From positions 1-34,233 of the forward strand of contig PLYI01000115.1 in NCBI GenBank assembly GCA_003151735.1: a DNA stretch of 34,233 nucleotides, read 5' to 3'. Of this stretch, positions 1-34,233 are shown one piece after another (position 1 is the first letter of the stretch; the number at the start of each line of letters is the position of its first letter). The position numbers and the translations under genes were made by a program. Source of the DNA: Candidatus Bathyarchaeota archaeon (lineage in GTDB: Archaea > Thermoproteota > Bathyarchaeia > Bathyarchaeales > Bathycorpusculaceae). Under the pieces are notes generated by a model. The model was given only the letters and a program-made list of their open reading frames with translations, was not told the DNA's origin and did no database searches.

Positions 1-215
1 CTTGTATCCTTCTGTGCCATAATTCTTAAACAAAAGAAAGCAACTCTATCTTAAAACGGATATTGCAAATATCGAAATATTCTAAATGGTGGTCCGCTCG
101 GTTCTGTTAACTTCGTATGCGATAAATCTCCCTGTTAGCAATCGATGATAAGTCTACTATTTTCCATTTCTTGAAAATGGGCTGTTAACTTTCGGGTGAT
201 AGGGGGAGAAAATTA
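1..215. other. Leading intergenic region with hairpin
   Basis: No coding frame is visible. An imperfect hairpin (CCATTT, short loop, AAATGG) lies near 160-180, and a strong Shine-Dalgarno-like GGGGGAG at 202-208 serves the start at 216. The left end of the window may cut a neighbouring transcription unit. Confidence 0.5.
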
Positions 216-574
216 ATGTTAAGTGGGTTTAGCCATATGCTAACACTTGTCCATGTATATTTGCTAAGCCATTGGTGCCACTGGCACAACCATGACGTTG
301 AAGCTACAGAATTCTTCAAAACCTTTGATAATCGATTAGTTAACAACCCCTACAAGATAGCATTCGGGGATGAGAACCATACATGTACCGTCGCTGATTG
401 GACAGTAACTATGAAGGGCCCATGAAAAGTGCAGATGGAAAGATGATTCAGCCTACAGGGAAAACAGCGAGGCTTGAATTTTGTACAGTTGCCACTTGGA
501 AAAACGGCGAAATCGTGGAAGAAAGACTGTTCTATGATGTTGTCGGTTTTATGAAACAGCTTGGGCTGTCTTAA
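216..574 (+). pseudogene. SnoaL-like (NTF2-fold) ester cyclase, frameshifted
   Basis: The first frame starts at an ATG with GGGGGAG seven bases upstream and contains HNHDVEATEFFKTFDN and ADWTVTMKGP, then stops at 423-425. A second frame, one base back, begins with an ATG at 422 that overlaps this stop. It continues KSADGKMIQPTGK, then FCTVATWKNGEIVEERLFYD and VGFMKQLGLS, ending at 574. Joined, the two parts give a plausible carboxyl two-thirds of a SnoaL-like polyketide-cyclase/ester-cyclase protein. In that family the pattern G-P-M, D-G-K-x-I-x-P-T-G-K, W-K-x-G-x-I-x-E-E is typical. A single-base deletion at about 417-423 explains the break. The first 30 residues do not look like the family, so further damage upstream is possible. 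It is either a recent pseudogene or a sequencing error. The native substrate cannot be told. Confidence 0.75.
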
Positions 575-669
575 TCGAGAGTTGGCGATAGTCAAATAGG
601 AAAGGGAATTAAGGGTAAAATCATCAATTCCCCTGATTTTTCGGAGGTTTCTTCCGATAACGAATATAT

Positions 670-1572
670 GTGATACAGCAATTAAATCATAAGGCGATTT
701 TTTTGGAGAGACAGATTCAAAAGATTCTGAATCGTAGATTAACTCTTGAGGGCGCAGGAGTTAAGCTAAAAAGAGTGTTGGGAAACGATGATGACTCTAC
801 ACTTGATCCCTTCTTGCTTTTAGACCACTTTGGATCAGACAACCCCCAAGATTACATCAAAGGGTTTCCTTGGCATCCCCATAGAGGAATGGAAACAGTT
901 ACTTACATGTGGACGGGTGAAGTTGAACATGGCGACAGCATGGGCAACAAGGGCGTAATCAAATCAGGAGACGTACAATGGATGACTGCGGGGTCAGGCA
1001 TAATTCATCAAGAAATGCCCCAAAAATATGACGGTCTAATGCAGGGCTTTCAACTATGGATAAACTTGCCTGCAAAGAAAAAGATGGTTGATCCTAAATA
1101 TCGAGGCATAGTAAAAGAACAAATCCCAATGGTCCAAAAAGATGGCGTAAAGATTAAAGTTATAGCAGGAAAGGTGGATGGAACGCAGGGGCCAATTCGT
1201 GACTTAGCAATTGACATAGAATATTTTGATGTAAAGTTAGCCTCAGGAAAAACATTTGAACATACAACAACCAAGGAGGATACGGTGTTTGCTTATATCG
1301 TTGAGGGCTCCGTTGAGGTTCAAGGCAAAACCATAACTCAGGGGCAATGCGTAGTCTTTGGGAAAGGAGATTTTGCCAAAATAGACTCTAAAAACATCAG
1401 TCGCTTTCTATTTGTGTCAGGTGAACCATTGAATGAGCCCGTGGCTTGGAGAGGACCCATAGTAATGAATACACAAGAAGAATTAGACCAAGCCTTCGAA
1501 GAGCTGGATGCTGGTACTTTTATAAAAACAAAAAATTCTCTATATCCCAAACAGGGAATTGAGGTGTTGTAA
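670..1572 (+). CDS. Pirin family protein
   Basis: Bicupin of 300 residues, the usual length for pirins. The amino-terminal cupin carries the metal-site signature PWHPHRGMETVTYM, followed by GSGIIHQEMP; the HxH pair and the His/Glu of HQE are the expected iron ligands of pirin/quercetinase-like proteins. Family members are cytosolic; some are quercetin 2,3-dioxygenases or redox sensors, but the substrate here is unknown. The listed start is GTG. The nearest GGAGG (643-647) is too far from it, and a TTG at 703 just before the RQIQK segment is an alternative, so the first dozen residues are uncertain. The thioredoxin-like gene follows after 3 bp, so the two are probably co-transcribed and translationally coupled. 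Confidence 0.9.
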   Translation: MIQQLNHKAIFLERQIQKILNRRLTLEGAGVKLKRVLGNDDDSTLDPFLLLDHFGSDNPQDYIKGFPWHPHRGMETVTYMWTGEVEHGDSMGNKGVIKSGDVQWMTAGSGIIHQEMPQKYDGLMQGFQLWINLPAKKKMVDPKYRGIVKEQIPMVQKDGVKIKVIAGKVDGTQGPIRDLAIDIEYFDVKLASGKTFEHTTTKEDTVFAYIVEGSVEVQGKTITQGQCVVFGKGDFAKIDSKNISRFLFVSGEPLNEPVAWRGPIVMNTQEELDQAFEELDAGTFIKTKNSLYPKQGIEVL

Positions 1573-1575
1573 CTA

Positions 1576-1914
1576 ATGAGCATAGCAAAAAAACAAGAAA
1601 TTAAAAACCAAAAAACAGGCACTTTCCATGATAAAATAGATAGCAAAGACAAAGCGTTCGTACTCTTTTACGCAACCTGGTGTCCGCATTCCCAGCGGTT
1701 CCTTCCAATCTTTGAAGAGTACTCCAAAAGCAATCCAAAAGAGTGCCTTAGCGTTATTGTGGATGAGGAACCCGATGTCTGCGAAGAATACGGCATAGAA
1801 TACTATCCAACTGTTATAATGTTCAAGAAAGGAAACGTGCAAAAACGCTTAGACGCAGAACCAGGAGTTGGCTTAAACAAAAAACAGCTTAAGGACCTTA
1901 CTGAGAAACAGTAA
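1576..1914 (+). CDS. Thioredoxin-fold protein with CPHS active site
   Basis: A 112-residue protein with one thioredoxin domain: FVLFYATWCPHSQRF around residues 28-42, an acidic middle strand, and the cis-proline loop EYYPTVIMFKKG. The active-site motif is C-P-H-S instead of C-G-P-C. The resolving cysteine is replaced by serine, which usually indicates a monothiol, glutaredoxin-like or substrate-trapping role. Two further cysteines (KECLS and DVCEEYG) could take part in a disulfide. The start has GAGGTG nine bases upstream, inside the end of the pirin gene, so coupling with pirin is likely. No signal peptide is seen, so it should be cytosolic. Its partner is unknown; the neighbouring pirin is a candidate by position only. 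Confidence 0.85.
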   Translation: MSIAKKQEIKNQKTGTFHDKIDSKDKAFVLFYATWCPHSQRFLPIFEEYSKSNPKECLSVIVDEEPDVCEEYGIEYYPTVIMFKKGNVQKRLDAEPGVGLNKKQLKDLTEKQ

Positions 1915-1916
1915 GA

Positions 1917-1953
1917 GCCTCAAGCTTTCTCTTTTTTTGACGCCCCCTCATTT
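1917..1953. terminator. T-rich region between convergent genes
   Basis: A run of T residues (1932-1938) on the plus strand follows the thioredoxin gene. The minus-strand CDGSH gene ends at 1954, so this short spacer probably holds the plus-strand termination signal. No strong hairpin is visible. Confidence 0.4.
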
Positions 1954-2166
1954 TTACTTCAGAGATTCGTCGTCGTTGAAGCCTTCATCAATGTGAGAGC
2001 CGTCGCAGAAAGGCTTATTCTGAGATTTGCCGCATCGGCATAAGGTTTGGCGATTGCGAACTTCAGAGGTAGTTCCGTCAGAAGATTCCACAGGTATGCC
2101 GCCTCTGAACCCAATTGGACCGCTCACCTTGTTCTGTGGGTCCTCTACAAGGTTTATTAATTGCAC
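1954..2166 (-). CDS. CDGSH iron-sulfur domain protein
   Basis: A 70-residue protein whose carboxyl half carries the complete CDGSH signature: CRCGKSQNKPFCDGSH, that is C-x-C-x2-S-x3-P-x-C-D-G-S-H. This binds a [2Fe-2S] cluster through three Cys and one His, as in mitoNEET-type proteins. The preceding GPIGFRGGIPVES segment resembles the linker before the CDGSH motif in longer microbial proteins, so this may be a trimmed form. The start is a GTG with AAGGAG about six bases upstream, which supports the start codon. A likely TATA box (TTTTTAAATATAAG, read on the minus strand) lies near 2268-2281. The gene converges on the thioredoxin gene. The physiological role is unknown; family members act in redox or iron-sulfur transfer. 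Confidence 0.9.
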   Translation of the reverse strand: MQLINLVEDPQNKVSGPIGFRGGIPVESSDGTTSEVRNRQTLCRCGKSQNKPFCDGSHIDEGFNDDESLK

Positions 2167-2412
2167 AAACTCCTTTTCGAAAACTTTCCTGTCGGTTTAG
2201 TGTTATGGTTCCGAACCTATTTGAGACTGTGTGAAAACTCAAATTTAGTTTTGGAAATTGCTTCTTATATTTAAAAACAGGCACATTTATGCCCTACTAA
2301 ATCCGAATAAAAGTAGCAATTTTCTGAGATTGTAAATAGTTTTTACACTATCTGATTTGGGTCTGAACCCAGTGTGCTCATTTCTTTCTCCTCTTAATCC
2401 GGTATCAGCATA

Positions 2413-2781
2413 CTAACCAGATTCAATCTCCAGGTAGTCGTCTTCTGTCAGCATGTTAGAAATGTCTTTTTTGATGAACAAATCGGATTCAAGGAATCCT
2501 TTTAGAACGGAAGCCTCTTTTTTTGTAGGTCTTGCGGTTCTTATAACACATCCCTCGTAGCTTGACGGGTCAAGGTTGGGATGCATAAAAAAGTTGACAG
2601 CTTGGTTGGCGGCTTCTTGATCTATAACAATCTTGTCGAAAAGCAGCAGAGGCCCTGGATTTCTCACGAATTGAACCAAAAAGGTTGGGTAACTCCAGCC
2701 TGTGTCTAATCCCTTAAGGTTAGCTACTTTCTTGCCGATGCCGCTATCAAGCACATAACCAGGAACAAAACCTAGCCTCAT
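2413..2781 (-). CDS. Hypothetical protein
   Basis: A 122-residue frame starting at an ATG with GAGGT about eight bases upstream. It contains an amino-terminal glycine- and hydrophobic-rich segment (MRLGFVPGYVLDSGIGKKVA), a central segment with IVIDQEAANQAVNFF and CVIRTARPTKKE, and an acidic end. No transmembrane segment, signal peptide or recognised domain is seen. The composition and the ribosome-binding site look like a real gene. The family is not recognised. It may be the amino-terminal part of a longer protein, because the next stretch of the genome is degraded-looking. Confidence 0.6.
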   Translation of the reverse strand: MRLGFVPGYVLDSGIGKKVANLKGLDTGWSYPTFLVQFVRNPGPLLLFDKIVIDQEAANQAVNFFMHPNLDPSSYEGCVIRTARPTKKEASVLKGFLESDLFIKKDISNMLTEDDYLEIESG

Positions 2782-3244
2782 TCTCGAACCTCAAATAACA
2801 GTAATTCTGTTTTCTTAACTTAAACTTGTCGCGACCTTGCACTTAATGCAAATTTCAATAACGTCTGAGATCGGAAAAAGGACGCGTGCGCGGTTCCGCG
2901 GGTGTACGTTTTTTATTTTCCGAGTTAAAAGCGCGCGCCTGGGCGCTAAAACCTCATATTTCACCTCATTTTGAAAAATAAGGGTCTAATCGGGATTATT
3001 TTCTAATTTCATGATCAGGAGGCTTAGGCAGACAAGTCTGGTCAAGACTCTCGCCCGAGTCCAAACTTAATTAAGTCTAGATCCCAGAGAGTCCACTGTT
3101 TAGACAATAGAGCGCGCTGCCGTTCACGCGCTTACGGTGCTTTAGGCATGGTGAGGTTGGGCGCAAAGATCTTGCTCTGGCAAAACTTGTTGTGCAAATC
3201 TTTAAAACTGCAACCATTCTATTCAATAATTCAGCTCAGTTTAT
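2782..3244. other. Intergenic region with CGCG-rich patches and hairpins
   Basis: No gene is recognised. CGCG-rich patches at about 2880-2955 and 3110-3150 (for example GCGCGCGCC) stand out from the AT-rich surroundings. Around 3030-3095 are short inverted repeats: AGTCT with AGACT, GACTC with GAGTC, and the palindrome CTTAATTAAG. They could form a small structured RNA but do not fold as a tRNA. A TTTAAA near 3202 may be the TATA box for the frame that opens at 3245. Confidence 0.45.
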
Positions 3245-4723
3245 TTGCAGGAGAGGGTGAATGAAATATCCGCCAAGAAAAAAACCTCTATTAAACCATT
3301 CATCATAGATTTTTGGCAGCGCGATGTTGGGGCAACTTGGCTTTCATTTGAACGTAAAAAAATAAATGAGTTTTCAAAAGTTAAGCCCAATGAAAAAACA
3401 TCATTAAGTGGCTACGTCAAATGGGTTAATGATCTTACATTTGCTTTGATTCCAACCCTTTTTTCCAACTAGATCCATTTAATTTGCTCAAATGACACCG
3501 ACAAAAAGCCTCTGGAAAATTCACACATTACAATATTCGGAAACTCCAAATTCGACAGGTTAAGACCAAGACCTGAGTCGCCGGAGTCAACCAGATTCGA
3601 AGGCAACTTAATAATCTACGTTCATGACTGGACTTATACGAAATCCGAGATTGAAAGCCCAAAATCATATTTGGACTATAAAGCGTTCAAAAAGAACTTA
3701 ACTTCCAGAGTTGAAGGATTAGAACCTCAGATAAGAGATTTCCTAGCTTTCACAGCAATTAGCACCCCAACATTCTATCAAAACGCTGGCGGAGTAAACC
3801 TGACCATGTATGATTCAACTAAGTCAGGTCTTCCAAAACTCGTCGCTCAAGAGCTGAAAAAGGCGATACCTGAAGGCATCGGCAGTACAAACATAATAGA
3901 AACGAACTACGGAAATTTTAAAGTAGGGTATCAATATGCCTTCCTTACAGAAGATGCAGACAAACCTCTATCCCCTAAAACTGAAGAACTGCTTGCTCAC
4001 CAGATCTCACGGTTCATGCCTGCGTGCACAGAAACCTCAATTTCAATGTTCAGTTCAAAAGACAGACCAGCCTCCATCGAGGATGCACCATGCCGGCTAA
4101 GCGACATTCCAACAGTTATACCTGAAGAGACCTCAATTCTCCGATCTATACCAAGTATTGACCCGTTTGACGCATTCAATTTTATAGTTATGAATCACTA
4201 TAAGGCGCCTGTAATTAGCGATCTATCCACTTCGCTAACCGAAGTTGCTGACAATATTGAAAAACTAGCTGATGATTACGCTCTAGACCCTAGACAACTA
4301 ACCCAGTACGGCTTCTTGAATGCTAATTATAATGCAAGACCAACTTCCGTTTTACGTAATAGCCTTTCTTTTGCCCGGGCGCAAAATGTTGACATAGTAA
4401 CTCCTGAGTTTACAAAGAAAGTTTTTGATGATTTCTTCAAGTGGAATTTTGAGTATATCTATGAAGTATGGGAAGACCTATTAGCAAAGCCTCTGGTTGG
4501 CAAAAAAACGGTAGCTTCATTGCGCGTCAAATATCGAGATATAATTAGAATAATTCGAAAATACAACTCCTCTCATCTTCCAGGTGTTAATCGCGAGGAT
4601 ATTATTAGAGAAGCAAAGACAAACCCACTCGAAACCCAACAATTGCTGGATGAATGTAATACAGCCGGGATAGTTTTTCAACCAGTGCAAGGATTCTATA
4701 GGCTAACAAGAGACGACGCTTGA
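3245..4723 (+). pseudogene. Long unknown frame interrupted by an in-frame TAG
   Basis: One continuous reading frame of about 491 codons, broken only by TAG at 3470-3472. The first part (TTG at 3245 or GTG at 3257) gives about 75 residues including FIIDFWQRDVGATWLSFER. After the TAG the same frame continues with protein-like sequence (IHLICSNDTDKKPLENSH, then EGNLIIYVHDWTYTK), well before the TTG at 3671. The carboxyl region has SLSFARAQNVDIVTPEF and a probable winged helix (GVNREDIIREA ... ECNTAGIVFQPVQGFYRLT). That end recalls the carboxyl winged helix of MCM-type helicases, but no Walker A or B motif is present, so this is only a resemblance. The TAG may be a nonsense mutation, a sequencing error or a recoded codon. 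If translation starts downstream, the product would be 350 residues. Confidence 0.6.
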
Positions 4724-4782
4724 CAAGGAATGCTCCATGTCGCGCGCGTTGGATGATTTATTTTTGTAAAATTGTTTTTACA

Positions 4783-4815
4783 GGTAAATTGGGGCTAGAA
4801 TCCCCATCTGAGTGC
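4783..4815 (+). repeat. 33-nt hairpin repeat, copy 1
   Basis: Contains a perfect five-base stem (TGGGG, loop CTAGAAT, CCCCA) and shares 26 of 33 positions, without gaps, with the copy at 5739-5771. The shape recalls a tRNA T-arm, but the loop lacks the usual TTC. Both copies lie beside CGCG-rich sequence. Confidence 0.65.
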
Positions 4816-4922
4816 AAGTCGCGTATAGATGGTTCCCAACCCATTTGGCGCGCGTGGTTGTTCCAAAAATGGTTAAAAATGGCTAAAAGTCATGTTTTTT
4901 TGTTTAGGGCTAATGTTAGAGT

Positions 4923-5101
4923 ATGAACTTTGAATGGAGCCATCCGTGGGGTTTGGGAACAATAAGGCGAATTATTACCATTTTGACTAATTTCGGAACA
5001 GCCATGCGCGCTACAAGTTGAAACAAGCCATGCAGCGTGCTGGCGTGATGGATACCTCGAGCATCTACTTCCTCAATGAAGCTGATAGAATAATTCTCTG
5101 A
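4923..5101 (+). pseudogene. Small frameshifted gene, unknown family
   Basis: An ATG at 4923 opens a frame with MNFEWSHPWGLGTIRRIITI that stops at 5019-5021. In the frame one base back, sequence from about 4991 reads SHARYKLKQAMQRAG followed by DTSSIYFLNEADRIIL and ends with TGA at 5099-5101. The two pieces joined give a plausible protein of about 60 residues, with a basic amphipathic middle and a natural-looking end. A one-base indel near 4988-5000 would explain the break. No family is recognised. There is no strong ribosome-binding site. It may be the remnant of a longer gene. Confidence 0.45.
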
Positions 5102-5107
5102 AAGAGA

Positions 5108-5500
5108 TCACTCAGAGCGCACGCGGTGAACCGCAAGCTTTCTCATCTTCGTTCTTCTACCGAACATGTTCCTAACTTGCTCTTCTGTCATAGCAACCAC
5201 GATGGTCGTTGGTTTACCTTCCCAACTACTGTCAACTTCCAGTAACTGGATTTCAGGCGTTAGTTCAATAGCAATGATACTGAACTCCGGCACGCTAAGC
5301 TCGCCCATAAGAAAAGTCACTGGAAAATCCTCCGAAATGTCCTCGACGAACACCCTCTCTCCGGTCTTCTTGTTTCTGAACAAGTCCATCTCCATTTCCT
5401 CAACCTTTCCTTGGAATTCCCAACCCTTGCTTGTCAGGAACTCACGAACTTTGGAATAGGTCACCGCTATTTTGAACACGTTTTCTGCTTTCAAGACCAA
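5108..5500 (-). CDS. Hypothetical protein
   Basis: The frame is open up to 5764, but its upstream third has a composition unlike protein and runs over CGCG-rich sequence and a hairpin repeat. The probable gene begins near a TTG at 5498-5500, preceded by a purine-rich AGAGAGG. The product of about 130 residues contains VTYSKVREFLTSKGWEFQGK, then EEMEMDLFRNKKTGERVFVED, a hydrophobic strand pattern (SIIAIELTPEIQLLEV) and a basic tail (GRRTKMRKLAVHRVRSE). No membrane segment or signal peptide is visible and the family is not recognised. The alternating strand-like pattern suggests a small alpha/beta domain. The start is uncertain. Confidence 0.5.
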   Translation of the reverse strand: MVLKAENVFKIAVTYSKVREFLTSKGWEFQGKVEEMEMDLFRNKKTGERVFVEDISEDFPVTFLMGELSVPEFSIIAIELTPEIQLLEVDSSWEGKPTTIVVAMTEEQVRNMFGRRTKMRKLAVHRVRSE

Positions 5501-5738
5501 CGCCTCTCTCGACCTCTTTTTGTATACTTTCTCACCAAATAATAGTATGTCGCTAGCATTACTGGCTGTGCGCGTTTCTATTGCGCTACCGCGCCTGTTG
5601 GAGGTTGTCAACGCGCCGGTTTGCCCCAAAATTAAGTTCATATGCAATGTTTGTGGCGCGCGCATTTCGGGACGCGCACGCATACCGATTTGGGGTAAGT
5701 TCGGTCCAACCATTCGCGCCTTAAAAGCATTTTCTATT

Positions 5739-5771
5739 GGTAAAATGGGGCTAGGATTCCCCACTCAGCGC
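5739..5771 (+). repeat. 33-nt hairpin repeat, copy 2
   Basis: Direct repeat of 4783-4815 (26/33 identical). The stem is TGGGG with CCCCA, with TAGGAT in the loop region. It overlaps the dubious upstream extension of the minus-strand frame ending at 5108. Confidence 0.65.
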
Positions 5772-5820
5772 CTAGAGAAAAAATCAGAAGTCAAGTGTAA
5801 AGAAAAGGTTTGAACATTTT

Positions 5821-5830
5821 GGGGGGGGGG
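5821..5830 (+). repeat. Ten-base G homopolymer
   Basis: Ten consecutive G residues follow an AT-rich stretch. Such a run is unusual in this AT-rich sequence and is prone to length error. A short hairpin (TACCG ... CGGTA) follows near 5903-5930. Confidence 0.8.
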
Positions 5831-5997
5831 AACAGGCACCTTCAAACTTGGTCAAAATCTGCAAAGATTAGTCTTATTCAATAAGTTTGAGTTAGGGACT
5901 CATACCGTGTAGGGGATAAGTCCGGTACGGCCCACCAGCCAACAATCAAAGTTGAATGCTTATAACCTTGAAAGAGAATATGTTTTTAGGTATTTTT

Positions 5998-6288
5998 ATG
6001 CATCGAAAAGCAGTGTTTATACTTGCGGGTGTATTTTTGATTGTAGCTTTGATTGTGCCGCCGATAGTTTTGGTCTTGCAGGCTGACAAAGACTTGGATA
6101 ATTACATTATATCTCAGAATCCTAATGGGTTACAGACAAATGGCAACGTAACAATACTTACTCCAGCGGAATTGCAGGAAAATCATAACAATACGTTCAT
6201 AATTGTGGCAATAGTTGAAGTTGTTTTTGCTTCTCTGTTCGCGGTCACTCTGTTCTATGGAATAAATCATCCCCACCCAGAACATTAA
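5998..6288 (+). CDS. Small membrane protein with two transmembrane segments
   Basis: About 96 residues from the ATG at 5998. A hydrophobic helix (AVFILAGVFLIVALIVPPIV) follows a short basic start. A polar, Asn-rich loop of about 45 residues comes next, with NVT and NNT sequons, and then a second helix (FIIVAIVEVVFASLFAVTLF) and a His-rich tail (HPHPEH). The loop is predicted to face outside. The frame can be extended to 5956, but a TATA-like CTTATAACC at 5958-5966 places transcription start just before 5998, so the shorter form is preferred as a leaderless start. The family and function are not recognised. Confidence 0.65.
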   Translation: MHRKAVFILAGVFLIVALIVPPIVLVLQADKDLDNYIISQNPNGLQTNGNVTILTPAELQENHNNTFIIVAIVEVVFASLFAVTLFYGINHPHPEH

Positions 6289-6510
6289 ACCAGCAAGCCA
6301 AATCACAAATTCTAGAAAAACAGCAATTATATGGTAAATTAAGATAATGAGGAAGTTCGCTTTGCTACAAATTCAGCCTGTATAAGGAGGCGGGGAGGGC
6401 AACCAAGAAATCCATCGGTTGCTGTTGTGCCTGTACAATCACAAATTTTTAAAAGCAGTTAATTCGCAGTTGCTATTAGCGTACTAACCGTATTTTGGGA
6501 GGTGCAATTT

Positions 6511-6711
6511 ATGCCTGAACAATCAATCAATATTACCGAGAAGCTACAGAAGATTGGACAAACCGCTCAAGACTACAAGGATGAAATTGTTAACCAATTC
6601 AAGGACATGGAAGTTGAAGTAAAAGACTGGAACTTCGCGGTGGGAAAAGCAGAGAAAGAATATATTGTTGAAGTAAACCTTAAGCTTGGCATTCGCTCAA
6701 AAAAAGCTTAA
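6511..6711 (+). CDS. Small acidic protein, unknown
   Basis: A 66-residue protein starting at ATG 6511 with GGGAGGT at 6497-6503, ideal spacing for that ATG rather than for the GTG at 6502. It is charged, with an amphipathic helix (EKLQKIGQTAQDYKDEIVNQ) followed by two probable strands (VKDWNFAVGKAEKEYIVEVN) and a Lys-rich end. A TATA-like TTTTTAAA lies near 6443-6450. No membrane segment is seen. The family is not recognised. The expression signals are stronger than average for this window. Confidence 0.75.
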   Translation: MPEQSINITEKLQKIGQTAQDYKDEIVNQFKDMEVEVKDWNFAVGKAEKEYIVEVNLKLGIRSKKA

Positions 6712-6756
6712 ACAAACAGCAGGGTTAACCTGAACCCCTTTTCTTTCGAATTGTCC

Positions 6757-7992
6757 CTAAGTGACCGTTTGGTTCCAATAGTAAACTTTCGAATAGTTTC
6801 CTTCTATCGGAAACGCTAGATCATTGTAAATAATATCCAAGCGCAATCCATATTTGTTAAGCAGCGTCTGGGTGTTGTTCCAAATTAAAGGTGACTTGTC
6901 ATCAGTACCCCAAAAACCCCAAATTTTATCATTTGGGTTTCGCATTCCCCAACCGTAATCTTTCGGCAAAACCAACGCTGCCTCAGCATGAGGGACGCTT
7001 GGCGCTGATTTTGTCACAATTTGATTCCAGAATTTCTCGAGCGCTTGGAAGTGTTCAGGCTCCATAACGCCATATGGGTTATCCGTGGAGTTATAGGGAT
7101 AGTTGAAAATTGTTATGTATTTGGCTCCAGAGTTGTATGCCGTTACCATCTGATTGTAAATGTTTTCGCCTGTGTCAAGGTAGGGTGGTTGCGTGTACTT
7201 CCAGGTTATGATTGCGCCCCAATCCTTGTTTTGCATGGTTGCTGCACCACGAAGAAGCGAAATTTGTGTGTTTACGCTTTCGTTCCAGCCTAACTGAGCA
7301 AAAAGTGTGTCGTAACCGCCAAGGTAATCAAACCAGAAGAGGGCATAATCTGACGTGAAGGTTGTTATGTTGTATTGTTTTAGACTGTTATGACCAGGAT
7401 TCCGCTCTAAAAGCTGGTTGAACCACTGAGCTTCTATTGTGTAGTTTTGAGGTTCAGTTCCAGTTATGTTTGCTATTTGAAGTTTATAGTGAATCGGTGT
7501 TAGGTCTAACGGATTCGCTCCTGAGAACAACGGGCTGTTTTCAGTAAATTGCTTTGTCCAATTCCAATCAAGTGGTATACCGCCTGGTTCATCATCATAG
7601 TATGCACCAAGGAATTTATCACCGTATTTCTGTATGGAGGAATTATAGAATTGGATTTTCCAAGCCCAATCAGTTCGATTAGTAAATGTGCCCAAGTTTA
7701 CTATTATGTTTAATCCTGCGTTTGTGGCGTAATCGCAGATTTCAGTAACTGCAGATTCATTTGTGCTTATGGGATTTATGCCTGAGTCCAAAATAAAGAG
7801 GTTGGTGTAACCTTTTGTTCTGTCGATGAGAAGTTTTGCTTGCTCGGTCGTGTTGCCGCCGAAGGCCACGCCAACGTAAACGGGCTCTTTTTGGAGGTTA
7901 CTGCTGCTTTGAGTGTATGAAATAAGCAGCGATACGGTTGCAACAAGCAGGATGACTATTAGGATAAGCGAGACGATATGTTGGGTTTTCAA
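6757..7992 (-). CDS. Membrane-anchored glycoside-hydrolase-like protein
   Basis: A 411-residue protein. Residues 8-27 form an uncleaved signal/anchor helix (VSLILIVILLVATVSLLISY); the rest should lie outside the cell. The ectodomain has a TIM-barrel feel with alternating strands: VYVGVAFGGNTTEQAK, LFILDSGINPIS, NIIVNLGTF, then GDKFLGAYYDDEPGG, where the acidic cluster could be catalytic, and WGAIITWKYTQPPYLDTG. About a dozen N-x-S/T sequons (NTT, NES, NRT, NSS, NWT, NIT, NYT, NST, NNT, NQT) fit an N-glycosylated archaeal surface protein. The start is TTG with GGAG about ten bases upstream. A carbohydrate-active role is inferred from shape only; no family was matched with certainty. It is divergent from eL38. 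Confidence 0.7.
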   Translation of the reverse strand: MKTQHIVSLILIVILLVATVSLLISYTQSSSNLQKEPVYVGVAFGGNTTEQAKLLIDRTKGYTNLFILDSGINPISTNESAVTEICDYATNAGLNIIVNLGTFTNRTDWAWKIQFYNSSIQKYGDKFLGAYYDDEPGGIPLDWNWTKQFTENSPLFSGANPLDLTPIHYKLQIANITGTEPQNYTIEAQWFNQLLERNPGHNSLKQYNITTFTSDYALFWFDYLGGYDTLFAQLGWNESVNTQISLLRGAATMQNKDWGAIITWKYTQPPYLDTGENIYNQMVTAYNSGAKYITIFNYPYNSTDNPYGVMEPEHFQALEKFWNQIVTKSAPSVPHAEAALVLPKDYGWGMRNPNDKIWGFWGTDDKSPLIWNNTQTLLNKYGLRLDIIYNDLAFPIEGNYSKVYYWNQTVT

Positions 7993-8172
7993 TCGCTTGT
8001 GTTCTCCGTTAGGTTAAGCACTCGGCGAGTAACCTTCCTCTTACTATGCGGCTTGATTGAATATAAGAGTTGCAATAAGATGCTTATTCCATGGGAACCT
8101 TTTGTTGCACCAAAACAGATAAAAACGTGGCTTTGCATCCATCACAATGAACTAACAAAGAAGGTAAACCAT

Positions 8173-8373
8173 ATGCCATCTGAAATTACTGATGTTGAAA
8201 AATTTGTGGCCATGAGCGCCAAAGCAAAACAATGCCAAGTTAAAAGGCTCAAGGACACCGTAAAATTGAAGCTTCGCACACCCGGCCAACTTTACACTTT
8301 AAAGATTGAGCCTTTGCGAGCTGACGAAATCATAAAGAAGCTGCAATGTGCAATTAAAGAAGAAGAAAAATAA
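8173..8373 (+). CDS. rpl38e: Ribosomal protein eL38
   Basis: A 66-residue basic protein starting at ATG 8173, with AAGGT about nine bases upstream. The frame is open further upstream, but that part is not conserved-looking. The sequence begins MPSEITDVEKFVAMSAKA, continues VKRLKDTVKLKLRTP with LYTLKIEPLRADEIIKKL, and aligns along its length with eukaryotic RPL38 (MP-x-x-I, VK-x-x-K-x-x-VK-x-K-x-R, LYTL-x-I). eL38 is a small protein of the large ribosomal subunit with a patchy distribution in archaea, mainly in Thermoproteota-related and Asgard lineages. It is transcribed alone, divergent from the glycoside-hydrolase-like gene. Confidence 0.88.
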   Translation: MPSEITDVEKFVAMSAKAKQCQVKRLKDTVKLKLRTPGQLYTLKIEPLRADEIIKKLQCAIKEEEK

Positions 8374-8400
8374 TTTTTTCATCGTTCTTTTTATTTATTG
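8374..8400 (+). terminator. T-rich terminator after eL38
   Basis: Two T-rich runs (ATTTTTTC and CTTTTTATTTATT) directly follow the eL38 stop. This is the usual form of an archaeal intrinsic terminator. Confidence 0.6.
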
Positions 8401-8546
8401 CACGCAAATAGCGCATTTCTCTTGTTTTGAAAACGAGTTTTCCAAGTTAGACACTCTATTTATTAGCAGTGCGATGTTGAAGCACACGCCGTCTCACCAC
8501 TGACTCCCTCCCTATGTAAAAGTAAAAAAGCAATAGGGAATGGAAG

Positions 8547-9263
8547 CTACTTAATACCCTTGTTACCGAACCTATTATGATGCGAAAAATCTTCAATGTC
8601 TCGGCGCACTCGCAAATACTTAGTTGCGCCTGTAGGGTAACCTAAGCGGCAGGTGTAGGCTATCTTTAGCTCTTCCGGGATGCCTAGAATCTGCTTTACC
8701 TGTTTTTCTACGGGTAGAGCAGCAAAAGCACTGAGAATCTGCAAGCTAATTCCCAACGACTGAGCCATAAGCCACATGTTCTCCATAACGCATCCAAGAC
8801 TCATGAACCCTAAAACGTCACCTTCCGAAGCAGGCGCCCTTTTCCCAGGATCATAAAGCACAATTAGAAGACAAGGGCTCCCTCGAATAGACTGTGTCAG
8901 CGGCATAGGCTCGCTTTTACTGGCAACTTCTGCCATTTTCGAAGGATCAACCCATGCTGGAGGAAACATAGCGCCTAAAATACCCGTCTTCTTTTTCAGC
9001 AATTCCTCTTTTGAAAAAGACAATTGTTCATAGTTTTCCCTGAGAAACTCCTCTGAAATCCGGGATTTAACCTTCCCAATTAAATTTAAAACCTCTGAGT
9101 CATCAACAACGACTATCTCAAAGTTTTGCATGTTATGCGCTGTAGGTGCCCAGCGGCCAGCATCCAAAATATCCGCTATATCTTGTTTGGAAATTTTTCG
9201 GTTTGGATCATAGGGCACTCTTGCAGATTGTCTTTCTTGGATTACTCTTTGGATATCGATCAT
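8547..9263 (-). CDS. Nitroreductase family protein
   Basis: About 238 residues, typical for the FMN-dependent nitroreductase fold. The amino-terminal signature VIQERQSARVPYDPNRKISK is followed by ILDAGRWAPTAHNMQNFEIVVV, where the R-S-A-R and P-T/S-x-x-N-x-Q features contact FMN. A glycine/alanine-rich helix (LGFMSLGCVMENMWLMAQ) and the end motif CRLGYPTGATKYLRVRRD are also typical. Members reduce nitro compounds, quinones or enals with NAD(P)H; the substrate is unknown. The ATG overlaps the alcohol dehydrogenase stop as TGATG, so the two are translationally coupled. A GGAG lies ten bases before this ATG; the GTG three bases earlier is an alternative. The pairing suggests a joint redox task. 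Confidence 0.9.
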   Translation of the reverse strand: MIDIQRVIQERQSARVPYDPNRKISKQDIADILDAGRWAPTAHNMQNFEIVVVDDSEVLNLIGKVKSRISEEFLRENYEQLSFSKEELLKKKTGILGAMFPPAWVDPSKMAEVASKSEPMPLTQSIRGSPCLLIVLYDPGKRAPASEGDVLGFMSLGCVMENMWLMAQSLGISLQILSAFAALPVEKQVKQILGIPEELKIAYTCRLGYPTGATKYLRVRRDIEDFSHHNRFGNKGIK

Positions 9264-10279
9264 CACGGTGTCTCTCCAATTTTTAGAACTGCTCTAAAAT
9301 GGACCTCCGCATTCATCATCCTATCAAACGCGACTGACGCTTGTTCAAGGGGAAAAATCTCCACCATGGGAACAACATGTGTGAGGACGCTAAAGTTTAG
9401 TGTATCATCGGTGTTTCCTCCCACCCAACCGCTAATTGATCGTGAGGCACGCATCAGTTGGGTTGGCGAAATCTGCATTGGTTCATTAACAAAGGTTACA
9501 ATGATTAATTGCCCGTTACGTGCAAGCCCTTCAACCAATTCGCCGATGGCTTTACTGTTTGGTCCAGTGCAGAATATGGCTTTTGCACCTCCAAGTTTCA
9601 TTAGTTCTTGGCTTGGGTTAGAGGTTTCTGCATCTATGTACATGTGAGCGCCGAGTTTGCGAGCTAACGATTCTTTTTCTTTGCCCCGGGAAATAACCGC
9701 CGCCTTAAAACCAAGCCTTAACGCAAACTGCAACGCCAAATGCCCCAAACCGCCGAACCCTTGGATCGCGATTAAATCTCCACCCTTTGCCGCACTGCTT
9801 TTTATCGCTCCCAAAGTGGTTGCGCCTGCACATAGAAGAGGCGCTGCTTCTACAGAGGTAAGTTCGTCAGGGATACCAGTTATGACTTCTATGCGAGCAA
9901 TCATGTACTCGGCGTATCCGCCGTCGGTTGATATACCCGTTGCTAATGGGCTCTCACAAGCCCATGTTTCGCCTTTTAGGCATGACTTGCACTTATGGCA
10001 GTGGCCCCCACGCCAACCTACACCGACTCTTTGTCCAACTTTCCAGTAATGGGATTCGGATCCTAACTTTGCAATTGTGCCAACAACCTCATGTCCCGGA
10101 GTTCTTGGATACTGTAAACCTGGGAATCCACCGTACTTAACGATGGCATCGCCATGGCAGATACCGCAAGCTTCGACTTTTAGAAGGACTTCGTATTCTT
10201 TCGGTTCTGGGATTTCTTTCTGCACTAAAATAAATTCTCCGCCAGGATGGTTAACTTGGATTGCTTTCATTAGAGCCAT
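9263..10279 (-). CDS. Zinc-dependent alcohol dehydrogenase (MDR family)
   Basis: About 338 residues from the ATG at 10279. It is a medium-chain dehydrogenase with catalytic zinc ligands in VEACGICHGDAIV and PGHEVVG. The structural zinc loop is GHCHKCKSCLKGETWAC, with four cysteines. The Rossmann motif is IQGFGGLGHLALQFA. It oxidises alcohols or reduces aldehydes with NAD(P)(H); the substrate is unknown. The frame is open up to 10408, but the upstream part (including CLGDAFVYE) is the translated image of a repeated non-coding element, so the shorter start is right. The leader from the TATA box near 10450 to the ATG is about 150 nt and closely resembles the leader of the NAD(P)HX repair gene. 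Confidence 0.92.
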   Translation of the reverse strand: MALMKAIQVNHPGGEFILVQKEIPEPKEYEVLLKVEACGICHGDAIVKYGGFPGLQYPRTPGHEVVGTIAKLGSESHYWKVGQRVGVGWRGGHCHKCKSCLKGETWACESPLATGISTDGGYAEYMIARIEVITGIPDELTSVEAAPLLCAGATTLGAIKSSAAKGGDLIAIQGFGGLGHLALQFALRLGFKAAVISRGKEKESLARKLGAHMYIDAETSNPSQELMKLGGAKAIFCTGPNSKAIGELVEGLARNGQLIIVTFVNEPMQISPTQLMRASRSISGWVGGNTDDTLNFSVLTHVVPMVEIFPLEQASVAFDRMMNAEVHFRAVLKIGETP

Positions 10280-10356
10280 AAAATTACCTATTCTCCTAAC
10301 AACCCCTGAATATTTAAGGCGTATGCATGATGTTTTTTGCCGTGCCTTTTTTAATT

Positions 10357-10460
10357 CGTATACAAAAGCATCGCCCAAACACACAAAATCTGTTCTGATT
10401 GTTTTCAAACCCCAGAACCGCTAAAACTATCGAAACTTCACGAACCTTATATATTCATTA
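10357..10460 (-). promoter_or_regulatory. Repeated leader element, copy A (extended)
   Basis: Read on the minus strand it starts with TGAATATATA, a good TATA box, and continues GTTCGTGAAGTTTCGATAG, a TTTGAAAA segment, and the core TGTGTTTGGGCGATGC then TTTTGTATACG (core 10357-10383). The whole block is similar to 19220-19323 in the same order. It lies in the leader of the alcohol dehydrogenase-nitroreductase operon, ending 77 bases before the ATG. It could be a regulatory RNA leader, a protein-binding region or a dispersed repeat. Confidence 0.7.
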
Positions 10461-10970
10461 CAAGCCAAAACACTAAATTAAAAAAAATAACTGGCGCCTG
10501 ACGCGATTTTTAGACTTAGCACTAAATAATCTGTTCCATAGCCTCAAAAAACAGTCGCTAGCAGAAAAAATATGGTCCGACAGTCTTGTTTTCATGTCTT
10601 TTAGGCGCTGTTTGGAGCCCAAAGGCTTTTTGAGTTCTCATTTTAGCAAGAATATTTTCCAAATTTGGGGAGACAGAAGCATTTTGAAGTTCTTCCACGC
10701 GAGCCTGCGATTTGCACTTCAGGGAATACCTGAAGCTTTCGGGAAAAAATGCGTCATTTGGTCTCTGTTAGCTACTTTTTTTAGCCGAAAAATCATCGAA
10801 CGTTAATTTCTTACATTTAAAAGTTAAAAATGGCCTCGGACATCTGCCTAAAATGAGTTAAACAAGTAGATTTAACTATGGCATTGCTTATTTTTGAAGG
10901 TACGGGTTACGAAGAAAGAAATTCTTATTTTTCTTAAAACTGAGGGAAGCTTATTTCAGCAAGGAGAGCA
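10461..10970. other. Intergenic region without recognised gene
   Basis: About 500 bp between the copy A promoter and the next candidate frame. It is AT-rich with many T runs. No convincing coding frame, tRNA or repeat was found. A TTG at 10971 with AAGGAG five bases upstream opens a 63-codon frame that ends just before the gene at 11166. Because it runs through copy B of the repeated element, it is considered doubtful. Confidence 0.4.
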
Positions 10971-11045
10971 TTGATTTCAAATAATCAAGAGGGGAGGACG
11001 GCGGACTTGGCGGAAATCGGATCAACGTTAGGGCGTATAAAAAAC

Positions 11046-11072
11046 TGTGTTTTGGGGATGCTTCTGTACACC
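11046..11072 (+). repeat. Repeated 27-nt element, copy B
   Basis: Core TGTGTTTTGGGGATGC then TTCTGTACACC, directly preceded by GTATAAAAAAC, which could be a TATA box. It lies 93 bases upstream of the nuclease-like gene and in the same orientation. The flanking bases resemble copy D (AAAACTGTGT before, CCG/CGG with GTTTT or GTTCTG after). Confidence 0.7.
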
Positions 11073-11165
11073 GTTTTCCGTAGTACAGTTCAAGTAGCGA
11101 CTCAAAAGGTAGTGAACTTTGGCGGTTTCTTGCTCTGTTTCTGTCTACTTTGCCGAGGCTAAATA

Positions 11166-11864
11166 ATGAGTGTTGAAAGAAAACTGGTAATTTCGCTCCT
11201 AAAATTAACTAAAAATGGGCCTGTTTTAGTTGAAAGTGTTAATGAAGAGGCACGGCTACCCTCAACTGTTACATGGGAATTGCTGGAAAAACTGCAAAAC
11301 GAAAACCTCATTTATCTAAAATCTGATAAAATCGAAGTAGACAGAACCAGCAGGCTCAAACTAGCCGTTAAAGTGGCATCTTTAGGCGCTGATGTCGAGC
11401 ACATCAGCAACCTGCTTTGCTGGCAGGAATTTGAAGAAATCGCTGCCTTAGCCCTCAAGAACAACGGCTACACAGTGCAAAACAACGTAAGGTTCAAACA
11501 TGAAAGAAAACGGTGGGAAATCGATGTGGTCGGCTGCAAAAAACCATTAGTCTTATGCATCGACTGCAAACATTGGCAACATGCAATCTCGTCATCGGCT
11601 CTAAAAAGAATAGTAGACTTGCAGACACAAAGAACCCTTGCCTTAGCCGATTCACTGCCCAACGTTAAGCTAAAACTTGAATGCGTAAAATGGGAAAGAG
11701 CCAAGTTTATTCCATCAGTGCTGTCACTTATCCCAAGCGCCTGCAAATTCTACGAGAGAATCCCTGTGGTACCCGTTCTTCAGCTTCAAGACTTCATATA
11801 CCAACTGCCGGCTCATACGGAAACACTGAAGTTTTATCTAAGAACTTTCACAACGTTAAGTTAG
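11166..11864 (+). CDS. Winged-helix plus restriction-endonuclease-like nuclease
   Basis: A 232-residue protein. Residues 1-60 look like a winged helix (VISLLKLTKNGPVLVESVNE, then TWELLEKLQNENLIYLKSDK). Residues 90-160 hold a PD-(D/E)xK nuclease core: FEEIAALALKNNGYTVQNNV, then WEIDVVG and VLCIDCKHWQ. The Asp of EIDVVG and the D-x-K of CIDCKHW are the expected catalytic residues of the Mrr/Hjc-like superfamily. The domain order suggests DNA binding and cleavage (DNA repair or defence), but the role is inferred. GAGG lies nine bases before the ATG. The 3' end overlaps the convergent ABC permease gene by nine bases. Copy B of the repeat lies in its leader. Confidence 0.78.
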   Translation: MSVERKLVISLLKLTKNGPVLVESVNEEARLPSTVTWELLEKLQNENLIYLKSDKIEVDRTSRLKLAVKVASLGADVEHISNLLCWQEFEEIAALALKNNGYTVQNNVRFKHERKRWEIDVVGCKKPLVLCIDCKHWQHAISSSALKRIVDLQTQRTLALADSLPNVKLKLECVKWERAKFIPSVLSLIPSACKFYERIPVVPVLQLQDFIYQLPAHTETLKFYLRTFTTLS

Positions 11865-13730
11865 GATTTTGAGGATTGAGGTTTTAGATAACCTGTACGC
11901 GGGGTAAAGACTAAAGAGGAACATTCCAATCAAAGCTGCAAGAAGCCACGCAGCTATCTCTGCAATGGTGATAGTTGTAACCAGAGGATTAGTCATTAAT
12001 ATCAGCAAAGTTGTGACAACGCCAAGTGAAATTCCCACTGCAAAGCTTGAAATAAGCACGCTTATGCTCTGAATAGCTGAAATAACGATGATTGTTCTTG
12101 GTTTGGCGCCTACAGCTCGTAATATCCCGAATTCTTGGTGCTGCTCATCCACCGCAAGCATCATGTAACCCACGAGACAAAGAACTGCGGAGGTTACAGT
12201 GAAAAGCGGGAGAAGCATGATTGTTTGCCAGCTGGATGATAGAAAAGCAGCGTTTTGTTCAACCACTCCGCTTAAGTCAAAGACATCTAAATCTGGGTCG
12301 GACGCTTGAACCAAGCTTCTAATCTGTGCAATATCCGCATTGCGGTTAGTTGAATTGTTCAGCTTAACCAAAAGCAGGTTAGGGCTGGAGATTCCCGTTG
12401 CATTTTCCAGTTTATCAATGGGCACATAAGTTACAAAGCCATTATTGACAGGATCAACGCAAATACCAACTATACGGAAGCTAGTATTTTGAAAACTTAT
12501 GCTTTCAAGTAACGGATCAGCAAGCACCACGTATTTGCTGGGATGAGGCGAATACATGGTTTGGGAAATTGAATCGCCGATAACAGCCTCCAAATCGTCG
12601 TTTCCGCTTAAAAATCGGCCTTTAATTGACCATGAACTTGCAAGTTTTTGCGGATTAACACCGATAACCAATGATTGACCTTCCCGACTGTCACCAACAG
12701 GGTACGTTGCCGACGTGTCAGGGTCAATAGTGAAGTTGCCAACTTCCTTAACCTGTTCCTTCACAATTAAACGTGAATCAACCAAACCCACATTCGGCAA
12801 CAAATCTAAATGCTCAATAACCGCTTTGGGAATGGCGAGATTTGGATCTGAATAATTAAAATTCCTTGTTTCCTTGGCTCCTGAAAACTTGGCTAAAAGT
12901 AGATTGTATTGGTTTCCCATACTGGTGTGAGCTATGGCGATTATGTGGCTGTCAACGGTTTTTTGAACCCATGAAATCGTTGTGCCGCTGGCTATGATTC
13001 CGCCTGCAACCGTAACCGTCAGCAAAATGAACACTATCGAGAGTAAAAAGATGATGCGAATGCTTGGTGATTGTCTACGAATCAAGCTTCTTAGAGCAAG
13101 CCGCCAACTTAAACCCGACCGAGGCAGAGTCTTATGCTTAGTTCCAACTGTTAAGCCATAGTAGTTGACGGATGAAAGTGCTTTTATCGGCGATATTTTG
13201 GAGGCTTTAAAAAGGGGCTGCAACCCAAAAAATATTGCAAGAACGAAAAACGCTACAAAAACTAAGGGTGCAAACCAGATAAACGGGGTTGTATAGCTAG
13301 AAAAAACAAGTTCACCAGCAACGAAATCTGCTAAAAACCCAAAAACTACGCCTAAAACACAGCCAAGAAATGTTACAATTAAAAGTTCAGTCATGAAGTA
13401 TCCGCCGACAAGGCTGTTTGGGCACCCAGCAGCCTTCATCAAACCGAAATCACGCGTTCTCTGCGCCATCATCAAGAAAACAATGAAGGCAGTAAGCACT
13501 GCTCCAATCACAAAAATCAATATGCCGATGAAGAGGATGAATTGGCTGAAAATAGCGGTTAAACCCAACGTTAAGGTGCCTGTGGCAGAAGCTAGCCCCA
13601 AGCCTAAACGCCTGCTAAACAGCAAAAGAAACAGCGTGGAGGCAACGCTCAACGTTAAAGTTGCGACGGTTAGGCTTGTTTGCAGTTTCCTTCGCAACAA
13701 ATCGTTAATTGGAAACCCAGAACTACTCAT
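11856..13730 (-). CDS. ABC transporter permease, MacB/FtsX type, two-domain
   Basis: A 624-residue integral membrane protein. The amino-terminal region has several helices (residues 20-180) including an FtsX core, with the coupling segment RTRDFGLMKAAGCP. A large extracytoplasmic domain (about 255-490) is followed by a second FtsX-like helix set (about 500-624) with the matching segment EFGILRAVGAKPRTI. So it is a fused pair of FtsX domains, as in LolC/E or MacB-like exporters that move lipids or peptides or transmit force across the membrane rather than import solutes. The ATG lies inside the end of the ATPase gene (eight-base overlap), showing a two-gene operon. The 3' end overlaps the nuclease gene. 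The substrate is unknown. Confidence 0.88.
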   Translation of the reverse strand: MSSSGFPINDLLRRKLQTSLTVATLTLSVASTLFLLLFSRRLGLGLASATGTLTLGLTAIFSQFILFIGILIFVIGAVLTAFIVFLMMAQRTRDFGLMKAAGCPNSLVGGYFMTELLIVTFLGCVLGVVFGFLADFVAGELVFSSYTTPFIWFAPLVFVAFFVLAIFFGLQPLFKASKISPIKALSSVNYYGLTVGTKHKTLPRSGLSWRLALRSLIRRQSPSIRIIFLLSIVFILLTVTVAGGIIASGTTISWVQKTVDSHIIAIAHTSMGNQYNLLLAKFSGAKETRNFNYSDPNLAIPKAVIEHLDLLPNVGLVDSRLIVKEQVKEVGNFTIDPDTSATYPVGDSREGQSLVIGVNPQKLASSWSIKGRFLSGNDDLEAVIGDSISQTMYSPHPSKYVVLADPLLESISFQNTSFRIVGICVDPVNNGFVTYVPIDKLENATGISSPNLLLVKLNNSTNRNADIAQIRSLVQASDPDLDVFDLSGVVEQNAAFLSSSWQTIMLLPLFTVTSAVLCLVGYMMLAVDEQHQEFGILRAVGAKPRTIIVISAIQSISVLISSFAVGISLGVVTTLLILMTNPLVTTITIAEIAAWLLAALIGMFLFSLYPAYRLSKTSILKILT

Positions 13731-14415
13731 GGTTACCCGCCAATTTACCTTCTTCTAAACAAAAAACCAAGTCCGCTAACTCTCGAATTTGCACATCATG
13801 TGTTGAAACAATGACAGTTTTTCCCTGAGACTTCAAAAATTGAAGTACCTGAACAATTTTCTGAGCGTTCTTAACATCCAAATTGCCCGTAGGTTCATCC
13901 GCAAGAATCAATTCAGGATCATTTGCTAATGCTCTGGCGAAAGCGACGCGTTGCTGTTCTCCGCCGCTCAGTTGCGAAGGAAAATGGTTTGCGCGATTCT
14001 CTAAACCTACGTTTTTTAGCAGTTCCTTGACGCGTTTTTCTATTTCTTGGTCAGGTTTTCGGGTCCACTCCATTGGAAAAGCAACATTTTCAGCTACCGT
14101 TAAAGTAGAAACTAAATTGTAGGCTTGAAAAACAAATCCTACATTGTTGCAGCGGAAATCTGAAAGATAATCCTCATCTTGCACCGTCAAATCCTGCCCA
14201 TTAACCACGATTTTTCCCTTGGTTGGTCTATCAATTCCACCTATAATGTTTAGCAGTGTGGTTTTGCCTGAGCCTGAAGAACCACATATCGCAACGAATT
14301 TTCCTTTGGGAATCTGCAGGTTTATGTCTTTTAGAACCTGTAGTTTGCCGTCGCCAATCTCGTAGGTTTTTTCTAATGCTTGTGTGTAGACCATTATTTC
14401 TGTTTGTTCAGCCAT
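13723..14415 (-). CDS. ABC transporter ATPase, LolD/MacB type
   Basis: A 230-residue ATP-binding subunit with Walker A GSSGSGKTT, Q-loop VFQAYNLV, signature LSGGEQQRVAFARAL, Walker B ELILADEPTGNLD and switch His in VIVSTHD. The sequence is of the LolD/MacB subfamily that pairs with FtsX-type permeases. It is first in the operon: AGGAG is visible before the ATG, and a TATA-like TTAATTTAAAGG lies on the minus strand around 14450-14462. It should energise the permease encoded directly downstream. Confidence 0.95.
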   Translation of the reverse strand: MAEQTEIMVYTQALEKTYEIGDGKLQVLKDINLQIPKGKFVAICGSSGSGKTTLLNIIGGIDRPTKGKIVVNGQDLTVQDEDYLSDFRCNNVGFVFQAYNLVSTLTVAENVAFPMEWTRKPDQEIEKRVKELLKNVGLENRANHFPSQLSGGEQQRVAFARALANDPELILADEPTGNLDVKNAQKIVQVLQFLKSQGKTVIVSTHDVQIRELADLVFCLEEGKLAGNHE

Positions 14416-14490
14416 TGTGGCTCTCCTGCACTTATCTGTAGGGTCAGGTTGCCTTTAAATTAATAATAAGCTTGACACGTTTGTTACGCG

Positions 14491-14952
14491 TTATTGCGGA
14501 TAACAAGTATCTATGTTTAGGTTGCCTCTGTCGCGTTTTAAAATTCGTACCTTATCCGGAAGCTTGTTTTTTTCCCAATCAGTCCAGCTAATTTCCTTAA
14601 AAAGCCACCGTTTGCCCAAGTGTGCGGCGACGACGGCGTGTTTTTTTTCGTTGCCTGAGGGGCAGAATAGGTCGAGGAAACGGAAGAGCTTGTCAATTTG
14701 TACTCTTGGGAAGTAAGCGTAGTAGCTGGCGTTTTTTACTTCAAACGCGTAGAAGTGTAGGCATTTCCGTGCCATGATGTCTGGCAGGGGATTGAGGCTT
14801 GGATTGCTGACTGGGACACGGACGGCGTTGTAGCCTTTTTTCTGTAGTAGCTTGACGAGTACGGTTTCGCTGTAGAAGCCTCTTTTGCGCCAACGCCTAA
14901 GTTTGATTCGGTCAATCTCTGTAGTCAACAATTTCCCTCTTGTATGCTGCAT
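14491..14952 (-). CDS. hjc: Archaeal Holliday junction resolvase
   Basis: A 153-residue protein. It shows the Hjc core: RKRGFYSETVLVKLLQKKGY, VRVPVSNPSLNPLPDIMARK and FYAFEVKNASYY. The Glu of YSE, the Asp of PDIMA and the E-x-K of FEVK are the metal-binding residues of the PD-(D/E)xK resolvases. It cuts four-way DNA junctions during recombination. The family is usually 120-150 residues; here a short basic leader (about 15 residues) precedes the core. The ATG lies about 22 bases downstream of a TATA box (AATTTTTATC on the minus strand), so the transcript is probably leaderless, which supports this start. Confidence 0.88.
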   Translation of the reverse strand: MQHTRGKLLTTEIDRIKLRRWRKRGFYSETVLVKLLQKKGYNAVRVPVSNPSLNPLPDIMARKCLHFYAFEVKNASYYAYFPRVQIDKLFRFLDLFCPSGNEKKHAVVAAHLGKRWLFKEISWTDWEKNKLPDKVRILKRDRGNLNIDTCYPQ

Positions 14953-15000
14953 CTATCGGGGTCTTGAGATAAAAATTGTTCCTCTGGAGAGTTGTGAAGC

Positions 15001-15027
15001 TGTGTTTAGGGGATGCTTTTGTATTCG
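15001..15027 (+). repeat. Repeated 27-nt element, copy C
   Basis: Core TGTGTTTAGGGGATGC then TTTTGTATTCG. It lies upstream of hjc but points away from it, and no gene follows in its direction for over 1.5 kb. So this copy is not simply a gene leader. Confidence 0.7.
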
Positions 15028-16634
15028 GCGAGTTCAGGTGGTGTGGCTGGAGTGCTCTGGTGACGGATAAAATTACTTGCAATACTAACACAACCATGTT
15101 CACCGATTATGTATTTGGCAACATCTACAACGAAAAAATATCCACTGTTTAGACTACACTAAGCACTTGAAAAGTCATCGCTGGCTCCCAGGGACCACAA
15201 AACAGCGTTTTCTAAGAGACAAAAAACTTTGCCAGCAACCCTCATGTGCATCAAAAAGCTCGTCTTTGGCGGAAAAAGATTACACCACAACAACTTTTGG
15301 GCACCAAGATCTGTAAAAAATCTTTTCGGGAAAGCAATCACAAAATAGCATATAGTAGATACCCCTAAATTATTAACAAAAGTCAGGATCAAAACCTCAA
15401 CCTCTAACAATAAGCACAGTTGCCAAAATCACGCTAATTACTCATAGAATTTCAGGAATAAAATTTTGTGTGCACAAATGGCAAAGTTTACTCTGCCAAG
15501 TAAAAAACATCCTTTTTGCTCGAAGGTAAGCCGAAAAAACAGGCTTTTGCTTCGCATGGAGATTTTCGGAGGTACTTATATGAGGCTCTAGTAATGTCCA
15601 TGCCAGTCAGTTTAGTCATAAGCGATAAAGTCATAATTGAGAGTATTTTGGTGTTTTAACCGTAAATCAGGCTCTTAAATTATCGTTTCCATTGAAAAAA
15701 ATGGCGGCTTTCTTCATTTAGCCTCTTTCGGAGCCAAACACTGGCTCTAATGTGAAGTTGAGCTAAAATAAGCCCAATTAGGGGTTATTCATGCGAAATA
15801 AGCTTAGCGATTAGCCGTAAGTTTTGAGCTAAAAAGTTGTGGATAATTTTGAGCCAGAGAGTTAAAAAATATTCTCATTTGTCCTCAACAGTTTTTTCAG
15901 AAATTTTTTTGCGTAACTGTTGAAATGCACTATGTGCCAGCTGTAAAAAATTGCTTCCGGCGGCAATCGTTTTGGTACAGTCGGTAGCCTTTGCAATATC
16001 CGATTTTCAAAATTTCCCATTTCGGCTGGTGGCGTGCTGAGAGGTCAACTTGGAGCCGTTAGACGCTTAAGCGATCAATTATTTAAAATTGCAGAAAATA
16101 ATTTGTGTTAAACTTTTCTTTCTTTTGTCAAGTTTTCTCTTAAGAAAAACAGGTTTGCTTAGCTTTGACTTTAGGAGCAACAGTGCCAAAGCGGCGGAAA
16201 CAATTTTTTAGAAAAAGCTGCCGTTTTCTGTGAAAAAATTATGGCTCTGTTTTTCTTGACGCCACTGGGGGTTTGTTTGTTCTTGATATCACGAGGAGTT
16301 AAAGTGCTTAACGAGTTGGTAAATAACCGTTTGTTGGACTTGTTTAGTGGAGGGTTGCAATATTGAATGCGTTAAGCCTGGCCTAATCTTCCCAATTTTT
16401 TGATGGATGATCGATAAGAAAAGAACTATCAGTGTGTTTGGTGAAGTGTGTACTACGTTTTAAAATAACCATCACTAAAGACAACAAGCAAAAAAACAAC
16501 AGCAAAACTTAATGTTTTCTTCAGGCTAGTTCAAACAAATCGAAGGGATAACGCCGAAGTGGACAAATTATGCAACATTCCTTTCAATATGAGGCTTAAA
16601 TTTATTTAACCAAAAACTCCAGAAAATGACAAAA
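15028..16634. other. Long intergenic region without recognised gene
   Basis: About 1.6 kb without a convincing gene on either strand. A minus-strand frame at 15159-15410 has a composition unlike a protein and no ribosome-binding site. Visible structures are an imperfect palindrome TGGCA ... TGCCA at 15479-15498, next to the palindrome-like TTTGTGTGCACAAA, and an inverted repeat CAACAGTT ... AACTGTTG around 15887-15923. Several T-rich runs occur near 15900 and 16240. Untranslated RNAs or operators are possible; none is recognised. Confidence 0.45.
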
Positions 16635-16801
16635 CTACATAGTCATTCTTTGATTAAGGTAGGCTTCCGCTTGGCCATTCACAGTGCGGTGATGTTCATC
16701 ATGTGCTTTTAGGGTGTCAAAAAGCATTCCGCAGTCTCGACAGCTGTATTTGCCTTCTGATGTAATTTCATATTCCAATGGCTTTTTATCTTCGTCAAAA
16801 A
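16635..16801 (-). CDS. Small zinc finger protein
   Basis: The frame is open from 16931, but its upstream part covers copy D of the repeated element and reads like non-coding sequence. The protein-like part starts near FDEDKKPLEYEITSEGKY and holds a C2H2 zinc finger, YSCRDCGMLFDTLKAHDEHH (C-x2-C-x9-H-x3-H), followed by RTVNGQAEAYL. The finger would bind one zinc ion. No ATG starts the short form, and a TTG in KPLEYE is the only good candidate, so the true amino terminus is unknown; the longer frame with ATG 16931 remains possible. Such single-finger proteins are common in archaea and of unknown role. Confidence 0.55.
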
Positions 16802-16815
16802 TAATTAAACAGAAC

Positions 16816-16842
16816 CGTATACAAAAGCATCCCCCAGACACA
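16816..16842 (-). repeat. Repeated 27-nt element, copy D
   Basis: On the minus strand: TGTGTCTGGGGGATGC then TTTTGTATACG, preceded by TGTAAAAC and followed by GTTCTG. It directly precedes the zinc finger frame, in the same orientation, and lies between the two divergent genes for the zinc finger and YjbQ. Confidence 0.7.
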
Positions 16843-16905
16843 GTTTTACATGAATCCTCGAAAACTTTTTCAGCTAAGCAAACGGATACAACCATGGTAC
16901 CTGCA

Positions 16906-17322
16906 ATGTCAAACTTCAAAATTATGAACAAAACTTACAAGTTCACCACGCAAGGAGAAATAGACTTCATAGACTTATCCGATAAAGTCCAACAAGAAGT
17001 CTCAAGTTCAGGAATAAAAAACGGCGAAGTCCACGTTTTCGCCCCACACGCAACCGGCATATTGATATTAACAGAAAACGATGCCGCATTACTTGCCGAC
17101 ATCAAAACTTTTCTTGAAGAATTAGCGCCAAAACATGGATCATACCAGCATCCATCTAATGCACACGCACATTTACGGTCGATGCTTCTTCCGCCAGACA
17201 AGACCCTGCCGATAATTAATGGACGCGTTGCATTTGGGACTTGGCAGTCGCTGCTTTTTGTAGAAACCGATGTTTATCCGCGGGAAAGGACAATAATTAT
17301 CCAGGTTATGGGCGAGCAATAA
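16906..17322 (+). CDS. YjbQ/UPF0047 family protein
   Basis: About 138 residues from the ATG at 16906, matching the compact YjbQ family. It contains TYKFTTQGEIDFIDLSDKV, the motif HVFAPHATGILILTENDAAL, the His-rich NAHAHLRSMLLPP and the end GRVAFGTWQSLLFVETDVYP with RERTIIIQVMGE. The conserved His residues form the putative metal site. Family members have been linked to weak thiamine-phosphate-synthase activity in bacteria, but the true role is unknown. ATGs at 16894 and 16924 are alternatives, with no clear ribosome-binding site for any. The promoter region is shared with the divergent zinc finger gene and contains copy D. Confidence 0.88.
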   Translation: MSNFKIMNKTYKFTTQGEIDFIDLSDKVQQEVSSSGIKNGEVHVFAPHATGILILTENDAALLADIKTFLEELAPKHGSYQHPSNAHAHLRSMLLPPDKTLPIINGRVAFGTWQSLLFVETDVYPRERTIIIQVMGEQ

Positions 17323-17887
17323 AATCTGGTCTTGAAGTTGATTTATAGTGTTTTACCTGATCAAAGACCAATCCACGCAAGTTTCCAGTTTTCGCTTCTC
17401 GTACAAGCAAAAAAGAGGCAATCGCCATTAAATTTTAACAATTTAATGTTAAATGCGCAACCTCTCACGTGTTTATTTAACTATTTATTGTAAAAAGTTA
17501 CCATTCGTTAAAGTTACGCGACCCAAAGACCCTAAACGATCCTGTTGAAGCAGTCAACTCAAATCGGAAAATTGGAAAAGTCCAGAAATTAAACCATAAC
17601 GCAGAAAACACCGTAAGAAACACAAAAAACCTTCTTACCCAAGCGACATACCGCCTGGAAAAGTCGCTTTCAAGCGTTAAATTCGAAGTTTCAAGCCTAA
17701 AGTCAGGGCAAACAAACCAAGGTCATCTCATTTACCACTAAAAAACCGTTAAATCGAGCTCAAAGTTAGTCTTATTTCTGAAAAAGTGACAGATCTCTTT
17801 AGAAAAAGAAAGGTTTACAGAGTCTTAACTTTTTCTTTAAGCGTTAACCTGTATGGATATATAATGTTCGCCATAATTCGAAAAAAA
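17323..17887. other. Intergenic region with hairpin and a start-less open frame
   Basis: A perfect nine-base inverted repeat (CATTAAATT, loop TTAAC, AATTTAATG) lies at 17426-17448 and could terminate the YjbQ transcript. From 17481 to 17741 the plus strand has an uninterrupted frame with protein-like content (for example EAVNSNRKIGKVQKLNHNAE and RLEKSLSSVKFEVSSLKS), but it holds no ATG, GTG or TTG. It may be a gene remnant or chance. The minus-strand nicotinamidase gene ends at 17888. Confidence 0.4.
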
Positions 17888-18628
17888 TTAGCCTTTTCGC
17901 TCTGTTCGAATTCGCTTAGCTGATCCTTTGGAACGCATGCGTGCCTTTTTCTTAACTTCAGCCCTCTGCGAAGGCTTCTCTTCTAATGCGTCAGGCTGCG
18001 TTTCTTCTATAGGCAATGCGTCAACGGCATCTGGAAAATCGTTTGCAGTGGCCTGTTGGGCACCGTTTTCAAGCATAGTTTCAATTGCCCTATCCACGTC
18101 ACCTGGCTCCAAGTTAAGGCCTAATGTTGCATCCCCAAGCACAACTGTTTCAAAACCAAGTTTTCGTGCATCAACAACAGTGTTTACCACACAGTAATCC
18201 GTCGCTAACCCACCAACGAAAAGCCGTTTAACACCCAGCACCCTTAACTCATGAGCAAGGCTAGTGCCATCAAAAGCGGAATAAGCTTCTCGTTCAGGGT
18301 TTGTAGCTTTTGAAATAATAATTGTGTGAGGAGGCAGTTTGAGGTCGGGGCTGAACTTTGCGCCAGATGTTTCCTGGATACAGTGAGGTGGCCATGGACC
18401 TCCTTGTGCTTTGAAAGATATGTGATTGGGTGGATGCCAATCTCTGGAAGCTAAAACATGTGCTTTCGCATCCTCAAAGCGCCGTATGTAATAGTTGATG
18501 ACGGGTATGATTTCGTCGGCATTTTCAATTGGTAGGGCTCCTCCTAGCAGAAAATCTTTTTGGATGTCTGTTATTAAAAGGGCATCAGGGTTTTTTATGA
18601 CATAGTTTTTACTCAAATAAGTCACCAT
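17888..18628 (-). CDS. pncA: Nicotinamidase with basic carboxyl tail
   Basis: A 246-residue isochorismatase-fold hydrolase that converts nicotinamide to nicotinate in NAD salvage. Catalytic Asp is in LITDIQKDFLLGGAL, the Lys in IIISKATN, and the nucleophilic Cys in GLATDYCVVNTV. The metal site is the DWHPPNHISF segment (D-x-H ... H). The enzyme core ends near residue 205. A tail of about 40 residues (EETQPDALEEKPSQR, then a Lys/Arg-rich end) is unlike the family and looks disordered and positively charged, perhaps for RNA or DNA association. It ends at a natural stop with no sign of a frameshift. It is the first of several NAD-related genes in this region. Confidence 0.93.
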   Translation of the reverse strand: MVTYLSKNYVIKNPDALLITDIQKDFLLGGALPIENADEIIPVINYYIRRFEDAKAHVLASRDWHPPNHISFKAQGGPWPPHCIQETSGAKFSPDLKLPPHTIIISKATNPEREAYSAFDGTSLAHELRVLGVKRLFVGGLATDYCVVNTVVDARKLGFETVVLGDATLGLNLEPGDVDRAIETMLENGAQQATANDFPDAVDALPIEETQPDALEEKPSQRAEVKKKARMRSKGSAKRIRTERKG

Positions 18629-19219
18629 TTTTAAAATTATAGTTTCCTTTAAGAAGTTTTGCTAAAATCCAAATTAAGTAAGAGAGTGAAGGTGTGGATA
18701 AACTTTTTTGTTGTTTTAATCTTTCGAGGCGAATTCAAATTATTTCTAAAATAACCTGTGTTTCTTCGCAACTCGCATCTGGAAAAAATAAACAGGGCTA
18801 TGGTTAATAGTATATGTTTACCTCATTTCTGCTAAAGTCACAATTGCATTTTTAACTTTTTAATGTAAAAAATGACTGTTCGGGAATTTTTCGTCTAAAC
18901 AAACGCAACTTTCAAGCTTAGCTGCCGAACTCTGGCTGACAAAAACCGAGAGCCAAGGCTGAAAAGGCAAAACAAGGCACTGTAAATAAGCAGAAAGCAC
19001 TTTAAAATCAGCTTAAACATGCTTCAAACAATGAATCTTTGATGTGTCGCCTTGTTCTTGGGGAGATTTTAGCCATTTTGAAGACAAAATACACTTTCTC
19101 AGTCTCCTTTGACCTATTTATTTCTCTTTCGACGACGCTTGTGAGGTAATGAGACCACGTTCTTTGAGTTTGCAAGCCCGCAGTTCTTCTTTCACATATT
19201 TTTCTCCTAAGTGCTTAGT
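18629..19219. other. Intergenic region upstream of the NAD(P)HX repair operon
   Basis: About 590 bp. T-rich, with no large coding frame. The right part (19118-19195, minus strand) holds a tiny candidate gene described separately. No tRNA or repeat copy was found in the rest. Confidence 0.4.
19118..19195 (-). CDS. Candidate 25-residue protein
   Basis: GTG start with AGGAG about ten bases upstream (19206-19210) and an AATATATATA box at 19225-19234 on the same strand, about 30 bases before the start. The product (MKEELRACKLKERGLITSQA and a short SSKEK tail) is charged and probably helical. The TATA box lies in the repeated element E and could serve both strands. The same frame stays open upstream through element E but without a normal start codon. 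It is reported for its complete set of expression signals; it may be chance. Confidence 0.3.
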   Translation of the reverse strand: MKEELRACKLKERGLITSQASSKEK

Positions 19220-19323
19220 ATGAATATATATAGTTCGTAAAGTTTCGATAATTTCGCCAGTTTTTAGGGAGTTTGAAAGGAATTTATCGCGAATTATGTG
19301 TTTGGGTGATGCTTTCGTATAAG
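19220..19323 (+). promoter_or_regulatory. Repeated leader element, copy E (extended)
   Basis: Starts with TATGAATATATATAG, a TATA box, then TTCGTAAAGTTTCGATAA, a TTTGAAAGG segment and the core TGTGTTTGGGTGATGC then TTTCGTATAAG (core 19297-19323). It is colinear with 10357-10460 on the other strand. It lies in the leader of the NAD(P)HX repair gene, whose ATG is at 19375, 51 bases after the core. Just downstream is a six-base hairpin, ATAAGC with GCTTAT. Confidence 0.7.
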
Positions 19324-19374
19324 CTCAAGGATAGGCTTATCTTTAAACTCGACAAAGTAGTATTAGGCGTCAAC

Positions 19375-20916
19375 ATGCAACCAAAAAATAGAACTCCCCA
19401 AATTACAAGCCGCGAAATGCGCGCCCTAGAAGTCAACGCTCAATACTTCGGCATCAGCCTGCTTCAACTAATGGAGAACGCTGGACGAAGCGTCGCTCAA
19501 GAAACAATCACACGCTTCAAAAAAAATAAGAAAGCAGCGGTTTTTTGTGGCTTAGGCGGAAACGGAGGCGACGGCTTTGTTGTTGCTAGGCATCTTTTGG
19601 CTGAAGGTTTTGATGTTACTGTGGTTTTGGTTGGCAGAGGACGCGATATTGGCCATGAAGCGGCGCTTAGCAACTGGGGGATTCTTCAGTCGCTTCAGGG
19701 AAAGGTTACTTTGCTTGAGGTTACGGACAGCTCGCTCATTCCTAAAGTGGACGCTGGCATAGTTATTGATGCCTTACTGGGAACTGGAACCAAAGGCAAA
19801 CTGAAGCCGCCAATTTCCCAAGTTGTAGATTACATTAATTCGTTAAATGCCTTCAAAATTGCCGTTGACGTGCCTACAGGCATTGATTCAGACTCAGGCG
19901 AAGTTTTAGGTACAGCAGTAAAAGCAGATCTCACAGTTACGTTCCATAAAGCAAAGCCAGGTTTGGAAAAAGCCAAGAAATATGTTGGCGAACTTGTTGT
20001 GGTCGACATAGGTTTGCCATCAGAGATGGAGCGGTTTGCAGGTCCAGGTGATGTTTTGCTTGCCACTAAACCGCGCAGTCCGACATCTCATAAGGGCGAT
20101 TTCGGGCGTTTGCTCGTTATCGGCGGCAGCGAAGTTTTCTCGGGTGCACCCACTTTGGTTTCGTTGGCTGCCCTGAGAACAGGCGTGGACATTGTTTATC
20201 TTGCCGCTCCAACAAAGACCGCTTACGCCATTGCTTCTATGTCACCTGACTTGATAACGATAAAACTTGAGGGAGAAGACCTTAACCCAGCAAACATAGG
20301 AACCCTTAAGCCATACTTAGGTTTGGTTGACGCGGTTGCCATGGGTCCAGGATTAGGTTTGAATCCGGAAACCATCAAATTTGTCAAGTCGTGTGTGGAC
20401 GAGGTTGAAAAAGCGAAAAAACCCTTGCTTTTAGATGCTGACGGATTAAAAGCATTCGCCAAATTCAAACGACCCCTCAAAGTTCCGCTTGTTTTAACAC
20501 CGCATGCTGACGAATACACGATATTAACAGGGGAAACTCTACCTGAAAACCATGATGAACGTGTCCTGGCAATACAGAAAACCGCCAAAAAACTAAACGC
20601 AGTCATTTTAGTAAAGGGCAAAGTTGACATAATCTGCGATTCTGAACGAACAAAATTGAATTTTACAGGCAATCCAGGAATGACTGTCGGAGGAACAGGC
20701 GATGTCCTAAGCGGTGTTGCGGGCGGTTTGATGGCTCAAAAAATGGATGCCTTTGAGGCTGCGGTGGCTGGAGCTTTCGTCAATGGCGCTGCAGGCGACT
20801 TCGTTGCGAGTGAGATTGGATTCCACATGGTGGCAACGGATATTATTGATTGGATTCCCCATGTTTTTGAGGACCCTATGAGTCATTTGAAGGTGCGCAA
20901 TCCAAGTGGAAACTGA
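19375..20916 (+). CDS. nnr: Bifunctional NAD(P)HX epimerase/dehydratase
   Basis: A 513-residue protein from ATG 19375. The amino-terminal half is the YjeF_N epimerase (SREMRALEVNAQYFGISL, LMENAGRSVAQE, and CGLGGNGGDGFVVARHL). The carboxyl half is the ribokinase-fold dehydratase (HKGDFGRLLVIGGSEVFSG, and GNPGMTVGGTGDVLSGVAGG with the conserved GTGD). Together they repair hydrated NADH/NADPH, with ADP or ATP driving the dehydration. The frame is open to 19273, but that part is the translated image of repeat E, so the shorter start is preferred. The gene overlaps tsr3 by 11 bases. Confidence 0.95.
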   Translation: MQPKNRTPQITSREMRALEVNAQYFGISLLQLMENAGRSVAQETITRFKKNKKAAVFCGLGGNGGDGFVVARHLLAEGFDVTVVLVGRGRDIGHEAALSNWGILQSLQGKVTLLEVTDSSLIPKVDAGIVIDALLGTGTKGKLKPPISQVVDYINSLNAFKIAVDVPTGIDSDSGEVLGTAVKADLTVTFHKAKPGLEKAKKYVGELVVVDIGLPSEMERFAGPGDVLLATKPRSPTSHKGDFGRLLVIGGSEVFSGAPTLVSLAALRTGVDIVYLAAPTKTAYAIASMSPDLITIKLEGEDLNPANIGTLKPYLGLVDAVAMGPGLGLNPETIKFVKSCVDEVEKAKKPLLLDADGLKAFAKFKRPLKVPLVLTPHADEYTILTGETLPENHDERVLAIQKTAKKLNAVILVKGKVDIICDSERTKLNFTGNPGMTVGGTGDVLSGVAGGLMAQKMDAFEAAVAGAFVNGAAGDFVASEIGFHMVATDIIDWIPHVFEDPMSHLKVRNPSGN

Positions 20917-21484
20917 CTCAGAACAACCAAAACCTGATTTGCCTGTTAGAATAACCATTTACCATGCTGCTCAAGATGACCCCAAAAAGAACACGGCACT
21001 GCGGCTTAAACGTCGAGGACTCGCGCGCATAGTTACAAGTACAAAGTTTCTGCCAAAGCGAGCCATCGTGCTTAACCCCTTTGGTGAGATAGCGTTTTCT
21101 CCAGCGGACAGGGAAAGGCTTGAACAATTTGGTTTGGCGGCGTTGGATTGCAGTTGGGAACATGCACAGAAAGTTATGGGAAAGCAAGTTAAGGGAACCA
21201 GCAGATGTTTACCCATTTTGATTGCAGGCAACCCTGTAAATTATGGAAAACTCACCAAACTGACAACTGCCGAAGCCATCGCAGCAGCTCTTTACATCGC
21301 TGGCTTTAAACAGGAAGCTGAGGATGTGCTTACAATTTTTTCTTGGGGACATACTTTTTTTGAGTTAAACCAAGCTTTTTTGGATAAATATGTTACTGCT
21401 AAGGACAGTGCGGACATTGTAGAAATGCAAACTTTACTTTTAAAGCCTCAGAAACGCGAGCCAAGTAAAAACGTGTTTGAATGA
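20906..21484 (+). CDS. tsr3: Tsr3, rRNA aminocarboxypropyltransferase (DUF367)
   Basis: A 192-residue protein with the family features ARIVTSTKFLPKRAIVLNPF, LAALDCSWEHAQKVMG and SRCLPILIAGNPVNYGKLTK, then TTAEAIAAALYIAGF. Tsr3 transfers the aminocarboxypropyl group from S-adenosylmethionine to a hypermodified residue of small-subunit rRNA. The GTG start overlaps the end of the NAD(P)HX repair gene by 11 bases, so coupling is likely, with AAGGTG upstream inside nnr. The acidic tail after residue 165 is short and looks disordered. The by-product is methylthioadenosine, which the MTA phosphorylase encoded 4 kb away would recycle. Confidence 0.93.
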   Translation: METDSEQPKPDLPVRITIYHAAQDDPKKNTALRLKRRGLARIVTSTKFLPKRAIVLNPFGEIAFSPADRERLEQFGLAALDCSWEHAQKVMGKQVKGTSRCLPILIAGNPVNYGKLTKLTTAEAIAAALYIAGFKQEAEDVLTIFSWGHTFFELNQAFLDKYVTAKDSADIVEMQTLLLKPQKREPSKNVFE

Positions 21485-21638
21485 TGATTTCGGATGAGTA
21501 AATGGGCATATTTGGATCCTAATAGGATCTCTATGCAGAAACCTAAAGGGGGGTAGGTGCTATTGGAGCTTTTGGGATTCAAAACGCGTTAGATAAGTAG
21601 TGAAAGGCTTATAGCCGACCATACGGAAAATGGTTTAA

Positions 21639-21842
21639 AGCGTTATCGAGAATAATCCCGGCGCTCGCAATGTCTATTTGAATCGTCAGAATGTCCAGGC
21701 AAATTTGGTTGACGTCTATAGGCTTTAAACCGGGCAGGCTAATCTTATAGGTGCCAGCGATAAATCAAACATTTCGGGTTCGTTCGCGGGTTCAGCAGCC
21801 GCTGCATTAGGTATTCAAGCTAAAACAAAGAAAAGTGTATAA
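21639..21842 (+). pseudogene. Possible gene remnant with in-frame stop
   Basis: Plus-strand frame with protein-like sequence IENNPGARNVYLNRQ and VQANLVDVYRL up to TAA at 21726-21728, continuing in the same frame as TGQANLIGASDKSNISG and FAGSAAAALGIQAKTKKSV to TAA at 21840-21842. No start codon of the usual kind and no ribosome-binding site. The remainder of the 375-bp gap between tsr3 and the macro-domain gene holds nothing recognised. It may be a decayed gene. Confidence 0.35.
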
Positions 21843-21859
21843 GGATAGGCAAGAATTTT

Positions 21860-22402
21860 ATGGAATTTGAAGTCGGAAACACCACATTAGAACTAATCCA
21901 AGGCGACATTACAGATGTTGAGGCGGATGCTATTGTGAATGCGGTTAACTCGACACTTCTTGGGGGCAGCGGAGTGGACGGAGCTATTCACCGTAAAGGT
22001 GGACCAAGAATCCTTGAAGAATGCAAACGTATCCGCGCTACGGAGTGGCCTGATGGATTGCCTACGGGAAAAGCAGTGATTACTTCAGGCGGCAATCTGA
22101 AAGCAAGGTATGTAATTCACACTGTGGGTCCTGTTTGGCTTGGAGGTTTTCACGTTGAAGCTGAGCTTCTAAAGCAGGCGTATAGGAACACGTTGAAACT
22201 TGCTGTTTCTAAAGGGCTTAAAACTGTTGCGTTTCCATCAATTAGCACTGGAGCTTACGGTTACCCCATTGAAGAAGCTAGCCGCATAGCTATAGGTACG
22301 GTTAAGGCTTTCTTAGAAAAAGAGGATAGGTTAGAAAGGGTTATTTTCGTGTTGTTTTCAGAGCGGGATTTTGAAGTTTACTTAAAAGCAGCTAAAACCT
22401 GA
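21860..22402 (+). CDS. Macro domain protein (ADP-ribose/O-acetyl-ADP-ribose hydrolase)
   Basis: A 180-residue single macro domain. Signatures: GDITDVEADAIVNAVNSTL and GGSGVDGAIHRKGG near the start (the N-A-V-N-S and GGSGVDGAIH loops bind the distal ribose), VIHTVGPVW in the middle and FPSISTGAYGYPIEEA for the phosphate loop. Close relatives of the YmdB/TTHA0132 group hydrolyse O-acetyl-ADP-ribose or remove ADP-ribose from proteins or nucleic acid. No signal peptide. The start ATG has an AGGAT-type site nearby. Its place beside the nicotinamidase and NAD(P)HX repair genes adds to an NAD-related theme. Confidence 0.93.
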   Translation: MEFEVGNTTLELIQGDITDVEADAIVNAVNSTLLGGSGVDGAIHRKGGPRILEECKRIRATEWPDGLPTGKAVITSGGNLKARYVIHTVGPVWLGGFHVEAELLKQAYRNTLKLAVSKGLKTVAFPSISTGAYGYPIEEASRIAIGTVKAFLEKEDRLERVIFVLFSERDFEVYLKAAKT

Positions 22403-22521
22403 TTAAGGAATAACCTGTTCTGGGCTACCGCTCTTTTTTCTGCTATAAATAAAGGGAGTTGAGGCTCCTCAGAGCAAACGTTCACCAAATAAAGTGGCTA
22501 ATGCAGGTATGGGAGTGGGCC

Positions 22522-22785
22522 TTATGGTATGACTGAAACTTCCTCAGCTTCCATTATTGAAGCGACTGGAACGTCAAGTTGCTCTTGCACCACACGCAAT
22601 ATGGCATCTTCGCTTGGACCTTCAATAAGGAAAGCTACTCTATTTTCTGTTTCACAGCAATAACAGGCTTTCATCTCTATTCCCTTGATTTTTCCTTTGG
22701 CAAGCATTTTTGCTGCTCCTTGTGCGCAGGCTTTTGGTTCTTTTCCTGACTTTAAAATAGCTGAGTTAACCATGTATGTTGTCAA
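22522..22785 (-). CDS. Small hypothetical protein with Cys pair
   Basis: About 87 residues. A TTG at 22785 has AGGA at a normal distance; a GTG at 22794 and an ATG at 22773 are alternatives. It shows a helix (ILKSGKEPKACAQGAAKMLA) and a strand-loop with YCCETENRVAFLIEGPS, and ends with VQEQLDVPVASIMEAEEV. The pattern resembles a small ferredoxin-like alpha/beta sandwich of the dimeric stress-response type. The CYCC cluster could bind a metal. The family is not recognised. Confidence 0.6.
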   Translation of the reverse strand: MTTYMVNSAILKSGKEPKACAQGAAKMLAKGKIKGIEMKACYCCETENRVAFLIEGPSEDAILRVVQEQLDVPVASIMEAEEVSVIP

Positions 22786-22934
22786 AAAATTCACTTCCTA
22801 CTAATAGGTAACTGAAAGGATTTTATAAAGTGTTTTGGCTTTGCCTTTTTCTGGAAATTTAAAACAAGGGTTGTTAGCTAGCGTAGTCACATATTGATTT
22901 ATCAAGATGAAGCACTACTGTAGCTGTGGGTGTG

Positions 22935-23045
22935 ATGTTGACTAAACCAATATTCAGTTGCCCCTTCTGTGATGCGCCAGCTTGGAGGAGCCGCTACATG
23001 CTTTGGAAACATATGCATGACTGCATGAGGAAAAAGCAGCAGTAA
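22935..23045 (+). CDS. Mini zinc finger protein
   Basis: A 36-residue frame starting ATG (a GTG directly precedes it) and ending TAA. It has one compact finger: CPFCDAPAWRSRYMLWKHMH, then DC, giving C-x2-C-x12-H-x3-C. The bases before the ATG are GGGTGTG, a weak ribosome-binding site. The short basic tail is KKQQ. Single-finger proteins of this size are frequent in archaea, and they probably bind zinc and nucleic acid or protein. Too small for certainty. Confidence 0.5.
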   Translation: MLTKPIFSCPFCDAPAWRSRYMLWKHMHDCMRKKQQ

Positions 23046-23161
23046 TCACAAGATTCTTTTTTGTATATATCGACTTTGGGAATATGTCGAATTAAAAAGC
23101 AACGGATATATTAACAAATCCAACTGTAGCTAAGCAGAACACAACGACAGCAGGAAAAAAA

Positions 23162-23491
23162 ATGAGCCAACAACCCATCAGCCTAATAAGTTTTGAAATG
23201 GTAGTAACGGAGTCAATTGACGAAGTCTTCTCAACTCTCGGAGAAAACGTTAAACAAGCCATGTACAGTTACCTAGAAAACAATTATGGCATGAGGGAAG
23301 ACCAAATTCCCAGCATGATTGATGAATTCACAACTGCTGTTGAATCACTCTTCGGTGTCGCCGCCAAACTTGTTGAACTAAAAATTATAGAGAAAGTTCA
23401 GGGCAAGGTAAAGGGGTTTGCTTATAAATCAAAAAGTAAAGAAATATTTTTTGTCGAGTACTTATCAGCGGTGAAAAGGCATCTGAATTGA
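23162..23491 (+). CDS. NitrOD5-domain protein
   Basis: A 109-residue protein. It matches the archaeal NitrOD5 domain pattern, known from Nitrosopumilus-type sensory and output proteins: FSTLGENVKQAMYSYLENNY, IPSMIDEFTTAVESLFG and AKLVELKIIEKVQ. The domain is helical and usually stands alone or as an output module. A TATA box (GATATATTA at 23104-23112) and AGGA before the ATG support expression. It converges on the RAM-domain gene. No partner is obvious. Confidence 0.8.
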   Translation: MSQQPISLISFEMVVTESIDEVFSTLGENVKQAMYSYLENNYGMREDQIPSMIDEFTTAVESLFGVAAKLVELKIIEKVQGKVKGFAYKSKSKEIFFVEYLSAVKRHLN

Positions 23492-23500
23492 GCTGAATGC

Positions 23501-23803
23501 TTAGATTATTGTTAGAGTCAACGTTGATTTGATGTTGCTTAGGTTTCTTATTCTTGTGTAAACAATTTCGCGAAGCTGATCAAAGGATTCACCGCTGACC
23601 TTAGCGATAAGATCATACGCGCCATGAGCAAGATAAACCTCTTTAACTTCATCGATTTTTCTTAAGTCTTCAAGCGTCAAGTGGGTGCCATAGGCTTCCG
23701 TGGTGATAAAAACAAAAGCGCTTCGATTGGGCTTCTCTAAAGTTTTTGCTTCAGAAAATTTACTGGAAATCTCTGTGCCCATATCTACAAAAACGTTCTC
23801 CAA
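23501..23803 (-). CDS. Stand-alone Lrp/AsnC ligand-binding (RAM) domain
   Basis: A 100-residue protein starting at TTG with GAGGTGG seven bases upstream. After a short leader it shows the RAM fold: SAFVFITTEAYGTHLTLEDL, EVKEVYLAHGAYDLIAKVSG and FDQLREIVYTRIRNLSNIKS, ending with TLTLTII. The G-x-Y-D-L-I motif is typical of the amino-acid-sensing domain of Lrp-type regulators. There is no helix-turn-helix, so it is a sensor or co-regulator, as in many archaeal SAM/RAM proteins. The ligand is unknown. Confidence 0.88.
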   Translation of the reverse strand: MENVFVDMGTEISSKFSEAKTLEKPNRSAFVFITTEAYGTHLTLEDLRKIDEVKEVYLAHGAYDLIAKVSGESFDQLREIVYTRIRNLSNIKSTLTLTII

Positions 23804-24102
23804 AAAGCCACCTCAAAAATAACCTTACATAACTATTCCCAGAATCCCGCTATTAACGATGCGTTGCAGTCACGCTACAACAACAAATTGATATTAAATC
23901 GGGTTGAAATATTTAATGTGCAGCTGGAAGAAGCTGGGGCTTGGCGAAACCCGCTTTTGTTCCACAGAAAGCATAACGAGAGCTATGTGCCTCATTCGCA
24001 ATTATTTTTTTCGCCATCTGGGAGGAAGTAGAGGAATGGAGCTTGACTTGTGCTTTCATATGCCAAGCCCGAACCTTACATAGCTTGATGCGTTTTTGTA
24101 TT
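23804..24102. other. Intergenic region, possible small RNA signals
   Basis: No coding frame. A TATA-like AAATATTTAAT near 23907-23917 on the plus strand is followed by short hairpins (GGG-CTTGGCGAAA-CCC and GCTTT-TGTTCCACAG-AAAGC around 23938-23975). A small RNA is possible but not supported by a recognised family. Confidence 0.3.
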
Positions 24103-24648
24103 TTATGGGTTTGTGGTTTTCAACTCAATCAGCGAGTAGATGTCATGTTTGCTGCCGAGGGCTTTTCGTCCGCCCAAATAAGCCAGTTCAATAAGAAAGC
24201 CTAAACTCGCAACTTTACCGCCTAATTTCTCAACCAACTCAATGTTAGCTTTGACGGTTCCGCCGGTTGCCAGCAAATCGTCAATGATTAAGACATTCTG
24301 TCCTTTTTCTATGGCGTCCTGATGGATTTGGATGGTGTCAGATTCGTATTCTTTTTTGTAAGTTAAATCCACGCATTTGTAGGGTAATTTGCCTTTCTTG
24401 CGTATGGGCACAAAACCCACACCAAGTTCATAAGCCAAAGGAGCACCGATGATAAAGCCCCTTGCCTCATTAGAAACGATGACGTCGATTGGTTTGCCCC
24501 TGTAATGGTCAGCTAACTGTTTGATGCATTCACGAAAGCAGACTTTGTCTTTTAACAGGGGGGTTATGTCCCAGAAAACTACGCCTTTGAACTCGGGGAT
24601 TCTTCGGATTTTACTTTTTAAGTCTACGGTTTTGTCGGTTTTGCTCAT
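24103..24648 (-). CDS. apt: Adenine phosphoribosyltransferase
   Basis: About 181 residues from ATG 24648, the usual length. Type I PRTase with the 5'-phosphoribosyl-1-pyrophosphate loop VLIIDDLLATGGTVKANIEL, the adenine-side VSNEARGFIIGAPLAYELG, and GFVPIRKKGKLPYKC. It makes AMP from adenine and PRPP. GGAG is seen before this ATG; the longer frame overlapping the upstream gene is unlikely. It lies 14 bases downstream of the MTA phosphorylase gene, which produces adenine, so the two steps are coupled in one operon. Confidence 0.95.
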   Translation of the reverse strand: MSKTDKTVDLKSKIRRIPEFKGVVFWDITPLLKDKVCFRECIKQLADHYRGKPIDVIVSNEARGFIIGAPLAYELGVGFVPIRKKGKLPYKCVDLTYKKEYESDTIQIHQDAIEKGQNVLIIDDLLATGGTVKANIELVEKLGGKVASLGFLIELAYLGGRKALGSKHDIYSLIELKTTNP

Positions 24649-24662
24649 TTTCGGTTTCTCCT

Positions 24663-25445
24663 TTAGACGAATGCTCCTTTCAACGCTTGATTGCAGGTGC
24701 AGCCGCATTCAGCGGGACTTTTAGCGACGGTTTCGGCGATTATGCACTTAACGTTTTCAACGTTGCCCTTCATCGTCGCCAAAATATCATCCACACAAAC
24801 CACATGGTCCTTCCAAACGTCATAATCCGTCACCGTGGAAATAGACGCATAACAGATTTCAGCTTCACGAGCCAAAACACACTCAGGAACCAACGTCATA
24901 CCAACCACGTCAGCGCCCCATTGACGATACATTTTAGATTCCGCCTTACTGGAAAAACGCGGCCCCTCAATGCAAACGTATGTGCCGGTTTCATGCATTT
25001 TAACGCCCATGCCTTTGGCGACTGAAATTATGGTTTTCCGCAGTTCAGGGCACATAGGTTCAGCGACGGATATGTGACAAACCCTATCTTCAGTGTAGAA
25101 TGATTGTTCGCGCCGTGTGGTGCGGTCGATGAATTGATCCACGAAAGCGATTTCGCCAGGATGATACTCTTCCCGAAGTGAGCCAACCGTTGAAGGTGCC
25201 AAAATCCGTTTTACGCCGAGTTTTTTGAGGGCAAAAATGTTTGCGCGGACGTTGATGTCTGTTGGGCGAATGGTGTGTTTTTTTCCGTGTCTGGGCAGAA
25301 ACGCGACAGATTTGCCTCCGAGTTCGCCGACTGTGATGGCGTCGGAGGGTTTTCCATAGGGCGTATCCACCGTAACTTCCTGAACATTCTTGAGAAGCTT
25401 AGGGTCATAAAGACCAGTTCCACCGATTACTCCAAATTCAGCTTG
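24663..25445 (-). CDS. mtnP: S-methyl-5'-thioadenosine phosphorylase
   Basis: About 260 residues from ATG 25445. Motifs: FGVIGGTGLYDPKLL, FLPRHGKKHTIRPTDINVRA (phosphate and ribose site), ILAPSTVGSLREEYHPGEI, YVCIEGPRFSSKAESKMYRQ, and TVTDYDVW, whose Asp pair favours adenine over guanine. It splits methylthioadenosine into adenine and 5-methylthioribose-1-phosphate. A TATA box (TTTTTATAAGC, minus strand, near 25474-25484) sits close to the ATG, indicating a leaderless start; TTG at 25463 is less likely. The Cys-rich tail (CGCTC) resembles other archaeal homologues. It is followed by apt. Confidence 0.93.
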   Translation of the reverse strand, partial: QAEFGVIGGTGLYDPKLLKNVQEVTVDTPYGKPSDAITVGELGGKSVAFLPRHGKKHTIRPTDINVRANIFALKKLGVKRILAPSTVGSLREEYHPGEIAFVDQFIDRTTRREQSFYTEDRVCHISVAEPMCPELRKTIISVAKGMGVKMHETGTYVCIEGPRFSSKAESKMYRQWGADVVGMTLVPECVLAREAEICYASISTVTDYDVWKDHVVCVDDILATMKGNVENVKCIIAETVAKSPAECGCTCNQALKGAFV

Positions 25446-25633
25446 CATGAAAAGGTAATTCAAGCGTTGAGCTTATAAAAATAGCGACTGGAACTGTTGC
25501 TCTCACGCGTGACCCCTCCCCTATTTAAACCACAGAATTTCAACATGCTAATGACAGCGGAAAGCGCCAATACGACCCCCCTCTATCGTATTCTGCACAC
25601 CTTTGGATATTAAGCTCCAAATATTCCTTGACG

Positions 25634-26842
25634 TTAAGCCTTTCCTATAGTGACTTGGACGGTTTGTTGTTGTCCGTTTCGTATTAGTGTGAAGTTGACG
25701 TTTTGTCCGGGAAGGGTGTGTTGTTCGAGGTAGGATAGTAGGTCGTCGGTGTTGGTTATTCGTTGGTTGTTTATGGCTGTTATGATGTCGCCGCCTAGTT
25801 GGACGTTTGAGCCTAAGATGTTTTGTTGGGTGCTGCCGCCTTTAAGCCCATTGTTTGCGGAGACGCTTTCTACGAGCCATCCGTAGGTGACGCTTGTGCC
25901 CATGGCTTGGGCGATTTGGTAGTTCATGTCTGTGCCTTGGGCGTTTATGGATGGATGGTTTGTGTAGGAGCCTGAGGTAACTAGCGAACTTAGTTCTCGA
26001 ATTATGGTGTTAGAGGGAATGGCGAAGCCTAAACCTTGAGAGTTGCTGATGCCTGCCGTTGTTATGCCGATGACTTCTCCCGCATAGGTGATAAGTGGGC
26101 CTCCTGAGTTGCCGGGGTTGATGGCGGTGCTTGTTTGGATGATGTCGGCGATGGTTTGGCCATTTTGGCTTGAACTTGAATCTTCAGTGATTGTTCTTCC
26201 TAACGAACTAATAACGCCTGTGGTTAACGTTCCTGACAACCCGTAAGGTGAACCAACTGCAACGACAGGTTGACCGACCTGCAGAGAGTCGGAGTTGGCA
26301 AGAGTTAGCGGCGTCAAATTGCTGGGCATTGGAGAAATTGTTAGAACTGCAAGGTCAGCTTGTGCATCTGAACCGAGAACTTTTCCGGGGTAAGCGTCGC
26401 CGTTTGCGAAGGTTACGGTTTCGTTGATTGCATTGGCAATCACATGGTTGTTGGTGACTATGACCAGCTGATTATCCGCTGAAGCTATGAATCCTGAGCC
26501 CTGCTGTTGACTGTAAACGGTGCCGCCGAAGAAAGTTTGTTCAGGAACAAGATCCTGGATTACAACCACCGACGATTTAACTTGCAGGTAGAGGCTGGAG
26601 AGCGAAACATTATCGTTTAGAATGAATGTTTGTTGGGATCCGTTGCCTGCATTTTGAGAAAGCCCTATTTCGCCTTGCAGGTTGGTGAGTTTTTGGTTAA
26701 AATCTGAGTAGGTTACTGCGTAACCAATTATGCCGCCTGCAACCAAGCCGACGAGCAGAATTGTAATAATCATTAATGCCAGTGGTCGCTTGGTTTTTTG
26801 GGGGGAAGGAGGAGGAGTTGGAGGTGTAGGTGATGGTTCCAT
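25634..26842 (-). CDS. HtrA/DegP-like serine protease, membrane-anchored
   Basis: A 402-residue protein. A proline-rich cytosolic start is followed by one anchor helix (ALMIITILLVGLVAGGIIGY). The S1C trypsin-like domain has the triad His133 (VTNNHVIANA), Asp163 (AQADLAVL) and Ser246 (INPGNSGGPL). A PDZ domain fills residues 300-400 (GWLVESVSANNGLKGG ... GDIITAINNQRI). It should degrade or refold damaged proteins outside the cell membrane. The ATG lies 13 bases after the ATPase stop, with GAGGG as ribosome-binding site, so it is the third gene of the permease-ATPase-protease operon. Confidence 0.94.
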   Translation of the reverse strand: MEPSPTPPTPPPSPQKTKRPLALMIITILLVGLVAGGIIGYAVTYSDFNQKLTNLQGEIGLSQNAGNGSQQTFILNDNVSLSSLYLQVKSSVVVIQDLVPEQTFFGGTVYSQQQGSGFIASADNQLVIVTNNHVIANAINETVTFANGDAYPGKVLGSDAQADLAVLTISPMPSNLTPLTLANSDSLQVGQPVVAVGSPYGLSGTLTTGVISSLGRTITEDSSSSQNGQTIADIIQTSTAINPGNSGGPLITYAGEVIGITTAGISNSQGLGFAIPSNTIIRELSSLVTSGSYTNHPSINAQGTDMNYQIAQAMGTSVTYGWLVESVSANNGLKGGSTQQNILGSNVQLGGDIITAINNQRITNTDDLLSYLEQHTLPGQNVNFTLIRNGQQQTVQVTIGKA

Positions 26843-26855
26843 AGAAGCCCTCTAT

Positions 26856-27668
26856 TTAGGAGGAAAATGGTTCCTCAACGGTTGCGAGGATCGGTTTTTT
26901 GCAGATGGGGCATGTTACGTCGTCGGGTTTGATGTTGCTTCCGCAGTTGGGGCATTTACTGTTCTTCTTCGCCAGGTGTAGTCCCTCTTTTTCCTTGATT
27001 ATTTTTCCGTCTTTCAGTAGCAGCATTCGTTCGGTGTGGTTTGCGGCTTGACTATCATGAGTAACCATGATTATGGTTGTGCCCTGGGTTAAGTTGAGGT
27101 TGGCTAGCAGCTTGATTATTTCCTGTTTGTTTTGGCTATCCAAGTTGCCTGTAGGTTCATCTGCAAGGATGATTGCGGGGTTGTTGGCTAAGGCACGGGC
27201 GATGGCGACACGTTGCTGCTCGCCTGCGCTGAGGCGTTGCGGACGGTGTCCTTCTCGCCCTGAAAGCCCAACCAACGCTAAAAGTTCGCTGGCGCGTTTT
27301 TTGCGTTCAGTTTTTGATTTAATTTTGCCTTCCATCGGTAACTCAACGTTTTCGCGAGCATTGAGGTATGGCAGCAGGTTGAAGGTTTGAAATATGAAGC
27401 CCATTTTGTCGCGGCGGATTTTGTAGAGTTGGTTTTCAGGCATTTTTCCCACGTCTATGCCGTCTAAGAGGACTTGTCCGTCGGTGGGTTTGTCGATGCA
27501 GCCGATGACGTTGAGCAGGGTGGTTTTGCCTGAGCCAGAGGGTCCCATGATTGCTATGAATTCGCCTTGGTTGACTTGCAGGTTCAGGTTGGTTAAGGCT
27601 TGGACTGGGCGTTTGCCAAGCATGTAGGTTTTGTTTAGGTTTGCTATTTGCAGTACAGGTTTACTCAT
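26856..27668 (-). CDS. MacB-type ABC ATPase with carboxyl zinc ribbon
   Basis: A 270-residue protein. The ATPase domain has Walker A GPSGSGKTT, Q-loop IFQTFNLL, signature LSAGEQQRVAIARAL, Walker B ILADEPTGNLD and the switch His in IIMVTHD. After about residue 225 the sequence leaves the LolD/MacB length and adds a zinc ribbon, CPNCGSNIKPDDVTCPICKK (two C-x2-C pairs). The ribbon is unusual for this subfamily and could sense zinc or redox state or bind a partner. The ATG overlaps the permease stop by eight bases. Neighbours are the permease upstream and HtrA downstream in one operon. Confidence 0.93.
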   Translation of the reverse strand: MSKPVLQIANLNKTYMLGKRPVQALTNLNLQVNQGEFIAIMGPSGSGKTTLLNVIGCIDKPTDGQVLLDGIDVGKMPENQLYKIRRDKMGFIFQTFNLLPYLNARENVELPMEGKIKSKTERKKRASELLALVGLSGREGHRPQRLSAGEQQRVAIARALANNPAIILADEPTGNLDSQNKQEIIKLLANLNLTQGTTIIMVTHDSQAANHTERMLLLKDGKIIKEKEGLHLAKKNSKCPNCGSNIKPDDVTCPICKKPILATVEEPFSS

Positions 27669-29109
27669 ACTTCATCGCCTCTGCGGGTCTAATTTTTGCT
27701 GCTCTCCAAGCAGGATACAAGCTGCCTAAGGCGCCAAGCAGTAGAGAGGCACCAAACGCAATCAAGACAAGCTCCAGATTCACAGATGCTGCGGCAGTTG
27801 GCGCGACGTTTCTTGCGACCTGTGCCCCTGAAGTTCCAAACAGGTTTATGCTTGGAAGCAGCAGAGACGAGAGCGCAGGTGCAGCTACGACGCCTATTGC
27901 AATGCCAACTACGCCAGCGATTACGCTTAGGAGGACACCTTCAAGCATGAACTGTCCCATAACCGTCGTGTTGCTGAACCCGATCGCTTTGAGGGTGCCG
28001 ATTTCTTTGGTTCGTTCGCGGACAGTGTACAGCATGACGAACAGCACTATCAGGCTTGTTGCAGCAACTACAACGACAATTTCTTCAAACGCGGTTGTTT
28101 GTGTTTGTCCGATAGAAGTCTGGGCGCTCTCCAATGCAGTGTTATAAGATGACTCTAAGGTTTGAAGTTGAGTTAAGCGTTCTTGACCTGTTGTAACTGT
28201 AAGCTCTGAATGCAGTGAACCTATGGAGCTAGCGACCTGCGTTACTACGTCGCTGCTTTGAGCGAACACTCGAAGACTTGTAATGTAGCCAGTGTTGTTT
28301 GTTACGGATTGAGCATCTGATAAGTCCATGTATAGTGTTAGCCTGTCGGAAGCGGACGATGTGCCATGTATCCCTATCACCGTGAAGTCTTGGTCAAGAA
28401 TTTGAATCGTGTCACCGACGCCTGCGTTGAAGTACGCCGAGTTATTTTCACTTAGCAGAACAACTCCGCTATCGCCAGCCTGTAGGTTTCGTCCAGCAGT
28501 TACGTTTGTTGTCAGTATTGAGTAGTTATTGATAAGCTCGGAGGTTAATGGAATTCCTTCAATTGTGTACGAGGTTAATTGGCGAGTAAATGATCGCCCA
28601 AACATGGACATTGTTACGTTGTCGCCTTCTGAAGCTTGAAGTATAGGCTCAACAGCTGCAACCCCCGCGATGCCAGTGTTTATGTCATCGTAAAGGGTTT
28701 GGTTCATTGGGCTTGCTTGTCCACCTCCAAACGCGCCGCCGCCAAATTGACCAATCGTGCCGCCGCCGCCAAATTGACTAGGGTCAAAAGCCTGACCGCC
28801 ACCACTCCTTCCCTGACCCAACTGACTAGGATCAAAGCTGGTTGAATTGGGCGCTTGGAAACCAAAACCTGAAAAGCTTGACGCTAAACTGCAGTCAATC
28901 TGGGTTAAGGTTTGGTTAATCGATTGCCCTGTTTGAGTTATAGTGTTGCTTAGGTTCGAAGCCAGGTCTGTTGCGGTCTGCTGGTTAGCTAAAACTCCAG
29001 CTGGAATTGAAATCAGGATAGCCATGGAGAAACCTAACGCTATAATTACGAGTAACGCTCGAATTTTTCTTCTTGAAATGTTTCTTATTGCTCTATTGAT
29101 TATTCCCAT
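27661..29109 (-). CDS. MacB-type ABC permease with Gly-rich loop
   Basis: About 482 residues from ATG 29109, which has AAAGGTG as ribosome-binding site; a GTG at 29118 is less likely. It has the MacB layout: one amino-terminal helix (ALLVIIALGFSMAILISI), a large outside domain of about 300 residues, and three carboxyl helices with the FtsX coupling segment RTKEIGTLKAIGFSN. The outside domain contains a low-complexity Gly/Gln/Phe stretch (about residues 95-135: GGGQAFDPSQFGGGG and similar repeats), likely flexible. The last residues EAMKYE are typical. It is the first gene of the operon with the ATPase and HtrA. The exported substrate is unknown. Confidence 0.92.
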   Translation of the reverse strand: MGIINRAIRNISRRKIRALLVIIALGFSMAILISIPAGVLANQQTATDLASNLSNTITQTGQSINQTLTQIDCSLASSFSGFGFQAPNSTSFDPSQLGQGRSGGGQAFDPSQFGGGGTIGQFGGGAFGGGQASPMNQTLYDDINTGIAGVAAVEPILQASEGDNVTMSMFGRSFTRQLTSYTIEGIPLTSELINNYSILTTNVTAGRNLQAGDSGVVLLSENNSAYFNAGVGDTIQILDQDFTVIGIHGTSSASDRLTLYMDLSDAQSVTNNTGYITSLRVFAQSSDVVTQVASSIGSLHSELTVTTGQERLTQLQTLESSYNTALESAQTSIGQTQTTAFEEIVVVVAATSLIVLFVMLYTVRERTKEIGTLKAIGFSNTTVMGQFMLEGVLLSVIAGVVGIAIGVVAAPALSSLLLPSINLFGTSGAQVARNVAPTAAASVNLELVLIAFGASLLLGALGSLYPAWRAAKIRPAEAMKYE

Positions 29110-29244
29110 GTAATACACCTTTCAAATTAATGCGAGGGACAACCAAGAAGAGACTTGAAGGGGATTTCGATTGGGCAGTTAATTGGGCTTATGGCCAATT
29201 TCAAATCTCTTCCTGGATGCTTGTCTCAGCGTAACTCCAAAGCG

Positions 29245-29289
29245 TTATTAAACGATTTTTCAAAATCTCACCCAAATCATACCCTAATT
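29245..29289 (-). promoter_or_regulatory. Shared 45-nt promoter block, copy M
   Basis: Read on the minus strand: AATTAGG, five bases, ATTTGGGTG, six bases, TGAAAAATC, two bases, TTAATAA. It matches copy S at 29962-30006 at 34 of 45 positions without gaps. The last element is a TATA-like box; the transcript of the permease-ATPase-HtrA operon would begin about 110 bases before the ATG. Confidence 0.7.
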
Positions 29290-29316
29290 GCCAAGCGCCT
29301 TCACCTGTTAACAAAA

Positions 29317-29364
29317 AAGATGATTTAAAAAAAACGTTGAAAAAAAAAGAAAAATTTAGTTTAG
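29317..29364 (-). terminator. T-rich terminator (minus strand)
   Basis: The minus strand downstream of the Met/Gly-rich protein gene is a chain of T runs (complement of A-rich 29324-29352), the usual archaeal termination signal. It separates this gene from the permease operon. Confidence 0.6.
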
Positions 29365-29365
29365 C

Positions 29366-29914
29366 TTACTTGTCGATTTCTGTCAGGGTTAAAGTCACGA
29401 TCTTTGTTACTTTTGCTTGAGTAAGATCAACTATTGCGAATGCGCGTCCGTTTGTGCCAATCAAAGTTAAGTCTGCAGTTGAGGCTTTGGTTACTACGTT
29501 GCCGTTTCCGTCAACCACAGTGCTGATTATGGGGCGGATTGAAGTTATGTTGTAGCCTTGATTGAGTAGGTTTTGTACGTCGCTGTCATTTTGCGCTATG
29601 TTAGTTACGTTCGCTGTAAAGTCGCTGCTTACCTGAACCGCACCAAATCCTCCGAAGCCTCTATCCATTCCTCTGTGACCCATGCCAAATCTAGGTTGCA
29701 TTCCCATCATCATAGGTCCATTGCCAAACCCGTTAAAACCGTTTAAGCCATTATCGCTTGCGTTCACGGCTGAAGGGGTTATCTCTGAGTCTGTTGCAAC
29801 GGAGGCGGTAGTGTCAGCTTTTACTGTTGATTGCATAGCAAAAATAAATGATCCAGCGACTATTGCGACAACTATAACTGAAAGTAAAGCTAAGGCTTTA
29901 GTTTTTGTGTTCAT
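29366..29914 (-). CDS. Secreted Met/Gly-rich protein
   Basis: About 182 residues from ATG 29914, with GGGAGGTG and AAAGGT upstream. An amino-terminal signal or anchor (LALLSVIVVAIVAGSFIFAM) is followed by a Thr/Ser/Ala linker. Next comes a low-complexity segment (NGFNGFGNGPMMMGMQPRF, then GMGHRGMDRGFGGFG) rich in Met, Gly and Phe. The rest is a compact domain with strands (TSIRPIISTVVDGNGNVVTK, ADLTLIGTNGRAFAIVDL). Met- and His-rich segments outside cells can bind copper or silver; this is only an analogy. Its promoter is shared in sequence with the nearby exporter operon. Confidence 0.75.
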   Translation of the reverse strand: MNTKTKALALLSVIVVAIVAGSFIFAMQSTVKADTTASVATDSEITPSAVNASDNGLNGFNGFGNGPMMMGMQPRFGMGHRGMDRGFGGFGAVQVSSDFTANVTNIAQNDSDVQNLLNQGYNITSIRPIISTVVDGNGNVVTKASTADLTLIGTNGRAFAIVDLTQAKVTKIVTLTLTEIDK

Positions 29915-29961
29915 ACCTTTAAATTTCACCTCCCAGTTCCAAAAAAACGGTGAGCGATAGA

Positions 29962-30006
29962 TTATTAAGGGATTTTTCAGGATTACACCCAAATTGACTC
30001 CTAATT
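29962..30006 (-). promoter_or_regulatory. Shared 45-nt promoter block, copy S
   Basis: Same order as copy M: AATTAGG, spacer, ATTTGGGTG, spacer, TGAAAAATC, spacer, TTAATAA. It drives the Met/Gly-rich secreted protein gene, whose ATG lies 48 bases downstream. The two conserved boxes upstream of the TATA-like end may be a regulator site plus BRE. Confidence 0.72.
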
Positions 30007-30044
30007 CCTACCTAAACTTATTTTCGCTGGGCGGTTGAAAGCAC

Positions 30045-30080
30045 ACATATATTACTTCAGTCAGATTAACTCTGACGAAG
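30045..30080 (+). promoter_or_regulatory. TATA box with palindromic operator
   Basis: A TATA box ACATATATTA at 30045-30054 is followed at once by the inverted repeat CTTC-AG-TCAGA-TTAAC-TCTGA-C-GAAG (30055-30080). The repeat covers the expected transcription start of the winged-helix regulator gene, a position typical of autorepression. Confidence 0.65.
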
Positions 30081-30107
30081 AATCCTTAGGCACGGAACGG
30101 TAAAAAA

Positions 30108-30410
30108 ATGTCTGTAAATACGCGTTCGCTAAAATACCTGTTAGGATGGCTGATTGCAGGTACCAGAGGCGGACCTACACGTGCAAAAATAATTGAAGCG
30201 TTAAAAGAGACGCCGCAGAACGCTAATCAGCTGGCTACTTTGCTAAAGATGGATTATAAAACGATGCGTCATCACTTTGAAGTTTTGGAGAAAAACAAAA
30301 TTATAACGTCTGTCGGAGACAGGTATGGCGTAACATACTTTCTATCTCAAACAATGGAGGACAATTACGTCTTGTTTGAGGAGATTATGAAGAAAATCGG
30401 GAAAAAGTAA
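30108..30410 (+). CDS. ArsR-like winged-helix regulator
   Basis: A 100-residue protein almost wholly made of a winged helix: GGPTRAKIIEALKETPQNAN, QLATLLKMDYKTMRHHFEVL (the second part being the recognition helix) and the wing EKNKIITSVGDRYGVTYFLS, with a helical tail likely for dimerisation. No metal-binding cysteines. It is divergent from the secreted protein gene and precedes a membrane protein gene by 30 bp. A palindrome over its own start site suggests autoregulation. It is the candidate regulator of the copies S and M promoters. Confidence 0.88.
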   Translation: MSVNTRSLKYLLGWLIAGTRGGPTRAKIIEALKETPQNANQLATLLKMDYKTMRHHFEVLEKNKIITSVGDRYGVTYFLSQTMEDNYVLFEEIMKKIGKK

Positions 30411-30440
30411 AAAAAGGAGAACAACGAGAGGGAGAACTAA

Positions 30441-30878
30441 ATGAATAGAAAACAAATAATTGTGATATTGCTCGTAGTTTTGATTTCACTAACTGCTGTT
30501 GCAGCAGTTTTATTATTAGAATATCAAAATAATGTAAGAAATCGCCAATTCCCATTTTCACAAAGACCAAACTTTCAAAATCCAGCTGACATAGAATTAT
30601 ACTATATGGGGCACACTGTTCTTTCAACAATTAACATTGTGTTAACTGTTATTTTAATAATTAATTATTTGGGTATCTACAAGAAAACTAGGTCGCAGTT
30701 CACGATTGGACTGTTGCTTTTCTCTGTGATGTTCCTAATTAAAGATTTAACAACAAGTCCATTCGTTATCGTGTTAGGCGGATTCAGCCTCTTCGGTTTA
30801 GGGCCCTTTGCAGTTATACCAGACCTTTTCGAGATGGCAGCATTACTGGTGCTGTTCTATTTGAGTGTAAAATATTAA
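30441..30878 (+). CDS. Four-helix membrane protein
   Basis: A 145-residue membrane protein. Segments: IIVILLVVLISLTAVAAVLL near the start, then a polar loop (NNVRNRQFPFSQRPNFQNPA), STINIVLTVILIINYLGIY, FTIGLLLFSVMFLIKDL and PDLFEMAALLVLFYLSV. The RBS GAGGGAG precedes the ATG. It follows the winged-helix gene closely and is likely in its operon, perhaps as a membrane partner or sensor. The family is not recognised. Confidence 0.82.
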   Translation: MNRKQIIVILLVVLISLTAVAAVLLLEYQNNVRNRQFPFSQRPNFQNPADIELYYMGHTVLSTINIVLTVILIINYLGIYKKTRSQFTIGLLLFSVMFLIKDLTTSPFVIVLGGFSLFGLGPFAVIPDLFEMAALLVLFYLSVKY

Positions 30879-30926
30879 ACGTAATGCAAGCTTACATTCA
30901 ACACCTTTTCCCTGATTCTGTAAGAG

Positions 30927-30959
30927 GGCTGGGTACAATCTGGAAATAAACATTTAAGG
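30927..30959 (+). promoter_or_regulatory. Weaker copy of the shared promoter block (copy T)
   Basis: GGGCTGGGTACAATCTGGAA followed by ATAAACATTTAAGG. Over 27 aligned bases it matches copy S at 18 positions, including TGGGT, AATC and GAAA and the TATA-like end. It lies 29 bases before the ATG of the coiled-coil protein gene. Confidence 0.45.
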
Positions 30960-30987
30960 GAGAGCAACTCAAGTAGAGAAAAAGCAG

Positions 30988-31623
30988 ATGAAATATATGG
31001 GCGTATATAATCCAGGACCAAAGAAAAGAAACATCAAAGTTCTTGCACTCGCAGTCGTATGCGTTATTCTTGCCGCCAGCTTAGTTGGCGTTATCGCAGT
31101 TTACGCATTAAACGGAAATTCAGCGGATTTAAAAGCGCAGCTAACAACTAAGGACAACATGATTAGTTCGTTGCAAGCGAATAATACAGCTTTGCAAAGC
31201 AACATTACCCAAACCCAAGCTCTCATATCATATTATACGAACCAACTTGGCAGTTTAAATCAGCAATTAACTAGCTTAAACGACCAAGTATCAGGCTACT
31301 ACAACATCGCAATTATGAATGTGTCAAGCATTCTATTCAGTCAGCAGCCCATAACGCAAGATGCCAACTCAACTACACAAGTTTTTAGTGATGTAATATA
31401 CTACTCGGGATACGTTGCCATTCAATCAACAGCTTCAGCAAACACAACCTACGCTGAAGTAATCTACAGTTACGGTGGAACCAACTTTGACTATAACCAA
31501 ACCTTAGGAACATCAGGAAACGCTGTATTTCCAGTGCTGCCGGGAACATTAACAATCAACATCGGCAACATAAACCAGGCTACCTCAAACACTGTAACTG
31601 CAAGTGCAACCTATTACTATTAA
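30988..31623 (+). CDS. Membrane-anchored extracellular coiled-coil protein
   Basis: A 211-residue protein. An amino-terminal anchor (VLALAVVCVILAASLVGVIA) is followed by a Gln/Asn-rich coiled coil (LKAQLTTKDNMISSLQANNT, then LGSLNQQLTSLNDQVSGYYN) and a beta-rich carboxyl domain. Sequons such as NNT, NIT, NVS and NST suggest glycosylation. The ATG is close to the TATA-like CATTTAAGG, so the leader is short. The family is not recognised; by place and promoter it may belong to the same envelope programme as the exporter genes. Confidence 0.75.
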   Translation: MKYMGVYNPGPKKRNIKVLALAVVCVILAASLVGVIAVYALNGNSADLKAQLTTKDNMISSLQANNTALQSNITQTQALISYYTNQLGSLNQQLTSLNDQVSGYYNIAIMNVSSILFSQQPITQDANSTTQVFSDVIYYSGYVAIQSTASANTTYAEVIYSYGGTNFDYNQTLGTSGNAVFPVLPGTLTINIGNINQATSNTVTASATYYY

Positions 31624-31650
31624 TTCTTCTTTTTTATTAAACTGCATATT
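31624..31650 (+). terminator. T-rich terminator and downstream promoter
   Basis: CTTCTTTTTTATTAAAC directly follows the coiled-coil gene; the TTTATTAAAC part may also be the TATA box for the next gene, whose starts at 31654 and 31690 lie downstream. Confidence 0.5.
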
Positions 31651-31689
31651 AACATGCAACCCCCTTGTAGAATAGGAGCTGCTTCTTCT

Positions 31690-33777
31690 ATGCAAAATCC
31701 ATCTGGGTCAGAAAGAAAACCGAACAGGCTTATTAAAGAAAAAAGCCCCTATCTGCTTCAACACGCCTACAACCCCGTTGACTGGTATCCCTGGAGCTCA
31801 GAGGCTTTTGAGAGGGCTAAACGGGAAGATAAACCAGTTTTTGTTTCCATCGGCTACTCAACATGCCACTGGTGCCATGTTATGGAGAAAGAATGCTTCG
31901 AAGATGCCGAAGTAGCCGAGCTTATGAATCGAACCTTCGTCTGCATCAAAGTTGACCGCGAAGAGCGCCCTGACCTTGACTCGGCATACATGGCTGTTTG
32001 CCAATCGATGGGGCGAAACTGCGGCTGGCCCCTAAATGTGATTATGTCTCCTGACAAAAACCCTTTTTTCGTCGCCAGCTACATACCAAAGAATGATCGT
32101 TATGGCACGGTTGGGATGCTGAGTCTTGTGCCTCAGATTGGGGAAATCTGGAGAACCAGAAGAGCCGAAATGGAATCAATCGGCAAAGAACTCAAAGAGC
32201 AAATAACAGCGCAAGGGACGGCGGGAACCCAAAATCAACTTGATAAAAGCACACTTGACCACGCTTATGAGCACCTTTTTTTGCGTTTCGACCAGGAAAA
32301 TGGCGGGTTTGGAGGAGCCCCAAAGTTCCCATCCCCACACAACCTCCTATTTCTCTTAAGGTACTATAACAGAACCAAAGAAAAAAATGCGTGGACTATG
32401 GTTGAGAAAACCCTGCGTGCCATGAGGCTAGGCGGCATCTTTGACCAAATAGGTTTTGGTTTCCACCGTTACTCCACCGACGCGCAGTGGCTGGTTCCTC
32501 ATTTCGAAAAAATGCTCTACGACCAAGCTCTACTGGCGTTAGCTTATCTTGAAGCTTACCAGGCGTCTGGCTTGGCAAAATTCAAGTTAACGGCAAAAGA
32601 ATCCTTAGATTATGTTGTAAGGGATTTAGCTGCGACAGAAGGCGGTTTTTACTCGGCGGAAGATGCTGACAGCGAAGGCGAAGAGGGAAAATTTTACCTT
32701 TGGTCTCAAAAAGAAATTGGGCAGGCACTGCCAAAGCAAGATGCTGATTTAACAGTTAAACTCTTTGGCATTAAATCTGAAGGCAACTATGCTGAGCCAT
32801 CAATCGGTAGAACGGGCAAAAACATACTTCACTTTGCCATACCGTTGGAGCAAATTGCTTCAGAATCCACCTTAACACTGGATGAACTCATAGGTAGGCT
32901 AGGAAAAATCAGGAATACCCTCTTTGAAATTCGAGAGAAACGCATTCATCCTGCCAAAGACGACAAGATACTGACTGATTGGAACGGCCTGATGATTGCT
33001 GCATTAGCCCGAGCAAACCAAGTCTTGGGTGAACCAAAGTATCTTCAAGCGGCAATTAAAGCGGCAGATTTTATCCTAAAAGAAATGAAAACAGCGGATG
33101 GAAGGCTTTATCACAGGTATGCTAAGGGCGAACGGGCTGTTTTGGGCTTTTTAGATGACTACGCATTTCTTGTTTTCGGTCTCATTGAACTCTATGAGGC
33201 GGGTTTTGACGAGAAATACCTGCAAATAGCCAAGGATTTAACCAAATCAATGATTGAACAGTTTTGGGATGAGAAAAACGGCGGCTTCTTCTTCACTAGT
33301 AAGAATACTGTTGAAGAGGTGCCGAGGTTGAAGCAAACATATGACGGAGCAATTCCATCAGGGAACTCGATGGCGCTGCATAATTTGCTGCGTTTGGCAC
33401 TTCTAAGCGGAGAAACATCATTTGAGGATTACGCTGAAAAACAGCTGAAAGCGTTCTCACATGAGGTTAAAAGCCAGCCGCTTGGATACACGTTTATGCT
33501 TGCAGGATCGATGTTTGCCCTTGGACCAACCTTCAATGTTGTTTTGGTTGGCGACCCCGCTGATAAGAACATGGTTGAACTGCTGGGGGTTTTAAGAAAA
33601 AATTACCTGCCAAACCTGACTGTTACAATTTGGACACTTGAAAAAGCCAAGTCTGCCGCCGCTGGAGTCGTTTATGAGAAAATCGAAGGAAAAGCCACCG
33701 CTTACGTCTGCCGCGACCAAACATGCATGCCGCCGACAAACAGCATTGAAAAAATGCTTGAACTACTCAAAACCTAA
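31690..33777 (+). CDS. Thioredoxin-domain protein of the YyaL/DUF255 family
   Basis: About 695 residues from ATG 31690, which has AGGAGC about ten bases upstream; ATG 31654 is an in-frame alternative. The amino-terminal DUF255 thioredoxin-like domain has [37 protein letters not shown] with a C-x2-C pair, and [12 protein letters not shown]-like [14 protein letters not shown]. The middle and end form an (alpha/alpha)6 barrel as in N-acylglucosamine 2-epimerases: [50 protein letters not shown] and [20 protein letters not shown]. The same arrangement is seen in bacterial YyaL and animal SPATA20. The activity is unknown. Confidence 0.94.
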
Positions 33778-34233
33778 TGTAAGCAAAAGAAAAAAGAAAA
33801 GGTTGGGAACTCTGTTTATGGTAATTTTTTTGTTGCTTAAGTTGGGAACACTCTTTGTTTCTGGTCTAAAGCCTTGTGTGTTGTCGAAGTTTAGGTAAGT
33901 GTTGGTGCAATACATTTGATTGTTCACTTTTTAAAGTAAATTGATATTTCTAAAAGATGTCTTTGTAGGGTTGGGTGGAAGAAGAAATGGTGATGTAGGG
34001 TGTTGTCTTCTTCTTTCAAAGTAGAAGAAAAAAAACGTATTTTTTCCCAGAAATGCAATTTTTTTTCTCTCAACCTCTGCAGCATAGCAGCTCACTAAAG
34101 AGAAGAAAAGCAACAAATAAAATCTGAAAAAACATGTTTTTTTGTTCTACCAACTGCAATCTAAAGTTTTTAGTACGAAGCAAATATTTAACTGAAAGAA
34201 GAAGAAACAGAGAAAGCTCGCTACCATAAAATA
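33778..34233. other. Trailing intergenic region
   Basis: No convincing gene. T-rich runs follow the YyaL-type gene and may terminate it. A short imperfect direct repeat (GTTGGGAACTCTGTTT and GTTGGGAACACTCTTT) occurs at about 33803-33858. A TATA-like AAATATTTAA near 34183 may be a promoter for a gene beyond the window. Confidence 0.45.

Follow-up and report, generated by a model that had tools for sequence, protein, structure and literature searches.

The window analyzed here, a 34,233-nucleotide stretch of DNA from a Candidatus Bathyarchaeota archaeon (contig PLYI01000115.1), carries five copies of a non-palindromic 27-bp element. The copies had been noticed in a sequence-only reading, and a re-scan of the window found all five at the coordinates and on the strands given below; measured against the earlier consensus, four have 3 mismatches or fewer and the fifth, 11046(+), has 4. 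The four closer copies had no counterpart in shuffled sequence (0 matches in 100 shuffles), and five copies are far above chance. A weight matrix built from the five scores its own members at 44-52 bits, and the next-best places in the window reach 12 bits, at about 21472(+), and then 5.6 bits.

Copy 1, on the ADH side (10357..10383, minus strand, E 1.3e-8), points outward from the core unit described below and recurs in relatives. Copy 2 (11046..11072, plus strand, E 8.4e-8) lies 94 bp upstream of a NERD/Mrr-like nuclease gene (11166..11864, plus strand, Pfam PF08378/PF04471) and points toward the core. Copy 3 (15001..15027, plus strand, E 8.4e-7) is the left box of the core unit; it lies 49 bp from the start of an Hjc-like Holliday junction resolvase gene (14491..14952, minus strand, Pfam PF01870), which often adjoins the core unit by synteny, and is oriented away from that gene. 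Copy 4, on the UPF0047 side (16816..16842, minus strand, E 3.3e-9), is convergent with copy 3 and belongs to inverted repeat I3. Copy 5 (19297..19323, plus strand, E 3.0e-7) comes just before the YjeF gene for NAD(P)HX repair and points outward from the core. The 12-bit match is a degenerate sixth copy (21472..21498, plus strand) at the end of a Tsr3-like gene. A long gap at 15028..16634, flanked by the Hjc-like gene on one side and DUF7128-like/UPF0047 genes on the other, holds no recognized gene. Mechanical ORFs cover three window copies (10357, 16816 and 19297), which we read as upstream extension of these ORFs; over all loci, 15 of 106 copies lie inside mechanical ORFs.

The element is not limited to the window. 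The search of related genomes that had been suggested earlier gave matches in all 32 genomes of the genus and in 125 of the 256 genomes of the class Bathyarchaeia, with 1-18 matches per matching genome, and element positions are common to different species. Across the loci, 14 of 16 NERD genes and 12 of 17 YjeF genes have a same-strand copy close to their start, a clear copy is found at the gene end for 6 of 17 Tsr3 genes, and the outward-pointing outer copies 10357(-) and 19297(+) are recurrent in the genus. Judged from its sequence, the element is conserved and looks to be DNA rather than RNA.

In relatives, the core is a convergent pair of boxes about 210-310 nt apart that encloses a conserved interior, and it also occurs in five of the 14 genomes checked outside the family but within the order. 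The interior (15028..15190 in the window, plus strand, alignment A2) is kept in those other families and contains the motifs CTGGTGA, AATAC-N5-CAACCA, CAACATC, AAAAATAT and TTAGnCTACACTAA; the right-hand box, about 230 nt away in relatives, was not recognizable in the window. Convergence is the rule for close neighbors: by hand count, 17 of 18 neighboring copies no more than 400 bp apart are convergent, and so are 5 of 5 in a further search. Three genomes (G037, G165 and G173) possess, at E<=1e-3, only the convergent pair and at most one other copy, which is aimed at the pair, and the terminus-type orientation is also seen in the copy G007:C3:204311(-), at a distance of about 40 kb from the core. 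By sequence conservation, the convergent pair around the conserved interior is the most widely kept form of the element, often beside the Hjc gene.

The main origin of these genomes is predicted from sequence to lie elsewhere. The common ORB motif of PMC4164010 is TCCA-GAAA with a G-string, and it has no match in the window at up to 3 mismatches. In each of 12 genomes, ORB matches occur no more than about 2 kb away from the Cdc6 gene with the better score; in seven of the 12 they are convergent, with a spacing of about 190-240 nt. This ORB-type origin beside one Orc1/Cdc6 gene is here called oriC1. Two Orc1/Cdc6 genes are present per genome as a rule; the window has no Cdc6 match, and both Cdc6_C matches of its own genome are on other contigs. 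A first reading of the element as an ORB cluster marking the main origin was dropped because the ORB matches adjoin a Cdc6 gene on another contig. Among the repeats next to Cdc6 genes at three loci inspected, the ORB pair showed up only in L150, where it forms a short inverted repeat.

The orientation of the dispersed copies relates to oriC1. Outside the window-type locus, all 37 copies with E<=1e-3 on oriC1 contigs, from 18 genomes, are directed away from oriC1 on both of its sides, many of these sites being orthologous and therefore not independent. Thirty-six of them (17 genomes) come from complete listings of 27 genomes, 10 of which have no such copy; the remaining one, in G170, is the one match listed of the four in that genome. 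With the recurrent sites near the origin (8-25 kb away) set aside, 17 of the 17 remaining copies were polar. The match with E<=1e-3 also agrees with this polarity in the single-contig genomes G096 and G092, where oriC1 was placed by Cdc6 alone. Genes in eight loci on oriC1 contigs showed no such polarity, 23 of 54 being directed away.

The locus itself appears to lie opposite oriC1. Its distance from oriC1, as a fraction of the genome, is 0.500 in G172, 0.498 in G173, 0.496 in G071, 0.489 in G037 and 0.487 in G168, the five genomes with a recognizable locus on the oriC1 contig. Two of these are single contigs; the half-way distance for G037, G173 and G168 presumes that other contigs join the same circle (on its own contig only, the value is 0.32 for G173 and 0.46 for G037), and that for G071 depends on weak matches. 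Convergent sites opposite the origin were found in all five. The half-way position is not fitted by G092, where the nearest element matches are at 0.23 of the assembly, and a recognizable locus was not found in G096.

How archaeal chromosome replication ends, and whether any terminus is programmed in archaea, is to our knowledge largely open. Based on polarity and position, we tentatively favor, at somewhat less than even confidence, the view that the element is a polar DNA site, putatively bound by a protein, with a role in the replication of Bathyarchaeial chromosomes, and we infer that the window locus is a replication terminus region. A putative bound protein would make each box passable to a fork from oriC1 and obstructive to one from the other side, and the convergent pair would confine fork fusion to the interior, as in bacterial Tus/Ter or RTP/Ter fork traps. 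In a softer form, the boxes would steer a segregation or resolution machine without a fork stop, and the same geometry fits.

Tus/Ter of E. coli and RTP/Ter of B. subtilis are replication fork traps. The element is similar to them in layout: it is non-palindromic, has few sites per chromosome, and takes opposite orientations on the two arms with convergence opposite the origin. It differs from them in being archaeal, in having a conserved interior and a putative arrest protein, and in having copies near the origin and outward-pointing copies at the locus. The polarity of Ter-type sites holds outside the locus, and the outer copies inside it depart from this polarity: 10357(-) and 19297(+) point away from the core and would face incoming forks head-on. 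Copies are also found about 10 kb from oriC1, where a trap is without obvious use, and GC skew by three approaches gave no terminus signal at the locus. A Bathyarchaeial fork trap in the full sense, with 27-bp polar arrest sites and a conserved convergent pair opposite the origin by the Hjc gene, independent of Tus/Ter and acting on MCM-driven forks, is put forward as possible but doubtful.

The outer copies, directed away from the locus like the copies around oriC1, would suit a second origin opposite oriC1, with boxes for a non-ORB initiator, perhaps the second Orc1/Cdc6 paralogue, and dispersed boxes of a regulatory kind. In the core, two inverted boxes are spaced by about 230 nt, an arrangement that resembles the convergent ORB matches at oriC1; genomes have two Orc1/Cdc6 genes as a rule; and in G056 the second paralogue lies about 4 kb from an element. 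The core differs from ORBs in that the window lacks the ORB motif and the ORB matches of the same genomes are beside a Cdc6 gene elsewhere. Of 14 words tried in one genome, only AAATAT was common to oriC1 and the core interior. Against a second origin, the window has no Cdc6 match, and the AT content of the interior exceeds that of the surrounding DNA slightly at most. When genes closer than 6 kb to the locus and ORFs having <=20 G+C third positions are left out, the gene-corrected skew has a weak origin-like value near the locus (-0.025 within 60 kb, s.e. 0.010, n=507), which fades to -0.008 (s.e. 0.008, n=819) at 100 kb and to -0.005 (s.e. 0.006, n=1341) at 200 kb; at oriC1 itself the sign is tentative (-0.042, s.e. 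0.030, n=54). Cumulative skew minima lie about 47-51 kb from the locus in G016, and the gene-corrected minimum of G013 is at the locus with the raw minimum elsewhere, but in G025, G014, G007 and G019 the minima are away from it. Coverage tags in contig titles are higher for the locus contig in two MAGs (7.95 vs. 6.59 for the oriC1 contig in one, 163 vs. 101 for another element contig in the second). Strict polarity to 300 kb from oriC1 is unexpected for initiator boxes, and the boxes of the core, the copies at the NERD and UPF0047 genes and G007:C3:204311 are aimed toward the locus. A second origin is considered unlikely, if still the main competitor of the polar replication site.

Polarity from origin to terminus, with convergence opposite the origin on a conserved interior, is also shared with the loading or steering sites of segregation and dimer-resolution machines (KOPS, ASPS or parS-like), which would converge at a dif-like or centromere-like core. 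In PMC2958812, ASPS are four nucleotides long and are directed at archaeal dif sites in Thermococcales, where inverted repeats flank dif. Unlike ASPS and KOPS, which are short and frequent words, the element is 27 bp long and rare. It is similar to archaeal and bacterial dif in its proposed terminus-region position and 28 bp scale, and differs from dif in being multi-copy and non-palindromic. A dif site inside the core interior was not supported: the interior has an 8/11 repeat in the window, but no 11-6-11 dif-like repeat is kept across 15 aligned rows. This explanation is judged improbable.

Recurrent positions upstream of YjeF, NERD, Hjc-like and UPF0047 genes could mark an operator for a transcription regulon, placed about 30-100 bp ahead of gene starts. 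The earlier observation of four copies that share the direction of the gene they face holds in the window and breaks down in relatives, where the Hjc-like and UPF0047 copies point away from those genes. The orientation to genes is not the same at every site, and convergent 3' ends enclose some of the copies. The proposed regulatory leader module was rejected on these grounds, which also count against an operator; moreover, the gene set looks incoherent, conservation seems to be more than an operator needs, and the copies are polar to the origin. We regard the operator as quite improbable.

A short mobile repeat or part of a non-coding RNA, both raised earlier on, would account for dispersed copies and inverted pairs and is very hard to credit, since positions recur across species instead of varying as for an insertion sequence or MITE, origin-contig copies hold one polarity, viral contigs gave no exact match of the degenerate pattern, Rfam covariance models gave 0 matches, and the 8-pair consensus fold shows no covariation (term -0.08). 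We agree that the element does not look like a CRISPR or an insertion sequence.

The core 15-mer was absent from the literature searched, and the matches listed included no paper about a replication origin or terminus of Bathyarchaeia. If the locus proved to be a second origin, its replicator would have a recognition box other than the ORB. As a polar site tied to replication, the element may be an unrecognized replication-polarity or termination signal in archaea, and together with the predicted ORB origins of the same genomes it provides exact coordinates for testing in a mostly uncultured class.

The sequence-only reading had placed five copies of a 27-nt element in the window, at 10357(-), 11046(+), 15001(+), 16816(-) and 19297(+), and all five were confirmed there. 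A search allowing three or fewer mismatches recovered four of them, and 100 shuffles gave none; the fifth copy departs from the consensus at four positions; the strict search of the whole 3.5 Mb own assembly returned these four window copies only. A sequence-only model was trained on 74 copies, the source being 106 copies with ≤5 mismatches to a seed from the loci examined, with repeated cores removed. The logo over the 106 copies, AAA[CG]TGTGTTTkGknGATGCTTTTGTATAC[GA]G, has sharp edges, and the consensus is not palindromic (self-complementary matches ≤8/26). With 150 of 2328 candidates scored, the model placed the element at seven sites in the own genome (G000) at E<1e-6: the five window copies and two others. 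G000:C70:39603 lies between MazG and a presumably Sm-like gene by the DNA polymerase D large subunit; G000:C111:159843 is flanked by glutamate dehydrogenase and an AAA gene that we take to be RFC. Inverted local homology (82-83%) also joins window positions 10776-10832 with 18847-18903 and 10424-10465 with 19213-19254, in the upstream regions of the two copies that point outward; the arrangement looks like an inverted duplication of a segment of roughly 0.5 kb.

The strict pattern was present in 36 of 100 genomes, the own genome counted, and its reversed control in none of the 100. At E≤0.01, under stricter filters and with rough E-values, the model matched 125 of the 256 Bathyarchaeia genomes in the class-wide set, including 32/32 of the genus and 48 further family members; at least 10 family members had no match, and matches in other families of the class were weaker. 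The genome G009 carries 17-18 matches over many contigs, about twice the usual number. In a genome contig collection, a degenerate pattern found 76 stretches that carry the names Bathyarchaeota or Bathycorpusculum, or umbrella names (Nitrososphaerota, Crenarchaeota, MCG-6), all three of which we assume to denote the same group; a degenerate pattern had no exact match in the viral contigs searched.

Different loci carry copies at the same gene borders, and 15 of the 106 lie mostly within mechanical ORFs of ≥150 aa. With genes truncated at the edge of a locus, and ORFs extended mechanically, scored as misses, a copy stands by the start and on the same strand of the NERD gene in 14/16 loci and of the YjeF gene in 12/17, is directed away from the UPF0047 gene in 8/14 and the Hjc-like gene in 10/20, and follows the Tsr3-like gene in 6/17. 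Neighbouring copies less than 400 bp apart were convergent in 9/9 cases in the first loci, at a spacing of 211-251 nt, and in 17 of 18 cases counted by hand in the full listings of 27 genomes, the exception being a tandem in G004. At E≤1e-3, G173 holds the convergent pair alone, and G037 and G165 one further copy each. Interior motifs are common to 15 aligned sequences; the RNAalifold consensus fold gave 8 pairs with a covariation term of -0.08. The pair was also found in 5 of 14 genomes searched from other families of the order (f2, f4, f6), with GCCTACA in 5/5 and TAATAC in 3/5; two of these units adjoin an Hjc-like gene, a third adjoins LonB with a trace of Hjc, and the query gene set found no neighbour gene for the other two. 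The window copy 15001(+) has no recognisable right-hand box to complete the close pair; the next copy that converges with it is 16816(-), at a distance of 1.8 kb. The 1.6 kb gap at 15028-16600 has no listed ORF above 83 aa; a 404-aa family without Pfam match occupies the corresponding gap in some relatives, and three loci of small-genome relatives (L286, L287, L288) have an ORF of 182-191 aa, presumably a GNAT acetyltransferase, that separates the core pair from the UPF0047 gene.

The replication origin oriC1 was predicted with the ORB motif as given in PMC4164010. An ORB match lies about 2 kb or less from the better-scoring Orc1/Cdc6 gene in 12/12 genomes (24 of all 35 matches), and in seven of the 12 two of the matches converge at a spacing of about 190-240 nt. 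The total of 35 exceeds the 24 of the reversed control by little; it is the location near Cdc6, rather than the count, that is telling. In the own genome, the convergent ORB-like pair lies at G000:C70:29702(+)/29961(-), and the predicted canonical oriC1 of the bathyarchaeial group (G000:C70:29702-29979, positions 2993-3270 of locus L150, pair about 240 nt apart) adjoins the Orc1/Cdc6 gene and a gene that we take to be DP1. Judged by this motif, the element is something other than the ORB.

As the window is an entire 34 kb contig, the distances between locus and oriC1 come from relatives. They amount to 0.487-0.500 of the genome in five genomes, of which G172 and G071 are single contigs and the other three rely on a rounded total size, with the remaining contigs presumed to be in the same circle; measured along the shared contig only, the distance would be 0.32 in G173 and 0.46 in G037. 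The G071 locus was placed by weak matches (E 0.001-0.003) 1.4 kb apart. For G092, an assembly that is 88% complete, the nearest of the weak matches are at 0.23 and do not form a close convergent pair.

Among copies with E≤1e-3 on the contig of oriC1 and outside the window-type locus, 36 in 17 of the 27 fully listed genomes and one among the matches listed for G170, 37/37 are directed away from oriC1, a count that overstates independence because many of the sites are orthologous. Without the recurrent sites 8-25 kb from oriC1, 17 copies are left, all polar (17/17), and the single match in G096, 83 kb from Cdc6, is polar too. The genes in eight loci on oriC1 contigs lack this polarity (23/54 directed away). 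Weaker matches on these contigs (E 0.001-0.05) are mixed in direction: G000:C70:68640, G168:400891, G172:1275284, G071:691658 and G071:1469320 agree with the polarity, and G172:964254 and G037:776188 run against it, as does G092:1076597 if it lies outside the locus.

That the window locus is a second replication origin, not a terminus, seems the less likely reading. Four observations count for it and against a fork trap: the outer copies pointing outward from the core, the copies close to oriC1, the skew within 60 kb of the locus, which is weakly origin-like, and the coverage tags, which are higher on the locus contig. In one MAG the locus contig has a tag of 7.95, the oriC1 contig 6.59 and another contig 6.96; in a second MAG the locus contig has 163 and another element contig 101. 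Few JAMDCQ and JAUWJK contigs carry such tags, and among those few the locus contig is the highest in both MAGs. The single-contig skew evidence is contradictory: cumulative minima lie ≤51 kb from the locus in G016 and, in the gene-corrected form only, at the locus in G013, and away from it in G025, G014, G007 and G019.

The orientation of E. coli ter sites follows the replichore, according to PMC10331603, and archaeal ASPS directed toward dif are described in PMC2958812. Polarity along the arms, combined with convergent sites on the far side from the origin, is the hallmark of bacterial Ter sites and steering sequences. We tentatively favor the reading that in these archaea the element would be a polar element of the terminus type, most likely a fork trap.
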